Positions 1 to 64,000 of a stretch of DNA of 64,000 bases are shown here, in pieces (position 1 is the first letter of the stretch; every line of letters begins with the position of its first letter). Source of the DNA: Oscillospiraceae bacterium (lineage in GTDB: Bacteria > Bacillota > Clostridia > Oscillospirales > Oscillospiraceae); assembly GCA_015067435.1 (NCBI GenBank), contig SVMM01000001.1, positions 186,001 through 250,000 of the forward strand, given 5' to 3'. Below the pieces are notes generated by a model. It saw only the letters and a list, made by a program, of their open reading frames with translations, was not told the DNA's origin and ran no database searches. The position numbers and the translations under genes are program-made.

Positions 1-1
1 C

Positions 2-262
2 AGCAGCATATGCACCTACGCGGGCGTGCGCGCCCACAGCCTGCACATCGCCAGAAGCGGCGAACCGAACCGCTTCGACGCGCGCGTCGTGCGCGTGATC
101 GACGATGCATTTTCCACGATCCTGATGCTCGCGCCGGAGGGCGGAAACTCTATGCTGCGCATGGAGCTGCCCAAGGAGGAGTGGGCGTTGATGCGCAACC
201 CGAGCATGGTGCTGCTCGGCGTCGCGCCGGAGCATGTGATGACGTTATCCGGCGAAATGTGA
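2..262 (+). CDS. Probable molybdate ABC transporter ATPase, C-terminal end (partial)
   Basis: Only the last 86 residues are in the window; the frame is open at the left edge and ends in TGA. The piece reads as the accessory, TOBE-like C-terminal domain of an importer ATPase, with an RAHSL motif and a VVRVIDDAFST stretch; no Walker motifs are visible because they lie upstream. Three molybdenum cofactor genes follow directly, which is the main reason for assigning it to the molybdate importer (ModC type) rather than to sulfate or iron uptake. Its last codons lie in a perfect palindrome whose loop holds the stop codon. The family call is moderately sure and the substrate is inferred from context. 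Confidence 0.6.
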   Translation, partial: SSICTYAGVRAHSLHIARSGEPNRFDARVVRVIDDAFSTILMLAPEGGNSMLRMELPKEEWALMRNPSMVLLGVAPEHVMTLSGEM

Positions 263-276
263 TTTCGCCGGATAAC
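244..276. repeat. Perfect 15-bp palindrome with stop codon in loop
   Basis: Arms at 244-258 and 262-276 are exact reverse complements with a 3-nt loop (GTG). The TGA stop of the upstream transporter gene spans the loop and the first base of the right arm. No T-run follows, so it is not a simple terminator. The moaC Shine-Dalgarno sequence begins about 8 bp further on. Comparable gene-end palindromes occur at 5163-5190 and 25737-25766. Confidence 0.8.
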
Positions 277-292
277 CTGTTCGGAGGATGGA

Positions 293-796
293 ATGTCGGA
301 TTTTACGCACTTTAACGAACAGGGGCGCGCCCGCATGGTGGACGTGACCGAAAAAACGGCGACAACCCGCACGGCGACGGCGGCGGGCACGGTCAGAATG
401 CTGCCCTCGACGGTCGAGGCGATCCGCACCGGCGGCGCGCCGAAGGGCGACGTGCTGGGCGTGGCGCAGGTGGCGGGGATCATGGCGGCGAAGCGCACGG
501 CGGAGATCGTGCCGATGTGCCATCCGCTCGCGCTCACAGGCGTGGACGTGCGCTTTGCGCTGCGCGCCGAAGCGGTCGACATCGAGGCGACGGTGAAGTG
601 CTGCGGCGAGACCGGCGTCGAGATGGAGGCGCTGCATGCAGTGACCGCCGCGGCGCTGACGGTGTACGACATGTGCAAGGCGCTGGAAAAGGGCATGGAG
701 ATCACCGATATCCGCCTGCTCGAAAAGACGGGCGGCAAGTCTGGCGATTACCGCCGTCCGGACAGGGACGCCGCCGGAGAGGAGACAGAGGCATGA
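293..796 (+). CDS. moaC: Cyclic pyranopterin monophosphate synthase MoaC
   Basis: MoaC converts the 8-cyclo-GTP intermediate made by MoaA into cyclic pyranopterin monophosphate, the first stable precursor of molybdopterin, in the cytoplasm. The 167-residue product has the usual length plus a short acidic tail. It shows the [10 protein letters not shown] active-site segment (Cys76-His77), the [12 protein letters not shown] stretch and the terminal KSGDYRRP lysine motif. ATG follows GGAGGATG at a normal distance. The stop overlaps the next gene in an ATGA, so the two are translationally coupled. moaA is not in the window. Confidence 0.95.
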
Positions 797-1812
797 AGCT
801 GATGAAAACCGAGGACGCGGTGGGGCAGGTGCTCTGCCACGACATGACGCAGATCATACCCGGGGCGTACAAGGACGCACGCTTCCGCAAGGGGCACATC
901 GTTACCGCCGAGGACATCCCCGTGCTGCTGAGCATGGGCAAGGAAAACCTCTACGTCTTCGAGCTGGACGCGGGCAAGCTGCACGAAAACGACGCCGCCG
1001 AGCGCATGTGCGCCCTGTGCCTGAACGATGGCATGACGCGCTCCGAGGTCAAGGAGGGCAAAATCGAGATCTTCGCCGCGCGCGACGGGCTTTTGCTCGT
1101 CGACCGCGAGCGGCTGGACGCCGTCAACGCGATCGACGAGCTGATGATCGCGACGCGCCACGGAAACACGGCGGTGAAGGCGGGCGACAAGCTCGCCGGC
1201 ACGCGCGTCGTCCCGCTGGTCATCGAGGAAGCGAAGCTTGCCGAGGCGGAAAAGCTCGTCGCGGGCAGGCCGCTGCTGGAGCTGCTGCCCTTCCGGCTCA
1301 AAACGGCGGGCGTTGTCACCACGGGCAGCGAGGTCTTCCGCGGGCGCATCGAGGACGCGTTCACGCCGGTCGTCGAGCGCAAGCTCGCGGCGTTCGGCGT
1401 CGCGATGACCGGGCACATCACCGTGGACGACGGTCTGGACAACATCCGCGCCGCCATCGACGATCTGCGCAAGAGCGGCGTCGACCTGATCCTCTGCACC
1501 GGCGGCATGAGCGTCGACCCCGACGACAACACCCCCGGCGCGATCAAGGCGAGCGGCGCGCGCATCGTCACCTACGGCGCGCCCATGCTGCCCGGCGCGA
1601 TGTTCCTGATGGGCTATTTTGACGACGGCACGCCCGTCATGGGGCTGCCCGGCTGCGTCATGTACGCGCGCTCGACGATCTTCGACGTGGTGCTGCCCCG
1701 CGTCGCGGCGGGCGTGGAACTTTGCAAACGCGATTTCACCACGCTGGGCGAGGGCGGGCTCTGCCTCGGCTGCAAGCCCTGCACCTACCCCAACTGCGGA
1801 TACGGAAAGTGA
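793..1812 (+). CDS. MoeA-like molybdopterin-binding protein with C-terminal Cys cluster
   Basis: A 339-residue protein whose C-terminal half carries the MoCF-binding fold ([15 protein letters not shown], then [17 protein letters not shown] and MGLPGCVMY). The family handles molybdopterin during molybdate insertion or signals cofactor status. The N-terminal half (about 1-160) is not the usual MoeA domain I-II arrangement. The protein ends in a cysteine-rich [12 protein letters not shown] motif, which suggests a metal or Fe-S site. It overlaps moaC by 4 bp and is followed 8 bp later by the mogA-type gene. It may work as the metal-insertion partner or as a Mo-dependent sensor; the fold is sure, the precise role is not. 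Confidence 0.8.
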
Positions 1813-1820
1813 GGCGCGGC

Positions 1821-2318
1821 ATGGAGTTTTCGGCAAGAGTCGTCACCGTCAGCGACCGGAGCTTTCGCGGCGAGCGCGCCGACGAGGGCGGCCCCGCCGT
1901 TGCGGCGATGCTTTCGGACGCGGGCTACGCCGTGGACAAGATCGTGCTCGTCCCGGACGAGGTGGCGCAGATCGAGCAGGCGCTGCGCGAGGCGGCGCGG
2001 GACGACGTGGCGCTGTGCGTCACGACCGGCGGCACCGGCTTCGCCCCGCGGGACGTGACGCCGGAGGCGACCGCCGCCGTGTGCGAAAAGCTCGCCCCCG
2101 GCATCCCGGAGGCGATGCGCGCCGCGTCGATGCGCGTGACGCCGCGCGCCATGCTCTCCCGCGCGCAGGCGGGCATTCTGGAGCGCACGCTCATCGTCAA
2201 CCTCCCCGGCAGCCCCAAGGGGGCGAAGGAGAACCTCGCCGCGGTGCTGGACACGCTTGCGCACGGGCTTGAAATGCTGCGCGGCGAGGGCGCGGCAGAC
2301 TGCGCAAAGCTGCCCTGA
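1821..2318 (+). CDS. Molybdopterin adenylyltransferase family protein (MogA/MoaB)
   Basis: This 165-residue protein has the MoCF-biosynthesis fold with VVTVSDRSFRGERADEGGP at the N terminus, the TTGGTGFAPRDVTPEA nucleotide-binding signature at about residues 68-83, and the NLPGSPKG loop near 135. MogA adenylates molybdopterin before metal insertion; MoaB proteins are close paralogues, and sequence alone does not fully separate them. It follows the MoeA-like gene in the same direction and closes the cofactor cluster. The ATG at 1821 is chosen because the MEFSARVVTVSD start matches family N termini; the longer frame upstream is unlikely. Confidence 0.88.
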   Translation: MEFSARVVTVSDRSFRGERADEGGPAVAAMLSDAGYAVDKIVLVPDEVAQIEQALREAARDDVALCVTTGGTGFAPRDVTPEATAAVCEKLAPGIPEAMRAASMRVTPRAMLSRAQAGILERTLIVNLPGSPKGAKENLAAVLDTLAHGLEMLRGEGAADCAKLP

Positions 2319-2350
2319 AAATGTCGGCATTTCAGAAATCGGAGGGAGCT

Positions 2351-2905
2351 ATGCCGCAGAGCGGAGACGAGAAAGCCGTCACGGCGGAGGAATTGGAGCT
2401 GTATATCCCCCGGGCGGAGGACGGCTGGTTTTATGAGAAGATGATGTCCGACCCCGCGACGATGGCGTACAACGCGCCATGGTTCCCGCCGGACGGATGC
2501 ATTCCGGACCCGGCGTCGGAATGGCTCGATTTGCAGGCGAAGTGGATCGGGTGCGCGCCGGAGCGGTTCTATGCCTATTTGCGGCGCACAGCGGATGGCG
2601 CCTTTGTGGGAGACGTGAACTATCATGCTGCCGCCGAGCGGGATCGGCACGATATGGGCATCGTGATTTATGCCCCGGAGCGCGGCAGGGGCTACGGCAA
2701 ACAGGGCCTTCGCCTGCTGCTGGACCGCGCGTTCAGGGTCGACGGCGTTTCCCGCCTTTGCAACGACTTTGAGACCGCCCGCGGCGCCGCGTACCGCATC
2801 CACAAGGCGGTCGGCTTCCGGGAGCTCGGAACGAAGGACGAGATCGTCCGGCTGGAGCTGACGCGGGAAGAATATATGAAAACAGCACGCGCCCCGCTCA
2901 CTTGA
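2351..2905 (+). CDS. GNAT family N-acetyltransferase
   Basis: The 184-residue protein has the GNAT acetyl-CoA fold: the MGIVIYAPERGRGYGKQGL segment is the R/Q-x-x-G-x-G/A pyrophosphate loop, followed by the CNDFETARGAAYRIHKAVGF helix and the FRELG strand typical of RimJ-like acetyltransferases. The substrate cannot be read from sequence. The ATG at 2351 has GGAGGGA directly upstream; an in-frame ATG at 2321 lacks a good ribosome site. It is separated from the molybdenum genes by about 30 bp and ends at a terminator shared with the convergent HAD gene. Confidence 0.85.
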   Translation: MPQSGDEKAVTAEELELYIPRAEDGWFYEKMMSDPATMAYNAPWFPPDGCIPDPASEWLDLQAKWIGCAPERFYAYLRRTADGAFVGDVNYHAAAERDRHDMGIVIYAPERGRGYGKQGLRLLLDRAFRVDGVSRLCNDFETARGAAYRIHKAVGFRELGTKDEIVRLELTREEYMKTARAPLT

Positions 2906-2931
2906 GGCGCGTGCCGTTTTGCACACGAAGA

Positions 2932-2957
2932 ACGCCTGCCGCGAGGCAGGCGTTTTC
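2932..2957. terminator. Bidirectional intrinsic terminator
   Basis: A 9-bp perfect stem (ACGCCTGCC/GGCAGGCGT) with a GCGA tetraloop, followed by a short T-run on the plus strand, lies between the convergent GNAT and HAD genes. Confidence 0.7.
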
Positions 2958-2960
2958 ATT

Positions 2961-3809
2961 TCAATAGGTTTTGTCGAGGGCTTCGATCACGTCGGCGACG
3001 GCGCCGTCGGCGCAGTGGGAGACGATGTGCATCTCCGGAAGCGCCTTCATCTCCTCGATGGCGTTCGCCGGCGCGAAGCGCACCGCCGAGACCTCCGCCA
3101 TGGAGATGTCGTTGCTGTGGTCGCCGAAGCAGTAGACGTCCTTCCGCGCCACACCCAGTTTTTCCGCCAGACGCAGCACCATGCCGCCCTTCGTTGCGCC
3201 GCGCGCGGTCATTTCCAGCAGATGGTCGCCGGAGTAGATCAGCTCGTACTCCCCGCCCCAGCTCTGCGCGCGGATGTAGTCCGCCACCTCGTCGAGCGCG
3301 TCGCGCTCGTCCTCGAACAGCAGCTTGACCAGCGGGAAATCGACCTCGTCGAAGCTCTCGATCGTCACGGTCTTGGCGCGGGTCAGGTGCTCGTGGTTGA
3401 TGATGAAGCGGTTCGGGTGCATCGCGTGGATGCGCCGGTCGGTATGGTAGATCTCAAAGGGCAGCTGCGGAAAGCGTTCGAGCAGCACGGCGACGTGGGC
3501 ACGCGTCTCCTCGTGGAGGAACGCGGTGTACACATACTCCTCCGTGCGGAAGTCGTACAGCCCCGCGCCGTTGGCGATGATGCACGGCGCGTTGATCGGC
3601 AGCTCCGCGGCGTAGCGCGCGAAGGCGGGCAGCGCGCGTCCCGTGGAGACGGAAAAGAAACCGCCGTTTTGCGTGAAATACTCCAGCGCCTCGCGGCTGC
3701 GCGCGGGCAGGGGCGGCAGCTCCGTCAGCCCCGCGTCCAACGCGCCCTGCGTGTAGACGAGCGTGTTGTCGAAGTCGCTCGCCAGCAGCACCCGGTCAAA
3801 CTTTCCCAT
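2961..3809 (-). CDS. HAD superfamily hydrolase, Cof type
   Basis: A 282-residue cytoplasmic phosphatase of the Cof/YwpJ group. Motif I is DFDNT at residues 12-16 with the nucleophile and acid aspartates, motif II lies around FSVSTGR, a conserved lysine falls in the TKGG segment, and motif IV is FGDHSNDISM near residue 220. The long insert between motifs II and III is the C2 cap of sugar-phosphate and cofactor phosphatases. The substrate is unknown. It lies 5 bp after ricT on the same strand and probably ends that operon. Confidence 0.88.
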   Translation of the reverse strand: MGKFDRVLLASDFDNTLVYTQGALDAGLTELPPLPARSREALEYFTQNGGFFSVSTGRALPAFARYAAELPINAPCIIANGAGLYDFRTEEYVYTAFLHEETRAHVAVLLERFPQLPFEIYHTDRRIHAMHPNRFIINHEHLTRAKTVTIESFDEVDFPLVKLLFEDERDALDEVADYIRAQSWGGEYELIYSGDHLLEMTARGATKGGMVLRLAEKLGVARKDVYCFGDHSNDISMAEVSAVRFAPANAIEEMKALPEMHIVSHCADGAVADVIEALDKTY

Positions 3810-3814
3810 GGCGC

Positions 3815-5125
3815 TTACGCCTCGCCCTTGGGCGCGTCGCCGCCGCCGCTCCGGCGGTGGCTGCGCCCGCCGCGGTGGTTCCTGCGCCGCGCCGCGGCCT
3901 TTTCGCCCTCGGCGGCTTGCTGCGCCTCGCGCCGCTCCTCGCGGCGTTCCTCACGCTGCGCGTCGCGCTGTGCCTCGCGCGGCGGCCGTTCGCCGCGCTT
4001 CGCCCGCTCGCCTCTGGCGCGCTCACGGGGTTTGTCGGACTTCTCCGCTTTTTCGGCTTTTTCCGCCTTGTCCGGCCTCTCGGCGCGCGTCTCGTTTGCC
4101 TCGGCCTGCGGCTTGTCGCTCTTGCGGCGGGAACGTCCGCCGCGGCGGGAGCGGCGCTTCTCGCCCGTTTCCTCGCCGGCGGCATCGCCCTCCGACAGAT
4201 CGGGCACGCGCAGCTCGCCGCGCACGCGAAGCTCCTGCTCCTCCCGTTCCTCCTCCGGCGCGCGGTAGCGCTCGGGACGCTCGCGGGGGATCTCGATGCC
4301 CTCGCGGCTGCCCTTGCCGTTGCGCAGGACGTTGAGCTCGCAGTTGCGGTAGCGCTTGGGGCTCTCCGGCGCGTCGTCCAGCCGGACGACCGCCTGCTCG
4401 CGCAGGATGTCGACGTTGGTGATGTTGCCGGGACCGTCCGGCGTGAGCACGAAGGAGTCCTGCTTGGGGCAGCGGCGCACCGCGTCCTCGTAGGCGTCCT
4501 GCTCGTACTTGAGGCAGCACATCAGCCGCCCGCAGGTGCCGGATATCTTGGTGGGGTTGAGGCTGAGATTCTGCGTTTTTGCCATCTTGATGGACACGGG
4601 GATAAAGTCGTCGAGGAACTCGGCGCAGCAGAACGCGCGGCCGCAGATGCCGATGCCGCCGAGCATCTTCGCCTCGTCGCGCACGCCGATCTGGCGCAGC
4701 TCGATGCGGGCGTGGAATTCGGAGGCGAGGTCGCGCACCAGCGCGCGGAAATCGACGCGCCCCTCGCTGGTGAAGTAGAACACGATCTTGCTGCCGTCGA
4801 AGTTGCTCTCGACCTTGACGAGCTTCATTTCAAGCCCGTGGTTGGCGATCTTCTTCTGGCAGATGCCGAAGGCGCTCTTCTCCCGCTTGCGGTTGAGCTC
4901 CCACGTGCGCTGGTCGTTCTCGGTGGCGACGCGCACCAGCGTGCGCAGCGGCTGGACGACGGCGTCGTCCTCGACCTCGTGGTTGCCGGAGACGCAGCGG
5001 GCGTACTCCTGCCCCTGCGCGGTCTCGACAATGACATAGCTGCCCGGCTCGACCGTCAGGCCGCGCGGGTCGAAATAATATTCCTTTGGTCCGCCGCGAA
5101 AGCGGACGCCGATCACTTCAGTCAT
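3815..5125 (-). CDS. ricT: PSP1-domain protein RicT (YaaT) with long basic tail
   Basis: Residues 1 to about 270 form the PSP1 domain. Two cysteine clusters, CGRAFCC and CGRLMCC, match those by which Bacillus RicT forms the Fe-S RicAFT complex that helps RNase Y mature mRNAs and affects sporulation phosphorelay and competence. The holB-ricT order is conserved in Firmicutes. ATG at 5125 has an AAGGAG site; the longer frame adds 28 unlikely residues. The last 150 residues or so are low-complexity, Arg/Glu/Lys/Ala-rich with REERREERRE-like repeats and a terminal RRNHRGGRSHRRSGGG stretch, so the protein is much longer than Bacillus RicT (about 275) and may bind RNA through this tail. Confidence 0.9.
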   Translation of the reverse strand: MTEVIGVRFRGGPKEYYFDPRGLTVEPGSYVIVETAQGQEYARCVSGNHEVEDDAVVQPLRTLVRVATENDQRTWELNRKREKSAFGICQKKIANHGLEMKLVKVESNFDGSKIVFYFTSEGRVDFRALVRDLASEFHARIELRQIGVRDEAKMLGGIGICGRAFCCAEFLDDFIPVSIKMAKTQNLSLNPTKISGTCGRLMCCLKYEQDAYEDAVRRCPKQDSFVLTPDGPGNITNVDILREQAVVRLDDAPESPKRYRNCELNVLRNGKGSREGIEIPRERPERYRAPEEEREEQELRVRGELRVPDLSEGDAAGEETGEKRRSRRGGRSRRKSDKPQAEANETRAERPDKAEKAEKAEKSDKPRERARGERAKRGERPPREAQRDAQREERREERREAQQAAEGEKAAARRRNHRGGRSHRRSGGGDAPKGEA

Positions 5126-5162
5126 AGGGGGTAACTCCTTTAGCGAAATGGCAAATGGCGGG

Positions 5163-5190
5163 CATCCTTGCGAATTACTTCGCAAGGATG
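5163..5190. repeat. 12-bp palindrome with holB stop codon in loop
   Basis: Exact arms at 5163-5174 and 5179-5190 flank a TTAC loop; the TAA stop of holB (minus strand, 5177-5175) is inside it. A second perfect 11-bp palindrome follows at about 5198-5222 inside the holB 3' end. No strong T-run is present, and ricT follows in the same direction. Confidence 0.75.
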
Positions 5191-6050
5191 TCCTCGCACT
5201 CGGCGGCAAAGCCGCCGAGTGTCACGCCCACGCCGACGTTGTAGCGGCAGCTGCGGCGGTATTCGTCCAGCAGATCGAGCATGCCGGTCAGCTTCGCCTT
5301 GCCCAGACGGCGGGAGAGCGCCGATGCAAGCGCCGCGTCGGCCTGCGCGTCCGCCGCGCCGTAGAGCGCGAGCAGAGCGTCGGCGAGCATCAGCCGCGCG
5401 CTCTCGAAGAACGCGCCGAGCTCCTCGCGCTTGGGCTTGGCGTTTTCCAGCTTCACGAGGAAGGAGGCGCGCGACGCGGCGTTTCCCTCCGCCAGCAGGC
5501 GGCAGAACGCTTCGGCGCGTTCCCGCGCCTCGTCCTCCGCCTCCGCGTCCGCGCCGGACGCGCCGAGCTTGAGCTCGATGCAGCGCGAGCGGATGGTTTG
5601 CAGCAGCGCGGCGCTGTTTTCCGCGCAGAAGATGAACGCGCAGTAGGGCGGCCCGTCCTCGATGGTCTTGAGCATGATGTTCTGGTCGCGCTCGTTGAGC
5701 ACGGCGCAATCCTCGAAGATATAGACCTTGCGCTCGCCCTCGTTGGGGCGGATAAACGCGTCGCTGCGCGCGGCGCGCACCACCTCGGCGGAGAGCTCCT
5801 TATGCTCCGGGTCGCGCACGTACTGCACGTCGGGGTGGATGCCCGCCATGACCTTGCGGCAGTGGGCGCACGTCAGGCAGGGGCGATCCCCCTCCGAGAC
5901 GCACTCGAACGCGGCGGCGGCGTAACGCGCGGCGTCGGCGCGCTCCTGCGCGCCGGAAAAGATCAGCGCGTGGGCGAGCGCGCCGCGCGAAGCCGCGCCG
6001 CGGATGCGCGCGGCGGTATTCGATTGTGCAAACGCCGTCAGATCGGGCAT
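5175..6050 (-). CDS. holB: DNA polymerase III subunit delta prime
   Basis: A 291-residue clamp-loader subunit. The AAA+ fold is seen in LAHALIFSGAQERAD (a degenerate P-loop lacking the GKT, as expected for the non-ATP-binding delta prime stator), the zinc site C-x2-C-x2-C in CLTCAHCRK, the FIRPNEGERKVYIFEDC segment and the sensor-like LQTIRSRC arginine region. It loads the beta clamp together with delta and tau. It lies 16 bp after the queT-like gene and ahead of ricT, a conserved Firmicutes pair. The last codons lie in a palindrome. Confidence 0.9.
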   Translation of the reverse strand: MPDLTAFAQSNTAARIRGAASRGALAHALIFSGAQERADAARYAAAAFECVSEGDRPCLTCAHCRKVMAGIHPDVQYVRDPEHKELSAEVVRAARSDAFIRPNEGERKVYIFEDCAVLNERDQNIMLKTIEDGPPYCAFIFCAENSAALLQTIRSRCIELKLGASGADAEAEDEARERAEAFCRLLAEGNAASRASFLVKLENAKPKREELGAFFESARLMLADALLALYGAADAQADAALASALSRRLGKAKLTGMLDLLDEYRRSCRYNVGVGVTLGGFAAECEDILAK

Positions 6051-6066
6051 AAGCCCTCCTTTTCGA

Positions 6067-6573
6067 TTACGCGAGGCTGCTGCCGGAAACGCCGCGGCCT
6101 TCCAGCACGTGCAGCAGCGGCATGCCGAGCAGGTAGCACACGGCGAGCTCGCCCGCGCCGACGGTCAGCGCGTTGTAGGCGAACGCGGCAAGAAAGCCTG
6201 CGCCGAAGCCGGCCTCGTACCACGCGAGCATCGCGCCGACGAGCAGCATGTTGCACACGACCGGCGGCAGCGGCGCGAGATAGCGGCTGCGGCACTTCGC
6301 GGTCCAGAGCGCGGCGAGCAGCGTCGCCGCCGAGCCGACCACGAGGTCGAGCACGCCGTAGGGGCTTAAAATGTTCGAGACGACGCAGCCGACGAACAGG
6401 CCGGGGACCGCCTCCGGGAACAGGAACGGCAGCACGGTCAGCGCTTCGGAGAAGCGGAACTGCACGGGGCCGTAGGCGAGGTTCATCAGCCCCGCAAGGT
6501 AGGTGAGTACGACGTAGAGCGCCGCGATGACGGCGGCACGGGTGAGATAACGGGTATTGAGCTTGGAAGACAT
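6067..6573 (-). CDS. queT: QueT-type ECF transporter S component (queuosine precursor uptake)
   Basis: A 168-residue membrane protein with about five hydrophobic helices, starting with a short basic segment and AAVIAALYVVLTYLAG, then FRFSEALTVLPFLFPEAVPGLFVGC, which is characteristic of the QueT family. These S components bind queuine-type precursors and use the shared EcfAT energising module encoded elsewhere. The ATG at 6573 has AAAGGA upstream. A preQ1-I riboswitch candidate immediately upstream independently supports the substrate. It lies between ileS and holB on the minus strand. Confidence 0.87.
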   Translation of the reverse strand: MSSKLNTRYLTRAAVIAALYVVLTYLAGLMNLAYGPVQFRFSEALTVLPFLFPEAVPGLFVGCVVSNILSPYGVLDLVVGSAATLLAALWTAKCRSRYLAPLPPVVCNMLLVGAMLAWYEAGFGAGFLAAFAYNALTVGAGELAVCYLLGMPLLHVLEGRGVSGSSLA

Positions 6574-6582
6574 GGTTGTGGT

Positions 6583-6622
6583 ATCCTTTCTGTTTTGATA
6601 ACGGGGGTTACCAGACACCCCG
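6583..6622 (-). promoter_or_regulatory. preQ1-I (class I) riboswitch candidate upstream of queT
   Basis: On the minus strand a short stem (CGGGG with CCCCG) encloses a loop containing TCTG. Nine to ten bases after the stem an A-rich tail with CAGA follows, which is exactly complementary to TCTG and can form the class I pseudoknot. AAAGGA, the queT ribosome site, directly abuts the tail. Stem length, loop size, A-rich tail and Shine-Dalgarno overlap all fit preQ1-I, although the tail differs from the common CTAA form. The family is known to control QueT genes, and ligand binding would be expected to hide the ribosome site. Confidence 0.65.
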
Positions 6623-6660
6623 ATATGCAATTGTTGATGTTGTATTCCTGCCGGATTTCC

Positions 6661-9414
6661 TTAATCCAGCTTCGGCAGCGCGGCGACCACCGCGGCGCAG
6701 CGCGGGCACAGCCCGTCGGCGTCGGGCGTCGTGGTATGCTTCCAGCAGCGCGGGCACTTCTCGCCCGGCGCCGCCTTGACGGAGACGGACGTGTCGCCGA
6801 CCACGGGCTCGACCTTGAGCTGCGAGACGATGAACAGGTCGCTCAGCTCGGTGTCGGGCAGGTCCTCCGGACGCTCGAAGTACAGCGTGACCGCGGCTTC
6901 GAGGCTCTTGCCGATCTGCTTGTCCGCGCGGGCAAGCTCCAGCTCGCCGTTGACGAGGTCGCGCAGCTCCTCCGCCAGATCGTAGCGCGCCATAACGTCG
7001 CCGGGAAGGGCATATTCCGTCATCGGGCCGTTCATCTCGTTGAACAGCACGTTGCGCGTGTCGTCGCCGCCGCGGTGCGGCATGGCGAGCCAGATCTCAT
7101 CGCAGGTGAAGGCGAGGATCGGCGCAAAGAGCTTCGTGAGCGTGTCGAGCGTCAGATACAGCGCCGTCTGCGCGCTGCGGCGGGAGACGGAGTCCGCGCC
7201 GTCGCAGTACAGGCGGTCCTTCACCACGTCGAGATAGAACGTGGAGAGCACGCCGACGCAGAAGTCGTTGACCGCGTGGGTGATGATGTGGAACTCGTAG
7301 TTGTCGTAGGCCTGCATGACCTTCATCGTCAGCGCGCCTAGCTTCGTCAGCAGCCAGCGGTCGAGGTCGACCATGCCGTCGGGCGCGACAAGCTGCTTCT
7401 CGGGATCAAAGTCCACGAGGTTGTCGAGCATGAACTTGCAGGTGTTGCGGAACTTGAGATAGTTTTGCGAGAGCTGCTTGAAGATATTCTCGCCGCAGCG
7501 GACGTCGGCGTGATAGTCGGCGCTCGCCGCCCACAGGCGCAGCATGTCCGCGCCGTAGCGCTTGAAAATGTCCTGCGGGTCGACGCCGTTGCCCAGCGAC
7601 TTGTGCATCGCCTTGCCCTGCTCGTCGACCGTCCAGCCGTGGGTGACGCACTGCTTGAAGGGCGCGCCCTTGCCCAGCGCGCCGACGGCGGTCAGCAGCG
7701 AGGACTGGAACCAGCCGCGGTACTGGTCGAGGCCCTCCAGATACATGTCGGCGGGCCAGAAGCCCTGATCCTTCTGCATGGAGGCGAAGTGCGTCGAGCC
7801 GGAGTCGAACCAGCCGTCGAGCGTGTCCTCCTCCTTCTCGAACGGGCCCTTGGAGCCGCACTCGGGGCAGGTGAAGCCGGCGGGCAGGAAGTCCGCCGCG
7901 TCCTTTACGAACCACGCGTTCGAGCCCTCGGCGGCGAAGAGCTTCGAGATCGCCTCGATGCTCTCCTCCGTGCAGATGGGCTTGCCGCAGTCGGGGCAGT
8001 ACACGACCGGGATCGGCAGGCCCCACTTGCGCTGGCGGGAGATGCACCAGTCGCTGCGCTCGCGGATCATGGACTTCATGCGGTCGATGCCCCAGTCGGG
8101 CACCCAGCGCACGTCGTCCGCAGCGGCGCAGGCGTCGTCCTTGAACGCCTCGACCGAGCAGAACCACTGCGGCGTCGCGCGGAAGATGATGGGGCCCTTG
8201 CAGCGCCAGCAGTGCGGATAGGAGTGGGTGATGTCCTCGGACGCGAAGAGCGCGCCGCTCGCCTTCATGTCGGCGAGAATGGCGGGGTTGGACTCGTCGG
8301 TGGTCATGCCGGCGTACTTGCCCGCGTAATCGGTGTGGCGGCCGCGGTCGTCCACGGGCACGACCATGTCCATGCCGTAGCGCTTGCAGGTCTCATAGTC
8401 GTCCGCGCCGAAGCCGGGCGCGGTGTGGACGCAGCCCGTGCCGCTGTCCATCGTGACGTAGTCGGCAAGCACGAGGCGCGAGGTCTTGTCGAGGAACGGG
8501 TGCTTGGCGAGCATGTTCTCGTAGAAGCTGCCCTCGTGCGTCTCGACGATCTCATAGTCCGCGACGCCGCCGACGCCCATGACCTTCGCCGTCAGCGCCT
8601 CAGCGAGGATGTACAGCTCGCCGTTCGCCTTGTTGCGCACGATCGCGTAGCTCTCGTCGGGGTGCAGCGCGATGGCGAGGTTGCCAGGCAGCGTCCAGAT
8701 CGTCGTCGTCCAGATGACGAAGCTCAGCTTGTCCTTGGGCAGATGGCTCAGCTTGCCGGAGTCGTCGTGCATCGGAAACTTGACGTACACGGTCGTGACG
8801 GGGTCGTCCTGATACTCGATCTCCGCCTCGGCGAGCGCCGTCTCATCCTTGGGGCACCAGTACACGGGCTTGAGGCCCTTGTAGATGTAGCGCTTGCGGA
8901 ACATCGCGCCGAAGACCTTGACCTCCTCCGCCTCAAAGCCGGGGTCCATGGTCTTGTAGGGGTGCTCCCAGTCGCCCACGACGCCCATGCGCTTGAAGCC
9001 CTCGCGCTGCACGTCGATGTAGTGGTCGGCGAACTCGTGGCAGGCGGAGCGGAACTCCGGCACGCCCATCGCCTTGCGGTTGAGCTTGTTCTTCTTGATG
9101 ATGGCGCTCTCAATGGGCATGCCGTGGTTGTCCCAGCCGGGGATGTAGGGCGTGTAGTACCCGCGCATGGCGTAGGAGCGCACGATGAAGTCCTTGAGCG
9201 CCTTGTTCAGCGCGTGGCCCATGTGCAGGTCGCCGTTGGAGAACGGCGGGCCGTCGTGCAGCGAGAAGCGGGGCTTGCCCTCGTTCTTTTTGAGCAGCTC
9301 GTGATAAAGGTCGAGCTCCTCCCACTTTTTGAGCATTTCCGGCTCGCGCTGCGGAAGGCCCGCGCGCATGGGGAAGCCGGATTTGGTCATGTTCAAAGTC
9401 TGTTTGTATTCCAT
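6661..9414 (-). CDS. ileS: Isoleucine-tRNA ligase
   Basis: A 917-residue class I synthetase of bacterial type. The HIGH motif is HMGH at residues 64-67, the KMSKS equivalent is KAMHKSLGN in the C-terminal third, and the CP1 editing domain with TTIWTLPGN lies between. Two zinc sites are visible: CPDCGKPIC...CPECG in the insertion and CPRCW...CPRC at the C terminus. The ATG at 9414 follows AGGAG by 8 bp. The predicted leader is only about 30 nt, so there is no room for a T-box. Confidence 0.97.
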   Translation of the reverse strand: MEYKQTLNMTKSGFPMRAGLPQREPEMLKKWEELDLYHELLKKNEGKPRFSLHDGPPFSNGDLHMGHALNKALKDFIVRSYAMRGYYTPYIPGWDNHGMPIESAIIKKNKLNRKAMGVPEFRSACHEFADHYIDVQREGFKRMGVVGDWEHPYKTMDPGFEAEEVKVFGAMFRKRYIYKGLKPVYWCPKDETALAEAEIEYQDDPVTTVYVKFPMHDDSGKLSHLPKDKLSFVIWTTTIWTLPGNLAIALHPDESYAIVRNKANGELYILAEALTAKVMGVGGVADYEIVETHEGSFYENMLAKHPFLDKTSRLVLADYVTMDSGTGCVHTAPGFGADDYETCKRYGMDMVVPVDDRGRHTDYAGKYAGMTTDESNPAILADMKASGALFASEDITHSYPHCWRCKGPIIFRATPQWFCSVEAFKDDACAAADDVRWVPDWGIDRMKSMIRERSDWCISRQRKWGLPIPVVYCPDCGKPICTEESIEAISKLFAAEGSNAWFVKDAADFLPAGFTCPECGSKGPFEKEEDTLDGWFDSGSTHFASMQKDQGFWPADMYLEGLDQYRGWFQSSLLTAVGALGKGAPFKQCVTHGWTVDEQGKAMHKSLGNGVDPQDIFKRYGADMLRLWAASADYHADVRCGENIFKQLSQNYLKFRNTCKFMLDNLVDFDPEKQLVAPDGMVDLDRWLLTKLGALTMKVMQAYDNYEFHIITHAVNDFCVGVLSTFYLDVVKDRLYCDGADSVSRRSAQTALYLTLDTLTKLFAPILAFTCDEIWLAMPHRGGDDTRNVLFNEMNGPMTEYALPGDVMARYDLAEELRDLVNGELELARADKQIGKSLEAAVTLYFERPEDLPDTELSDLFIVSQLKVEPVVGDTSVSVKAAPGEKCPRCWKHTTTPDADGLCPRCAAVVAALPKLD

Positions 9415-9453
9415 GGTGTACTCTCCTGGTGCAAATTTGCATAACAACCACAT

Positions 9454-9482
9454 ATATTATTAGATTGTCGCGCGTTTGTCAA
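9454..9482 (-). promoter_or_regulatory. Sigma-A type promoter for ileS
   Basis: TTGACA (9482-9477) and TAATAT (9459-9454) on the minus strand with a 17-bp spacer. The start would fall near 9447, about 33 bp before the ATG. Confidence 0.8.
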
Positions 9483-9553
9483 GGTTGCCAGCGGCGGTTT
9501 TTGATGTTAAAATGGGCAAAAATCCGACGAAGAATACCAGGGAGGGCACCAAA

Positions 9554-10393
9554 ATGATGATACAGGACATCGCGCCGCACCGCCTCGACAACCACTACGA
9601 CCCCGAAGCGCGTCCCGCGCCGGACAGCGTCGCGCTGCATTTTTGCGGCAAGCGCCTGCTGTGCCGCCTCTCGGACGGCGCGCTCTCCCTCCCCGCCGTC
9701 GCGCAGCTCGGCGAGGGGAACTACACCTACCTGTTCCGCTTGGACGACACGGCGTACTTCCTCCGCCGCGACGGCGGCGAACTGTCCGTCGACGGCTTCG
9801 GTTACGAGGAGATCGGCGTCTGCCGCACGGCGCGGCCGCAGGAGACCGCCTTCGCCGCGCTGACGGGCTACCATCTCGCGAGCTGGTACGCGGAGTCGCG
9901 CTACTGCGGGGCCTGCGGCGCGGAGAACGTCCACGACGGGCAAGAGCGCATGATGAAGTGCCCGAAGTGCGGGCATATGGCGTTCCCGAAGATCATGCCG
10001 TCGGTCATCGTGGCGGTGACGGAAGGCGATAAGCTGCTGCTGACGAAATACGCAAACCGCCCCGGCGCGACGCGCTTCGCGCTGGTCGCGGGCTTCACCG
10101 AGATCGGCGAGACGGCGGAGCAGACCGTCGCGCGCGAGGTCATGGAGGAGGTTGGCCTTCGCGTGAAGAACATCCGCTACTACAAGACCCAGCCGTGGGG
10201 CATCTCCGCCGGCGGGCTGCTGCTGGGCTACTGGTGCGAGGTGGACGGCGACGATCAGATCCGCCTCGACCATATGGAGCTCGCCGAGGGCGCGTGGGTC
10301 TCGCGCGACGAGCTCAAGGCGGTCTACGTCGACCGCGGGTTCAGCCTGACCAATGAGATGATCGTGGAGTTCATCAAGGGGAACAATCCGTAA
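9554..10393 (+). CDS. nudC: NAD(+) diphosphatase / deNADding Nudix hydrolase
   Basis: A 279-residue NudC-type enzyme. The N-terminal half is the divergent Nudix-like domain, followed by a zinc ribbon (CGACG...CPKCGH) and the Nudix box GFTEIGETAEQTVAREVMEE with the conserved REVMEEVG core. The family hydrolyses NADH to NMNH and AMP and can remove NAD caps from RNA; the zinc ribbon distinguishes it from ADP-ribose hydrolases. The ATG at 9554 follows an AGGGAGGG site; upstream extensions are not convincing. The gene is monocistronic and converges on the ABC transporter operon. Confidence 0.9.
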   Translation: MMIQDIAPHRLDNHYDPEARPAPDSVALHFCGKRLLCRLSDGALSLPAVAQLGEGNYTYLFRLDDTAYFLRRDGGELSVDGFGYEEIGVCRTARPQETAFAALTGYHLASWYAESRYCGACGAENVHDGQERMMKCPKCGHMAFPKIMPSVIVAVTEGDKLLLTKYANRPGATRFALVAGFTEIGETAEQTVAREVMEEVGLRVKNIRYYKTQPWGISAGGLLLGYWCEVDGDDQIRLDHMELAEGAWVSRDELKAVYVDRGFSLTNEMIVEFIKGNNP

Positions 10394-10397
10394 AACC

Positions 10398-10436
10398 GGA
10401 AAGAGGAACCGACTTTTTTCGCCGGTTCCTCTTTCC
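10398..10436. terminator. Hairpin between convergent genes
   Basis: A 14-bp perfect stem (10398-10411 with 10423-10436) lies between nudC and the ABC permease gene. T-rich sequence is mainly in the loop on the plus strand and after the stem on the minus strand (GGTTTT), so it probably ends the permease transcript. Confidence 0.6.
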
Positions 10437-10448
10437 ATGTTCAATATA

Positions 10449-12329
10449 TCAGGAAATGCCGATCGCGCGCAGCGCGCCGAGCGTTTCGCTCTTCTCCGCT
10501 GTGAGCGTGGCGTGGAAGCTGAGGGTCGAATTGCCGCCGGACTCGGCGCTGTAGGTGGCATAAAGCTCCACCTCGCCCAGATACTCCGATTCGTCGCCGA
10601 ACAGCGAGTCGCTGACGTGGAACAGCTCCGCGTCGCGCACGAGCGCGTCGAAGAGGCGCTGCGCCTCGTCGGGCGAGAGGTTGTACTCGTTGTAAAGGCC
10701 CCATTCGTTCTCGCCGGTGTGGGGAACGCTGACGTAGCCGCCGGTGAAGCGCAGGCCGGGCAGCTTGCGCGGGTCGATGTCCGCATATTTGTAGCTGTAG
10801 CTGTCGAGCGTGCGGCACAGCGCGACGTCCGGCGCGTTGTAGAGCGCTGTCAGCGCCGCGGCGGGCGAGGCGGGATCGTTCAGCTCATTGGCATAGATGC
10901 CGATGGGGCTGTAGTTGCGGCGGATCGTGGCGCCGGATTTCAGCCGGTACGTCACCTCAAAGCTGCCCCGCACGAAGGCGTCGTTCTGATCGTGGGAGTT
11001 ATAATAGCTGCGATCCAGCGACTGCTGGCGCGCCTTGTCGCTCACCAGCGCGCGGTGCGCCTCCGTGACCAGCCGGAGCGTGTCCGCGTCGGTGACGACA
11101 ATGCTGCACCTCGCGTCGTTGTTATAGATGTTCAGGCTGATTGACGCCGACTCGATGCGATCGACGTTCGGGATGCGCTTCTCATAGCCCGTGAGGTCGA
11201 ACGACAGCACGAGGCCCAGCGCCACCAGCACCGCCGCCACCGCCGCGGCGCCGTTCCTGCCGGAGCGCCACACGCGGAAGCTCTTCTTGAGCAGCATCTC
11301 CGCGCCGAAGTAGCCGATCAGTCCCGCCGCCGCCATGCACAGCAGCATCCCGACGAGGGAGTAGCGGCCGTTGTCGCGGTACTGGCCGAAGAACAGGTAG
11401 TACAGCAGCTGGCCCAGCGCCAGCGCCGCGCAGAACGCGACGCCGTAGCGGAACACGGGGCGCGCCCAGCCGATGGCGATGATGCTGCCCGTCGCCTCGC
11501 TGTGGCGCTTGCGGTACGCCAGCATCGCCAGCGCCGCGAGCACCAGACCGACGGCGGCGTAGAACGCCAGCCAGCCCAGACCGTTGAGGAAGATCCGTCC
11601 GCCCTCCTCCGCCGCATACTGCGCGGCGTTCGGCACGCGCACGTAGTCCGAGCCCACGTCGGCCTCCACCAGCTTGACGATGGGCGAGAAGACAAGGAGC
11701 TCCGGCGAGGTGCCGAGCGCCCAGCCGTAGAGGAAGTTGCCCGCAAAGGCGCGGATGAGCATCTCCACGCCCACCACGAGGATATTCAGCACGCCGTAGA
11801 AAACGGGCGCGGCGAGGACCTGCCCCGTGAAGATCATGCACAGCACGCCGAGCGAGTAGAAGAAGACCGTCGGGAGCGCGAGCCCCAGCAGCATCAGGCC
11901 GGCGATGCGCGCGTCGAACGCGCCGCGGCCGGCGAGCACGAGCGCCGTGAGCAGCACGGTGACGAGCTGCGGCACGACCTGGGAGCAGAGCCCCGCGAGC
12001 CAGTGCGTGAAAAACAGCGTCTCGCGCCGCGCGCTCAGCGCGTGCAGGCCGTTCGTCGCGCGCGGGTTCGCCAGATACGAAAACGCCGCCATGGCGAAGA
12101 AAACCGACGTGAGGAACGCGGTCCAGTAACCGGAGATGGCAAAGGTGTTGAGCGAATCGAGCTGAATGTTCCACGCGCTGAGGTGGGAGCTGGCGTGGTT
12201 GAGCGACGTGAGCATCGCCAGCGGCATCATCAGCAGCCAGAACAGCGTGTAGCCCGCCGTCAGCGGCCACCAGCGGCGCTGGTCGCTCCAGAAGACCGTG
12301 GCGTTAAAGAATGATGTCCTTGACTGCAT
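10449..12329 (-). CDS. ABC transporter permease with large extracellular C-terminal domain
   Basis: A 626-residue membrane protein. The first 260 residues contain about six hydrophobic segments (for example LTAGYTLFWLLMMPLAMLTS and VVPQLVTVLLTALVLAG), three or four more follow up to about residue 395, and the last 230 residues are a soluble domain rich in Tyr and Asp. It resembles the clostridial permeases encoded with YtrA-type GntR regulators and single ATPases. ATG at 12329 has GGGAGGT and overlaps the ATPase gene by 26 bp. The exported substrate is unknown; Bacillus Ytr-like systems respond to cell-wall antibiotics, which is only a family analogy here. Confidence 0.75.
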   Translation of the reverse strand: MQSRTSFFNATVFWSDQRRWWPLTAGYTLFWLLMMPLAMLTSLNHASSHLSAWNIQLDSLNTFAISGYWTAFLTSVFFAMAAFSYLANPRATNGLHALSARRETLFFTHWLAGLCSQVVPQLVTVLLTALVLAGRGAFDARIAGLMLLGLALPTVFFYSLGVLCMIFTGQVLAAPVFYGVLNILVVGVEMLIRAFAGNFLYGWALGTSPELLVFSPIVKLVEADVGSDYVRVPNAAQYAAEEGGRIFLNGLGWLAFYAAVGLVLAALAMLAYRKRHSEATGSIIAIGWARPVFRYGVAFCAALALGQLLYYLFFGQYRDNGRYSLVGMLLCMAAAGLIGYFGAEMLLKKSFRVWRSGRNGAAAVAAVLVALGLVLSFDLTGYEKRIPNVDRIESASISLNIYNNDARCSIVVTDADTLRLVTEAHRALVSDKARQQSLDRSYYNSHDQNDAFVRGSFEVTYRLKSGATIRRNYSPIGIYANELNDPASPAAALTALYNAPDVALCRTLDSYSYKYADIDPRKLPGLRFTGGYVSVPHTGENEWGLYNEYNLSPDEAQRLFDALVRDAELFHVSDSLFGDESEYLGEVELYATYSAESGGNSTLSFHATLTAEKSETLGALRAIGIS

Positions 12330-13206
12330 AGTCGGCACCTCCCAGCTCATAGATGAAGATCTCCTCCAGCGTCAGCGGCACAGCCTCCATAAAGATGGGC
12401 TGATAGGCGGCAAGCCGCTCCTCCAGCTCGTGCTGCGCGCCGCGGAAGATAATGGTGTGGACGCGCCCGACGGCGCTCTCGTGCAGCACGTGGAAGCCCT
12501 CCGTGCCGGCGATGGCGGGGGGCTCGCCGGAGAAGACGATCTGAATCTTGACCGTGTTGTCCTGCAATTCGGAAAGGCTGCGCTCCAGCAGCACCTTGCC
12601 CTTGTTCATGATGCCCACGTGGTCGCACACGTCCTCCAGCTCGCGCAGGTTGTGGGAGGACACGAGCACCGTCGTGCCGCGCTCCGCCACGTCCTGCATG
12701 ATGAGCCCCCAGACCTGGCGGCGCATCACGGGGTCGAGGCCGTCCACCGGCTCGTCGAGGATCAGACAGTCCGGCATACAGCACATCGCCAGCCAGAACG
12801 CCGCCTGCTTCTGCATGCCCTTGGACATGCGGCGGATCGCCTGCTTTTCGTTGAGCTCGAACACGGATTTGAGCTTTTCGTAGCGCTCCATGTTGAACTG
12901 CGGGTAAAAACCGCGGTAATACCGCATCATGTCGCGGATATCCGCCTGCATAAAATAGAACCAGTCGTCCGGAATGGACGCGAGGCGCACCTTGACGGCG
13001 GGGTTCTCCCACACGTCCTGCCCGTCCACGCGCGCCGTGCCCGCATCGGGGCGGTACACGCCGGTCAGGTGGCGCAGCAGCGTGGTTTTGCCCGCGCCGT
13101 TGGGGCCGACCAGCCCGTAGATCGCGCCCTTCGGCACAGTGACATCCACGCCGTCGAGCGCGCGGAACCCATCAAAGGTCTTGACCAGACCTCTCACTTC
13201 TATCAT
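12304..13206 (-). CDS. ABC transporter ATP-binding protein
   Basis: A 300-residue ATPase with Walker A GPNGAGKTT, Q-loop region, signature RMSKGMQKQ (a variant of LSGGQ), Walker B CLILDEPVDGLD and the H-loop SSHNLRELED. The C-terminal 70 residues are the extension common in YtrB/EcsA-like exporters. It partners with the permease encoded directly downstream. Its ATG overlaps the stop of the GntR regulator gene by 4 bp (ATGA), so the three proteins are coupled. Confidence 0.92.
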   Translation of the reverse strand: MIEVRGLVKTFDGFRALDGVDVTVPKGAIYGLVGPNGAGKTTLLRHLTGVYRPDAGTARVDGQDVWENPAVKVRLASIPDDWFYFMQADIRDMMRYYRGFYPQFNMERYEKLKSVFELNEKQAIRRMSKGMQKQAAFWLAMCCMPDCLILDEPVDGLDPVMRRQVWGLIMQDVAERGTTVLVSSHNLRELEDVCDHVGIMNKGKVLLERSLSELQDNTVKIQIVFSGEPPAIAGTEGFHVLHESAVGRVHTIIFRGAQHELEERLAAYQPIFMEAVPLTLEEIFIYELGGADYAVKDIIL

Positions 13207-13568
13207 ATTTCCGATCCCTCCCTGCACAAGGCTTCGATTTCGCTCCGGCTCACGCCCATGGCGCGCAGCTCCGCGGCGGTCTCGCGCAGCGTTTCGCACA
13301 AGGCCCTCCGCCGCGTGTCGTCGCGCTCGCGTCCTCCCAGGACGGCGAAGCTGCCCTTCCCCGGCACCGACGCGGCGTAGCCCTCCGACTCCAGCTCGTT
13401 GTAGGCGCGCTGGATGGTGTTGGGGTTGATGGCGAGCGTGCTCGCCAGCTGCCGCACGCTGGGCAGCTTCTCCCCGTCCGCGATGGCCCCGCTGACGATC
13501 AGCCTGCGCAGGCCGTCCTTCACCTGTTCGTAGATCGGCCGCGCGTCGCGGTAATCCAACGTGATCAA
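13203..13568 (-). CDS. GntR family regulator, YtrA subfamily
   Basis: A 121-residue protein with an N-terminal winged helix (IYEQVKDGLRRLIVSGAI...LPSVRQLASTLAINPNTI) and only a short C-terminal helix pair, the YtrA architecture that lacks a ligand domain. I chose a TTG start at 13568 because GGGAGGAG lies 7 bp upstream and the sequence then begins ITLDYRDARPIYEQ; the longer frame has no ribosome site. The gene leads an operon with the ABC ATPase and permease and lies directly behind an operator-like palindrome, so autorepression is likely. Confidence 0.88.
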   Translation of the reverse strand: MITLDYRDARPIYEQVKDGLRRLIVSGAIADGEKLPSVRQLASTLAINPNTIQRAYNELESEGYAASVPGKGSFAVLGGRERDDTRRRALCETLRETAAELRAMGVSRSEIEALCREGSEI

Positions 13569-13590
13569 AAAGCGTCTCCTCCCTTCCGCA

Positions 13591-13617
13591 AACTGTACTA
13601 ACCGTACTAGTACAGTT
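13591..13617. promoter_or_regulatory. Operator-like inverted repeat of the GntR/ABC operon
   Basis: Perfect 10-bp arms AACTGTACTA (13591-13600) and TAGTACAGTT (13608-13617) separated by 7 bp lie directly after the -10 box, covering the expected start site. The position is right for repression by the YtrA-type regulator encoded just downstream. Confidence 0.7.
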
Positions 13618-13646
13618 AGGATAGCTCGCGATGGTCGGTTTGTCAA
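13618..13646 (-). promoter_or_regulatory. Sigma-A type promoter of the GntR/ABC operon
   Basis: Minus strand TTGACA (13646-13641), 17-bp spacer, TATCCT (13623-13618). The -10 box touches the operator palindrome. Confidence 0.75.
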
Positions 13647-13715
13647 GGAAAGATCGGGAAAAACCGAATTAATTGGTTAATATGCACGGAAGGAAAAATT
13701 AAAGGCGCGTATCTA

Positions 13716-13744
13716 TTGACAATTCCGTCAAGGTTTGCTATTCT
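13716..13744 (+). promoter_or_regulatory. Promoter for the sodium:alanine symporter gene
   Basis: TTGACA (13716-13721), 17-bp spacer, TATTCT (13739-13744). The short leader begins with an AT-rich hairpin (TTTGAAC/GTTCAAA, 13755-13773) followed by TTTTT, a possible attenuator. Confidence 0.7.
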
Positions 13745-13806
13745 TATTGCGGATTTTGAACAAGGCGTTCAAAGTTTTTAATTAAAAAGGGGGAGCGAGA
13801 AGTCAC

Positions 13807-15204
13807 ATGGAAGCAATCAAACAAATCAATAGCGCGATCAACGGCTTCGTATGGGGCCCGATCATGCTGGCGCTGCTGGTCGGAACCGGCGTCTACATCA
13901 GCGTAGTCACCGGATTCAAGCAGTTCACCAAGTTCGGCTACATGTGGAAAAACACCTTCGGGAAGATTTTCCAAAAGACCGAAGCGGGCAAGGGTGAGAT
14001 CACGCCGTTCCAGGCGGTCTCCACGGCGCTGGCATCCACGGTCGGCACCGGCAACATCGCGGGCGTCACGGGCGCGATCATTCTCGGCGGCCCCGGCGCG
14101 GTTTTCTGGATGTGGGTCTCCGCGATCTTCGGCATGATGACCAAGTTCACCGAAGTTACGCTGGCGGTCAAGTACCGTGAGCGCAACGAAAAGGGCGACT
14201 GGGTCGGCGGCCCGATGTACTACATTAAGAACGGCCTTGGCAAGAACTGGAAGTGGCTGGGCACCGTGTTTGCCGTTCTCGGCATGATCTGCGCCTTCGG
14301 TATCGGCAACCTCACCCAGATCAACTCCATCGCGGGCTCGGTTAACAAGATGGTCCTTGCCTTCGCTCCGGGCGCGGAGAGCGCGTCCTTTGCCATCAAC
14401 CTCTGCACCGGTATCGTCATCGCCGCGTTCTGCGCGGTGGTGCTGCTCGGCGGCGTGAAGCGTATCGGCCAGGTCACGGAGAAGCTGGTGCCCTTCATGG
14501 CTGCGATCTATATTGTCTGCGCCATCGTTGTTATCATTGTCCACGCCGGTAAGCTTCCCGCGGTGTTCGGCTCGATCTTCGCCGGCGCGTTCAACCCGCA
14601 GGCGGCTGTCGGCGGCATCGCCGGCTTCACCATCGCCAACGCCATCCGCCGCGGCGTGTCCCGCGGCGTCTTCTCCAACGAGGCCGGTATGGGCTCCGCG
14701 CCCATCGCCCACGCGGCGACCTCCGAGAAGGACCCCGTCAAGCAGGGCCTCTACGGTATGTTCGAGGTGTTCATGGACACCATCGTCATCTGCACGCTGA
14801 CCTCTCTCGTCGTTCTCTGCGGCGCGAATCCCCAGTTCGGCAACGCCGATATGGCGGGCGCCACGACGACGATCGACGGCTTTGCCTCCGTGTTCGGGCC
14901 GAAGTTCGGCTCCGCCCTGCTGGCGATCGGCCTGCTGCTGTTCGCCACCTCCACCATCCTCGGCTGGTCGCTGTACGGCGTGCGCTGCGCCGAGTATGTG
15001 TTCGGGCCCAAGATCATCCGTCCCTATGAGATCGTCTTCTGCCTCGTGGTCGTGGTCGGCTCCATCACCGAGCTGACGCTCGCGTGGGATATCGCCGATA
15101 CGCTCAACGGCCTGATGGCGATCCCGAACCTTGTCGCGGTGCTGCTGCTCAGCCCCGTCGCCTTCAAGCTGACGAAGGAGCACTTCGCCGGAATCAAGAA
15201 ATAA
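13807..15204 (+). CDS. Sodium:alanine symporter family protein (AGCS)
   Basis: A 465-residue inner-membrane carrier with about ten hydrophobic helices. The AGCS signature region STVGTGNIAGV followed by GAIILGGPGAVFWMWVSA is present, as are FSNEAGMGSAPIAHAA and the WVGGPMYYI loop. Family members import alanine, glycine or glutamine with sodium. The gene is alone behind its own promoter; the start follows AAGGGGGAGCGAG. Length and motifs are normal. The exact amino acid cannot be told. Confidence 0.93.
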   Translation: MEAIKQINSAINGFVWGPIMLALLVGTGVYISVVTGFKQFTKFGYMWKNTFGKIFQKTEAGKGEITPFQAVSTALASTVGTGNIAGVTGAIILGGPGAVFWMWVSAIFGMMTKFTEVTLAVKYRERNEKGDWVGGPMYYIKNGLGKNWKWLGTVFAVLGMICAFGIGNLTQINSIAGSVNKMVLAFAPGAESASFAINLCTGIVIAAFCAVVLLGGVKRIGQVTEKLVPFMAAIYIVCAIVVIIVHAGKLPAVFGSIFAGAFNPQAAVGGIAGFTIANAIRRGVSRGVFSNEAGMGSAPIAHAATSEKDPVKQGLYGMFEVFMDTIVICTLTSLVVLCGANPQFGNADMAGATTTIDGFASVFGPKFGSALLAIGLLLFATSTILGWSLYGVRCAEYVFGPKIIRPYEIVFCLVVVVGSITELTLAWDIADTLNGLMAIPNLVAVLLLSPVAFKLTKEHFAGIKK

Positions 15205-15309
15205 GTTTTTCCGATCGACGGAGGGGGCGGCCCGCGGGGCTGCTCCCTCCGCTTGTTCCCGACCATTGAATGCCTGCGGATTTTTTTGCGGATTTTCCCG
15301 AAATTTTTC

Positions 15310-15338
15310 TTTACATTCCGGAAAAACTGTGATAGTAT
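15310..15338 (+). promoter_or_regulatory. Promoter for rpsO
   Basis: TTTACA (15310-15315), 17-bp spacer, TAGTAT (15333-15338); predicted start near 15345. Confidence 0.7.
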
Positions 15339-15344
15339 CATCGG

Positions 15345-15446
15345 GCTCATTTGATGAGCGTACCGTTGCCCCGGCCTCGTTTGCGGACAGTCCACCTGCT
15401 CCCTGACGCAGCCGCGGGCGAATATAATGAAAGGTGGAAACAAACC
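15345..15446 (+). promoter_or_regulatory. rpsO leader, candidate S15 autoregulatory site
   Basis: About 100 nt between promoter and rpsO, starting with a GCTCAT/ATGAGC hairpin and continuing GC-rich, with the AAAGGTGG ribosome site at its end. S15 represses its own mRNA through varied leader structures in many bacteria; a specific known fold is not demonstrated here. Confidence 0.4.
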
Positions 15447-15713
15447 ATGATGCTCAAAGACCAGAAGACCTCCATCATCGAGGCCAACCGTACCCACGAG
15501 AACGACACCGGTTCCCCCGAGGTGCAGGTCGCCATTCTCACCGAGCGGATCAACCAGCTCACCGAGCACCTCAAGGTGCATCAGCACGACAACCACTCCC
15601 GCCGCGGCCTGTACAAGATGATCGGCAAGCGCCGCAGCCTGCTCGACTACCTGATGAAGAAGGACATCGAGCGCTACCGTGCGCTGATCGCCAAGCTCGG
15701 CATCCGTAAGTAA
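15447..15713 (+). CDS. rpsO: 30S ribosomal protein S15
   Basis: An 88-residue small-subunit protein that binds 16S rRNA early in assembly. [21 protein letters not shown] and [13 protein letters not shown] match the universal S15 signature. Two tandem ATG codons (15447 and 15450) follow AAAGGTGG; either could be used. It is followed by a strong terminator and then pnp, the classical gene pair. Confidence 0.97.
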
Positions 15714-15720
15714 AAAGCAA

Positions 15721-15756
15721 AAAGGGTGGCGGAGGTTCCCCTCCGTCACCCTTTCG
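15721..15756 (+). terminator. Terminator after rpsO
   Basis: AAAGGGTG-CGGAGG pairs with CCTCCG-CACCCTTT around a TTCC loop, with A-rich sequence before and CTTTC after the stem. Confidence 0.75.
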
Positions 15757-15808
15757 CCGCATCTTACCCCAAAACACGTTATTTTTGCCGGGAGACGCGG
15801 CTTTTGTG

Positions 15809-15845
15809 TTTGAAAATGCGCCCGAGCGTCGGGCCTGTTTTCAAA
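15809..15845 (+). promoter_or_regulatory. Two-step hairpin in the pnp leader
   Basis: An outer stem TTTGAAAA/TTTTCAAA and an inner stem GCCCGA/TCGGGC are separated by a symmetric 3x3 internal loop, about 35 nt upstream of the pnp ribosome site. In enterobacteria pnp is autoregulated through a leader hairpin cut by RNase III; whether this hairpin works that way is inference. Confidence 0.5.
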
Positions 15846-15888
15846 TGCGAAAGCGCGCTCCCGAGTACCAAAACGAAGGAGATCAACC

Positions 15889-18039
15889 ATGTCAACCATC
15901 ATCACCCAAAGACAGTTCCCCAACTACCGCAAGTATGAGCTGACCGTCGCGGGCCGCCCGCTGTTCCTTGAGGTCGGCAAGCTCGCGGAGCTCGCCAACG
16001 CCTCCGTCATGGTCGGCTACGGCGACACGCGCGTGCTGGTGTGCGTCACCGCCGCCCCGCGTCCGCGCGACGGTGTGGACTTCTTCCCCATGTCCGTCGA
16101 CTTTGAGGAGAAGCTTTACGCCGTGGGCCGCATCCCCGGCAGCTTCAACCGCCGCGAGGGCCGCCCGGGCGAGAAGGGCATCCTGACGAGCCGCGTCATC
16201 GACCGCCCCATCCGCCCGCTGTTCCCCTACGACTTCCGCAACGATGTCTCCATCATGGCGACGGTCATGGCAGTCGACCACGACTGCTCCCCCGAGATCG
16301 CGGCGCTCATCGGCGCGTCCGCGGCGCTCGCCATCTCCGACATTCCGTGGAACGGCCCGATCGGCGCGCTCAAGGTCGGCATGGTCGACGGCGAGCTGGT
16401 GCTCAACCCGACGAGCGAGCAGCGCAAGGTCAGCGACCTTGACGTCACCGTCGTCTCCACCGGCAAGAAGGTCGTCATGATTGAAGCGGGCGCGAACGAA
16501 GTGCCCAACGACAAGATGCTCGCCGCCATCAAGCTCGCCCACGAGGAGAACCAGAAGCAGGTCGAGCTCATCAACCGCATGGTTTCCGAGATCGGCAAGC
16601 CCAAGTTCGACTATCCGCACGCGGATTTCGACACCGAGCTCTTCGACAAGATCTGCGCCGACTTCATGGACGAGGCGAAGGCCGCCATGGACACCGACGA
16701 CAAGAACGTCCGCGAGGCGCGCTGGAATGAGATGATCGAGCACTGGCACGAGAAGTACCTCGCCGACCATGAGAACATGGACCAGTACCTCGAAGAGATC
16801 ACCTATAAGCTCCAGAAGAAGATCGTCAAGGCGTGGCTGCTCGAGGGCCACCGCGTCGACGGCCGGGCGAAGAACGAGATCCGTCCGCTCTCCGCCGAGG
16901 TCGGCGTTCTGCCGCGCGTCCACGGCTCGGGCCTCTTCACCCGCGGCCAGACGCAGGTGCTCTCCGTCTGCACGCTCGACACGCTCTCCGCCAACCAGAA
17001 GCTCGACACCATCTGGGAGGAGACCGAGAAGCGCTACATGCACCACTACAACTTCCCCGGCTACAGCGTCGGCGAGGCGAAGCCCGCGCGCAGCCCCGGC
17101 CGCCGCGAGATCGGCCACGGCGCGCTTGCCGAGCGCGCGCTGCTGCCCGTCATCCCCTCCGAGGAGGAGTTCCCCTACGCCATCCGCGTCGTGAGCGAGG
17201 TCGTCTCCTCCAACGGCTCGACCTCTCAGGGCTCCATCTGCGGCTCGACGCTCGCGCTGATGGACGCCGGCGTGCCCATCAAGGCGCCCGTCGCGGGCAT
17301 CTCCTGCGGCCTCATTCAGGACGACAACGGCGAGTTCACGACGTTCATCGACATTCAGGGCGTCGAGGACTTCCACGGCGAGATGGACTTCAAGGTCGCC
17401 GGCACGAAGAAGGGCATCACCGCCATCCAGATGGACCTCAAGAACGACGGCCTCACCATGGCGATCATCGAGAACGCCCTCGACATCACCTATGACGCGC
17501 GCTGCCAGATCCTCGATCAGGTCATGCTGCCCGTCATCGCCGAGCCGCGCCCCGAGGTCAGCCCCTACGCGCCCAAGATGATCACGATGCACATCGATCC
17601 CGACCGCATCCGCGAGGTCATCGGCAAGGGCGGCAGCGTCATCCAGAAGATCGTCGCCGACACCGGCGCGAAGGTCGACATCGAGGACGACGGCACCATC
17701 CGCATCGCCTCCCCGAACGCCGCCGCCTGCGACGCCGCGAAGAAGTGCATCGACGACATCGTGTTCGTGCCCGAGGTCGGCAAGCTGTACTACGGCCGCG
17801 TCGTGCGTCTGATGCAGTTCGGCGCGTTCGTCGAGATCGCTCCGGGCAAGGACGGCCTCGTCCACATCTCCCGCCTCGACAAGAAGCGCGTGGAGAAGGT
17901 CGAGGACGTGGTCACGGTCGGCGACATGATCTGGGTCAAGTTCATGGAGATCGACGAGAAGGGCCGCTGGAACCTCTCGCGCAAGGACGCGCTGCTGGAC
18001 ATCGAAGCGCAGCAGAAGGCGCAGCAGGAGCAGCAGTAA
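15889..18039 (+). CDS. pnp: Polyribonucleotide nucleotidyltransferase (PNPase)
   Basis: A 716-residue phosphorolytic 3'-5' exoribonuclease and degradosome component. Order: first RNase PH domain (MVGYGDTRVLVC, GSFNRREGRPGEKGILTSR), helical linker, second catalytic PH domain (about 310-530, with GSGLFTRGQTQVLS and FPGYSVGEAKPARSPG), KH domain (IREVIGKGGSVIQKI) and S1 domain (LYYGRVVRLMQFGAFVEI). It ends in a glutamine-rich tail. GAAGGAGA lies upstream of the ATG. A terminator separates it from mnmE. Confidence 0.98.
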   Translation: MSTIITQRQFPNYRKYELTVAGRPLFLEVGKLAELANASVMVGYGDTRVLVCVTAAPRPRDGVDFFPMSVDFEEKLYAVGRIPGSFNRREGRPGEKGILTSRVIDRPIRPLFPYDFRNDVSIMATVMAVDHDCSPEIAALIGASAALAISDIPWNGPIGALKVGMVDGELVLNPTSEQRKVSDLDVTVVSTGKKVVMIEAGANEVPNDKMLAAIKLAHEENQKQVELINRMVSEIGKPKFDYPHADFDTELFDKICADFMDEAKAAMDTDDKNVREARWNEMIEHWHEKYLADHENMDQYLEEITYKLQKKIVKAWLLEGHRVDGRAKNEIRPLSAEVGVLPRVHGSGLFTRGQTQVLSVCTLDTLSANQKLDTIWEETEKRYMHHYNFPGYSVGEAKPARSPGRREIGHGALAERALLPVIPSEEEFPYAIRVVSEVVSSNGSTSQGSICGSTLALMDAGVPIKAPVAGISCGLIQDDNGEFTTFIDIQGVEDFHGEMDFKVAGTKKGITAIQMDLKNDGLTMAIIENALDITYDARCQILDQVMLPVIAEPRPEVSPYAPKMITMHIDPDRIREVIGKGGSVIQKIVADTGAKVDIEDDGTIRIASPNAAACDAAKKCIDDIVFVPEVGKLYYGRVVRLMQFGAFVEIAPGKDGLVHISRLDKKRVEKVEDVVTVGDMIWVKFMEIDEKGRWNLSRKDALLDIEAQQKAQQEQQ

Positions 18040-18050
18040 AATGGATACGG

Positions 18051-18074
18051 GGGCGGGCGCAAGCCCGCCCTTTT
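18051..18074 (+). terminator. Terminator after pnp
   Basis: GGGCGGGC-GCAA-GCCCGCCC followed by TTTTCTG, 12 bp after the pnp stop and just before the mnmE ribosome site. Confidence 0.75.
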
Positions 18075-18091
18075 CTGTTGGAGGGAACGCC

Positions 18092-19477
18092 ATGGATACC
18101 ATCGCAGCCATCGCCACCGGCACGGGACGCAGCGCGTTCGGCATCGTCCGCCTCAGCGGGCCGGACGCGCTGAACATCCTCGATAAGCTCTTTGCGCCCG
18201 CGAACGGGAAACCCATGTCCGCGGCGCGGCCGCGCTCGCTGGTCTACGGCTCCGTGCACGACGCCGCGGGGCGGGTCATCGACTGGCCGCTCGCCGTCTG
18301 GTTTGCCTCGGGCAAGTCCTACACCGGCGACTGCGACGCCGAGATCCACTGCCACGGCTCGCCCGTGGTGCTCGGTGAGGTGCTCTCCGCCGCGTTTGCC
18401 GCGGGCGCGCGGCAGGCGAGGCCCGGCGAATTCGCCCGCCGTGCGTTTTTGAACGGCAAGCTCGACCTCACGAGCGCCGAGGCGATCGTCGACCTCGTGG
18501 ACGCCGAGACCGCCGAGGCGGCGCGCAACGCCGCGACGCAGCTCGGCGGCGCGCTCTGCCGGCTCGCGGAGGACGCATACGACGCTCTGCTCGACATTTC
18601 GAGCCGCTTTTACGCCGTGGTGGACTATCCCGACGAGGACATCGCCGACGCCTCCCCCGCCGAGACCGAAGCGGCGCTCGCGGAGATCGAGGCGTCTCTC
18701 TCCGCCCTCCTCGCCACCTACGCGCGCGGAAAAATCGTCAAAAACGGCGTCGCGACCGCGATCATCGGCGCGCCGAACGCGGGCAAGTCGTCGCTTTTGA
18801 ACCGCCTCGTCGGTTACGACCGCGCCATCGTCACCGACATCCCCGGTACGACGCGCGACACGGTCGAGGAGAAGGCGATCGTCGGCGGCGTGCTGCTGCG
18901 CCTGATCGACACCGCGGGTCTGCGCGAGACCGACGACGCGGTGGAAAAGCTCGGCGTCGAGCGCTCGCGCCGCGCGGTCGAGGAAGCCGACCTCATTCTC
19001 GCGCTCTTTGACCAGACGGAGGACGCGCAGGACGAGGCGGCGTACGAGCGCCAGATGGAGACGCTCAACCTCGCGCAGAGCGCGGGCAAGCCGTGGATCT
19101 TTGTCTCGACCAAGAAGGACCTCGCCGCCGGCAGCGCGATGCTCGGCCTGTACGGGCAAAATCCGCCGCCGTTTGTCGAGCTCTCCAGCGTCACCGGCGA
19201 GGGCTTCGACGCGCTGGAGGCCGCCGTCGCGAAGCTGTTCCCCGCCCCGCCGCCGCAGAGCGGCACGCTGCTGACGAACGCGCGGCAGGCGGACGCGGTG
19301 ACGCGCGCGCTTTCCGCCGTGCGCGCGGCGCTTGACGCGCTGCGCGGCGGTATGACGCCGGACGTGGTGCTCACCGAGGTCGAGGCGGCGTCGAACGCGC
19401 TCGGCGAGCTGACGGGCCGCACGGCGCGGGAGGACATGGTCGCGCGTATTTTCGAGCGGTTCTGCGTGGGAAAATAA
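18092..19477 (+). CDS. mnmE: tRNA uridine-5-carboxymethylaminomethyl GTPase MnmE
   Basis: A 461-residue protein that with MnmG modifies U34 of certain tRNAs. The N-terminal folate-binding domain has TIAAIATGTGRSAFGIVRLS, and the G domain has P-loop GAPNAGKSSLLN, switch GTTRD and DTAGLRET. The C terminus ends in CVGK, the C-x-G-K cysteine motif required for modification. ATG at 18092 follows GGAGGGA. mnmG and rsmG are not next to it, unlike the usual order near the replication origin. Confidence 0.97.
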   Translation: MDTIAAIATGTGRSAFGIVRLSGPDALNILDKLFAPANGKPMSAARPRSLVYGSVHDAAGRVIDWPLAVWFASGKSYTGDCDAEIHCHGSPVVLGEVLSAAFAAGARQARPGEFARRAFLNGKLDLTSAEAIVDLVDAETAEAARNAATQLGGALCRLAEDAYDALLDISSRFYAVVDYPDEDIADASPAETEAALAEIEASLSALLATYARGKIVKNGVATAIIGAPNAGKSSLLNRLVGYDRAIVTDIPGTTRDTVEEKAIVGGVLLRLIDTAGLRETDDAVEKLGVERSRRAVEEADLILALFDQTEDAQDEAAYERQMETLNLAQSAGKPWIFVSTKKDLAAGSAMLGLYGQNPPPFVELSSVTGEGFDALEAAVAKLFPAPPPQSGTLLTNARQADAVTRALSAVRAALDALRGGMTPDVVLTEVEAASNALGELTGRTAREDMVARIFERFCVGK

Positions 19478-19483
19478 AGAAGG

Positions 19484-19512
19484 TTGCAATTTGCCACAAT
19501 CTATGGTATAAG
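19484..19512 (+). promoter_or_regulatory. Promoter for degV-prmA
   Basis: TTGCAA (19484-19489), 17-bp spacer, TATAAG (19507-19512), about 40 bp before the degV ribosome site. Confidence 0.65.
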
Positions 19513-19561
19513 AAATTAGGTAATGTGGTTTTTGATATGAGATTTACAGGGGGAATTTGCG

Positions 19562-20437
19562 ATGCGTGATTACGTCATCATGACCGACAGCTGCTGCGAT
19601 CTGAACGCGGCGGAGGTCGCCGAGTGCGAGCTGGCCGTCGTGCCGCTCACCTTTACGATGGAGGGCGTCAACCGGCGCGACACCCCGGATCACGCCGAAA
19701 TGTCGCTGGAGGAGTATTATAAGCGCATCCGCGCGGGTGTGCTGTCCACGACGTCGGCGGTCAACGTCGGTGATTTTGTCGACGCGATGCGCCCGATCCT
19801 GCAATCCGGGCGCGATATCCTCTGCATCAACTTCTCCAGCGCGCTGTCCACCACCTATCAGTCCGCCTGCATCGCCGCGGACGAGCTGCGCGCGCAGTTT
19901 TCCGGCGCGCGCATCGAGGTCATCGACTCGCTGTCCGCCTCGCGCGGTCAGGGGATGCTGGTGTGGCACGCGGCGAAGCGCCGGCAGCGCGGCGAGAACC
20001 TCGACGCCGTCGCCGCCTGGGTGCGCGCGACGATCCCGCATCAGGAGCACTGGTTCACGGTCGCCGACCTCAACCATCTGCGCCGCGGCGGGCGCCTGAA
20101 CGCGACGAGCGCGGTCATCGGCACGGTGCTGGCGATCAAGCCGGTCATGCACTGCGACGCCGAGGGCAAGCTGACGCCCGTGAGCAAGGCGCGCGGCATG
20201 AAGCAGGCGCTGACGGAGCTGGTGAACAAGATGGACGAGCTGGGCACGCGTCCGCTGGATGAGCAGACCGTGTTCATCTGTCACGCCGACGCGCAGGAGA
20301 GCGTCGACTATGTCAAGGGCCTGCTGCGCGAGCGCTTCGGCGTCACCGACGTGCGCGCGGACTACATCGGGCCGGTCATCGGCTCGCACACCGGCGCGGG
20401 CACGCTGGGCCTGTTCTTCTTTGGGAGCGAGCGATGA
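19562..20437 (+). CDS. DegV family fatty-acid-binding protein
   Basis: A 291-residue protein with the DegV/FakB fold: the N-terminal IMTDSCCDL, the LSTTSAVNVGDF acceptor segment, the INFSSALSTTYQS motif, and the C-terminal GPVIGSHTGAGTLGLFF motif. Such proteins bind a fatty acid, and some present it to FakA kinase for phospholipid synthesis; no fakA is nearby. The start has a GGGGGAA site and its own promoter. The stop overlaps prmA (ATGA). Confidence 0.93.
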   Translation: MRDYVIMTDSCCDLNAAEVAECELAVVPLTFTMEGVNRRDTPDHAEMSLEEYYKRIRAGVLSTTSAVNVGDFVDAMRPILQSGRDILCINFSSALSTTYQSACIAADELRAQFSGARIEVIDSLSASRGQGMLVWHAAKRRQRGENLDAVAAWVRATIPHQEHWFTVADLNHLRRGGRLNATSAVIGTVLAIKPVMHCDAEGKLTPVSKARGMKQALTELVNKMDELGTRPLDEQTVFICHADAQESVDYVKGLLRERFGVTDVRADYIGPVIGSHTGAGTLGLFFFGSER

Positions 20438-21387
20438 AGTGGCTGGAGCTGCACGTCGATACGACGCCCGCCGGCATTGATCCGGTCAGCGCGCTGCTCG
20501 GCGATTACGGCGTGGATTCGCTGATGATCGACGAGGAGGGCGATTTCCAGAGCTTTCTGGAGAACAACCGCCAGTATTGGGACTATGTGGATGAGGCGCT
20601 GCTCAAGGAAAAGCGAGGCAAGTGCCGCGTGACCTTCTATCTGAGCGAGGACGAGGACGGCTGGTCGCGTCTGGGGCAGATCCGCATCGCGCTCTCGGCG
20701 CTCAAGAAGCAGAAGCCGGAGTTCGCGCCGCTGATCCTCTCGATGGAGAACGTGGCGGATGAGGACTGGGAGAACAACTGGAAGCAGTTTTATAAGCCGA
20801 TGGAGATCGGCGAGCGTCTGCTCGTCGTGCCGGAGTGGGAGCAGACGGAGGACACGGAGCGCGTGCGGTTGATCCTCAACCCCGGCCTCACCTTCGGCAC
20901 GGGCAGCCACGCCACGACGCGCCTGTGCCTGACGGCGCTCGACAAGCTGATCCGCGGCGGCGAAAAGGTGCTCGACCTCGGCTGCGGCAGCGGCATTTTG
21001 TCGATCGCGGCGCTGCGCCTCGGCGCGGAGCGGGCGTTTGCCTGCGACGTCGACCCCACCTGCGTGAACGTCGCCTACGAAAACGCCGCGCTCAACGGCG
21101 TGGAGCGCGAGAAATACACCGTCCGCGCGGGCGACGTGACCGCCGACAGGGAGCTTGCCCGCGAGTTCGGCGGCGACTACGACGTAGTCGTGGCGAACAT
21201 CGTCGCGGACGTCATCATCGCCCTCGCGCCGCGCGTGCGCCCGCTGCTGAAGGCGGGCGGCGCGTTCCTCTGCTCCGGCATCATCGACGACCGCGCCGCC
21301 GAGGTCAAAGGCAGGCTGGAGGCCGCGGGCTGGGAGATCGCGGAGGAAAACAGCTCCGAGGGCTGGTATTCGTACCTGTGCAGGTGA
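20434..21387 (+). CDS. prmA: Ribosomal protein L11 methyltransferase
   Basis: A 317-residue SAM-dependent enzyme that trimethylates L11. An N-terminal substrate-recognition domain ends near ENNWKQFYKP, followed by LILNPGLTFGTGSHATTRLC and the SAM site VLDLGCGSGILSIAA, then the VVANIVADVII catalytic loop. It overlaps degV by 4 bp. In many Firmicutes it sits beside dnaJ; here it is coupled to degV instead. Confidence 0.96.
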   Translation: MKWLELHVDTTPAGIDPVSALLGDYGVDSLMIDEEGDFQSFLENNRQYWDYVDEALLKEKRGKCRVTFYLSEDEDGWSRLGQIRIALSALKKQKPEFAPLILSMENVADEDWENNWKQFYKPMEIGERLLVVPEWEQTEDTERVRLILNPGLTFGTGSHATTRLCLTALDKLIRGGEKVLDLGCGSGILSIAALRLGAERAFACDVDPTCVNVAYENAALNGVEREKYTVRAGDVTADRELAREFGGDYDVVVANIVADVIIALAPRVRPLLKAGGAFLCSGIIDDRAAEVKGRLEAAGWEIAEENSSEGWYSYLCR

Positions 21388-21421
21388 CGGGCATATGCGG
21401 AATAGGAAAGGACGGCGCGCT

Positions 21422-22369
21422 ATGCGGATCATATCCATGCTGCTCTCGGCGCTTGCTTTTTTCGGGCTGAGCGGATGCCGGCAGGAAAAGGGCGGGGTGA
21501 CGGATCACACGAACCCCCTGGCGCCGAAGACGATCGTATCCAAGGATATTTCGGAGTTCTACGCGACCTTTTGCCTTGCGGGCGAGTGGTCTCCGGGGCG
21601 GGACACGATCTTTTATACCTTCGAGGTCAAGCCCGACGCCGCGGGCGTGCTGACGGCGTCCGAGTCCGCCGCCGGCGTCAGCGCTCCTGCGGACGACGCG
21701 CTGCTGACCGCCGTGCAGCAGGTCATCGACGCGCACGGGCTCGCCGCGCTGAACGGTGAGTACCGCACCACCGCGGGGCTCCCGCCGGAGTATTGGCCCT
21801 GCACGCTGACCGCGCGCTACGCCTCGGGCGAGAAGCTGACCTTCACGCACGACAACGACCCCCGCGCGGAGTGGGCGAAGGAGTTGTACCTCGCGTTCGC
21901 CGACTGGTTCGCCGCGCAGGGGATCGACGCGCTGCAGCCGCCCGAAACGGTCGTGGGCACGGTGACGAACGTGCAGCTCTGGTTCAAGGACGCCGCGTCC
22001 GGCCGGTCTTACGATTACGGCATCTGGTCGAATGTGGAGGACGAGGGGCGGCGCGTCTTCTTCCGCTATGTCGACGGCGAGAAGCAGGAGGTCGCCATCG
22101 CGGATGAAGAGGCGTTCTTCGCCGGCGTCGGCGAGATCCTGAAACGCCACGACCTGCGCTCGTACGACGTCCACTCGGCACTCTACGGCTACGAGGTGAC
22201 GGAGGAGGACAGGAAGAACCCCTTCTCCGGCGCTTTGCAGCTGGTCTTCTGGTTTGAGGACGAGAATCAGTTCGGCATCCACACGAGCGCGGAGAGCACG
22301 ATCGACGACCTGCGTCCCCTGCTCAGCGAGCTGATCGACTATTTTGACGCCTTCTTCGAGGGCGATTGA
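21422..22369 (+). CDS. Putative lipoprotein of unknown function
   Basis: A 315-residue exported protein. The first 20 residues form a signal peptide ending in a lipobox (LSGC), so Cys19 would carry the lipid anchor. The rest is soluble, acidic and appears to be two similar halves, each with a strand-rich segment reading YTFEVK or YDYGIWSN and a helix ending in LL-L-D-F, a duplication that I infer by eye. No known enzyme motif is visible. ATG at 21422 has an AAAGGA site; a start at 21395 would spoil the signal peptide. Probably monocistronic. Confidence 0.7.
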   Translation: MRIISMLLSALAFFGLSGCRQEKGGVTDHTNPLAPKTIVSKDISEFYATFCLAGEWSPGRDTIFYTFEVKPDAAGVLTASESAAGVSAPADDALLTAVQQVIDAHGLAALNGEYRTTAGLPPEYWPCTLTARYASGEKLTFTHDNDPRAEWAKELYLAFADWFAAQGIDALQPPETVVGTVTNVQLWFKDAASGRSYDYGIWSNVEDEGRRVFFRYVDGEKQEVAIADEEAFFAGVGEILKRHDLRSYDVHSALYGYEVTEEDRKNPFSGALQLVFWFEDENQFGIHTSAESTIDDLRPLLSELIDYFDAFFEGD

Positions 22370-22393
22370 ACGCACAAGACCCCATATACAATG

Positions 22394-22430
22394 AAAAACG
22401 GCGCCATGCGATCCGCATGGCGTCGTTATT
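22394..22430. terminator. Bidirectional terminator
   Basis: A 13-bp stem with one wobble pair and an ATC loop lies between the convergent lipoprotein and dCMP deaminase genes; the minus strand carries CGTTTTTC after the stem. Confidence 0.75.
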
Positions 22431-22449
22431 GCGCGAAAATGGTATCGAC

Positions 22450-22932
22450 TTACGGCATTTCGGGGAGGGAATCGTCCTCCTTCACCCAGTCGCTGACCGG
22501 CACGATCTCGAACTCGGTGGGCGTGCGCCGGATGACGACGCGCTCCAGGCCCGCGTTGATGATCTGGCGGCGGCACATGGCGCAGGACGTGGCGTCGCCC
22601 AGCAGCTCGCCGGTCTGCGCGTCCCGTCCGGCGAGGTAGAGCGTGCCGCCGACCATGTCGCGCCGCGCGGCGGAGATGATGGCGTTCGCCTCGGCGTGGA
22701 CGCTGCGGCAGAGCTCGTAGCGCTCGCCCCGCGGCACGCGCATCGCCTCGCGCGTGCAAAACCCTAAGTCTACACAATTCTGCCGTCCGCGCGGCGCGCC
22801 GTTGTAGCCGGTGGAGATGATCTCGTCGTTCTTGACGATGATCGCGCCGTAGACCCGCCGCAGGCAGGTCGCGCGTTCCAGAACCGTCTGCGCGATGTCC
22901 AGATAGTAGTTGTCCTTGCTCGTGCGCTCCAT
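22450..22932 (-). CDS. dCMP deaminase family protein (ComEB-like)
   Basis: A 160-residue zinc deaminase that makes dUMP from dCMP for thymidylate synthesis. The zinc ligands are in VHAEANAI (His and catalytic Glu) and TSCAMCRR (two Cys). The N terminus DNYYLDIAQTVLERATCLRR and GYNGAPRG are typical of the ComEB/dCMP group. ATG follows AGGAGG. It is the last gene of a minus-strand series that also contains tdk, fitting pyrimidine nucleotide supply. The 126-bp leader contains a repeated decamer (TGTACTAATA). Confidence 0.92.
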   Translation of the reverse strand: MERTSKDNYYLDIAQTVLERATCLRRVYGAIIVKNDEIISTGYNGAPRGRQNCVDLGFCTREAMRVPRGERYELCRSVHAEANAIISAARRDMVGGTLYLAGRDAQTGELLGDATSCAMCRRQIINAGLERVVIRRTPTEFEIVPVSDWVKEDDSLPEMP

Positions 22933-23058
22933 GCTGTCCCCTCCTGTATGATGTAATGTGTGAATGTATTAGTACAGATGAAATTGAGAAGGTTTTGCCG
23001 CACCAAAAACGCGGAAATCAACGCTCGATAGGTGTATCAAAATATTAGTACAATAATA

Positions 23059-23931
23059 TTATAGCCCGCTAAGGTCAAAAATCGGTGTGAATTCTTCCCT
23101 TGCACTGGACTTTTCCTGAACAAATCCGTCCACTATGCCGCAGGCGTGCAGATAGTCCACCGCGGCGCGGTATTCCGCGCCCGTGACGCGCCGCGCGAGG
23201 GCTCCGACGGCGTTTTTCTGCGGCGTATACTGGCTCATGAGCGAAAAAAGCACCTCACCGGGGGCAAAACGGGACGCCACATAGTCGATCACACGCCGCG
23301 TATTGTCCAATTGACCCGGCAAAACCATGTGCCGGATGAGCAAACCGCGCCGGAGCAGCCCGTCCGGCCCGATTTCGTAGGGGCCGACCTGCCGGAACAT
23401 CTCGTCGAGGGCGTTTTTCACGACCTCAAAATAGTCTGATACATGCGAGAGTTCTATCGCCAAACGATCGTCCGCGTACTTAAAATCTGGCAAAAACACC
23501 TGAATTTTACCCTCCAGAAGCCGAAGCGATTCCACGGATTCGTAGCCGCCGCAGTTCCAAACCACGGGTACGGGAAGCGGATTTTCCAGCGCTTCCAGCA
23601 GCCATGGCTGATAGCATGTGGGCGTCACTAAGTCGATACAGTGGGCGCCCCGCGCGATCAGCTCCTCGAAAATCTCCCGCAGCCGCTCCGTTGTGAGCGG
23701 CTTTCCGAAGTTCTCGTGCGAGAGCACGCCGTTCTGGCAGTAGACGCAGCCGAGGTTGCAGCCGGAGAAGAATACGCAGCCCGCGCCGCGCGTGCCGGAG
23801 AGGCAGGGCTCCTCCCAGTAGTGGAGCATCGCGCGCGCCGCCATGATCCCGGCGGGCAGGCGGCAGAAGCCCGCGCCGGCGGTCTCCGTGCGCTCGGCGT
23901 TGCAGTGTCTGGGACAGAGATTGCATGTCAT
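23059..23931 (-). CDS. Radical SAM protein related to pyruvate formate-lyase activating enzyme
   Basis: A 290-residue protein with an N-terminal CNLCPRHC motif and the radical SAM cluster motif CNLGCVYC, followed by NGVLSHE and the VWNCGGYESVE segment. This is the PflA-like family of unassigned substrate in which a first Cys motif precedes the SAM motif. The start is uncertain: ATG at 23931 gives the family-typical MTCNLCPRHC; a GTG at 23946 would add five residues. Neither has a clear ribosome site. It follows tdk on the same strand. Confidence 0.85.
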   Translation of the reverse strand: MTCNLCPRHCNAERTETAGAGFCRLPAGIMAARAMLHYWEEPCLSGTRGAGCVFFSGCNLGCVYCQNGVLSHENFGKPLTTERLREIFEELIARGAHCIDLVTPTCYQPWLLEALENPLPVPVVWNCGGYESVESLRLLEGKIQVFLPDFKYADDRLAIELSHVSDYFEVVKNALDEMFRQVGPYEIGPDGLLRRGLLIRHMVLPGQLDNTRRVIDYVASRFAPGEVLFSLMSQYTPQKNAVGALARRVTGAEYRAAVDYLHACGIVDGFVQEKSSAREEFTPIFDLSGL

Positions 23932-23955
23932 AATACAATAATACACATGCCTGCT

Positions 23956-24543
23956 CTAGGCGCGTTTCGAGGCAAAATCCGGCCCCAGATCGCCCTGCGC
24001 CCAGTGCTTGCGGCACAGGCCGATGTACTTGTCGTTCGCGCCGAGCACCACCTGCTCGCCCTCCTTGAGCACATGGCCCTCGGCGTCGAAGCGGGCGTTG
24101 AACGTCGCTTTCTTGCCGCACCAGCAGATGGTCTTGACCTCCTCCAGCTTGTCCGCCATGACCAGCAGCTCATAGCTGCCGGGAAACAGCTCGCCGCGGA
24201 AGTCCGCGCGCAGGCCGTAGCAAATGACGGGAATGCCGCAATCGTCGACGAGGTGGACGAGGTACATGACCTCCTCCCGCGTGAGGAACTGCGCCTCGTC
24301 CACGATGATGCAGGCGTTTTTCTTCAGCGCGTCCTCGCTCATTTCGCGCATTTCGTGGAAGTAGATGCAGGGGTACTCCAGACCGATGCGCGAGTGCACC
24401 ATGTGGTCGCCGTCGCGGGTGTCGAGCTGGGGCTTAACCAGCAGGGTCTTCTGCCCGCGCTCCTCGTAGTTGAAGCGCGTCATCAGCGCGTTCGCCGTCT
24501 TGCTGGAGCCCATCGCTCCGTACTTAAAGTATAATTGTGCCAT
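23956..24543 (-). CDS. tdk: Thymidine kinase
   Basis: A 195-residue type II thymidine kinase of the salvage pathway. P-loop GAMGSSKT near the start, the DEAQFLTREEV Walker B/active-site segment, the CWCGKKA and CRKHW zinc cysteines, and YIGLCRKHW at the C terminus all match. ATG at 24543 follows AAGGAG; the longer frame overlaps mutY. It lies 4 bp after mutY. Confidence 0.95.
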   Translation of the reverse strand: MAQLYFKYGAMGSSKTANALMTRFNYEERGQKTLLVKPQLDTRDGDHMVHSRIGLEYPCIYFHEMREMSEDALKKNACIIVDEAQFLTREEVMYLVHLVDDCGIPVICYGLRADFRGELFPGSYELLVMADKLEEVKTICWCGKKATFNARFDAEGHVLKEGEQVVLGANDKYIGLCRKHWAQGDLGPDFASKRA

Positions 24544-24547
24544 CAGA

Positions 24548-25660
24548 TTACTCCTTGTTGTTATCATGACCGGGCCGCTCAAGCCCGAAATCATCCTGAT
24601 TTTGCAGCAGCCGCACCGCCTGCGCGGTGAAATGCCGGAACGCGCTCGGAATGGCGGCGGCGTCCAGTCCGCCGGCGTCGACCCAGCGCCAGTCCGGCGG
24701 CGCGCCGCCGGCGACCTCGGCGATATAGCCCTTCATCTGCCATTCAAGGTGCGTGAAAACGTGCTTCGCCGTCCCGCAGGGCGTCAGGCTGATCGGCTTT
24801 ACACCGAGCTGTGCCAGCGCGACGCGCGCGCCGGATTCATCGAGATTGCCCGAAACGCTCGGAAACTCGTCGAGTTTTGCCAGCAGCCCCGTATCGGGAC
24901 GGCGGCGCAGCGCGAGGAAACCGCCGCGCAGCAGCAGAAAGACGGTGCGCTCCTCCGCGCGCCGCGGCTTTTTCGCGCCGCGCACGGGTAAAACGCCGGT
25001 CAGCCCCGCGCGATACGCCTCGCAGAAGGCGCGGACGGGACACTCGGCGCACAGCGGCGCACCGTTCGGCAGGCAGACCAGCGCGCCCAAGTCCATCATT
25101 GCCTGATTCCACGCGCCGGGGCGATCGCGGTCGATGGCGTTGGCGAGGCGCTCCCGAAAGCGTGCCTTCGTCCGCGCGTCCGTCACATCGTCGGCGCAGC
25201 CGGCGGCGCGCGCCGCGACACGGAGCAGGTTGCCGTCCACGGCGGGCTCCGGCGCGCCGTAGTTGATGGACGCGATGGCGGCGGCGGTATAGTCCCCGAC
25301 GCCGGGCAGCCTCTTGAGCGCCGCGAAGCTCCGCGGCAGCTCGCCGCCGCAGTCATCGACGACGACTTTCGCTGCGCGATGCAGGTTGCGGGCGCGGGAG
25401 TAGTAGCCCAGCCCCTCCCACAGCTTGAAAAGCCGCTCCTCCGGGACTGCGGCGAGGGCGCGCACGTCCGGCAGCTCGCGCAGGAAGCGCTCGTAGTACG
25501 GCAGCACCGCGCTCACCCGCGTCTGTTGCAGCATGATCTCGCTCACCCACGTGCGGTAGGGCGAAGGCTCCTCGCGCCACGGCAGCACGCGCCGGTGCGC
25601 GTCGTACCACAGCAGCAGCGGCGCGCACAACTTCTCTATATTATCCCAATGCTCGGTCAT
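24548..25660 (-). CDS. mutY: A/G-specific adenine glycosylase MutY
   Basis: A 370-residue base-excision enzyme that removes adenine opposite 8-oxoguanine. Helix-hairpin-helix LPGVGDYTAAAIASI, the catalytic aspartate in AVDGNLLRV, and the 4Fe-4S ligands CLPNGAPLC-x2-C-x5-C are visible; the first Cys spacing is seven residues. The C-terminal third is the NUDIX-like 8-oxoG recognition domain (TAKHVFTHLEWQMKGY). The true start is the ATG at 25660 (MTEHWDNIEK). It sits between a radical SAM gene and tdk. Confidence 0.95.
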   Translation of the reverse strand: MTEHWDNIEKLCAPLLLWYDAHRRVLPWREEPSPYRTWVSEIMLQQTRVSAVLPYYERFLRELPDVRALAAVPEERLFKLWEGLGYYSRARNLHRAAKVVVDDCGGELPRSFAALKRLPGVGDYTAAAIASINYGAPEPAVDGNLLRVAARAAGCADDVTDARTKARFRERLANAIDRDRPGAWNQAMMDLGALVCLPNGAPLCAECPVRAFCEAYRAGLTGVLPVRGAKKPRRAEERTVFLLLRGGFLALRRRPDTGLLAKLDEFPSVSGNLDESGARVALAQLGVKPISLTPCGTAKHVFTHLEWQMKGYIAEVAGGAPPDWRWVDAGGLDAAAIPSAFRHFTAQAVRLLQNQDDFGLERPGHDNNKE

Positions 25661-25688
25661 GATGAACAGCGCCTCCGGCGCGCAGCAA

Positions 25689-25722
25689 TATTTCGCGGTT
25701 GCCGCTTCGGCGGCGAGCGAAA
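25689..25722. repeat. Two-step palindrome between mutY and the radical SAM gene
   Basis: ATTTCGC pairs with GCGAAAT, enclosing a GCCGC/GCGGC stem. It sits next to the palindrome at 25737-25766 in the 73-bp space upstream of mutY. The ATTTCGC/GCGAAAT sequence is also found in the palindrome at 244-276. Confidence 0.6.
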
Positions 25723-25733
25723 TGTCGGTTCTT

Positions 25734-26594
25734 TCAAGATTCAACAGGACTTGTCCTGTTGAATCTCGAGGCGTAACCGCAGCGGCGGCACAGCTCCTCG
25801 GTCGGCAGACGCCGGGAGAAACCGTCCAGCAGCGCGACTGCGCGCGGCTTTCGCAGGATATCGTCCAATTCCTCGTCGAAGAGATTGCCCAGCGCGACGT
25901 CGCCCTCGTGGTCGAGGCAGCAGGGCACGACCGTGCCGTCCGCGAGGACGCCGATCTGCTCGCGCAGCGCGCGGCAGAACTCGACGCCCGCCTCCGCGGC
26001 GCGCAGATCCGGCCAGTCGAAGACGCGCTCGCGCTCCAGATAGATGCGCTCCGCGAGGCGGAAGCTGCGATCGCGGTGCTCCGGCCAGTCGTCCCGTCCC
26101 GTCTTCTCGCGCAGAAAATCGAGGATCGCGCCGTTGCCGCTCTCCGCGCCGCCCTCGTTCCAGAGACGCAGTGCGCAGATGACGCCCCGCGCCGCGGCGA
26201 GGACGGCGAAGTCCCAGACGGCTTCGAGATACGCGCGCGAGAGCGCGACGTCGATGCCGTTCCCCTCCACGCAGTGCAGCGAGACGCTGACGCGGTAGAG
26301 CGCGCCCGACGCAAGCAAAACGTCCCCGCGCTCGCGGAGCAGCATGCCGTTCGTGGCAATGCAGAGCTTTGCGCCGTGTCCTTCGGCGACGGACAAAAGC
26401 TCCGGCAGCTGCGGGTGCGTCAGCGGCTCGCCCATGACGTGCAAATAGACATAGGAAACGTGCGGGGATATTTTTTTCAGCACCAGATCGAACTCCCGCG
26501 GCGACATTGCGCGCGGCGCGCGACGGGTGCCGGGGCAGAACGCGCAGCGCAGGTTGCACACGTTTGTGATCTCCACGTACGCTTTTTTCGGCAT
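25734..26594 (-). CDS. Radical SAM / SPASM-like protein
   Basis: A 286-residue protein. The radical SAM motif is CNLRCAFC at the N terminus (AYVEITNVCNLRC), followed by YLHVMGEPLTHPQL and CIATNGMLL. The C-terminal region has CCLDHEGDVALGNL and CRRC, a short SPASM-like cluster site as in MoaA-related or peptide-modifying enzymes. The substrate is unknown and no precursor peptide is evident nearby. ATG at 26594 follows GGGAGGGG. The last ten residues (RFNRTSPVES) are encoded by a perfect palindrome. Confidence 0.85.
   Translation of the reverse strand: MPKKAYVEITNVCNLRCAFCPGTRRAPRAMSPREFDLVLKKISPHVSYVYLHVMGEPLTHPQLPELLSVAEGHGAKLCIATNGMLLRERGDVLLASGALYRVSVSLHCVEGNGIDVALSRAYLEAVWDFAVLAAARGVICALRLWNEGGAESGNGAILDFLREKTGRDDWPEHRDRSFRLAERIYLERERVFDWPDLRAAEAGVEFCRALREQIGVLADGTVVPCCLDHEGDVALGNLFDEELDDILRKPRAVALLDGFSRRLPTEELCRRCGYASRFNRTSPVES
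25737..25766. repeat. 14-bp perfect palindrome at the 3' end of the radical SAM gene
   Basis: Arms 25737-25750 and 25753-25766 are exact reverse complements with a 2-nt loop. They encode the final residues of the radical SAM protein, whose TGA lies at 25736-25734. The minus strand continues CTTGAAAG, not a T-run. Confidence 0.8.
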
Positions 26595-26622
26595 GTTTCC
26601 GCCCCTCCCTTTTGTCTGCAAA

Positions 26623-26652
26623 ATGATACCACAAAAGACGGGATTTGTGCAA
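26623..26652 (-). promoter_or_regulatory. Promoter for the radical SAM - mutY - tdk series
   Basis: Minus strand TTGCAC (26652-26647), 18-bp spacer, TATCAT (26628-26623), close to the ribosome site of the radical SAM gene. Confidence 0.6.
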
Positions 26653-26660
26653 GTGTCGGC

Positions 26661-26690
26661 TTGCCGAAACAGCCGTTTTCGTGGTATAAT
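26661..26690 (+). promoter_or_regulatory. Promoter for the structured leader / MBL hydrolase
   Basis: TTGCCG (26661-26666), 18-bp spacer, perfect TATAAT (26685-26690). It is divergent from the radical SAM promoter. The expected start near 26697 lies a few bases before the first helix of the leader. Confidence 0.65.
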
Positions 26691-26696
26691 CCGCTT

Positions 26697-26880
26697 GAAA
26701 AAATGATTTGCGCCGTACCGAGAGAAAAACGCGAAGCCGGTCGGTCGATGAAGAATCTTGAGGAAAAGTCGATGCGAAAAACGGATATTCGGTCGAATTG
26801 TCCCGAAATATGCCGTGTTTGAGCTCGGTCTATCGCAAATGATATTTATAGTAAACCCCCGCGTCGGCGCGTCGGGTGAG
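26697..26880 (+). ncRNA. Structured leader RNA of unknown class upstream of MBL hydrolase
   Basis: The ends of this stretch are complementary in nested order: ATTTGCG (26706-26712) with CGCAAAT (26834-26840); ACCGAG (26717-26722) with CTCGGT (26824-26829); AAACGCG (26727-26733) with CGTGTTT (26814-26820, one G-U), extended by GC/GC across a 2-nt bulge. An inner hairpin pairs ATATTCGG (26785-26792) with CCGAAATAT (26803-26811). A weaker TCGA/TCGA pairing closes another arm at 26745-26772. After the outer helix a CGCG-TCGG-CGCG hairpin precedes the GGAGGAAG ribosome site. The layout is that of an aptamer plus expression platform, but it matches no riboswitch I recognise. Confidence 0.45.
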
Positions 26881-26891
26881 GGAGGAAGCAT

Positions 26892-27647
26892 ATGAAGGTG
26901 ACTTACATCGCCCACAGCGGATTTCTCGTCGAGTGGGAGCGGTTTTATACGCTCTTTGACTTCTGGAAGGGCGAGCTGCCGTCCCTGGGGGACAAGCCCC
27001 TGCTCGTCTTCGCCAGCCACAGCCACCAGGACCACTTTGACCCGCGAATTTTCAAGCTGCTGAAGGAATATCCGGATGTCTCATTCTATCTTTCCCACGA
27101 CATCCGGCTCGCGACGCGCCACTGGGAGAAGCTGGGCGTAACAGACGAGGTGTACGCGCACGTAACACACCTCCGTGTGGACAGCGTGCTTGCGACGGAG
27201 GTCGCGGGCGAGCCGCTGACGATCCGCACGATCCAGTCCACGGACGCGGGCGTCGCCTTCTTGCTCTCCGCCGAGGGCAAGCTCGTCTATCACGCGGGCG
27301 ACCTCAACTGGTGGCACTGGGTGGAGGAGGACAAGCAGTTCCGCAACAACATGTCGGCGAACTTCCGCCGTGCGATGGAGAAGCTCGCTGCCGCGGTGCG
27401 GGACGAGGCGGCGGACGCCGGCTGTCCGCCCGTCATCGCCGCGGCGATGGCGCCGCTCGACCCGCGGCTGGAGGACGCCTACGGCATGGGCGTGGAGCAG
27501 CTGATGAAATGCGTCGAGGTCGAGCGCCTGTTCCCCATGCACATGTGGGACAAATACGACTGGATCGACCGCTACCGCGGCGAGCATCCCGCGGAGGCTG
27601 CGCGCATCGTCCGCATCCGTCAGAACGGCGAGACGTTCACGCTCTGA
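26892..27647 (+). CDS. MBL-fold metal-dependent hydrolase
   Basis: A 251-residue metallo-beta-lactamase-fold protein. The metal motif is ASHSHQDHFD (H-x-H-x-D-H), with VYHAGDLN supplying the later metal aspartate and LFPMHMWDKYD a C-terminal histidine. It resembles UlaG-like or YtkL-like MBL hydrolases, whose substrate cannot be read. ATG follows GGAGGAAG. It is alone, preceded by a structured leader with its own promoter, so its expression is probably specifically controlled. Confidence 0.87.
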   Translation: MKVTYIAHSGFLVEWERFYTLFDFWKGELPSLGDKPLLVFASHSHQDHFDPRIFKLLKEYPDVSFYLSHDIRLATRHWEKLGVTDEVYAHVTHLRVDSVLATEVAGEPLTIRTIQSTDAGVAFLLSAEGKLVYHAGDLNWWHWVEEDKQFRNNMSANFRRAMEKLAAAVRDEAADAGCPPVIAAAMAPLDPRLEDAYGMGVEQLMKCVEVERLFPMHMWDKYDWIDRYRGEHPAEAARIVRIRQNGETFTL

Positions 27648-27711
27648 CGGCACAATTTCAAAAAGAAATCGTTAGCTTTAAAAATCTGAATGGAATCTTG
27701 CAAATATCGTC

Positions 27712-27740
27712 TTGCTTTTCGTCGGTTTAGCGTATACAAT
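27712..27740 (+). promoter_or_regulatory. Promoter for the hydroxyacid dehydrogenase gene
   Basis: TTGCTT (27712-27717), 17-bp spacer, TACAAT (27735-27740). Apart from this, 27648-27800 is AT-rich and shows nothing else. Confidence 0.6.
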
Positions 27741-27800
27741 GAGACCGTCGGAAAAAACTTTTGTATATTGTTATAAATTTGATTGAGAGGAGCAGCGAAA

Positions 27801-28775
27801 ATGGCAAAGTTTAAGGTTTATTACACCATCGAACTCAACGAGGTGGCCACGAAGATCTTCGAGCAGAACGATTTTGAAGTGAAGCTGTGCTCGCACAACG
27901 ATGAAGAGACCTATGTCAAGGAGCTCGCCGAGTTCCAGCCCGACGGCATCATGTGCCGCACCGAGCCGATCACGGCGAAGATGATGGACGTCTGCAACAA
28001 CCTGAAGGTCGTCGGCAAGCAGGGCGCGGGCCTCGACAACATCGATATGGACCACGCCGCCGAGAAGGATATTCAGGTCGTTTTCGCGCCCGCCGGCAAC
28101 GCCAACGCCGTCGCCGAGCATGTGCTTCTTCTCATGCTCGCCTGCGCCAAGCGCTTCACCTATGTCGATCGCCAGTTCCGCGGCGGCAACTTCCTCGTCC
28201 GCATGGGCATGGAGCACACTTACGAGCTGGAGGGCAAGACCCTCGGCATGATCGGCGCGGGCCGCATTTCCCAGCTCGCCATGAAGAAGGCGAAGTACGG
28301 CTTCGGCATGAACGTCATCGCCTACGACCCCTTCCTCACGCAGGACAAGGTCGGCGACCTGTGCGAGCTCAAGGCGACCGCGAAGGAGGTCTGGGAGCAG
28401 GCGGACTTCGTCAGCGTCCATCTGCCCGAGGTCGAGTCCACCCACCACTCCATCGGCCGCGAGCAGTTCGGCTGGATGAAGCCCAACGCCACGTTCATCA
28501 ACTGCGCGCGCGGCGGCCTCATCAAGGAGGATGAGCTGGTGGCGTGCCTCAAGGACGGCACGCTGTTCCAGGCGGGCCTCGACGTGTTCGAGCACGAGCC
28601 GATCCAGGAGTCCAGCCGCGAGCTGTTCAACCTCGACAACGTGGTCATGACCCCGCACATGGCGGCGACCACCGAGCAGTCGGTGCTCAACTGCTGCACC
28701 AGCGTCGCCAACGACATCGTGCTGGTGTGCAACGGCGAGGCGCCCAAGTGCCCCGCCACCAAGCCCAAGTTCTGA
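27801..28775 (+). CDS. D-isomer 2-hydroxyacid dehydrogenase (SerA-like)
   Basis: A 324-residue NAD-dependent enzyme. Catalytic residues: Arg in NCARGGLI, Glu in DVFEHEP, His in TPHMAATTEQ. The nucleotide-binding Rossmann motif is GKTLGMIGAGRIS. There is no ACT regulatory domain, so it is either a short phosphoglycerate dehydrogenase or a dehydrogenase of another 2-hydroxyacid. Codon choice is strongly C-ending, suggesting high expression. ATG at 27801 follows GAGAGGAG. It is monocistronic, with its own promoter and a very strong terminator. Confidence 0.88.
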   Translation: MAKFKVYYTIELNEVATKIFEQNDFEVKLCSHNDEETYVKELAEFQPDGIMCRTEPITAKMMDVCNNLKVVGKQGAGLDNIDMDHAAEKDIQVVFAPAGNANAVAEHVLLLMLACAKRFTYVDRQFRGGNFLVRMGMEHTYELEGKTLGMIGAGRISQLAMKKAKYGFGMNVIAYDPFLTQDKVGDLCELKATAKEVWEQADFVSVHLPEVESTHHSIGREQFGWMKPNATFINCARGGLIKEDELVACLKDGTLFQAGLDVFEHEPIQESSRELFNLDNVVMTPHMAATTEQSVLNCCTSVANDIVLVCNGEAPKCPATKPKF

Positions 28776-28795
28776 TCGGCGCAAAGCGCCGCGAC

Positions 28796-28836
28796 ACAAA
28801 AATAGAGACTTGCCTTTGGCAAGTCTCTATTTTTGT
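28796..28836 (+). terminator. Strong terminator with perfect 19-bp stem
   Basis: Arms 28796-28814 and 28818-28836 are exact complements around TTT; the right arm ends in TATTTTTGT. Because it is symmetrical it could also work on the minus strand. Confidence 0.9.
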
Positions 28837-28946
28837 AGACGGACACTAACTCCTGCGCGGGAAAGCGGGAACAAACTCACGCGACCGAGCGGAGGCGAGG
28901 GAGCCGCGCGTCAGCGCGTTATAAAATCACAGCGCGCGAAGCGCGC

Positions 28947-28991
28947 CACCAGAAAAAGGACGACGTCAAAGACGTCGTCCTTTTTCTGGTG
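28947..28991 (-). terminator. Terminator of the tRNA operon, overlapping the tRNA-Lys 3' end
   Basis: Perfect 21-bp stem (28947-28967 with 28971-28991) around a 3-nt loop. Its 5' arm on the minus strand starts with base 72, the discriminator and the CCA of tRNA-Lys; CCTTTTT lies in the 3' arm. The rest of 28837-28946 shows only GC-rich sequence without a gene. Confidence 0.85.
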
Positions 28992-29062
28992 CCCCGTCGG
29001 GGATTCGAACCCCGGACACCCTGCTTAAAAGGCAGGTGCTCTGCCGACTGAGCTAACGGAGC
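28987..29062 (-). tRNA. tRNA-Lys (TTT)
   Basis: 76 nt including encoded CCA. Acceptor GCTCCGT/ACGGGGC, anticodon loop CTTTTAA with TTT at 34-36, and T-loop GGTTCGAATCC are all present. It is the last gene of a five-tRNA operon. Confidence 0.95.
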
Positions 29063-29180
29063 GAATATGGGCTCCCATCGCAAACCAGCGAAGCGTTTGC
29101 GATGGGAAAAGGAGGAGCAATGAAGCGATACTGAGTTTTCGCGGACAGCGGAAACGGAGTGAGCGCAGTTTGCTCCGACG

Positions 29181-29255
29181 TGGCAGGGATGGCTGGACTC
29201 GAACCAGCGAATGAGGGAGTCAAAGTCCCTTGCCTTACCGCTTGGCTACACCCCT
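29181..29255 (-). tRNA. tRNA-Gln (TTG)
   Basis: 75 nt with encoded CCA. Anticodon loop CTTTGAC gives TTG; acceptor AGGGGTG/CATCCCT with discriminator G as usual for Gln. A 12-bp perfect hairpin (29074-29106) lies in the spacer to tRNA-Lys. Confidence 0.95.
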
Positions 29256-29300
29256 ATGTGGAGAAGAGGGATCGGGGTGAACCCGATCCCTCCCCTGTTG

Positions 29301-29378
<78 letters not shown>

Positions 29379-29420
29379 ACATATGCTGTATCCCTGCGAT
29401 GCCGAAACGCTTTTAGGCGA

Positions 29421-29497
<77 letters not shown>

Positions 29498-29503
29498 ATA
29501 GGA

Positions 29504-29578
29504 TGGAGCAGGTGACGGGAATCGAACCCGCATCCCCAGCTTGGAAGGCTGGTGCCCTGGCCATTGTGCTACACCTGC
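29504..29578 (-). tRNA. tRNA-Gly (TCC)
   Basis: 75 nt with CCA. Anticodon loop CTTCCAA gives TCC; acceptor GCAGGTG/CACCTGC. It is the first gene of the operon and only 6 bp from tRNA-Arg. Confidence 0.95.
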
Positions 29579-29637
29579 ATCGGCAGCCAAGCCGGCGGCC
29601 AATTGGCTAAATGGCCTGAAAACGTATCAGCTAGAGT

Positions 29638-29666
29638 ATAATAGCACGCGTCTGTCCGGCTGTCAA
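29638..29666 (-). promoter_or_regulatory. Promoter of the tRNA operon
   Basis: Minus strand TTGACA (29666-29661), 17-bp spacer, TATTAT (29643-29638); start expected about 50 bp before tRNA-Gly. Confidence 0.85.
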
Positions 29667-29761
29667 GCCAAATTTTTTGCGCATCCGGCGCATTTTTTGA
29701 GGGCTTCCCGACGCGCCGCGTGCTTCGTGCGGCGCAAGATTCTGCCGCACGATTCTTCCGA

Positions 29762-29791
29762 TTGACAGAGCGCTCCGCCGGGGAGTATGCT
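29762..29791 (+). promoter_or_regulatory. Probable promoter for msrA
   Basis: TTGACA (29762-29767), 18-bp spacer, TATGCT (29786-29791). The -10 box is weak. Confidence 0.5.
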
Positions 29792-29832
29792 TGCGGAGGA
29801 TCACTATTTCACATACAAAGGAGGACAGGCAC

Positions 29833-30342
29833 ATGCAAACCATCTATCTTGCGGGCGGATGCTTCTGGGGAATGCAGAAGTTTCTCGACCAGTTTGACGG
29901 CGTGGCGGAAACCGAGGTCGGTTACGCCAACGGCCCGGACAAGGCGCCGAGCTATGAGGACGTGTGTAACGACAGCGGGCACGCGGAGACGGTCAGGATC
30001 GTCTACGATGAGGAGAAAATGACGCTGGAGCAGCTGCTTGCATACTATTTCATGGTCATCGACCCGCTCTCCGTCAACCGGCAGGGGCATGACGAGGGTA
30101 TCCAGTACCGCACGGGCGTCTATTACACGGACGAAAACCAGCTCCCGGCGATCCGCGCGGCGTTCGCGCGCGAACAGGAAAAGGCGGGCGCGCCGCTGGC
30201 GGTGGCGCTTGAGCCGCTCAAGAACTTCTTCTCCGCCGAGGAGTACCACCAGAAGTATCTGGACAAGAACCCCGGCGGCTATTGCCACATCCCGCGCAGC
30301 TACCTCACGATGAACGCGGACAAATCGGGCGCGCAGGGCTGA
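29833..30342 (+). CDS. msrA: Peptide-methionine (S)-S-oxide reductase
   Basis: A 169-residue repair enzyme that reduces methionine-S-sulfoxide. The catalytic motif GGCFWGMQ is at residues 8-15, with GYANG, the YEDVCNDSGHAE and DPLSVNRQGHDEGIQYRTG segments typical of MsrA. A later Cys in GGYCHIPRSY may be the resolving residue. No MsrB domain is fused. ATG at 29833 follows AAAGGAGGAC. Confidence 0.97.
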   Translation: MQTIYLAGGCFWGMQKFLDQFDGVAETEVGYANGPDKAPSYEDVCNDSGHAETVRIVYDEEKMTLEQLLAYYFMVIDPLSVNRQGHDEGIQYRTGVYYTDENQLPAIRAAFAREQEKAGAPLAVALEPLKNFFSAEEYHQKYLDKNPGGYCHIPRSYLTMNADKSGAQG

Positions 30343-30421
30343 TACTCCCCTTTTGGCGCGGGCATATTCATGCACGCGCCCTCCGCTTTGGGTGTTTTTT
30401 TGCATACCACGCTTTTTTGGC

Positions 30422-30451
30422 TTGAAATATGCCCCAAACGTGTGGTACAAT
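30422..30451 (+). promoter_or_regulatory. Promoter of the UTRA-type GntR gene, flanked by inverted half-sites
   Basis: TTGAAA (30422-30427), 18-bp spacer, TACAAT (30446-30451). TACCAC at 30405-30410 and GTGGTA at 30442-30447 form an inverted pair across the -35 region, possible autoregulatory half-sites. Confidence 0.6.
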
Positions 30452-30486
30452 CAAAACATTCCAGACATACGGAAAAGAGGGATGGG

Positions 30487-31266
30487 ATGGAAGCCAATTC
30501 CATTTTGGACCATAAGCTGCTCGCGGACAGCGAAATGCCGCTCTACACCCAGCTCATCGGCATCATCAAGCGCAGCATCACCTCCGGCGAGGCGGGCGTG
30601 GGCGCGCTGCTGCCCTCCGAGGCGGAGCTTTGCCGTGCCTACGGCATCAGCCGCAACACGGTGCGCCAGGCGATCGGCGCGCTGGAGGAGGACGGCTTCG
30701 TTGTGCGCAAGCGCGGTAAGGGCACCTTCGTCGCCGACCCGACGACGCGCCGCAAGAGCGTGCAGTACTCCTTCACCACCGAGATTTCGCAGATGGGCAA
30801 GACGCCGTCGTCCACGCTCGTCACGTTCGATATCATCACCGTTTCGCCCCGCATCCGGGAGATCATGGACCTCAGCCACGACGCGAAGCTTTACTGCTTC
30901 ACGCGCGTGCGCAACGTCGACGGCAAGCCGCTGATCGTGGAGACGTCGTACTACCCGCAGGACATCTACCCCAACCTGACGCGCGAAATGCTCCAGACAC
31001 ACAGCTTTTACAGCCTGCTCTACCATGTCGGCGTGGTGCCGTTCTCGGCGGAGGAGAGCTATGAGGCGGTGCTCCTCGGCGACCGCGAGGCGGCGCTGCT
31101 CGACTGCAAGAGCGGCGTGCCGGCGTTTTTCCACCAGCGCCGCACCACGAACGAGAACGGCCGCATCTACGAGTATACCACGAGCTATATGCGCGCCGAC
31201 CGCGTCAAGCTGGACGTGCGCTTCCAGAAGGGCGTCACCGAGTTCACGCGCGTGGTCGACCAATAA
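30487..31266 (+). CDS. GntR family regulator with UTRA domain
   Basis: A 259-residue HutC/UTRA-type transcription factor. The N-terminal winged helix has LPSEAELCRAYGISRNTVRQAI; the C-terminal UTRA ligand domain includes YCFTRVRNVDGKPLIVETSYYP and YEYTTSYMRADRVKLDVRF. Members sense sugar phosphates or related metabolites. No transport or catabolic operon lies next to it, so its targets are elsewhere. ATG at 30487 is preceded by AGAGGG; the 39-residue upstream extension overlaps the promoter and is rejected. Confidence 0.9.
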   Translation: MEANSILDHKLLADSEMPLYTQLIGIIKRSITSGEAGVGALLPSEAELCRAYGISRNTVRQAIGALEEDGFVVRKRGKGTFVADPTTRRKSVQYSFTTEISQMGKTPSSTLVTFDIITVSPRIREIMDLSHDAKLYCFTRVRNVDGKPLIVETSYYPQDIYPNLTREMLQTHSFYSLLYHVGVVPFSAEESYEAVLLGDREAALLDCKSGVPAFFHQRRTTNENGRIYEYTTSYMRADRVKLDVRFQKGVTEFTRVVDQ

Positions 31267-31300
31267 GCGCACAAAACCGCATATTCCGCGCAAAAGGGTC

Positions 31301-31340
31301 GCGGGGTATCGCGCCGCGTCCGGCGCGATACCCCGCTTTA
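31301..31340. terminator. Strong terminator between gntR and hpf
   Basis: Perfect 16-bp stem (31301-31316 with 31321-31336), CGTC loop, TTTATC after the stem on the plus strand. Confidence 0.85.
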
Positions 31341-31384
31341 TCGTGAGCGCCGCGAAAGGGCGACGCATCGCGTCAATTTTGACG

Positions 31385-31930
31385 TCAGACCTCCTCGGTC
31401 GTCTCGATCAGGCCGTAGCCCTCGTCGTTGCGCTTGTAGACGACGTCGACCGAGTCGCTCTCGGTGTTGCGGAAGACGAAGAAGCTGTGGCCCAGCAGGT
31501 TCATCTGCAAAATGGCCTCCTCCACGCTCATCGGCTTGACCGCGAAGCGCTTCGTGCGCACGACCTCGAAATCGCGCTCCTCGTGGACGTCGAACTCCTC
31601 CGGCACCTCGGCCTTGATGGAGCCCTCGCGCAGGTTCTTGGCGAGGCGGGTCTTGTTCTTGCGGATCTTGCGGTCGATCTGCTGCTCGCAGGAGTCGATG
31701 GCGCCGCGCATATCGCCGTCCGGGTCCTCCGCCACGGCGCGGAACATCGTGCCGTCCGGGCTTCTGAGCATGACCTCGACCACGCAGCGGTTCTTCTTCT
31801 CGACGGCGAACGTGACCGTCGCGTCCGGCTCGCTCCGGAAATACTTGTCCAGCTTGCCGATCTTCTTTTCGGCGTAGGCCTTCACGGAGTCGTTGAGGGT
31901 AATCTTCTTGCAGGCAAATGTAAACTTCAT
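31385..31930 (-). CDS. hpf: Ribosome hibernation promoting factor, long form
   Basis: A 181-residue protein. The N-terminal S30AE domain (about 1-95; MKFTFACKKITLNDSVKAY, KLDKYF) binds the decoding region, and the C-terminal domain (about 125-181; VVRTKRFAVKPMSVEEAILQM and HSFFVFRN) dimerises two ribosomes into 100S particles. This is the long form of Firmicutes. ATG at 31930 follows AAAGGAG. The leader is about 120 nt. A structured RNA candidate lies divergently upstream. Confidence 0.96.
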   Translation of the reverse strand: MKFTFACKKITLNDSVKAYAEKKIGKLDKYFRSEPDATVTFAVEKKNRCVVEVMLRSPDGTMFRAVAEDPDGDMRGAIDSCEQQIDRKIRKNKTRLAKNLREGSIKAEVPEEFDVHEERDFEVVRTKRFAVKPMSVEEAILQMNLLGHSFFVFRNTESDSVDVVYKRNDEGYGLIETTEEV

Positions 31931-32055
31931 GTCGCTGCGCTCCTTTCGATCTTGGGTGATGCCGCGTGGGCCGGGAGACCGGGTTTCGCACGGCACACAC
32001 GGCTTCTGCGGAAGCAAAAAGGAAGTCCGCGCCGACTCCCTCTTCACTTTAATCA

Positions 32056-32083
32056 ATTATAGCATACTTTGACCAAATGTCAA
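32056..32083 (-). promoter_or_regulatory. Promoter for hpf
   Basis: Minus strand TTGACA (32083-32078), 16-bp spacer, perfect TATAAT (32061-32056). Confidence 0.8.
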
Positions 32084-32096
32084 ACGGTGACAACAA

Positions 32097-32248
32097 TAAA
32101 ATACCGCTTTTGTGCAAAACGCCGAAAGATGGCGGCTCGCCGGATTTCGACGCATTTTTTCGCCCCGGCGGGGTATTCTGTGTCACGGAAGCTTTCCAAT
32201 ATCCCACCCACTCTTGAGCCGCTGATCGTTGATCGGCGGCCCCTTTTT
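32097..32248 (+). ncRNA. Candidate structured small RNA divergent from hpf/raiA
   Basis: No gene fits here, yet the sequence is organised. AATACC (32100-32105) pairs with GGTATT (32172-32177), closing a domain that contains a hairpin CGAAA-n3-GGCG-GCT-CGCC-n3-TTTCG with symmetric internal loops. A small GGAA/TTCC hairpin follows, and then an intrinsic terminator at 32218-32248. A plus-strand promoter is only weak (TTGACC-17-AACAAT). Rfam lists a raiA RNA family found beside genes of this kind; I cannot confirm a match. Confidence 0.4.
32218..32248 (+). terminator. Plus-strand terminator with no annotated gene upstream
   Basis: GCCGCTGATC pairs with GATCGGCGGC (one wobble pair) around GTT, followed by CCCTTTTT. 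The upstream gntR transcript already has its own terminator at 31301, so this one implies another plus-strand transcript. Confidence 0.65.
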
Positions 32249-32267
32249 ATACAAAAAAAGAGGGCGC

Positions 32268-32291
32268 AAAAAAGCGGCGCTTGCGCGCCGC
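32268..32291 (-). terminator. Terminator after divIC
   Basis: Minus strand GCGGCGC-GCAA-GCGCCGC followed by TTTTTT (32273-32268). Confidence 0.8.
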
Positions 32292-32328
32292 CTGCTCAAA
32301 AAAGTGCCTGCACAATTTTGAAATATCT

Positions 32329-32616
32329 TCAATTGCTGACGTCGTAAAAGTCCTTTTGGCCGGGGGTGACCATGCCGAGCTGGTCGCGGGCGAGCTGCTG
32401 CAAATACGCCGGATCCTCCGCGCGCTCAAGCGCGGCCTCCAGCGTGCGGTTCTCCTGCTCCTGCCGTGCGACGCGCTCGGACAGCAAGATCTGCTCCGAA
32501 CGGGCCTCGGCGAGCTTGCCGCGCATATTCATCAGCTGCATGCCCACCAGAAGCAGCAGTACGAGGACGACCAGCGCCGCGAACGCTCCGCCGCGCGTTT
32601 TCGCCTTTTCCGCCAT
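32329..32616 (-). CDS. divIC: Septum formation initiator, DivIC/FtsB family
   Basis: A 95-residue bitopic division protein: short basic cytoplasmic start, one membrane helix (FAALVVLVLLLLVGM, about 11-25) and a periplasmic-side coiled coil (ARSEQILLSERVARQEQENR), ending YLQQLARDQLGMV, the family signature. It joins FtsL-type proteins and DivIB at the septum. Position after yabP-yabQ matches Bacillus. ATG at 32616 has GGGAGGG. Its first two thirds overlap the 3' end of yabQ in another frame. Confidence 0.92.
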   Translation of the reverse strand: MAEKAKTRGGAFAALVVLVLLLLVGMQLMNMRGKLAEARSEQILLSERVARQEQENRTLEAALERAEDPAYLQQLARDQLGMVTPGQKDFYDVSN

Positions 32617-33106
32617 TCCGGATACCCTCCCCTCTTCCGGCGATGTGCCGCGCACGCCGCGCATCCCACCGGATCGTCCCTATTATAAAGGACTTGCGCG
32701 AAAAAAGAAAGAGCCTTCGGGCGATTTTATGTAAATTTCTATAAAAGTTTTTAATCGTTTTGATCGGAATTTTCAGCAGACGGAGCAGCTCGAAGAACGT
32801 GCGCGCCCAGAAATCCCACAGCGGGCGCAGCAGCGGGGAAAAAACGGCGAAAAAGAGCGCCGCGCCCAGCGCCGCGACGGCGACCGTGTAAAGGCGCAGC
32901 TCGCCGTCGCCGATGCGCAGCGCGAAGACGAAGCCGGACAGCGCCATCGCCGCGCAGTACAGCGCGTCCAGCGCGTCGGTGAACCACGCGCGGCCGCGCC
33001 GCCGCAGCCGCAGGGCGCGCAGCAGGTCGTACACCAGCGCCAGCGCCATGCCCAGCAGCAGCGACGCCGCGAGCAGCCGAACCTCGGCGTCGATCTCGAT
33101 GAGCAT
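32426..33106 (-). CDS. yabQ: Spore cortex biosynthesis protein YabQ
   Basis: A membrane protein needed for cortex formation. About four hydrophobic segments lie in the first 105 residues (LLAASLLLGMALALVYDLL, YCAAMALSGFVFALRI, LYTVAVAALGAALFFAVF), followed by a basic region to about 142. The remaining 84 residues are Arg/Gly/Ala-rich and encoded by DNA that also encodes divIC in another frame, giving a 191-bp overlap. Either the tail is dispensable read-through after loss of a stop codon, or a frame error is present. ATG overlaps the region of the yabP stop; the ribosome site is weak. Confidence 0.8.
   Translation of the reverse strand: MLIEIDAEVRLLAASLLLGMALALVYDLLRALRLRRRGRAWFTDALDALYCAAMALSGFVFALRIGDGELRLYTVAVAALGAALFFAVFSPLLRPLWDFWARTFFELLRLLKIPIKTIKNFYRNLHKIARRLFLFSRKSFIIGTIRWDARRARHIAGRGEGIRNGGKGENARRSVRGAGRPRTAASGGHAADEYARQARRGPFGADLAVRARRTAGAGEPHAGGRA
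32682..32710 (-). promoter_or_regulatory. Possible internal promoter for divIC
   Basis: A perfect TATAAT (32687-32682, minus strand) with only a weak -35 (TTTCTT) at 17 bp. It lies inside yabQ and would allow vegetative divIC expression independent of yabP-yabQ. Confidence 0.4.
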
Positions 33107-33109
33107 GGT

Positions 33110-33397
33110 TCAGCCGCCGAAGAGGCGCGAGAGGAATCCGCCGCCGCTGCCCGCCGCGCCGTCCTCATAGCTCAGCGCGTCCACGCGCCCGTCGACGTGC
33201 AGCTCGCCGCCGTCGAGGCTCAGCTTGTCGATGTGCAGGTTTTCGCCGGTGACGACGAGCGTGCCCTCGGCGGTGTTCATCACGATCTCCGTCTCGTCGA
33301 AGCGTTCGACGTCCTCGACGCCGGAGACGGTCAACCGGTCGCGCCCCTCCAGCGAGACGCGGTGCGGCGCGGCGGAAAAATCAGCGTCATATGGCAT
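33110..33397 (-). CDS. yabP: Sporulation protein YabP
   Basis: A 95-residue protein of the YabP/YqfC family required for cortex formation. HRVSLEGRDRLTVSGVEDVERFDETEIVM and LHIDKLSLDGGELHVDGRV are the signature segments. It ends SGGGFLSRLFGG. ATG at 33397 follows AAGGGGG. The upstream 70 bp hold a terminator hairpin overlapped by a sigma-E-like promoter, consistent with mother-cell expression. Confidence 0.93.
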   Translation of the reverse strand: MPYDADFSAAPHRVSLEGRDRLTVSGVEDVERFDETEIVMNTAEGTLVVTGENLHIDKLSLDGGELHVDGRVDALSYEDGAAGSGGGFLSRLFGG

Positions 33398-33417
33398 AGA
33401 AAAGCCCCCTTCGCAGC

Positions 33418-33454
33418 AAAAAGCCGTGTTCCCTACATTGTACGGAACACGGCT
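33418..33454 (-). terminator. Terminator between rqcP and yabP
   Basis: Minus strand AGCCGTGTTCC (33454-33444) pairs with GGAACACGGCT (33432-33422), followed by a five-T run ending at 33418. Read-through from mazG-rqcP should end here. Confidence 0.75.
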
Positions 33455-33466
33455 CCCAAATATGCC
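33437..33466 (-). promoter_or_regulatory. Sigma-E-like promoter for yabP-yabQ
   Basis: Minus strand GGCATATTT (33466-33458) resembles the sigma-E -35 box and CGTACAAT (33444-33437) differs by one base from the -10 consensus CATACAAT; the spacer is 13 bp. The start near 33430 falls in the 3' arm of the terminator. yabP belongs to the sigma-E regulon in Bacillus. Confidence 0.7.
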
Positions 33467-33468
33467 AT

Positions 33469-33714
33469 TTATGTTGCAAGCTCGCGGTACATCGCCGCGG
33501 CCTCCGCCTTGCCGGCGTTCTCCTGCACGCTGACGACCTCGACGGAGAGCGCGCGCTCGCCGAAGCGGAGCGTGATCCTGTCGCCCTCCTTCACCTCATA
33601 CGACGCACGGGCGACCTTGCCGTTGACCTCCACGCGCCCGGTGTCGCACGCCTCGTTGGCGACGGTGCGGCGCTTGATGAGGCGCGACACCTTCAAATAT
33701 TTGTCCAGTCTCAT
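33469..33714 (-). CDS. rqcP: S4-domain RNA-binding protein RqcP (YabO)
   Basis: An 81-residue S4-domain protein: MRLDKYLKVSRLIKRRTVANE and GRVEVNGKVARASYEVKEGD are the S4 RNA-binding core. In Bacillus RqcP works with RqcH in adding alanine tails to peptides stalled on 50S subunits. The start overlaps mazG by 4 bp (ATGA) and has an AAAAGGAGG site. The place between mazG and yabP is conserved. Confidence 0.93.
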   Translation of the reverse strand: MRLDKYLKVSRLIKRRTVANEACDTGRVEVNGKVARASYEVKEGDRITLRFGERALSVEVVSVQENAGKAEAAAMYRELAT

Positions 33715-34508
33715 GCCTTTTCCTCCTTTTTTACGGCGTTCCACAGCGCGCGCAGTTCGTCCTCGGAGAGCTTGTCCAGCGGCGTGCCCCGCGCCGCGGC
33801 GGCGGCCTCGACGCCGCGGAAGCGCCGGACGAACTTGTCGCAGGCGGCGTTCAGCGCGTCCTCCGGGTCGACGCCGCGGTAGCGTCCGGCGTTCACCGCG
33901 GCGAACAGCACGTCGCCCAGCTCCTCCTCGACGTTTGTGCCGCGCTCCACCGCCTCGCGCAGCTCGCGGACCTCCTCCTCCAGCTTGTCCAGCGAGCCGT
34001 CGGCGTCGGCGAAGCGGAAGCCGGTCTTCTCCGCCTTGCTTTGCACCTTGTCCGCGCGCCAGAGCGCCGGAAGCGAGCGGGCGACGGCGTCCATCGCGTC
34101 CGCGGCGGTACGCTGCCCCTTCTCCGCGCGCTTGAGCTGCTCCCAGTTTTTGAGCACCTCGTCGCTGTTGTCCGCCCGCACGTCGCCGAACACGTGCGGG
34201 TGGCGGTAGATCAGCTTGCGCACCACGTGGTCGGTGACGTCGTCCGTGGTGAAGCGGCCGGCGTCCTCCTCAATGTGGATGTTGAAGAGCACCTGCATGA
34301 GCATGTCGCCCAGCTCCTCGCACATGTCGTCGGGGTCGTCGCGGTCGAAGGCGTCCGCCGCCTCGTACGCCTCCTCCAGAAAGTTGCGGCGGTTGCTGAC
34401 GTGCGTCTGCTCGCGATCCCACGGGCAACCGCCCGGCGCGCGCAGGATGCGCAGCAGGCGGACGAGGTCGTCCATATCGTAGACGGGCTTATCGGGAAAC
34501 TGTACCAT
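33711..34508 (-). CDS. mazG: Nucleoside triphosphate pyrophosphohydrolase MazG
   Basis: A 265-residue all-alpha NTP pyrophosphatase with two tandem MazG units. The first has CPWDREQTHVSNRRNFLEEAYE and ELGDMLMQV metal-binding EExxD-type motifs; the second has KLEEEVRELREAVERG and EEELGDVLFAAVN. It removes aberrant NTPs. Bacillus YabN carries an extra N-terminal methylase domain that is absent here. Coupled to rqcP. Confidence 0.94.
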   Translation of the reverse strand: MVQFPDKPVYDMDDLVRLLRILRAPGGCPWDREQTHVSNRRNFLEEAYEAADAFDRDDPDDMCEELGDMLMQVLFNIHIEEDAGRFTTDDVTDHVVRKLIYRHPHVFGDVRADNSDEVLKNWEQLKRAEKGQRTAADAMDAVARSLPALWRADKVQSKAEKTGFRFADADGSLDKLEEEVRELREAVERGTNVEEELGDVLFAAVNAGRYRGVDPEDALNAACDKFVRRFRGVEAAAAARGTPLDKLSEDELRALWNAVKKEEKA

Positions 34509-34519
34509 AGCTTATATCC

Positions 34520-36106
34520 TCACTTGACGCGCAGCAGCCGCGCCAGCTTCTGCCCCTTGGGCAGAAGCATCAGCTCGTCGCGCGAGATGATGCGAAGCGC
34601 GAGCACCAGCACAAAATAGACCACGACGGCGCCGGCGACCGACACGGCGACGCACAGCCGGTTTGAATCGACCGCCAGATGCATCAGCGCATAGGTGCCC
34701 TTGGCGCAGGCCGCCATCAGCAGCGACGCCGCCAGCGGCTTGGTGAACAGGGCGAAGAAGTTGGGCTTATCCCGCACGATCAGCCACACGAAGAACAGGT
34801 TGACCACCGTGGAGATGGCGAAGCAGACCAGCGTGCCGATGGGCGCGGCGTGGATGTTGACCGACTCCACCGCCGCGAGGTTGTAGTTGAGCACGATTTT
34901 GACCACGCCGCCCAGGAACATGCTCAGGATCGGCACCTTGACGGCGTTGTGCGCCTGCAAAATGGAGTTGGAGATCAGCGTCAGGCACACGAACAGCGAC
35001 GCGATGCCCAGCACCGCCAGCAGCTCCCCGCCGAGCTTGACGTCGTATTTCGGGTAGCACAGCCGCGTGATCGGCTCCGCGAGCGACCACAGGCCCAGCC
35101 CCATCGGGAACGCCAGCAGCGCCGTGACGCGCAGCGAGGCGTTGGTCACGCGCGCGGTCTGCGCGCGGTCGCGCGCGGCGAGCGAGCCGGACAGCGTCGG
35201 GATGACCGACGCGGTCAGCGCCACCATCAGCGACGCGGGCAGGTTGTAGAGCTTCATCACCGCGCTGTACGTGCCGTAGAGCTTGCGCGTCTCGTCGAGC
35301 GAGTAGCCGAGGGCGTTTTGCAGCTGCCCCTGCACGAGCGAGGTGTCGATGAGCGTGATGACGGACACCATCGACGCCGAGATCGTGATCGGCACCGCAA
35401 TGCCGATCAGCCGGCGCAGGATGACGCCGCTCTCGTCGGGGTGGTCATGCGAGCGCGGGCGCGAGCGGTGGAGAAAGTAGTCGAAGATCATGTACACGAG
35501 CGCGAGCACCGTGCCGATGGTCACGCCCGCGATCGCGCCCGCGGCGGCGATGGACTCGCCGCGTCCGGCGTCGATGAAGTGCTTTGCGAGCGCAAGGCCG
35601 ATCACCAGCTTGCACAGTGCCTCCATGATCTGCCCCACGGCGGTCGGTGTCATGCGCATGTTGCCCTGCGCGTAGCCGCGGAAGGCGGCGAGGCAGCCCA
35701 CGCACACTACCGCCGGCGCCAGCACGCGGATGCCGTAGGCGGCGTTGGGGTTGTGCAGCAGGCCCGCGCACCACTTGTTGCCGAACCACATGACGAAGAA
35801 CGAGAGCAGGCCGAGCGTCAGAAACGCGGAAAAGCTGACGCGGAAGATGCGCCGTGCCTGACGCTCGCGACCGAGCGTGTTCGCCTCCGACACCATCTTG
35901 CTCAGCGCCACGGGCAATCCCGCGGTCGAGATCATCAGCAGCATCGAATAGATGTTGTAGGCGTTGTTGAAGTCCGCCGCGCCCGCGTCGCCGACGATGT
36001 TGAACAGCGGGATGGCGAACACCGCGCCGATGACCTTGACGATGGCGATCCCGGCGGCGAGGATCGCCGCGCCGCCGAAGAAGGATTGTTTTTTGGTTCT
36101 TGCCAT
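34520..36106 (-). CDS. SpoVB/YabM-like polysaccharide flippase (MOP superfamily)
   Basis: A 528-residue membrane protein with about 14 hydrophobic helices of the MVF/MATE-type fold (GGAAILAAGIAIVKVIGAVFAIPLFNIVG at the start; NAYNIYSMLLMISTAGLPVALSKMVSE). Family members flip lipid-linked sugar precursors; SpoVB serves cortex synthesis and YabM is its paralogue at this locus. ATG at 36106 has AAAGAGG. It lies 11 bp before mazG, as yabM does before yabN in Bacillus. Confidence 0.88.
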   Translation of the reverse strand: MARTKKQSFFGGAAILAAGIAIVKVIGAVFAIPLFNIVGDAGAADFNNAYNIYSMLLMISTAGLPVALSKMVSEANTLGRERQARRIFRVSFSAFLTLGLLSFFVMWFGNKWCAGLLHNPNAAYGIRVLAPAVVCVGCLAAFRGYAQGNMRMTPTAVGQIMEALCKLVIGLALAKHFIDAGRGESIAAAGAIAGVTIGTVLALVYMIFDYFLHRSRPRSHDHPDESGVILRRLIGIAVPITISASMVSVITLIDTSLVQGQLQNALGYSLDETRKLYGTYSAVMKLYNLPASLMVALTASVIPTLSGSLAARDRAQTARVTNASLRVTALLAFPMGLGLWSLAEPITRLCYPKYDVKLGGELLAVLGIASLFVCLTLISNSILQAHNAVKVPILSMFLGGVVKIVLNYNLAAVESVNIHAAPIGTLVCFAISTVVNLFFVWLIVRDKPNFFALFTKPLAASLLMAACAKGTYALMHLAVDSNRLCVAVSVAGAVVVYFVLVLALRIISRDELMLLPKGQKLARLLRVK

Positions 36107-36144
36107 AAAGCCTCTTTTCTTCCCCCGACGGAGGGGGAACGGTT

Positions 36145-37647
36145 TCAAGCTTCCGTTCGCGCCTGCTCCCCGTAGAACGCCGCAAACTCGTCGAGGTTCG
36201 CCCGCCACTTCTCCGGCCGCTCGATGTACTCCTTGGGATACTTCGCGTTGAACGCGCGGCGGATCACGGCGTCGCCGGACGGCGCGCGCCCGACCATCTT
36301 CGTCGAGCCGCCCGCGCCGAGGGACAGGATGCCGTGCAGCTCCTCCATGATGCAGATGTTGTACAGGCTCTCCGCCCCGCTCAGCGCCCAGCCGACGTTT
36401 TCAAAGCTGCCGGACATGTACTTCTGGCGGTAGAGGTAGTAGGGTATATATCCATGCTTACGCAGCGTGTCGTTCGCGTAGTCCAGCATTTGTGCGACGT
36501 CCTCCGCGCCGGGGAGGCGCGCGCCGGGCGTGTTCTGCGCCAGCGTGATGCGGCTGCCCTTCTTGAGGGACAGCGTGTGCACCGTGATGTTGTCCGCGCC
36601 CATTGCCAGACACTCGCGGAGCGATGCGGCGAAGCTCTCCGGCGTGTCCTCCGGCAGCCCCGCGATCAGATCCATGTTGACGTGGGCAAAGCCCGCCTCC
36701 GCGACCTGCGCCATGGCGCGGCGGATGTCCTCCGCCGTGTGGCGGCGGCCGATGGCGGCGAGCACCGCGTCGTTCATCGACTGGGGATTGACGCTCAGGC
36801 GCGTGACGTTGTGCGCGCGCAGCGCCGCGAGCTTGTCCGGCTCGATGGTGTCCGGACGTCCCGCCTCGACGGTCAGCTCCGCGAGGGCGGAGAAATCGAA
36901 ATGCGTCTCCAGCGCGGTCAGCAGGCGGTCCAGCTGCGCCGCGGTCAGCGTCGTGGGCGTGCCGCCGCCCATGTAGAACGAGCGGATGCGCAGGTTCTGC
37001 GCCTTTACCATCTCCCCCGCCGCGGCGATCTCGCCGCACAGCGCGTCCAGATACGGCTCGACCATGGCGAAGGTCCTCTCCACGCTCTGCGCGACAAAGC
37101 TGCAATAGGCGCAGCGCGTCGGGCAGAACGGGATGCCGACATAGAGAGAGACGTCGTTCGGTTCGAGCGTGTCGGCGGCCTTCTGCCCCGCCTCCGCCGC
37201 CTCGATGGCGAGGCGGCGCCGCGCGGGCGTGACGAAGTATGTCTCCGCCAGCTCTCGCTCGGCATGCTCACGCCCGCCCTCGCGCAGCAGCGCGAGCGCG
37301 ACCTTGGTCGGACGCACGCCCGTCAGGCTCCCCCACGCGGGCGCGATGCCAAGCGCGTCGCGCGCAGCGGCGAAGAAGCTCAGCCCCAGCGCGTGGCGGC
37401 GCTGCCCCTCGCGCTCGTAATCGCTGCCGGAGAGCGGATAGTCGTATGCCCCGCGCCCCGTTTTGCCGCCGCGGCAAAGCTCCGTGACAAACTTGACGCG
37501 CTCCGCCGTCTCCGTCATCGTCACGCGCGCCCAGCTCGCATCGTCGCCGGTGATCTCGCCGTAAACGGGGCGCTCGTCGGGCAGCAGCGCCAGCAGGCTC
37601 TGCTCCAGCGCGTATTTTTCGTCGTGTCCCCGCAATTCAAGCTTCAT
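36145..37647 (-). CDS. hemZ: HemZ-type coproporphyrinogen III oxidase-like radical SAM protein
   Basis: A 500-residue protein of the clostridial/Bacillus HemZ group: an N-terminal domain of about 155 residues, then the radical SAM motif CPTRCAYCSF, FYMGGGTPTTL, TVEAGRPDTI and the HVNMDLIAGLPEDT segment. HemN relatives oxidise coproporphyrinogen anaerobically, but HemZ function is less certain, and no other haem genes are nearby. Start ATG overlaps the MBL gene stop by 3 bp within an ATGA. C-terminal region includes NVGWALSGAESLYNI. Confidence 0.9.
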   Translation of the reverse strand: MKLELRGHDEKYALEQSLLALLPDERPVYGEITGDDASWARVTMTETAERVKFVTELCRGGKTGRGAYDYPLSGSDYEREGQRRHALGLSFFAAARDALGIAPAWGSLTGVRPTKVALALLREGGREHAERELAETYFVTPARRRLAIEAAEAGQKAADTLEPNDVSLYVGIPFCPTRCAYCSFVAQSVERTFAMVEPYLDALCGEIAAAGEMVKAQNLRIRSFYMGGGTPTTLTAAQLDRLLTALETHFDFSALAELTVEAGRPDTIEPDKLAALRAHNVTRLSVNPQSMNDAVLAAIGRRHTAEDIRRAMAQVAEAGFAHVNMDLIAGLPEDTPESFAASLRECLAMGADNITVHTLSLKKGSRITLAQNTPGARLPGAEDVAQMLDYANDTLRKHGYIPYYLYRQKYMSGSFENVGWALSGAESLYNICIMEELHGILSLGAGGSTKMVGRAPSGDAVIRRAFNAKYPKEYIERPEKWRANLDEFAAFYGEQARTEA

Positions 37648-38261
37648 TGCACCGAAAGCATCTTGATATACAGATTATACTGCCGCTCCCGCGCCATCGT
37701 GGTCGTCTCCATATGGCCGGGGTAGACGTCATAGTCGCCGGAGAGCTTCGCAAGGCGCGCGAGCGAGGGCATCATCTTGTCCGGCTGCGCGCCGGGCAGG
37801 TCGATGCGCCCCATGGAGCCGGCGAACAGCGTGTCGCCGGTGAAGAGCGCCGTGCCGCAGCGCAGGCAAACCGAGCCACCCGTGTGGCCGGGGGTGTGCA
37901 GCACCTCGATCGTCTCCTTCCCCAGCGGCAGCGTGTCGCCCTCATCGTAGAACTTGAGCTCCGCGCCGATCAGCTCCTCCATCGGATAGTGATAGATGCC
38001 GACTACGCCCTTGTCCGCGGGGTGGATGTACACCGCCGCGCCGGGGAACAGCTCGTGCAGGCGCGGCGCGGCGAGCGTGTGGTCGCGGTGGCCGTGGGTG
38101 AGCAGGATATAGCGCAGCGTCGCGCCGAGGTTTTCGATCGCGTCGCGGATCGTCTCCGCCTCGTCGGCGGGATCGATGACCGCCGCCTCGCCGCTTTCCT
38201 CGTCGTACAGGATGTAGCAATTGGTTTCCAGCTCGCCCAGAATACTGCGAATGACCTTCAT
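37644..38261 (-). CDS. MBL-fold hydrolase, glyoxalase II-like
   Basis: A 205-residue protein with the THGHRDH metal motif, HTPGHTGGSV, FTGDTLFAGSMGR and YPGHMETTT, all binuclear-metal ligands of the glyoxalase II / YcbL group. Such proteins hydrolyse thioesters or similar substrates. It follows dtd with 14 bp between and precedes hemZ, the arrangement common in Clostridia. ATG at 38261 (MKVIRSILG) with AGAGGA; the longer frame overlaps dtd. Confidence 0.9.
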   Translation of the reverse strand: MKVIRSILGELETNCYILYDEESGEAAVIDPADEAETIRDAIENLGATLRYILLTHGHRDHTLAAPRLHELFPGAAVYIHPADKGVVGIYHYPMEELIGAELKFYDEGDTLPLGKETIEVLHTPGHTGGSVCLRCGTALFTGDTLFAGSMGRIDLPGAQPDKMMPSLARLAKLSGDYDVYPGHMETTTMARERQYNLYIKMLSVQ

Positions 38262-38275
38262 GGCATCGTCCTCTT

Positions 38276-38725
38276 TTACTTCAGATTGTCCGTGTCCACG
38301 ATCAGCGTGAACGGGCCGTTGTTGACGGACTCGACCTCCATGTGCGCGCCGAACTCGCCGGTTTCGACGCGGTAGCCCTTCTCCCGGCACAGCGCGACGA
38401 ATTTCTCGTAGAGCGGGATGGCGAGCTCCGGCCGCGCGGCGCTCAAAAACTCCGGACGGCGGCCCTTGCGGCAGTTGCCGTAAAGCGTGAACTGCGAGAC
38501 GACGAGGATCTCGCCGCCCACGTCGTCGAGCGAGAGGTTGATCTTGCCCTCCTCGTCGTCAAAAATGCGCAGCGAGCACAGCTTGTCCGCCAGCTTCTGG
38601 CACTGCACCTCGGTGTCCTCGTGCGTGACGCCGAGCAGGATGAGGAAGCCCTCCCCGATCTGCCCGACGATATTGCCGTCCACGCGGACGGCGGCGCTAT
38701 TGACCTTTGATAATACTGCTCTCAT
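38276..38725 (-). CDS. dtd: D-aminoacyl-tRNA deacylase
   Basis: A 149-residue enzyme that removes D-amino acids and glycine from mischarged tRNAs. MRAVLSKVNSAAVRVDG, the LVVSQFTLYG catalytic motif (SQF) and the VNNGPFTL motif (NGP replacing the usual G-P) are visible. ATG at 38725 follows AGAGAGG. It normally sits directly behind relA; here a hairpin-rich 373-bp insert separates them. Confidence 0.95.
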   Translation of the reverse strand: MRAVLSKVNSAAVRVDGNIVGQIGEGFLILLGVTHEDTEVQCQKLADKLCSLRIFDDEEGKINLSLDDVGGEILVVSQFTLYGNCRKGRRPEFLSAARPELAIPLYEKFVALCREKGYRVETGEFGAHMEVESVNNGPFTLIVDTDNLK

Positions 38726-38785
38726 TGTTATATTTGCCTCTCTGGTTGGTGTTTCGCCGCCGAGCCCCGGCGGAGGGGGAGTATT

Positions 38786-39075
38786 CCGCGCCTGCGGGCG
38801 CGGGTTACTTTTCCCGCGAAGGAAAAGTAACCAAAAGTTCGCCAAAACCTACGGTTTTGGAATCCCTTTCTCACTGTCGACGCCGATGGCCGCCATCCGG
38901 CGCGCCATGTCGATCCGTTGTGTCTCTATTTGCGCTGACGCGCTCGTTCATCGATGCGCGGTGTTGTACGTCTGCGCGGCGGCGCGCCAGGCTTTTCCTT
39001 TCTTTGAAAGTCTGAAAACGGTTCTTTCCTTTTCCCGAAAAGGAAAGAACTGGTTTCAGGAACCGTTTCCCCATC
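38786..39075. repeat. Hairpin-rich intergenic repeat between relA and dtd
   Basis: Several exact palindromes lie in series: GTTACTTTTCC/GGAAAAGTAAC around 38803-38830, CCAAAACC/GGTTTTGG at 38843-38861, and TTCTTTCCTTTTC/GAAAAGGAAAGAA at 39022-39049. Between them are 150 bp of GC-rich sequence with short open frames on both strands that look like no known protein. The arrangement resembles a small non-autonomous element or dispersed intergenic repeat. The 373-bp space 38726-39098 holds nothing else. Confidence 0.55.
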
Positions 39076-39098
39076 GCGTGGGGTCGCGCGAATCGTTT

Positions 39099-41300
<2,202 letters not shown>

Positions 41301-41320
41301 GACTCCGTCCCCTCCTTTCC

Positions 41321-43399
41321 TTACGACAGTATCTCGCGCAGGCGGCGCAGATAGGGGCTGTCTTCCAGATTCACCTTTTTCCGGTCCGACGTCAGCCGGA
41401 CGGTCAGGATGTCCCCGCTCCGCTCCAGCGACAGCAGCCCGCGCTCGGCGAAGACGCTCAGGCAGACCGCCGTGCGCACGAAGCTCTCCGTTCCGGCGAC
41501 CTCGGCGGCGATGCGCCGCAGGAGCGGCAGCTCCGCCTCGGCGAGCGTGCCGTCGGGCGCCTCGCGTTCCAGAATACGCCACGCGCGCACGAACTGTTCC
41601 CGCGTCGGCAGCAGCCGCGCCGCGTCCCGCGGCGAAAGCGCGTCGTCGCCGCCGACGAGCGCGTCCCGCAGGGCGAGCAGCTCCGATTCGTGGGCGCTGG
41701 GCGCGCGCGAGGGGCGCAGATCGAGCAGCTGGAGCTGCACGCTGCGGCTGCCGCGGAACTCGTTGATCTGCAAATAGAACGCGGCGTCCACGCGCGTGCC
41801 GGGGGCGATGCCCGCCTCCTCCGCCGTGACGGAGAAGAAGATGCCCTCCAGGGAAGTATGCCCCTTTTGCAGGCGAATTTTCAGGTGCCGGTTCTGCCCC
41901 ACGCTCTGCGCCGCGTCGAGCATCGCGCCGCGCAGGCAGAACACCGGACGGTCGTTGCCCGCGCCGAAGGGCTCCAGCTCGGAAAGCCGCTCCACCTCGT
42001 CGAGCGTGATGAGCGCGGGGCGCGTCAGCTCCGCGTCAACGGCGAGGGAGGACACCGGACGCGCGCGGCCCGTGTGCTCGCGCACGTATTTGTTCATCTT
42101 CTTGCGGAAGGCGGGGATGTTGCCCTCCTCGATGGTGAAGCCGGCGGCGAGCTCGTGCCCGCCGAAGCCGACGAGCAGGTCGGAGCAAGCCTCCAGCGCG
42201 CCGAACAGGTTGAACCCGCCGTAGCTGCGGCACGAGCCCTTGCCCATGCCGTCCGAGAGGTGGATCATAAAGCTGGGGCAGGAGTACTTTTCGCTCAGGC
42301 GCGAGGCGACGATGCCCACCACGCCCTGATGCCAGTCCTCGCTGGCGAGGACGAGGGCGAACTTCTCGTCCGGCGGCAGCTGTTCGAGCTGCTCCACCGC
42401 CCGCGCGTAGATCTCCTGCTCGACGTTCTGCCGCTCGCGGTTGAGGTCGCACAGCTCTTTTGCGAGGCGCGACGCCTCTTCCTCGTCGCTCGTGAGCAGC
42501 AGCTCGGCGGCGAGCGCCGCGCGGCCCATGCGCCCCGCGGCGTTGATGCGCGGCGAGAGCACGAAGCCGATCTGGATGGACGAGATGGGCTTGCCCGCAA
42601 GCCCCGCCTCGCGCAGCAGCGCGTGCAAGCCCGTGAAATCGCTGTGGTCGATCGCCTCCAGCCCGCTGGAAACGATGGCGCGGTTCTCGTCCTCCATGCG
42701 CATCACGTCCGCGATCGTGCCGATGGCGGCGAGCGTGCAGTAGCGCGCGAAAAGGGCGTCCTCGCGGTCGTTGCCGCCCAGCGCCAGCACCAGCTTGAGC
42801 GCGACGCCCACGCCGGCGAGGTGCTTGAACGGATAGCCGCAGTCCGCGCGGTGCGGATCGACGACAGCCGCCGCGGCGGGCAGCGTCTCCTTGCACTCGT
42901 GATGGTCGGTGATGACCACGTCCACGCCGAGGGAGTTGGCGTAAGCCGTCTCCTCCACGCCGGTGATGCCGCAGTCCACGGTGATGATGAGCTTTACGCC
43001 CCGCTCCGCGAGCGAGCGGATCGCCTCGCAGCTCAGGCCGTAGCCCTCGTCGAAGCGACCGGGGATGTGCATGACCACGTCGCCCCCGCGCCCGCGGAGG
43101 TAATCGGTCAAAAGGCACGTGGCGGTGATGCCGTCCACGTCGTAGTCGCCGAAAACGGCGATCTTTTCTCCGTTCGCCAGTGCTTCCTGCACGCGCGCGA
43201 CCGCCTTGTCCATGTCGCGCATCAGCAGCGGCGAGTGGGAGAGCGTGCGTTCGCGTTCCAGCGCGACGGCGGCCTGCTCCGCCGTCTCCACGCCGCGGGA
43301 TACGAGCACGGAGGAAACCAGATACGGATAGCCCGCGTCCATCAGCGCCTCGATCTTGCCCTCGTCGAGCGAGGGGATCATCCACTGTTCGTATTTCAC
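41321..43399 (-). CDS. recJ: Single-stranded-DNA-specific exonuclease RecJ
   Basis: A 692-residue DHH-family 5'-3' exonuclease. Motif I VFGDYDVDGITAT, motif III VITDHHECKE, the DHHA1 domain with GFGGHELAAGFTIEEG, and the OB-fold region following are in order. The start is GTG at 43399 with a strong AAGGAGGG site. The C-terminal extension of about 120 residues is longer than in E. coli, as usual in Firmicutes. It opens the recJ-relA-dtd series. Confidence 0.95.
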   Translation of the reverse strand: MKYEQWMIPSLDEGKIEALMDAGYPYLVSSVLVSRGVETAEQAAVALERERTLSHSPLLMRDMDKAVARVQEALANGEKIAVFGDYDVDGITATCLLTDYLRGRGGDVVMHIPGRFDEGYGLSCEAIRSLAERGVKLIITVDCGITGVEETAYANSLGVDVVITDHHECKETLPAAAAVVDPHRADCGYPFKHLAGVGVALKLVLALGGNDREDALFARYCTLAAIGTIADVMRMEDENRAIVSSGLEAIDHSDFTGLHALLREAGLAGKPISSIQIGFVLSPRINAAGRMGRAALAAELLLTSDEEEASRLAKELCDLNRERQNVEQEIYARAVEQLEQLPPDEKFALVLASEDWHQGVVGIVASRLSEKYSCPSFMIHLSDGMGKGSCRSYGGFNLFGALEACSDLLVGFGGHELAAGFTIEEGNIPAFRKKMNKYVREHTGRARPVSSLAVDAELTRPALITLDEVERLSELEPFGAGNDRPVFCLRGAMLDAAQSVGQNRHLKIRLQKGHTSLEGIFFSVTAEEAGIAPGTRVDAAFYLQINEFRGSRSVQLQLLDLRPSRAPSAHESELLALRDALVGGDDALSPRDAARLLPTREQFVRAWRILEREAPDGTLAEAELPLLRRIAAEVAGTESFVRTAVCLSVFAERGLLSLERSGDILTVRLTSDRKKVNLEDSPYLRRLREILS

Positions 43400-43456
43400 G
43401 CTCTGCCCTCCTTTCCTGTGCGGGCATTTGCCCGCAGCATACTATATCAAATTATT

Positions 43457-43485
43457 ACTATACCAAAAAGGCGGACAAAGGACAA
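43457..43485 (-). promoter_or_regulatory. Promoter for recJ-relA
   Basis: Minus strand TTGTCC (43485-43480), 17-bp spacer, TATAGT (43462-43457). A GCGGGCA/TGCCCGC hairpin lies in the leader near 43420-43437. Confidence 0.65.
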
Positions 43486-43603
43486 GCCCAAAACGGCAAA
43501 AATGTTTGCGGGGCGGGAAAACACACCGGCAAAGCGGCAAAGAAACGCCCCCGCGCCGATGAGGGCGCGGGGGCTGTGCGGGGGATCGGAGAGAGAGGGT
43601 ATC

Positions 43604-45070
43604 TTACGCGGCGTCGTCCGCGCCGTAGGTGAAGCTGCTGCCGTTGTAGCCGCCGCCGTTGTAATAGCCGCCATTGCCGTAGTAGCTGCCCTCGCCGAAG
43701 AACTCATTGAAGAAGTCCCACGGATCGTAGTAGCCGTAGCCGCCGTTGCCGTAGTAGTTGTCGCTGCCCTGGTTCTGCTGCGGCTGCTGCTGCACGGCGG
43801 GCGTCTGCGCGGGCGTGGCGTCGAACGTGAGCTGGAGCGTGGTCTCCGTGCCGTTGCGGTTGACGGTGACGGTCACGGTGTCGCCCGCCTTGTAGCTCTT
43901 TTTCACGCCGTTGAGGTCGCTCATGGTCTTGATGTCCTTGTCGCCGACCTTGACGATGATGTCGCCGGCCTTCATGCCCGCCTTCTCGGCGGCGCCGCCC
44001 GCCTCGACCGAGCCGACGCGCACGCCGTAGTCAATGCTGTAGCCGTTCTGCTGGGCGCGGCGGGAGGTGACCTCCTCGGCGGTGATGGCAAAGTAGGGAC
44101 GGTTGGTCACGCGGCCGTTCTCCATGATATCCTCGACCATGGCGATGACGTCGTTGATGGGGATGGCGAAGCCGAGACCCTCGGCGACGGTGTTGGCGTA
44201 GGTGGAGTACTTGGCGGAGACGATGCCCACGACCTCGCCGTAGAGGTTGAACAGCGGGCCGCCGGAGTTGCCGGGGTTGATGGCGGCGGTGACCTGGATC
44301 ATGTTGAAGGGCGTGCCGTCGACGTTGATCTCGCGGTCGACGCAGGAGACGATGCCCTCGCTCATGGAGAATGTCAGCTCGCCGAGCGGGTTGCCGATGG
44401 CGGCGATGTCGTCGCCGATCTGGAGCTTGGACGAGTCGCCGATGGTGACCGCCTTGAGGCCGGTCGCGTCGATCTTGATGACCGCGATGTCGTAGTCCTC
44501 GTCGCCGCCGATGATCTTCGCGTCGTAGGTGTCGCCGTTGTAGAGCGTCACCTTCACGGTGGTCGCGCTGTCGATGACGTGGTAGTTGGTGACGATGTAG
44601 CCGTCGGACGTGATGAGGAAGCCGCTGCCCGACGCCGCGTTTTCAACCGTCTGGTTGAAGATGTTGGTGGTGGTCGTCGTGTTGATGGACACGACGCTGT
44701 TGATGTTCGCCTTGTAGAGCTCCGGCAGCGTGAGCTGCTTCGCGCCCGTGACGGCGACGGTCTCGACGTCGACCTGCTCGCGGTCGCTGACGGCGATGGA
44801 GGTCGTCGCCGCGGCCTCCGACGCATTGCGGCCGACCGCCGTGCGCGCGACGCCGCTTGCGCCCGCGCCGATCAGCCCGCCGATCAGTCCGCAGACCAGC
44901 ATCAGCGCGACGAGCTTCATGCCGCCGTGCTTCCGGCGCCTGGGCTCCTCCGCGCGATCCTCCGCGGGCTCCTCCGCATAATTGCGGGTGTTGTACACCG
45001 GCTCGACGACGTTCGTGTCGCCCTTGCGGTGGCTGTAGTGATACAGATTGCTTTCGTCCTCGTAATACAT
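43604..45070 (-). CDS. HtrA/DegP-type membrane-anchored serine protease
   Basis: A 488-residue protein. A cytoplasmic N-terminal tail (about 50 residues) precedes one membrane helix (KLVALMLVCGLIGGLIGAG). The trypsin-like domain has His in VTNYHVID, Asp in DYDIAVIKI and Ser in NPGNSGGPLF. A single PDZ domain (RVGSVEAGGAAEKAGMKAGD) follows. The last 70 residues are a Gln/Pro then Gly/Tyr/Asn-rich, low-complexity tail with repeated YYGNGGY-like units, unusual for HtrA. It acts in envelope protein quality control. ATG at 45070 follows AAGGAGG. Confidence 0.93.
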   Translation of the reverse strand: MYYEDESNLYHYSHRKGDTNVVEPVYNTRNYAEEPAEDRAEEPRRRKHGGMKLVALMLVCGLIGGLIGAGASGVARTAVGRNASEAAATTSIAVSDREQVDVETVAVTGAKQLTLPELYKANINSVVSINTTTTTNIFNQTVENAASGSGFLITSDGYIVTNYHVIDSATTVKVTLYNGDTYDAKIIGGDEDYDIAVIKIDATGLKAVTIGDSSKLQIGDDIAAIGNPLGELTFSMSEGIVSCVDREINVDGTPFNMIQVTAAINPGNSGGPLFNLYGEVVGIVSAKYSTYANTVAEGLGFAIPINDVIAMVEDIMENGRVTNRPYFAITAEEVTSRRAQQNGYSIDYGVRVGSVEAGGAAEKAGMKAGDIIVKVGDKDIKTMSDLNGVKKSYKAGDTVTVTVNRNGTETTLQLTFDATPAQTPAVQQQPQQNQGSDNYYGNGGYGYYDPWDFFNEFFGEGSYYGNGGYYNGGGYNGSSFTYGADDAA

Positions 45071-45264
45071 GGTGGATGCCTCCTTATGGTACGCCGTTAC
45101 CGGCGGCGCTATTTCCTTTTGGATGCCGTTATGATAAAACATGTTTATGTCCAAATTGTGAAATCGTATTATCTTTTTTTTGAACATTCGCGGAACAGCG
45201 CCGCGCATTTTGCTTGCGCTTTGCGCCGCGGGAGGATATGATGTTGGCGAACGGAGGGCGGAAT

Positions 45265-46878
45265 ATGCTGCGCATCGACAACCTGAAAACCGAACCCACA
45301 CGCTCCGCCGACGCGCTGCGAGAGCGCGCCGCCGCCGTGCTGCGCGTGGACGCGTCCGCGATCACGGAAGTGCGCGTGCTGCGCCGCTCGGTGGACGCCC
45401 GCGGCGGCGCGGCGCGCTTCGTCTGGGCGGTCGCCGTATCGCTGCCGAACGAGGCGGCGGTGCTGCGGCGCTGTAAGTCGAAGGACGTGACGCGCTACAG
45501 GGAGCCGGACGCCTACGCGCCGCCGCCGCGCCTTGCGCGCACGCCGGAGCGCCGTCCCGTCGTCGTCGGCGCGGGACCGGCGGGGCTTTTCTGCGCGCTG
45601 GTGCTCGCGGAGTGCGGCGCAAACCCCATCGTCTTGGAGCGCGGCAAATGCGTGGAGGAGCGCGCGGCGGACGTGCGCCGCTTTTGGGAGACCGGCGCGC
45701 TGGACACCGAGTCGAACGTCCAGTTCGGCGAGGGCGGCGCGGGCGCGTTCTCGGACGGCAAGCTCAACACCGGCACGCGCGACCCGCGCCACGGCTGGAT
45801 TCTGGAGCGCTTCGTCCGGTACGGCGCGCACCCGGACATCCTGATCGACGCGCGCCCCCACGTCGGTACCGACCGGCTCTACGTCGTGCTGCAAAACCTG
45901 CGGCGCGCGCTGCTTTCCGCCGGCGCGGACGTCCGCTTCGGACACCGCCTCGTCGATATCGAGACGGCGGACGGCGGCGTCTCCGCCCTGCGGATATCGT
46001 CGCCGGAAGGCGAATACACTTTACAGGCAGACCGCGTTGTGCTCGCCATCGGGCACAGCGCGCGCGACACGTTCGAGCGGCTGCACGCGCGCGGCGTGCC
46101 GATGGAGGCGAAGCCCTTCGCCGTGGGCGTGCGCATCGAGCACCGCCAGAGCGCGGTCGACGCGGCGCAGTACAAGGAGGCGGCGGGCAATCCCGCGCTG
46201 CCGCCCACGTCCTACAAGCTCGCGTACCATACGCGCGGCGGGCGCGGCGTGTTCTCGTTCTGCGTCTGCCCCGGCGGACAGGTGGTCGCGAGCGCGTCGG
46301 AGACGGAGCGCGTCGTCACCAACGGCATGAGCGAGTTCGCCCGCGACGGCGCGAACATCAACGGCGGCCTGCTCGTCTCCGTCACGCCGGAGGACTTCGG
46401 CGGCGCGGCGGACGACCCGCTTGCGGGCGTCGCCCTCCAGCGGCGGCTGGAATCGGCGGCTTACCGCGCGGGCGGCGGGGGCTACGCCGCGCCGGCGCAG
46501 CTCGTCGGCGACTTTCTGGCGAACTGTCCGTCGACGGGCGCGGGCGGCGTCGAGCCGAGCTATCGCCCGGCTGTCAAGTGGGGCGACTTGCGTGCCTGCC
46601 TGCCCGATTTCATCTGCGACGCGCTCGCCGAGGCGCTGCCGGAGCTGGACAAAAAGCTCCGCGGCTTCGCCGCGCCGGACGCGGTGCTCACGGCGGTGGA
46701 GTCGCGCTCGTCCTCGCCCGTGCGCATCGCGCGCGACGAGACGTACCGGTCGCCGCTGCGCGGGCTCTACCCCTGCGGCGAGGGCGCGGGCTGGGCGGGC
46801 GGCATCATGAGCGCCGCCGCCGATGGCATGCGCGTGGGAGAGCAGATCATACGCGAATTATCCGATAACGAATCGTAA
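45265..46878 (+). CDS. FAD-dependent oxidoreductase (uncharacterised NAD(FAD)-dependent dehydrogenase family)
   Basis: A 537-residue flavoprotein. After an N-terminal ferredoxin-like domain (about 1-95) comes the dinucleotide motif VVVGAGPAGLFCALVLAE, then NVQFGEGGAGAFSDGKL and the C-terminal FAD motif YPCGEGAGWAGGIMSAAADG. The family is widespread in Clostridia without an assigned substrate. ATG at 45265 has GGAGGGCG at good spacing; earlier ATGs at 45238 and 45241 lie too near their own GGAGG. It is divergent from htrA. Confidence 0.87.
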   Translation: MLRIDNLKTEPTRSADALRERAAAVLRVDASAITEVRVLRRSVDARGGAARFVWAVAVSLPNEAAVLRRCKSKDVTRYREPDAYAPPPRLARTPERRPVVVGAGPAGLFCALVLAECGANPIVLERGKCVEERAADVRRFWETGALDTESNVQFGEGGAGAFSDGKLNTGTRDPRHGWILERFVRYGAHPDILIDARPHVGTDRLYVVLQNLRRALLSAGADVRFGHRLVDIETADGGVSALRISSPEGEYTLQADRVVLAIGHSARDTFERLHARGVPMEAKPFAVGVRIEHRQSAVDAAQYKEAAGNPALPPTSYKLAYHTRGGRGVFSFCVCPGGQVVASASETERVVTNGMSEFARDGANINGGLLVSVTPEDFGGAADDPLAGVALQRRLESAAYRAGGGGYAAPAQLVGDFLANCPSTGAGGVEPSYRPAVKWGDLRACLPDFICDALAEALPELDKKLRGFAAPDAVLTAVESRSSSPVRIARDETYRSPLRGLYPCGEGAGWAGGIMSAAADGMRVGEQIIRELSDNES

Positions 46879-46898
46879 TTTTTATGGAGGATATTGCC

Positions 46899-47870
46899 AT
46901 GGGTAAAACGATCGGCGTCATCATCGACTATCTGACCGACGACTACCGCCGCATGATCGACGAGGCGGCGGCGAAGCACGGCTACGCGACGCGCTACTTC
47001 CCCGACAGCCGCTCCGCCGTGGGCAGCGCGGACGACTGCGAGATTTTGTTCGGCCACTGCTCGCAGAAGGTCATCGCCTCGGCGCAGAATCTCAAGTGGT
47101 TCTGCTGCTGCTGGGCGGGGATCGACCGCTTCTGCCGCGACGAGCTGTACCGGCAGCCGGACTGCCGCCTCTCGAACTCGTCGGGCGCGTACGGCGTGAC
47201 GATCGCGGAGCATCTTGTCATGGTCTCATTGATGCTCATGCGCCGCCAGATGGAGTACACCGAGCTGATCCGCTCCGGCGGCTGGGACACGCTGCCGGGC
47301 AACATCCGCTCGCTGCACGGCTGCCGCGTCACGGTGCTCGGCACGGGCGACATCGGCACCGAGTTCGCGCGCCGCGCGCGCTCGTTCGGCCCCGCGCGCA
47401 TCACCGGCGTGCGCCGCAGCGCGAAGCCGGGCGACGCCGCGTTCGACGAGATGCGCACGACGGCGGAGCTGGACGCGATTTTGCCGGAGACGGAGCTGCT
47501 GGTCATGGCGCTGCCCAACACGCCGGACACGGTGAATATCCTCAGCCGTGAGCGCATGGCGCTGCTGCCGGAGGGCGCGCTCGTCGTCAACGTCGGGCGC
47601 GGGACGGCGGTGGATCAGGACGCGCTGATCGACGCATTGAACAGCGGGCATTTGGGCGGCGCGGCGCTGGACGTCGTGGTGCCGGAGCCGCTGCCCGCCG
47701 ACCACCCGCTGCGCGGGGCGAAGAACCTGCTGCTCACGCCGCACGTCGCGGGCAACATGACGCTGCCCTACACCCAGCAGCGCACGATCGACATGTTTTT
47801 GGAGGATCTGGACAACTACGTTTCGGGGCGTCCGCTCGCGCACGAGGTCGACCGCCGCAAGGGCTATTGA
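46899..47870 (+). CDS. D-isomer 2-hydroxyacid dehydrogenase family protein
   Basis: A 323-residue NAD(P)-dependent dehydrogenase. The Rossmann motif is VLGTGDIGTEFARRA; catalytic residues lie in VNVGRGTAV (Arg), VVVPEPLPADHPL (Glu) and LTPHVAGN (His). CCCWAGIDRF replaces the common xGAGVD segment, a cysteine-rich variant. It is closer to the GhrA/hydroxypyruvate reductase branch than to the SerA-like gene at 27801. ATG at 46899 follows GGAGGAT; the ATG at 46884 lies before that site. A CGCATCGT/ACGATGCG hairpin follows at about 47911-47936. Confidence 0.87.
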   Translation: MGKTIGVIIDYLTDDYRRMIDEAAAKHGYATRYFPDSRSAVGSADDCEILFGHCSQKVIASAQNLKWFCCCWAGIDRFCRDELYRQPDCRLSNSSGAYGVTIAEHLVMVSLMLMRRQMEYTELIRSGGWDTLPGNIRSLHGCRVTVLGTGDIGTEFARRARSFGPARITGVRRSAKPGDAAFDEMRTTAELDAILPETELLVMALPNTPDTVNILSRERMALLPEGALVVNVGRGTAVDQDALIDALNSGHLGGAALDVVVPEPLPADHPLRGAKNLLLTPHVAGNMTLPYTQQRTIDMFLEDLDNYVSGRPLAHEVDRRKGY

Positions 47871-47998
47871 GCGCCGGAGCGCCATATAATTCCGCGCGAA
47901 AAAATTGCGCGCATCGTACCATCGGACGATGCGAAGCGTTGACAGGTGTGCTATATTCTTACATTGGGATCAAAATTACAGGAGGAGGAAACGACTGT

Positions 47999-50023
47999 AT
48001 GAAGAAGAGACTGGCGAGTTTGGTGATGGCGCTGGCGCTGTGCCTGACGTTCCTGCCGGCGACGGCAAGGGCGGCTAACTACAATCTGTGGGTCGGCGGC
48101 GTACAGGTGACCGATTTGAACGCGAGCAACGTCCTTGGCGACGGCAAGGTTGTATTTGACCCTACTGGAGATAACGGGAATCCCAAGCTGACGCTGACGG
48201 ACGTGACGATCGGGAACGGGTATCAGTTTACGGGTACTATTCCGGCAGGCCCGGGCGACGGCTATGCCGCGATCTATTCCACGCTGGATAATCTGACCAT
48301 TGTGGTCAATGGTAGCTGCACGGTCCAATACACTGAAGTTTCAACTACTGCTGACTACAGCAGGGGGGGCATTTTCAGCGCGGGCAGCCTGACCATAGAG
48401 GGCGGCGGGAGCAGCGACACGCTGTACGCGATTGGCGGGGAAAACGACTACGCCAGTACGCCGCAGCTCGGGGACTCCTACGGCATTTTTGTGGGCGGCA
48501 GTCTGACGTCCAGCGTTAATAATCTGTACGCGACCGGCAACGAGGCCGCGGCTGTGCGCGGCATCGAGACGCGCGGTGGTGTTACGATCACGAGCGGCAC
48601 AGTAAATGCACAGGCGGGCAAATCGACGGCGGCCTCCAGTCAGGGGCTGTCAACGACTCTGCTGACCGTCAAGGACACCGGTGCGCTGACCGCCTACAGC
48701 CTCGGGTCGGACTACGATGCTTCGGCGGGATGCAGTTGGGGCGTGACCTGCATAGGGCTGAATATCGACAATGGCGGCACGGTGACCGGCCAGGCGGGCC
48801 CAACGGTGAATTCCGGCGCCCGCAGTGTTGGCATTGAAATCATTGACTTTGCGACCATTTCGACCGGTCAGCTGACTGCAATTGGCGGAGCCAACGCGGC
48901 GGGCGTCTCCTGCGGCATTTACTGCCGGGCTAACGTAACGGTCTCGGACGGCACGGTGAAAGCGACGGGCCTTGCAAGCACGGCGAGCAAATCCTACGGC
49001 GTTTACTGCGAAAGCGGCACCATGTCGATTACGGGCGGCTCCGTCGACGCCAAGGGCGACAATCGCGCGATATATCTCGACAGCGGAACGTTCAGCTCCT
49101 CGCTCGCCGGCGCGGGCTGGACGGCGGGTGACACTAGCGATTCTGGCGTCACCTACATGCAGAGCAATCTTGGCAACTATATCCGCGTGAAGTTCCCCGC
49201 CAGCGGCACCACCCCCACCACCCCCACCACGCCCACGACGCCCACGACCCCGACCAACAACGAGCCGCGCGAGCCGAGCGAGCCGTTTTCACAGACGTTC
49301 CAGTCCCCGCTGACCTTCGACGGCGGCAAGATCGTCGTCTCGCCCGAGAGCGCGGGCATCCGCGACACGGTGACGCTGAAGGCCGTCCCCGACAACGGAT
49401 ACGGGCTGCTCAATCTGACGGTCACGCACAAGGGCGTCGGCGCGGTGAAGCTCACCGACAAGGGGAACTATCTCTATACGTACACACAGCCCGGCGGAAA
49501 CGTGGAGATCAACGCGACCTTTGTGGAGGAGAAGTATCTGGAACAGCAGCCGCAGCAGGATCAGCCGCAGCAGGCGGCGGCCAATGCGCCCTCGCCCGCG
49601 ACGGCGATCAGCAGGGCGCAGGTGCAGGTCTCGCGGCAGGCCGTCAAGGTCAACGGCGTGCCGGTGTCGATCCGGGCGTACAATGTCGACGGCAGGAACT
49701 ACGTCATGCTGCGCGACCTCGCGGTGCTGCTGGCAAACACGGCGTCGCGGTTCAACGTGAGCTATGACGCGTCGACAAACCGGGTCATCATCACGAAGGA
49801 CGCACCCTACACCGGTACGCTGAACACCGATCCCACGGATCACTCGGACAGCGCGCGGCCCAGCCCGCAGACGATCTGCATCGGCGACCGCGAGGTGTCG
49901 GGGCTGTCGGCGTACAACATCGGCGGCAACAACTACTTCAACCTGCGCGAGCTGTCGGGGCTTTTGGGCTACTCGGTCGATTACAACGAGAAGACGGACA
50001 CGGCGATCATCACGACCAGATAA
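47999..50023 (+). CDS. Secreted surface protein with beta-helix-like region and copper amine oxidase N-like domains
   Basis: A 674-residue exported protein. A signal peptide (MKKRLASLVMALALCLTF...ARA) is followed by about 370 residues of Gly/Thr/Ser-rich repeats of beta-helix character (repeated YGI/GIxC and LTxxGG-like turns), a Pro-Thr linker (four PTT units), a short repeat domain (VTLKAVPDNGYGLLNLTV), and a C-terminal pair of stalk-type segments (VKVNGVPVSIRAYNVDGRNY, VSGLSAYNIGGNNYFNLREL) like the copper amine oxidase N-terminal domain common on clostridial surfaces. The N-terminal half is visibly less GC-biased than its neighbours. GGAGGAGGAA lies upstream of the ATG. Probably cell-wall associated; no catalytic site seen. 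Confidence 0.8.
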   Translation: MKKRLASLVMALALCLTFLPATARAANYNLWVGGVQVTDLNASNVLGDGKVVFDPTGDNGNPKLTLTDVTIGNGYQFTGTIPAGPGDGYAAIYSTLDNLTIVVNGSCTVQYTEVSTTADYSRGGIFSAGSLTIEGGGSSDTLYAIGGENDYASTPQLGDSYGIFVGGSLTSSVNNLYATGNEAAAVRGIETRGGVTITSGTVNAQAGKSTAASSQGLSTTLLTVKDTGALTAYSLGSDYDASAGCSWGVTCIGLNIDNGGTVTGQAGPTVNSGARSVGIEIIDFATISTGQLTAIGGANAAGVSCGIYCRANVTVSDGTVKATGLASTASKSYGVYCESGTMSITGGSVDAKGDNRAIYLDSGTFSSSLAGAGWTAGDTSDSGVTYMQSNLGNYIRVKFPASGTTPTTPTTPTTPTTPTNNEPREPSEPFSQTFQSPLTFDGGKIVVSPESAGIRDTVTLKAVPDNGYGLLNLTVTHKGVGAVKLTDKGNYLYTYTQPGGNVEINATFVEEKYLEQQPQQDQPQQAAANAPSPATAISRAQVQVSRQAVKVNGVPVSIRAYNVDGRNYVMLRDLAVLLANTASRFNVSYDASTNRVIITKDAPYTGTLNTDPTDHSDSARPSPQTICIGDREVSGLSAYNIGGNNYFNLRELSGLLGYSVDYNEKTDTAIITTR

Positions 50024-50033
50024 GAACGCTTTT

Positions 50034-50065
50034 GGCGCGGACGGCTGCAAAAAGCCGCCCGCGCC
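50034..50065 (+). terminator. Hairpin after the surface protein gene
   Basis: GGCGCGG-CGGCT pairs with AGCCG-CCGCGCC with one mismatch; no clear T-run follows. Confidence 0.45.
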
Positions 50066-50090
50066 GTGCCGTTTCGGACAAAAAGCACCC

Positions 50091-50119
50091 TTGACAACGC
50101 CGACGGCGACACATATAAT
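50091..50119 (+). promoter_or_regulatory. Consensus promoter for greA-lysS
   Basis: TTGACA (50091-50096), 17-bp spacer, TATAAT (50114-50119): a full match to the sigma-A consensus. Confidence 0.9.
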
Positions 50120-50125
50120 ATGCGA

Positions 50126-50225
50126 ATAGTTTCGGAACTGCCGTATGTCAGGCCCCCGCGCGGGGCGTTTCGTCCGGCAGCTCCCTATCATTGCGCTTTG
50201 CGCGCGGTAAGAAAGGACGACCGCC
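50126..50225 (+). promoter_or_regulatory. Structured 100-nt leader of greA
   Basis: GGA-CTGCCG (from 50134) pairs with CGGCAG-TCC (to 50184) with one mismatch, enclosing GCCCC/GGGGC. A GCGC-TTT-GCGC hairpin follows just before the AAAGGA ribosome site. The function is unknown. Confidence 0.5.
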
Positions 50226-50711
50226 ATGAAAAAAGAATTCAAGATGAGCGAGGAGCGCCATCAGGAGCTTAAAGACGAGCTGAATTACCTCAAGACCGTC
50301 CGTGAGAAGGAGGTCGCGGAGCTCATCAAGGAGGCGCGCGGCTTCGGCGACCTCTCGGAGAACAGCGAATACGACGAGGCGAAGAACGAGCAGGGCAAGC
50401 TCTACTCCCGCATCGCCGAGATCGAGGACATCCTGCTCCACACCGTCATCATTTCGGACAGCGAGGACCACGGCAACGCCGTGACCATCGGCTGCCGCGT
50501 CACCGTCGCGGAGCTCAAGGACGGCAAGGTCGGCAAGGAGCTGCCGGAGTACAAGGTCGTCGGCTCGCAGGAGGCGGACCCCATGAACCGCGCCATCAGC
50601 GAGGAGTCCCCCTTTGGCCACGCCCTCATGGGCAAGAAGGAGGGCGACGACGTCGTCGTCGAGGCGCCCGTCGGCGAGATCAGGTACCGCGTCGTCAAGA
50701 TCGAGCGTTGA
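50226..50711 (+). CDS. greA: Transcription elongation factor GreA
   Basis: A 161-residue RNA polymerase factor that stimulates cleavage of backtracked RNA. The N-terminal coiled coil carries the acidic tip GDLSENSEYDEAK, and the C-terminal FKBP-like domain has SEESPFGHALMGKKEGDDV. Length and motifs are normal. It is followed 11 bp later by lysS, a common pairing in Firmicutes. Confidence 0.97.
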   Translation: MKKEFKMSEERHQELKDELNYLKTVREKEVAELIKEARGFGDLSENSEYDEAKNEQGKLYSRIAEIEDILLHTVIISDSEDHGNAVTIGCRVTVAELKDGKVGKELPEYKVVGSQEADPMNRAISEESPFGHALMGKKEGDDVVVEAPVGEIRYRVVKIER

Positions 50712-50722
50712 GGAGAACAGAC

Positions 50723-52222
50723 ATGGCAGAAGAAAACATCACGAACGCCCCCGAGCAGGACATTTCCGAAATTCTCAAGGTCCGCCGCGAGAAGCTCAAG
50801 GCCTTGCAGGACGCGGGGCGCGACCCGTTCACCGTGACGAAGTTCGACGTCACGCACCACACGCAGGAGATCAAGGACAACTTCGACGCGCTGGAGGGGA
50901 AGAGCGTCTCCGTCGCGGGACGCCTCATGTCCAAGCGCGGCATGGGCAAGGTCAGCTTCTGCGACATGCAGGACAAGACCGGCCGCATCCAGCTCTACGC
51001 CCGCAAGGACGAGATGGACGAGGACGCCTACAACGAGTTCAAGAAGTACGACATCGGCGACATCGTCGGCGTCAGCGGCGAGGTCTTCCGCACCCAGCGC
51101 GGCGAGATGAGCGTCCGCTGCAAGGAGATCACGCTGCTCAGTAAGTCGCTCCAGCCGCTGCCGGAGAAGTTCCACGGCCTGCAGGACAAGGAGATCCGCT
51201 ACCGCCAGCGCTACGTCGACCTGATCGTCAACCCCGAGAGCAAGCGGAATTTTGAGATCCGCAGCAAGTTTGTCAGCTTCCTGCGCCGCTATCTCGACTC
51301 CCTCGGCTTCATGGAGGTCGAGACGCCGGTTTTGAGCCCCATCGCGGGCGGCGCGAACGCGCGCCCCTTCATCACGCACCACAACGCGCTGGACATCGAC
51401 ATGTACATGCGCATCGCGACCGAGCTGCACTTGAAGCGCCTGATCGTCGGCGGCATGGAGCGCGTGTACGAGGTGGGCCGCATCTTCCGCAACGAGGGCA
51501 TGGACACCAAGCACAACCCCGAGTTCACCACCTGCGAGCTCTATCAGGCGTACACGAACCTCAGCGGTATGATGGACATTCTGGAAAACATCCTCTCCGG
51601 CGCGGCGAAGGAGATCCACGGCGGCTACAAGGTCACGTGGCTCGGCAACGAGATCGACCTGACGCCCGGCTTCCGCCGCCTGACCATGGCGGACGCGGTG
51701 AAGGAGTACGTCGGCGTCGATTTCATGGCGTGCGAGGGCGACGCGGAGAAGGGCGTCGCGCTGGCGAAGAGCGCCGGCGTCGACATGGACGGCGTGGACA
51801 AGACGTGGGGCAACGCGCTCTACGAGACCTTCGACCAGAAGGTCGAGGAAAAGCTCGTCCAGCCGACGTTCATCACGATGTACCCGGTCGAGGTCTCGCC
51901 GCTGGCGAAGCGCAGCCCGACCGACCACTGCCTCACCGAGCGGTACGAGCTCTTCATCTGCGGCTGCGAGATGGGCAACGCGTTTTCCGAGCTCAACGAC
52001 CCCATCGACCAGTACGAGCGCTTCAAGGCGCAGGCGCAAAAGCGCGCCAACGGCGACGAGGAGGCGGACATGATGGACGAGGACTTCGTCCTCGCGCTGG
52101 AGTACGGCATGCCCCCGACGGGCGGCCTCGGCTTCGGCATCGACCGCTGCTCGATGATGCTCTGCGGCACGGACTCGATCCGCGATGTGATCCTGTTCCC
52201 GACGATGAAGCCGCAGGACTGA
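50723..52222 (+). CDS. lysS: Lysine-tRNA ligase, class II
   Basis: A 499-residue class IIb synthetase. The OB-fold anticodon domain ([21 protein letters not shown]) is followed by motif 1 ([21 protein letters not shown]), motif 2 ([17 protein letters not shown]) and motif 3 ([13 protein letters not shown]). ATG at 50723 follows GAGGAG. No T-box is present because the gene is in the greA operon. The product charges the tRNA-Lys encoded at 28987. Confidence 0.98.
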
Positions 52223-52238
52223 AAAACAGCATATCCCG

Positions 52239-52270
52239 CAGCGCCCGCCGAACCGGCGGGCGCTGTTTTC
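52239..52270 (+). terminator. Terminator after lysS
   Basis: CAGCGCCCGCCG (52239-52250) pairs with CGGCGGGCGCTG (52254-52265), followed by TTTTC. Confidence 0.85.
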
Positions 52271-52308
52271 TTGCCCCCGCGCGCGGCCCCGACCACCATA
52301 TACTGTGC

Positions 52309-52337
52309 TTGCGCGCAAGGCGCGAAACGCGTATAAT
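52309..52337 (+). promoter_or_regulatory. Promoter for gpmA
   Basis: TTGCGC (52309-52314), 17-bp spacer, TATAAT (52332-52337). Confidence 0.75.
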
Positions 52338-52376
52338 ATTCGGTGGACAATTATTTTTGACAAAGGAGAACCGATT

Positions 52377-53123
52377 ATGATGAAACTCGTGCTGCTCCGC
52401 CACGGCGAGAGCGAATGGAACAAGCTGAACCTGTTCACCGGCTGGATGGACGTGGATCTGAGCGACAAGGGCCGCGAGGAGGCGAAGGCCGCCGGACAGA
52501 CCCTCAAGGCGGAGGGCTACGACTTCGACGTGTGCTATACCTCGTACTTGAAGCGCGCCATCCACACACTGAACATCACGCTCGACGAGATGGACCGCGC
52601 TTGGCTGCCCGTCATCAAGAGCTGGAAGCTCAACGAGCGCCACTACGGCGCGCTGCAGGGCCTCAACAAGTCCGAGACCGCCGAGAAGTACGGCGAGGAT
52701 CAGGTCAAGATCTGGCGCCGCAGCTTCGACGTCAAGCCCCCGGAGCTTGCCGCGGACGACGAGCGCAGCGCGACGAAGCAGGCGATGTACCGCGGCGTCG
52801 ATCCGGCGCTGCTGCCCGCGAACGAGAGTCTGGAGACCACCATCGAGCGCGTGGTCCCCTATTTTGAGGAGGTCATCAAGCCCGACATGGCGGCGGGCAA
52901 GCGCGTGGTCATCGCGGCGCACGGCAACTCCCTGCGCGCGCTGGTGAAGTATTTCGACAACGTCAGCCGTGAGGAGATCATCGGCATCAACATCCCGACG
53001 GCGGTGCCGCTGGTCTACGAGTTCGACGATGATTTCCACGCCGTGAAGCACTACTATCTCGGCGATCAGGACGCCATCGCTGCGAAGATGCAGGCGGTCG
53101 CCAACCAGGGCAAGAAGAAGTAA
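52377..53123 (+). CDS. gpmA: 2,3-bisphosphoglycerate-dependent phosphoglycerate mutase
   Basis: A 248-residue glycolytic enzyme. [12 protein letters not shown] carries the phosphohistidine, [16 protein letters not shown] the substrate-binding segment, and [14 protein letters not shown] the second catalytic His. Two tandem ATGs lie at 52377 and 52380; AAAGGAG favours the first. It has its own promoter and probably reads through to the SWIM gene 11 bp later. Confidence 0.96.
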
Positions 53124-53134
53124 ACGCCGGAGCC

Positions 53135-54571
53135 ATGCAGATCACGGAGGAATGGATCCAATGGCACGCGCCGGGTCCGGTGATTGTCAAAAAAGGGCGC
53201 GAGCTGTCCGAAAAGGGCTGCTTTTCCGCGCGCTGTTATACCGCGGATAAAAAGACCTGCTGGGCGGAGTGCTCCGGCAGCGCGCACAACCCTTACTATG
53301 CCTTTCTCGACTGGTCGATCGACGAGCGCGAGCCGGGCTTCGGCTGCTCCTGCTCCAGCCCGCACCATCCCTGCAAGCACGTGTGCGGCCTGATGTACGA
53401 GCTGTACTACGACAAGCCCTTCACCGTGGCGGAGATCCCGCCCTACGTGCTCAAGGCGCGGGAGAAGTTCGCCAAGGAGCGCGCGCGGGAGGCGGAGCGT
53501 CTGGCGCGCGCGCGGCGGTACGACGCCGCCGTGCGGGACAAGAAGCTGGAGCGGCAGCTCGAAGCGCTCGCCAAGGCGGAGGCGCTGTCGGACGAGCTGC
53601 TGCGCGGCGGTCTGGACGCGATCTCCGAGCTGCCCTCGCAGTCGCTGGAGCGCATGGCGACGGAGCTGGGCAACTATGAGCTGCCCAGCGCGCAGGCGGC
53701 GCTGGAGCACGCCGCGTATTACGACCGGCTGGCGCAGCAGGACGAGGAGCTTGCGCCTGCCTATCGCGCGGAGATGGTGCGCAACCTCGCGGCGCTGCGC
53801 GTGCTCATCGCCCGCGCGCGCGGGTTTCTGAACACCGAGCGCGCGCCGGGAAGCTACGGCGCGGAGGACCCCGTGCTCTACGAGCAGCTCGGCGGCGTGT
53901 GGAAAAACGAGGAGCTGCGGGAGCTTGGCTCCTGCCGCAGGAACGCGCGGCTGGTGCAGCTCTCGTTCGACGTGTCCCACGACGAGGGGCGGCGCGTGTT
54001 CGCCGAGCGCGGCTTCTGGGCGGAGCTGACGCAGGGCGACGTGGTGCAGACGTACACCTCCCGCCGCTCGAAGGACGGCAAGTACACCGCACTGGAGGAC
54101 ACCTGCTTCGACCTGGTGGAGACGCCCATGCTCTACGAGGCGCCGAACTCCCCCTTCCGCCGCGTGTGGTGGGAGGATTCCGTGAGGTCGGAGCTGACGA
54201 CGGAGGACCGCGAGGCGGTGCTGCACTGCGCCGCGCCGCGGCTCGCAGACGTTATCGGTCCGGCGCGCGAGCAGATCGCGGAGCCGCTGATGCCCGGCTG
54301 GTATCCCGCTCTCGTGGCGGTGGGCCGCGTGGGCTACGTGGACGGCGTGCCGGTGCTGGAAGACCCGGAGGGCGCGCGCATCGCCCTGCGCGACCGCGAG
54401 GAGGACGGCGGCGTTTTGGCTTCGGTGGGACGCCTGATGGTGATGCAGGAGCCGCCGAAGGCGGGCGACGCGCTGTTCGGATTGCTGTTTTACGACGACG
54501 GGACGCACAGCATCTGCCTGCATCCCTACAGCCTTGTGACGGCGGACGAGATCATCCGCCTGCAATTTTGA
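53135..54571 (+). CDS. SWIM zinc-finger protein
   Basis: A 478-residue protein. The SWIM zinc motif CSC-x6-CKH-x-C is at about residues 71-84, preceded by CFSARCYTADKKTCWAECSGS. A charged coiled-coil segment (about 105-150, AREKFAKERAREAERLARAR) follows, then a strand-rich C-terminal region without a known motif. SWIM proteins bind DNA or proteins; bacterial ones often occur beside HEAT-repeat, MoxR-ATPase and VWA genes of unknown function. Here only the HEAT partner is present directly downstream. The ribosome site is weak, suggesting coupling to gpmA. Confidence 0.85.
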   Translation: MQITEEWIQWHAPGPVIVKKGRELSEKGCFSARCYTADKKTCWAECSGSAHNPYYAFLDWSIDEREPGFGCSCSSPHHPCKHVCGLMYELYYDKPFTVAEIPPYVLKAREKFAKERAREAERLARARRYDAAVRDKKLERQLEALAKAEALSDELLRGGLDAISELPSQSLERMATELGNYELPSAQAALEHAAYYDRLAQQDEELAPAYRAEMVRNLAALRVLIARARGFLNTERAPGSYGAEDPVLYEQLGGVWKNEELRELGSCRRNARLVQLSFDVSHDEGRRVFAERGFWAELTQGDVVQTYTSRRSKDGKYTALEDTCFDLVETPMLYEAPNSPFRRVWWEDSVRSELTTEDREAVLHCAAPRLADVIGPAREQIAEPLMPGWYPALVAVGRVGYVDGVPVLEDPEGARIALRDREEDGGVLASVGRLMVMQEPPKAGDALFGLLFYDDGTHSICLHPYSLVTADEIIRLQF

Positions 54572-54577
54572 TCGGTT

Positions 54578-56182
54578 ATGGAACTGGACGCATTATTCAA
54601 TTACAAAGAGTGTTTGGAAGCCGCCGCCGTCGCCGGGACGGACAACATCCCTGAGGACCGGCGCCTGTGGGAGGCGGTGGAGCTGCTGCCGCCGCTGGCG
54701 GAGCAGGGCAGCATGTTCGAGCGCGTCGAATCCGAGGCGCGCGCCCTGCTGACGGCGGAGGACGAGGCGCGCCCCGGCTTGCTGCTCGACCTGCTGGCGC
54801 TCGTGACCGCGACGGAACGTCTTTCCGCCGTGACGGACGTGCCCGGCGAGCTCAAGCCGATGCGCGGCGGCAGCGGAAGCCGCGTCCGCGCGCCGTACAG
54901 CCGCCTCGCGCCGCTGATCGACGCGCTGGAGGGCTCGGGCAGGGGACGGCTGTCCATCATTGAGGACGCGTGGCAGAACCATCCGGAGGACTTCGGGGAC
55001 TACCGCGTGCTGCCGCATCTGGTGGACGCGCTCGGCGACCCGAACGAGGAGATGGAGGAGCTTGCCGCCACCATCCTGACGAAGCTGGACTCGCGCGCAA
55101 TCCACTTTTTGAAGGACGGCTTCCAGCCGGACGGCCGCCGCGCGATGGCGCGGCGCGTGTACTGGGTGGCGCGGCTGACCGGCGCGCGCGAAAACGAGTG
55201 GCTGCTTTCCATCCTGCCCGAGAGCCGCGGCGAGGTGCGCGAGGCGGTGATCGGCGCGCTTGGCGTGTCGCAGGACAACGCGCCGCTGCTCATCGAGCTG
55301 TTCCACACCGAGGAGGGCAAGTGCCGCGACGCGGCGCTGCGCGCCCTGTCGTACATGGATGACGAGGAGAGCCGCGCGCTGTGGACGCAGGAGCTGGAGG
55401 CGAGCGCCGACTGCCCGACCTGTCTGGAGGGCGTGGAATCGACGCTCGGCGGCGAGATGGCGGCAAAGGCGCTGCACGACGTGTTCAACGAGGCGCTTGC
55501 GCGCAAGTCGAAGGACTGCACGCGCGCGGAGATGCTGACGCTCGCCCACGCGATCTACGCTGCCTATGGCAAGTGCTCCGGCGCGCTGCACAACGAGTGG
55601 ATCGCGCTTGCCAGGCAGATGAACGCGCTGGAGAAGATCCGTCCCACGCGCGCGTCGGGCGGCTGGGACCTCACGGCGGCGGAGATGCTGGAAAAGTGCC
55701 TGCTGGAAACGGTGCTGTGGACCCCCCGCGAGAGCGTGCGCGCGCTGGTGGAGGAGCTGGCGGCGCTCAAGCCGGGACATTTTCTCGGCGCGGCGGTGCT
55801 CTGGTCCCTGCTCACGCAGGGTGAGGAGGCGTTCAACCGCTATGGGAAGTACATTGTGAAAAACGGCATCCTGCGGCGGGAGAGTTCAGCCGAGCGCGCG
55901 AACCGCATCCAGATCATGCGCGCCCTCGCCGCCGTGCGCTACGACAAGTTCGAGGGCTGGCACATCTCGTTCTCGCGCAAGGACGCGCTCACCGGCATGA
56001 CGGTGGGGCGCGTATACCACCTGCCGTCCTTCGATTCACGCTGGGCGGAGGCGTTGAGCGACCCGAAGGTCAATCAGGACGGCGCGGTGTTCGATCTGGA
56101 AAACCCGTGGGTGATGAAAAAGCAGATCTTCCGCATGGAGTGGATCACGCTGCCGATGGACGCAGCGCCGCCGGAGGAATAA
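54578..56182 (+). CDS. HEAT-repeat-like protein paired with the SWIM gene
   Basis: A 534-residue, mainly helical protein. Repeated helix pairs of HEAT type are visible between about 125 and 290, for example LPHLVDALGDPNEEMEELAA, REAVIGALGVSQDNAPLLIE and CRDAALRALSYMDDEESRAL. The C-terminal 230 residues carry no motif I recognise. It starts 6 bp after the SWIM gene and ends at a terminator, so the two form a unit. Proteins of this pairing are known from MoxR/VWA clusters, but none lie in the window. Function is unknown. Confidence 0.75.
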   Translation: MELDALFNYKECLEAAAVAGTDNIPEDRRLWEAVELLPPLAEQGSMFERVESEARALLTAEDEARPGLLLDLLALVTATERLSAVTDVPGELKPMRGGSGSRVRAPYSRLAPLIDALEGSGRGRLSIIEDAWQNHPEDFGDYRVLPHLVDALGDPNEEMEELAATILTKLDSRAIHFLKDGFQPDGRRAMARRVYWVARLTGARENEWLLSILPESRGEVREAVIGALGVSQDNAPLLIELFHTEEGKCRDAALRALSYMDDEESRALWTQELEASADCPTCLEGVESTLGGEMAAKALHDVFNEALARKSKDCTRAEMLTLAHAIYAAYGKCSGALHNEWIALARQMNALEKIRPTRASGGWDLTAAEMLEKCLLETVLWTPRESVRALVEELAALKPGHFLGAAVLWSLLTQGEEAFNRYGKYIVKNGILRRESSAERANRIQIMRALAAVRYDKFEGWHISFSRKDALTGMTVGRVYHLPSFDSRWAEALSDPKVNQDGAVFDLENPWVMKKQIFRMEWITLPMDAAPPEE

Positions 56183-56188
56183 CAACGT

Positions 56189-56220
56189 CAACGGAGCCGG
56201 TTTCGCGGCTCCGTTGTTCT
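56189..56220 (+). terminator. Terminator after the SWIM/HEAT pair
   Basis: Perfect 11-bp stem CAACGGAGCCG/CGGCTCCGTTG followed by TTCT. Confidence 0.75.
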
Positions 56221-56281
56221 ATCCTGTCTGCGCGCGCCATAGACTGCCCTGCGAAGCATCTTGGGAGAGGGGGACGCGGTC

Positions 56282-56860
56282 ATGGCGATGACTTGGGTGT
56301 GGACGGGGATGGTGGCGCTGTCGCTGCTGTTCGGCGCCTGGACGGGCAACCTTGCCGCGCTGGGCGGCGCGGCGTTCGAGGGGGCGCGCGCCGCCGTGGA
56401 GCTGTGCGTCTCCATGGCGGGGGTGATGTGCCTGTGGACGGGCGTGATGGAGGTCATGCGGCAAAGCGGCATGACTGAAAAGCTCGCGCAGGCGTTCCGC
56501 CCGCTGCTGCGGCGGCTCCTGCCCCGCGCCGCGCGCGACGCGGAGACGCTCGCCGCGCTGTCGGCGAATCTGTCCGCGAACCTGCTGGGGCTGGGCAACG
56601 CGTCCACGCCGCTGGGCATCCGCGCCGCGCGCGCCATGGCGCGCGGCTGCGAGGGCGTCGCGTCCGACGAGCTGTGCCTGCTCGTCGTGCTCAACTCCGC
56701 GTCGATCCAGCTGCTGCCCACCACCGTCGCGGGCGTCCGCGCCGCGTTGGGCAGCAAGGCGCCGTTCGACATCCTGCCCGCCGTCTGGCTCGCGTCGGCG
56801 CTGTCGGTCGCGGCGGGGCTGGGCGCGGCGAAGCTGCTCGCGCGCGTGTGGAGGGATTAG
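56282..56860 (+). CDS. spmA: Spore maturation protein A
   Basis: A 192-residue membrane protein of the nucleoside recognition (Gate) domain family. ALSANLSANLLGLGNASTPLGIRA and LVVLNSASIQLLPTTV are the SpmA signatures; three or four hydrophobic segments are visible. SpmA and SpmB help dehydrate the spore core. ATG at 56282 follows GGGGGA. A CATAGACT box at about 56235 resembles a mother-cell sigma -10, but no convincing -35 is present. The usual neighbour dacB is absent here. Confidence 0.92.
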   Translation: MAMTWVWTGMVALSLLFGAWTGNLAALGGAAFEGARAAVELCVSMAGVMCLWTGVMEVMRQSGMTEKLAQAFRPLLRRLLPRAARDAETLAALSANLSANLLGLGNASTPLGIRAARAMARGCEGVASDELCLLVVLNSASIQLLPTTVAGVRAALGSKAPFDILPAVWLASALSVAAGLGAAKLLARVWRD

Positions 56861-56861
56861 G

Positions 56862-57383
56862 ATGCTGCTCTCCGACCTGATCGTGCCGACGCTTCTCTGC
56901 GGCGTCGGGCTCTACGGCGCGCGCCGCCGCGTGGACGTCTACGGCGCGCTGACACGCGGCGCGGAGGAGGGGCTGACGGTGCTGCTGCACGTGCTGCCGT
57001 CGCTCGTGGGGCTGATGACCGCGATCTACATGTTCCGCGCGTCCGGCGCGGCGGACTGCCTCGGCCGTGTGCTCGCGCCGCTGCTCACGGCGCTCGGCAT
57101 CCCGCCGGAGACGGCGCCGCTGCTGCTTGTCCGTCCGGTTTCGGGCAGCGGGGCGCTGGCGGTGGGCAGCGAGCTGATGGAGACCTACGGCCCCGATTCC
57201 TACGTCGGGCGCGTCACGGCGGTGATGCTGGGGTCGAGCGAGACGACGTTCTACACCGTCGCGGTGTACTACGGCGCGGCGGGCATCCACAAGACGCGCT
57301 ATACCATCCCGGCGGCGCTGGCTGCGGACGCCGTGATGTTCTTCGCCTCGGCGCTGGCGGTGCGGGCGCTGTTCGGCGGTTGA
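56862..57383 (+). CDS. spmB: Spore maturation protein B
   Basis: A 173-residue membrane protein: LVGLMTAIYMFRASGAADCL, LLLVRPVSGSGALAVGSELM and GSSETTFYTVAVYYGAAGI are family signatures. It starts one base after the spmA stop and is surely co-expressed. The stop codon overlaps the -35 box of the psuG promoter. Confidence 0.93.
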   Translation: MLLSDLIVPTLLCGVGLYGARRRVDVYGALTRGAEEGLTVLLHVLPSLVGLMTAIYMFRASGAADCLGRVLAPLLTALGIPPETAPLLLVRPVSGSGALAVGSELMETYGPDSYVGRVTAVMLGSSETTFYTVAVYYGAAGIHKTRYTIPAALAADAVMFFASALAVRALFGG

Positions 57384-57408
57384 CATTTTGCCGCCGAGGC
57401 GCTACAAT
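57380..57408 (+). promoter_or_regulatory. Promoter for psuG
   Basis: TTGACA (57380-57385), 17-bp spacer, TACAAT (57403-57408). The -35 overlaps the spmB stop codon. Confidence 0.8.
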
Positions 57409-57442
57409 GAGGCGCATAAATCCAAACAAAGGAGACAACGAC

Positions 57443-58368
<926 letters not shown>

Positions 58369-58369
<1 letters not shown>

Positions 58370-58641
58370 TGCCGCGCGCAATTCTTTGGATCATAACGGT
58401 TTACGCCGCGGCGATGAACGTCGCGGCGTTTGCCGTATTCGGTATGGACAAGCGCCGGGCGAGGAAAAACGCATGGCGCGTGCCGGAGAAAACGCTCTTT
58501 CTGCTCGCGCTCGCGGGCGGGAGCCTCGGCGCGGTGTGCGGCATGTGCGCCTTTCGCCACAAGACGCGGCATTGGTATTTTCGATACGGCCTCCCCGCGA
58601 TTTTGCTGGCGCACTGCGCGCTGCTCGCTTGGATTTTGTGA
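58369..58641 (+). CDS. DUF1294 small membrane protein
   Basis: A 90-residue protein with three hydrophobic segments. The FGMDKRRARKNAWRVPEKTL and GGSLGAVCGM-FRHKTRHWYFRYG pattern is diagnostic of the DUF1294 family, whose function is unknown. It is translationally coupled to psuG by a one-base overlap. Confidence 0.88.
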
Positions 58642-58661
58642 AACAGTCGGGAGGACAGGCA

Positions 58662-59363
58662 ATGAAGATCGAGTGCGTCTGGGAACACAACGGAAGTGAC
58701 AGCCTGCTTTACGCGTGCGGCTTCCCCGGAGCCTTCGCGAGGGGTTCCTCCGTGGAGGAGGCCCTGCGAAAAATGCCCCGCGAGATCGCATCCTACGCGG
58801 CCTGGGCAAACATGGCGCCCGACGCGCCCCTTGACGTGGTCGTCGTGCAGGAGAAGGCGTCCGGCCTCGACGTCCGGGACGCGGACAGCGACGTGCTTTT
58901 CGATACGGAGCGCTCGCCTCTGACGGAAAGCGCGTATCAGAGCCTGAAGGCGCTTGCCATGAAGTCCGCCGCGGATTTTCTCGCGCTCTATCGCACCTTC
59001 CCCGACCGGGACAAAACCGTCCTTCCCGCGCGAAAGACCTTCTACGGGGACGTGCCGCGCACGGCGGAGGAAATGTATCTGCACACGAAAAACGTGAACG
59101 CATACTACTGGGGCGAGATCGGCGTCGACGCGGACAACGGCGGGACCATAGCGGAATGCAGGGCGAGAGGGTTTGAATCGCTGGAACAAAGCGGCGATTT
59201 TCTCTCCGGCGGGGTGTTTGACGGGAGCTGGGGCGAGCAGTGGTCGCTTGCCAAGGTGCTCAGGCGGTTCCTCTGGCACGACAGGATACACGCAAAAGCC
59301 ATGTACCGCATGGGCGTGCAGACCTTCGGAGCAGACGCCGTCCCCAACATTTTCCGCTTTTGA
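58662..59363 (+). CDS. Hypothetical protein, HicB-like N terminus and DinB-like C terminus
   Basis: A 233-residue protein. The first 50 residues (YACGFPGAFARGSSVEEALRKM) resemble a HicB-type small fold. The remainder is helical with an LHTKNVNAYYWGEI helix and a RRFLWHDRIHAKAMYRM segment, the histidine pattern of DinB/YfiT-like metal-binding four-helix proteins. No nearby gene suggests a role, and there is no HicA partner. GGGAGGAC lies before the ATG. The domain readings are by eye only. Confidence 0.65.
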   Translation: MKIECVWEHNGSDSLLYACGFPGAFARGSSVEEALRKMPREIASYAAWANMAPDAPLDVVVVQEKASGLDVRDADSDVLFDTERSPLTESAYQSLKALAMKSAADFLALYRTFPDRDKTVLPARKTFYGDVPRTAEEMYLHTKNVNAYYWGEIGVDADNGGTIAECRARGFESLEQSGDFLSGGVFDGSWGEQWSLAKVLRRFLWHDRIHAKAMYRMGVQTFGADAVPNIFRF

Positions 59364-59391
59364 CGCGCCGGAGAAGCGGTATCCATCCATG

Positions 59392-59427
59392 AAAAAAGGA
59401 AGCGGAACGTTCCGCTTCCTTTTTGTT
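59392..59427. terminator. Bidirectional terminator
   Basis: AAAAAGGAAGCGGA pairs with TCCGCTTCCTTTTT around ACGT; U-runs form in both directions between the convergent genes. Confidence 0.88.
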
Positions 59428-60196
59428 ATGCAATTCGGAAAAGCCGCCTGCCGTTCTCCGCCGTCAGCGCGACGATCGCCTCCGCCGTCGTGTCGCGCAC
59501 CTCCGCGAGCTTCGCCGCGACATGCGTGAGGTTCCGCGAGTTGTTGCGCGTGCCGCGCAGGGGCACGGGAGAGAGGTACGGCGCGTCCGTCTCGATGAGG
59601 ATGCGGTCATCCGGCGCCTCCCGCGCGACCTCGACGGCTTTCTTCGCGTTCTTGTAGGTCAGCGGCCCGTCGAAGCCGACGTACCAGCCGAGCTTCCACA
59701 GCTCGCGCGCCATCTCGACGCTGCCGGAGAAGCAGTGGAACACGCCGCGCGCCGCGGGAAACTCCCGCACGATGGCAAGGCTGTCGGCGTGCGCGTCGCG
59801 GTCGTGGACGATGACGGGCAAATCCAGCTCGACGGCGAGCGCCAGCTGGCGGCGGAACACGTCCTGCTGGAACTCCTTCGGCGGGTTCTCCGCCCAGTAG
59901 TAGTCCAGCCCGATCTCGCCGATCGCGACGGCCTTCGGGTGCTTCGCCAGCTCCCGGAGCGTTTCGATGTCCTCCGGCACGAAGGGCGCGCAGTTCTCGG
60001 GGTGGTATCCCACCGCCGCGTAGACGTGCGGGAACCGCTCCGCGAGCGCGATTGCGGCGCGTGAGGAATCGAGGTCGCAGCCGGGGTCGACGATCAGCCC
60101 GACGCCATTCTCCGGCATGGCGGCGAGCAGCTCGCCGCGGTCCGCGTCGAACGCCTCGTCGTCGTAATGCGCGTGTGTATCGAAAATCAGAGCCAT
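59426..60196 (-). CDS. tatD: TatD family metal-dependent deoxyribonuclease
   Basis: A 256-residue TIM-barrel hydrolase. IFDTHAHYDDEAF, AIGEIGLDYYW, VIVHDRDAH, GVFHCFSGS and ILIETDAPYLSP supply the metal ligands. TatD enzymes act as 3'-5' DNases or RNases in repair. ATG at 60196 overlaps the metG stop by one base (TGATG); a GTG two codons upstream is possible. metG-tatD is a conserved Firmicutes pair (metS-yabD). Confidence 0.95.
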   Translation of the reverse strand: MALIFDTHAHYDDEAFDADRGELLAAMPENGVGLIVDPGCDLDSSRAAIALAERFPHVYAAVGYHPENCAPFVPEDIETLRELAKHPKAVAIGEIGLDYYWAENPPKEFQQDVFRRQLALAVELDLPVIVHDRDAHADSLAIVREFPAARGVFHCFSGSVEMARELWKLGWYVGFDGPLTYKNAKKAVEVAREAPDDRILIETDAPYLSPVPLRGTRNNSRNLTHVAAKLAEVRDTTAEAIVALTAENGRRLFRIA

Positions 60197-62166
60197 CAGC
60201 ACATCTTGGCTCCTGCCGGAATGTTATCGTCGAGCATGATGAGGTTCAGCTTTTCCTCACCGTTTTCGTGGTGGATGGCGGAGATCAGCATGCCGCAGCT
60301 CTCCAGCCCCATCATCTTGCGCGGCGGCAGGTTGATGATGGCGAGCAGCGTCTTGCCGACGAGCGTTTCCGGCTCGTAGAACTTGTGGATGCCGGACAAA
60401 ATCTGGCGATCCGTGCCGCTGCCGTCGTCCAGCGTGAAGCGCAGGAGCTTGTCGCTCTTCTTCACCGCCTCGCACGCCTTGACCTTGACGGCGCGGAAGT
60501 CGCTCTTGCAGAACGTGTCGAAATCAACGCTCTCGGCCGCGTAGGGCTCCAGCTCGACGGCGGGCTTTCCGCCGTTCTTCGCCGCCTTTTCCAGCTTTTC
60601 CAACTCCGCGAGCTCCGCCGCGGCGTCGATGCGCGGGAAGATCGCCTCGCCCTTCGTGACGGTCACACCGTCGTGCAGCGCGCCGAAGACCTCGGCGCTC
60701 TCCCACGTGCGCTCGCAGGCGGTGGCGCCGATCTGGGCGAAGATCTTCTCGACGGATTCGGGCATGAACGGCGTGAGCAGCACCGCGCAGACGCGCACGG
60801 TTTCGAGCAGATTGTAGAGCACCGCCGCGAGACGGTCCTTTTTCGCCTCGTCCTTCGCCAGCACCCACGGCGCGGTCTCGTCGATATACTTGTTCGCGCG
60901 GGCGATGACCTTGAACACCTCGTCCAGACCGTTCTGGAACTGGAACTTCTCCATCTGGGTTTCATACCTGCCGCGCAGCGCCTTCACCATCGCGATCAGC
61001 TCGTCGTCGACGCTCTCGGAAACGCCGGTCTTCGGCAGCGCGCCGCCGAAGTACTTCTCGACCATCGCGGTCGAGCGCGAGACGAGGTTGCCGAGGTCGT
61101 TGGCGAGATCGACGTTGATGGTGCTGATGAGCAGCTCGTTGGAGAAGTTGCCGTCCGAGCCGAAGGGGAACGTGCGCAGCAGGAAGAAGCGCAGCGCGTC
61201 CACGCCGAAGCGCTCGGCGAGGATGTAGGGATCGACGACGTTGCCCTTGGACTTCGACATCTTGCCGCCGTCCATGACGAGCCAGCCGTGGCCGTAGACG
61301 TGCTTGGGCAGCGGCAGGTCGAGGCTCATGAGGAACGCGGGCCAGTAGATCGCGTGGAAGCGCACGATCTCCTTGCCGACGAAGTGGACGTCCGCGGGCC
61401 AGAACTTGTCGAGATCGTCATACTTGTCGTTCTCGAAGCCGAGCGCGGTCATGTAGTTGAAGAGCGCGTCGAGCCACACGTAAACGACGTGCTTCGAGTC
61501 GAAATCCACGGGGATGCCCCACTGGAAGCTCGTGCGGGAGACGCAGAGGTCCTGCAAACCGCCCTCGCAGTCGATGAAGTTGTTGACCATCTCGTTGACG
61601 CGGGAGGCGGGCTGGAGGAAGTCCGTGCCCGTGAGCAGGTCGCGCACGCGCTGGGCGTACTTCGACGCGCGGAAGAAGTACGCCTCCTCCTCGGCGTCGT
61701 AGACGTCGCCGCCGCAGTCGGGGCACTTGCCGTCCTTGAGCTGGCTCTCGGTCCAGAAGGATTCGCAGGGCTTGCAGTACTTGCCGACGTACTTGCCCTT
61801 ATAGATGTCGCCGTTGTCGTACATGCGCCGGAAGATGCGCTGGATCGCCCTGACGTGGTAGTCGTCCGTGGTGCGGATGAAGCGGTCGTTCGAGATGTTC
61901 ATCAGCTTCCACAGATCGAGGATGCCGCGTTCGCCCGTGACGATGTTGTCGACGAACTGCTGCGGCGTGACGCCCGCCGCCTTCGCCTTGTCCTCAATCT
62001 TCTGGCCGTGCTCGTCCGTGCCGGTGAGGAACATGACCTCGCAGCCCGTGAGGCGCTTGTAGCGCGCCATCGCGTCGGTCGCGACGGTGCAGTAGGCGTG
62101 GCCGATGTGCAGCTTGTCCGACGGATAGTAGATCGGCGTGGTGATGTAGAAGGTTTTCTTGTCCAT
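60196..62166 (-). CDS. metG: Methionine-tRNA ligase
   Basis: A 656-residue class I synthetase. The HIGH motif is DKLHIGHAY, the zinc site CKPCESFW...CPDCGG, and the KMSKS motif is GGKMSKSKGNVVDP. The C-terminal 110 residues are the tRNA-binding domain (FCKSDFRAVKVKACEAVK), fused as in many Firmicutes. ATG at 62166 follows GAGAGGA. The leader is short and has no T-box or S-box. Confidence 0.98.
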   Translation of the reverse strand: MDKKTFYITTPIYYPSDKLHIGHAYCTVATDAMARYKRLTGCEVMFLTGTDEHGQKIEDKAKAAGVTPQQFVDNIVTGERGILDLWKLMNISNDRFIRTTDDYHVRAIQRIFRRMYDNGDIYKGKYVGKYCKPCESFWTESQLKDGKCPDCGGDVYDAEEEAYFFRASKYAQRVRDLLTGTDFLQPASRVNEMVNNFIDCEGGLQDLCVSRTSFQWGIPVDFDSKHVVYVWLDALFNYMTALGFENDKYDDLDKFWPADVHFVGKEIVRFHAIYWPAFLMSLDLPLPKHVYGHGWLVMDGGKMSKSKGNVVDPYILAERFGVDALRFFLLRTFPFGSDGNFSNELLISTINVDLANDLGNLVSRSTAMVEKYFGGALPKTGVSESVDDELIAMVKALRGRYETQMEKFQFQNGLDEVFKVIARANKYIDETAPWVLAKDEAKKDRLAAVLYNLLETVRVCAVLLTPFMPESVEKIFAQIGATACERTWESAEVFGALHDGVTVTKGEAIFPRIDAAAELAELEKLEKAAKNGGKPAVELEPYAAESVDFDTFCKSDFRAVKVKACEAVKKSDKLLRFTLDDGSGTDRQILSGIHKFYEPETLVGKTLLAIINLPPRKMMGLESCGMLISAIHHENGEEKLNLIMLDDNIPAGAKMC

Positions 62167-62223
62167 AGTGCTTGTCCTCTCTTCCTGCCGCCCCGAATGG
62201 AAGGACGGCGAAACTTGCGATAT

Positions 62224-62253
62224 AGTTTACCACAATGCGCCGCACAGTTGCAA
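62224..62253 (-). promoter_or_regulatory. Promoter for metG-tatD
   Basis: Minus strand TTGCAA (62253-62248), 18-bp spacer, TAAACT (62229-62224). Moderate match. Confidence 0.5.
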
Positions 62254-62344
62254 GGGTTTTTCGCAGCGGCGGCGGAACCTTTGCGCGCCGCGCCGCTTAT
62301 ACTGTCCTACAGGCGTTCGCCTGCACGAGACAGGGAGTGATATT

Positions 62345-63100
62345 ATGCTGCGTGCGCTCGCCCTCGCCGCGCTCGGCACGCTTTTCACGTTTTCGATGAC
62401 CGCCCTCGGCGCCGCCGCCGTGTTTCTGCTCCGCCGCGGCGATCAGCCGCGCACGCAGGCGGCGATGCTCGGCTTCGCGGCGGGCGTGATGACCGCGGCG
62501 TCGGTCTGGAGCCTGCTGCTGCCCGCCATTGAGCAGGCGGAGGCGGGACCGCTGCCCGCGTGGCTGCCCGCCGCGGCGGGCGTGGCGGCGGGGGCGGTGT
62601 TTCTCGCCGCGCTCGACGCGCTCCTGCCGCGGCTGCGCCGTCTGAGCGACGACGCGGAGCGTCGAAGGAACACGCTGCTCTTCACCGCCATCACGCTGCA
62701 CAACATCCCGGAGGGCATGGCGGTGGGCCTCGCCTTCGCCCTCGCCGCGGACGGGGACGGCCTCGCGGGCGCAGCGGCGCTGGCGCTCGGCATCGGCGTG
62801 CAGAACTTTCCGGAGGGCGCCGCCATCTCGCTGCCGCTGCGCCAGATGGGCGAGAGCCGGACGCGCGCCTTCCTCGGCGGGACGCTCTCCGGCGCCGTGG
62901 AGCCGCTGTTCGGCGTGCTGACGGTGCTCGTTGCGGCGGGCGTCTGCGGTGTGATGCCTTGGCTTTTGAGCTTCGCCGCCGGCGCGATGCTCTACGTCGT
63001 GGTCGAGGAGCTGGTGCCGCAGGCGAACACCCGCGGCGGCGTGTGCGGCTATCTGACGGGCTTTCTGCTGATGATGATCCTCGACGTGGCGCTGGGCTAG
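62345..63100 (+). CDS. ZIP family metal transporter
   Basis: A 251-residue membrane protein with about eight hydrophobic helices. The ZIP metal-site signatures are ITLHNIPEGMAVG in helix IV and GIGVQNFPEGAAISLPL in helix V, as in the GufA/ZupT group that imports zinc or other divalent ions. ATG at 62345 follows AGGGAG. It is divergent from metG. No metal-responsive operator is evident. Confidence 0.93.
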   Translation: MLRALALAALGTLFTFSMTALGAAAVFLLRRGDQPRTQAAMLGFAAGVMTAASVWSLLLPAIEQAEAGPLPAWLPAAAGVAAGAVFLAALDALLPRLRRLSDDAERRRNTLLFTAITLHNIPEGMAVGLAFALAADGDGLAGAAALALGIGVQNFPEGAAISLPLRQMGESRTRAFLGGTLSGAVEPLFGVLTVLVAAGVCGVMPWLLSFAAGAMLYVVVEELVPQANTRGGVCGYLTGFLLMMILDVALG

Positions 63101-63123
63101 GCGTCAGGAAAGGACGATAAACG

Positions 63124-63159
63124 AAAATCACCCCGCATAGGCTGATGCGAGGTGATTTT
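63124..63159 (+). promoter_or_regulatory. Hairpin covering the LysM gene ribosome site
   Basis: AAAATCACC-CGCAT pairs with ATGCG-GGTGATTTT. The 3' arm contains the GAGGTGA ribosome site of the following gene and runs into TTTTT, so it could act as a terminator for the ZIP gene or hide the start of the LysM gene. Confidence 0.6.
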
Positions 63160-63162
63160 TAC

Positions 63163-64000
63163 ATGCAGATCCATGTGGTAAGCTCCGGAGAGACGCTCTC
63201 CGCCGTCGCGGCGCGCTACGGCCTGGCGCCGGCGCTGCTCGCGGGCATCAACGGCGTCCGCCCCGACGCGCAGCTCGTCGTCGGACAGACGCTCGTCGTG
63301 CGCAGCCCCGCCGTCGTGCACACGGTCGCGCCCGGTGACACGGTTTACGCCATTGCCCGCCGGTACGGCACGGACGTGCGCGCGCTGTACCGCAACAACG
63401 TCACGCTCGCCGCGCAGCGCGTCCTGCGCCCCGGCGAACCGGTCGTTGTCTCGTTCGCGGACGACGCGCGCATCGGCGCGATCGGCGCCAACGGCTACGC
63501 CTACCCGTTTGTCGGCGCGCCGCTGCTGGACACGGCGCTGCCGTATCTCTCCGCGCTGACGCCGTTTACCTACGGCATCGGCAGGGAGGGGACGCTTTTG
63601 CCGCTCGACGACGGCGCGCTGCTCTCCGCCGCCGCGCGCTATCGCTGCGCGGCGCTCATGCACCTCTCGTCGCTGACGGAGGACGGGAGCTTTTCCAACG
63701 ACCGCTCATCCCGCGTGCTGAACGACATGGCGCTTCAGGACGCGCTGATCCGGGACGTGATCGAAACGATGCGGGAGAAGGACTATACCGGCCTCGACGT
63801 GGACTTCGAGTTCGTCTTCCCGCAGGAGCGCGAGCTCTACGCCGCCTTCGTCCGCACGCTGCGCGAGCGGCTGAACCCGCTGGGATACCCGGTGCTCGTC
63901 GCGCTTGCGCCCAAGACGCGCGCCGACCAGCCGGGGCTTCTGTACGAGGCGCACGACTACGCCCTGCTGGGCGCGGCGGCAAACGCGGTGCTGCTGATGA
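63163..64000 (+). CDS. LysM and glycosyl hydrolase family 18 protein, YaaH-like (partial)
   Basis: The first 279 residues are visible; the gene runs off the right edge. Two LysM repeats (about 1-46, HVVSSGETLSAVAARYG; and 52-98, HTVAPGDTVYAIARRYG) are followed by a GH18 barrel with YTGLDVDFEF, the D-x-D-x-E catalytic motif. There is no signal peptide, as in the Bacillus spore protein YaaH/SleL, an N-acetylglucosaminidase acting on cortex fragments at germination. Localisation to the spore is inferred from this architecture and the sporulating host. Confidence 0.88.
   Translation, partial: MQIHVVSSGETLSAVAARYGLAPALLAGINGVRPDAQLVVGQTLVVRSPAVVHTVAPGDTVYAIARRYGTDVRALYRNNVTLAAQRVLRPGEPVVVSFADDARIGAIGANGYAYPFVGAPLLDTALPYLSALTPFTYGIGREGTLLPLDDGALLSAAARYRCAALMHLSSLTEDGSFSNDRSSRVLNDMALQDALIRDVIETMREKDYTGLDVDFEFVFPQERELYAAFVRTLRERLNPLGYPVLVALAPKTRADQPGLLYEAHDYALLGAAANAVLLM

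Follow-up and report, generated by a model that had tools for sequence, protein, structure and literature searches.

What is the roughly 150-nt stretch that lies between a promoter and the start of an MBL-fold hydrolase gene in an Oscillospiraceae bacterium, and does it act as RNA? We addressed this question in a 64-kb stretch of the genome (hereafter the window), in which the hydrolase gene (26892..27647, plus strand) matches Lactamase_B_3 (PF13483) at 28.7 bits (cut-off 24), with its ATG at 26892 preceded, on reading the sequence, by a GGAGG-type ribosome site. The next gene on its 3' side encodes a 2-hydroxyacid (phosphoglycerate-type) dehydrogenase (27801..28775, plus strand), and a divergent radical SAM/SPASM gene (25734..26594, minus strand) has its promoter region in common with the leader. 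A preliminary description of the locus had proposed a riboswitch-like structured leader, linked to a promoter and outside any recognised class, with a perfect TATAAT that sets the start a few bases 5' of the first helix and a small CGCG hairpin ahead of the ribosome site. Both of these elements are present on the plus strand: a sigma-70-type promoter, TTGCCG-18-TATAAT, with an extended -10 (TG) and 10 of 12 consensus letters (26661..26690), and a CGCG-TCGG-CGCG stem that can be read directly 5' of the ribosome site (26860..26871). The predicted transcript start lies near 26697, defining a plus-strand leader at 26697..26844. A weak -10-like TATAGT (26847-26852) lies 3' of the leader, 45 nt 5' of the MBL ATG, and could give transcripts without the leader.

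Beside the radical SAM gene, at its 3' end, we also observe a repeat element (25680-25800) that contains TTCAACAGGAC/GTCCTGTTGAA and looks like a REP-type palindromic repeat. It has 35 matches of 79-100% identity in the window genome, counting its own site and inner palindrome, nearly all of which span only about its first 50 bases.

The three nested helices that had been drawn within the leader are correct in letters and positions on direct reading of the plus strand. Helix 1 (P1) joins ATTTGCG (26706..26712) to CGCAAAT (26834..26840), helix 2 joins ACCGAG (26717..26722) to CTCGGT (26824..26829), and helix 3 joins AAACGCG (26727..26733) to CGTGTTT (26814..26820) with one G-U pair; the 4x4 loop between helices 1 and 2 is likewise there. 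The minimum-energy fold of 26697-26844 includes all three helices, with all 20 pairs at a probability of 0.95-1.0, and does not favour the inner hairpin that had been proposed at 26785-26811, whose five outer pairs (those tested) reach 0.04-0.12. The fold energy of the window leader is modestly low (z -1.72; 28 of 500 shuffles equal or better), its 20 pairs spanning at least 85 nt are matched by 18 of 1,000 shuffles, and the longer segment 26697-26900 folds in an ordinary way (z 0.13; 108/200 shuffles equal or better). By themselves, the helices of the window are weak evidence for structure.

We searched for the same arrangement in a sample of 18 genomes of the genus, several members of which come from rumen samples, judging by the closest MBL relatives. 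The MBL gene is found at E <= 1e-30 in 16 of them, and a long leader lies between the same promoter and the gene in 3 of the 16: the window genome, G002 (locus L017), and G004 (locus L018). The preliminary description had asked whether homologues precede MBL genes, and both additional homologues sit at this same promoter-MBL position. A scan with five -10-like hexamers gives a distance from box to ATG of 207 nt in the window, 212 nt in G002, and 201 nt in G004; reading of the upstream regions reveals no leader in the other 13 orthologues, 12 of which have a -10-like box 29-60 nt before the ATG, with none detected by the scan in the remaining one (G015). A leave-one-out nhmmer profile built from the G002 and G004 leaders has a sole match in the window, at 26699-26820 (E 4.4e-5), which ends short of the distal arm of helix 1, and none of the 13 leaderless loci yields a profile match at E <= 10. 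These comparisons show the homology and the location of the leader.

Alignment of the three leaders leaves 70 of 156 columns invariant, despite MBL proteins that are just 67-69% identical between the window and G002 or G004. The invariant blocks include AAAAATGATTT at the start, which the 5' arm of helix 1 overlaps; the 10-base AAAGTCGATG in the middle (26765..26774, plus strand); and AAATGAT at the end (26837-26843), which the 3' arm overlaps. In a three-gene tree G002 and G004 group with each other (support 100) and the window species falls elsewhere, although the deep branches are poorly supported. Presence of the leader in the genus is patchy, apparently through losses or more than one gain. 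In the region common to the two divergent promoters, G004 carries a perfect 34-base palindrome that includes both -35 boxes (L018 1267-1300), and the same palindrome is imperfect in G002 and in the window.

Comparison of the three leaders reveals a conserved fold on the sense strand. RNAalifold returns a domain whose closing stem is helix 1 (AUGAUUUNCGG/CCGNAAAUGAU in its G002 and G004 form) with local hairpins within, at a z of -3.64 that none of 500 column shuffles equals or betters, and the antisense fold is ordinary (z -1.04; 74/500 shuffles equal or better). Six MAFFT settings give sense-strand values of -2.94 to -3.85, with 0 or 1 of 200 shuffles equal or better, and z is at most -2.71 in 84 control tiles from the rest of the same three loci (half-overlapping tiles on either strand, each with 60 shuffles, largely of coding sequence and mutually more similar than the leaders are). 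The consensus structure pairs 86.9% of 99 cells, with 6 pairs changed on both sides, and pairing falls to 32.7-38.5% when the partners are slid, a control that is biased in favour of the structure because the structure was taken from the same alignment.

The helices of the preliminary description offer a fairer test, having been derived from the window alone and scored at the aligned columns of G002 and G004; it was uncompensated change in their paired segments that would have spoken against them, and on this point they fare unequally. Helix 1 is kept in all 14 homologue pairs, with one U-G/G-C double change and one single change. Helix 2 is kept in part (8/12; 4/6 in each homologue), with one C-G/G-C double change and with A-A and G-G mismatches in both homologues. 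Helix 3 retains 5 of 14 pairs (2/7 in G002, 3/7 in G004), near the level of the slid controls. Over all 60 cells of the three helices, 78.3% pair, a value that none of 500 shuffles reaches and that compares with 30.0-41.7% in slid controls, where the alignment controls do not preserve dinucleotides. Covariation is thin, since there are three sequences and two of them are close.

The 5' strand of helix 1 has other potential partners. In computed ensembles helix 1 has a probability of 0.003 in G002 and 0.016 in G004, where the minimum folds are local and lack it, and it lies 4.0 and 3.3 kcal/mol, respectively, above the minimum. The G004 strand pairs proximally instead, GAUUUUCGG with CCGAAAGUC, at 0.98 for the five pairs tested; the G004-type pairing has a probability of 0.004 in G002, whose minimum fold favours another nearby stretch; and in the window 26766-26770 can compete with helix 1 from a proximal position by pairing with 26705-26709. 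G002 and G004 can form all 9 pairs of the AAAGUC helix, with a double change at one of them (two sequences, for which a shuffle control is uninformative), and the window can form 6 of the 9. Enforcing helix 1 in G004 also yields CAGAC/GUCUG immediately within it, at the position of helix 2 but in shifted columns. Having more than one possible partner for its 5' strand makes the leader compatible with a switch, and this may also be a sign that helix 1 does not serve as the working structure in every species.

The range of the leader is narrow in every collection that we searched. At the gathering threshold, Rfam 15 identifies only five tRNAs in the window; for 26600-26960 there are two sub-threshold matches down to E 10, the better being malK-III at 13.1 bits against a cut-off of 50, and no match listed for L017 or L018 reaches its cut-off, in keeping with the earlier statement that the leader belongs to no recognised class, for which an Infernal/Rfam search had been proposed as the check. 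The window also carries a five-tRNA cluster on the minus strand (28990-29578). There is no second copy of the leader in the window genome, and long matches to the G004 leader in the genus are confined to the three loci. In 400 genomes of the family, the three leaders reach 104-123 bits with a sequence model (R1), against 18.6 bits or less for the other matches listed, and a structure model (R2) returns three matches at E <= 0.01, all at this locus; in 391 genomes of the class, R2 returns the window's own match and one that was rejected on reading (G916, 24.8 bits). These genome searches covered samples, under stricter filters that are able to lose weak matches. Over 82 sources, comprising the window, L017, L018, and 79 of 80 MBL-relative loci (L038 was omitted as lying on the same contig as L018), R2 adds one weak match (L065; 17.2 bits, E 0.16).

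Other candidates were set aside. The 99 further family genomes that R1 matches at E <= 1 (102 of 400 in total) were treated as noise, with a best score of 18.6 bits; L131, L133, L137, and L145 were examined. Six matches to the pattern AAAGTCGATGNNAAAA beyond the window leader, in 200 family genomes, are unrelated on reading, and a 29-base match in G050 consists of a hairpin, the remainder of the leader being absent, which we attribute to chance. A 5'-block pattern with two mismatches allowed, applied to 394 genomes of the order, has zero-mismatch matches only in the window genome and G004, with G002 absent from those listed; it also matches 25 other places, of which the 18 that were read all lack GTCGATG nearby on either strand, and the other seven include a single-mismatch one. 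No viral contig encodes the MBL, 74 viral contigs match a loose 23-base pattern, and phages give no match at E <= 1. The paper listings searched and passages of PMC8040213 contain no description of the leader.

On balance, and with moderate confidence, we regard the element as a structured 5' leader that is restricted to one lineage and acts in cis on the MBL hydrolase mRNA, probably tuning expression after transcription has started. Its transcription, its part in regulation, and any switching are what we infer from the patterns above. Transcription would start a few bases ahead of the first helix, and the first transcribed block, AAAAAUGAUUU, would pair with the distal CGCAAAUGAU to close a domain of some 135 nt. 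Nearer partners would also be available to this 5' strand, predicted to be a stretch ending in the invariant AAAGUC in G004, another nearby stretch in the computed fold of G002, and a weaker AAAGUC pairing in the window. The leader would then tune hydrolase expression post-initiation, most simply through the stability of the mRNA 5' end or through exchange of the distal and proximal pairings. Against this reading, 13 of the 16 orthologues manage without a leader, helix 1 has a low computed probability in G002 and G004, and neither a sense-strand terminator nor clear pairing of the leader with the ribosome site was found. The preliminary description is probably right in its broad proposal of a structured leader outside the recognised classes, with a fold conserved on the sense strand; its riboswitch-like side is not borne out by any Rfam match, platform, spread to other genes or families in the genomes sampled, or hint of a ligand.

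A metabolite riboswitch of a new class, in which helix 1 closes the aptamer and exchange between distal and proximal partners is the switch, ranks highest among the alternatives and is nevertheless unlikely. It would account well for the multibranch consensus closed by helix 1 with its invariant blocks, for the competing proximal and distal pairings, and for the position directly 3' of a promoter. Riboswitches usually recur before functionally related genes in many taxa, although this is not strictly required, whereas the leader precedes one gene in three genomes and was found nowhere else in the 400 family and 391 class genomes sampled, with filters that can lose weak matches; that narrow range makes this reading less probable. 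It is further opposed by the lack of an Rfam match and of an evident output: no sense-strand terminator and no ribosome-site platform were found, and the ribosome site is computed to pair mostly with coding sequence and not clearly with the leader. A more specific version, to which we give a little less credence still, is a recently arisen class of RNA switch in which the 5' end AAAAAUGAUUU would choose between a proximal partner near AAAGUCGAUG and the distal AAAUGAU according to a metabolite linked to the MBL hydrolase, in a few species of one rumen and gut genus.

It is doubtful that the structure is a chance feature of an ordinary long 5' UTR that is conserved for other reasons. The modest z of the window sequence taken singly, the computed folds that differ among species, and column shuffles of three sequences that leave dinucleotides unpreserved all fit such an account; it is the sense-only consensus signal, exceeding all 84 control tiles, that argues for the structured leader instead.

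Conservation could also reflect DNA, as an operator just past the start site, for example for Spo0A, to which RNA pairing would be incidental. The G002 and G004 leaders contain TGTCGAA, which we take to be the Spo0A-box consensus, with AGACGAA 10 bases upstream; the leaderless G013 has TGTCGAA 34 nt before its ATG; and Spo0A_C proteins are encoded in all three leader-bearing genomes. The box is lost in the window, whose leader has no Spo0A-type box at the aligned place; TGCCGAA occurs in its promoter (26662) and one-mismatch copies lie at 26749, 26759, 26791, and 26801. An operator would also leave the 150-nt length and the sense-strand bias of the fold unexplained, and we find this explanation improbable. 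The window genome has two Spo0A_C matches above cut-off (156 and 79 bits; G000 contigs C6 and C16), and G002 and G004 have one each.

Slightly less plausible again is the idea that a small mobile element bearing terminal repeats inserted behind the promoter and left the leader as its relic. Patchy presence, in a window species that is not sister to G002 and G004 in a tree with low deep support, and AAATGAT at both ends of the leader are what such an element might leave; the leader is nonetheless single-copy in the window genome, its long matches in the genus are the three loci only, its internal blocks are conserved, and all three leaders occupy one and the same position with respect to the promoter. 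Conservation driven by a small protein or leader peptide is very improbable: open frames do begin at the same ATG (26703) in all three leaders, almost at the predicted transcript start, but the window frame is 39 aa long and those of G002 and G004 are 23 aa, and this reading fails because the small frame has no excess of synonymous change. Between G002 and G004 it shows 1 synonymous and 8 nonsynonymous codons (6/3/5 differences at the three codon positions), whereas the MBL gene shows 66 and 20 (11/11/77); the pattern is not coding-like, and the conserved coding frame that the preliminary description had named as contrary evidence does not run through the region.

If the structured leader is real, it is a leader RNA of very narrow range, which certain species of a genus possess while the same gene lacks it in others. 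Surveys that depend on many homologues will probably overlook young or easily lost elements of this kind, and the leaderless orthologues provide a natural control for the effect of the leader.

Among known systems, Spo0A-controlled promoters carry boxes near the start site, and the TGTCGAA of G002 and G004, with AGACGAA 10 bases upstream, resembles them; the window leader differs in not keeping the box at the aligned place. Candidate structured RNAs from comparative genomics of gut bacteria, for example those in PMC8040213, are alike in being conserved intergenic candidates without a function. Although it matches none of the Firmicutes riboswitches and cis-regulatory leaders (Rfam Cis-reg) at gathering score, and serves one gene in three species, the leader shares with them a sense-strand 5' position, a larger domain that a terminal helix closes, conserved blocks, and competing pairings.
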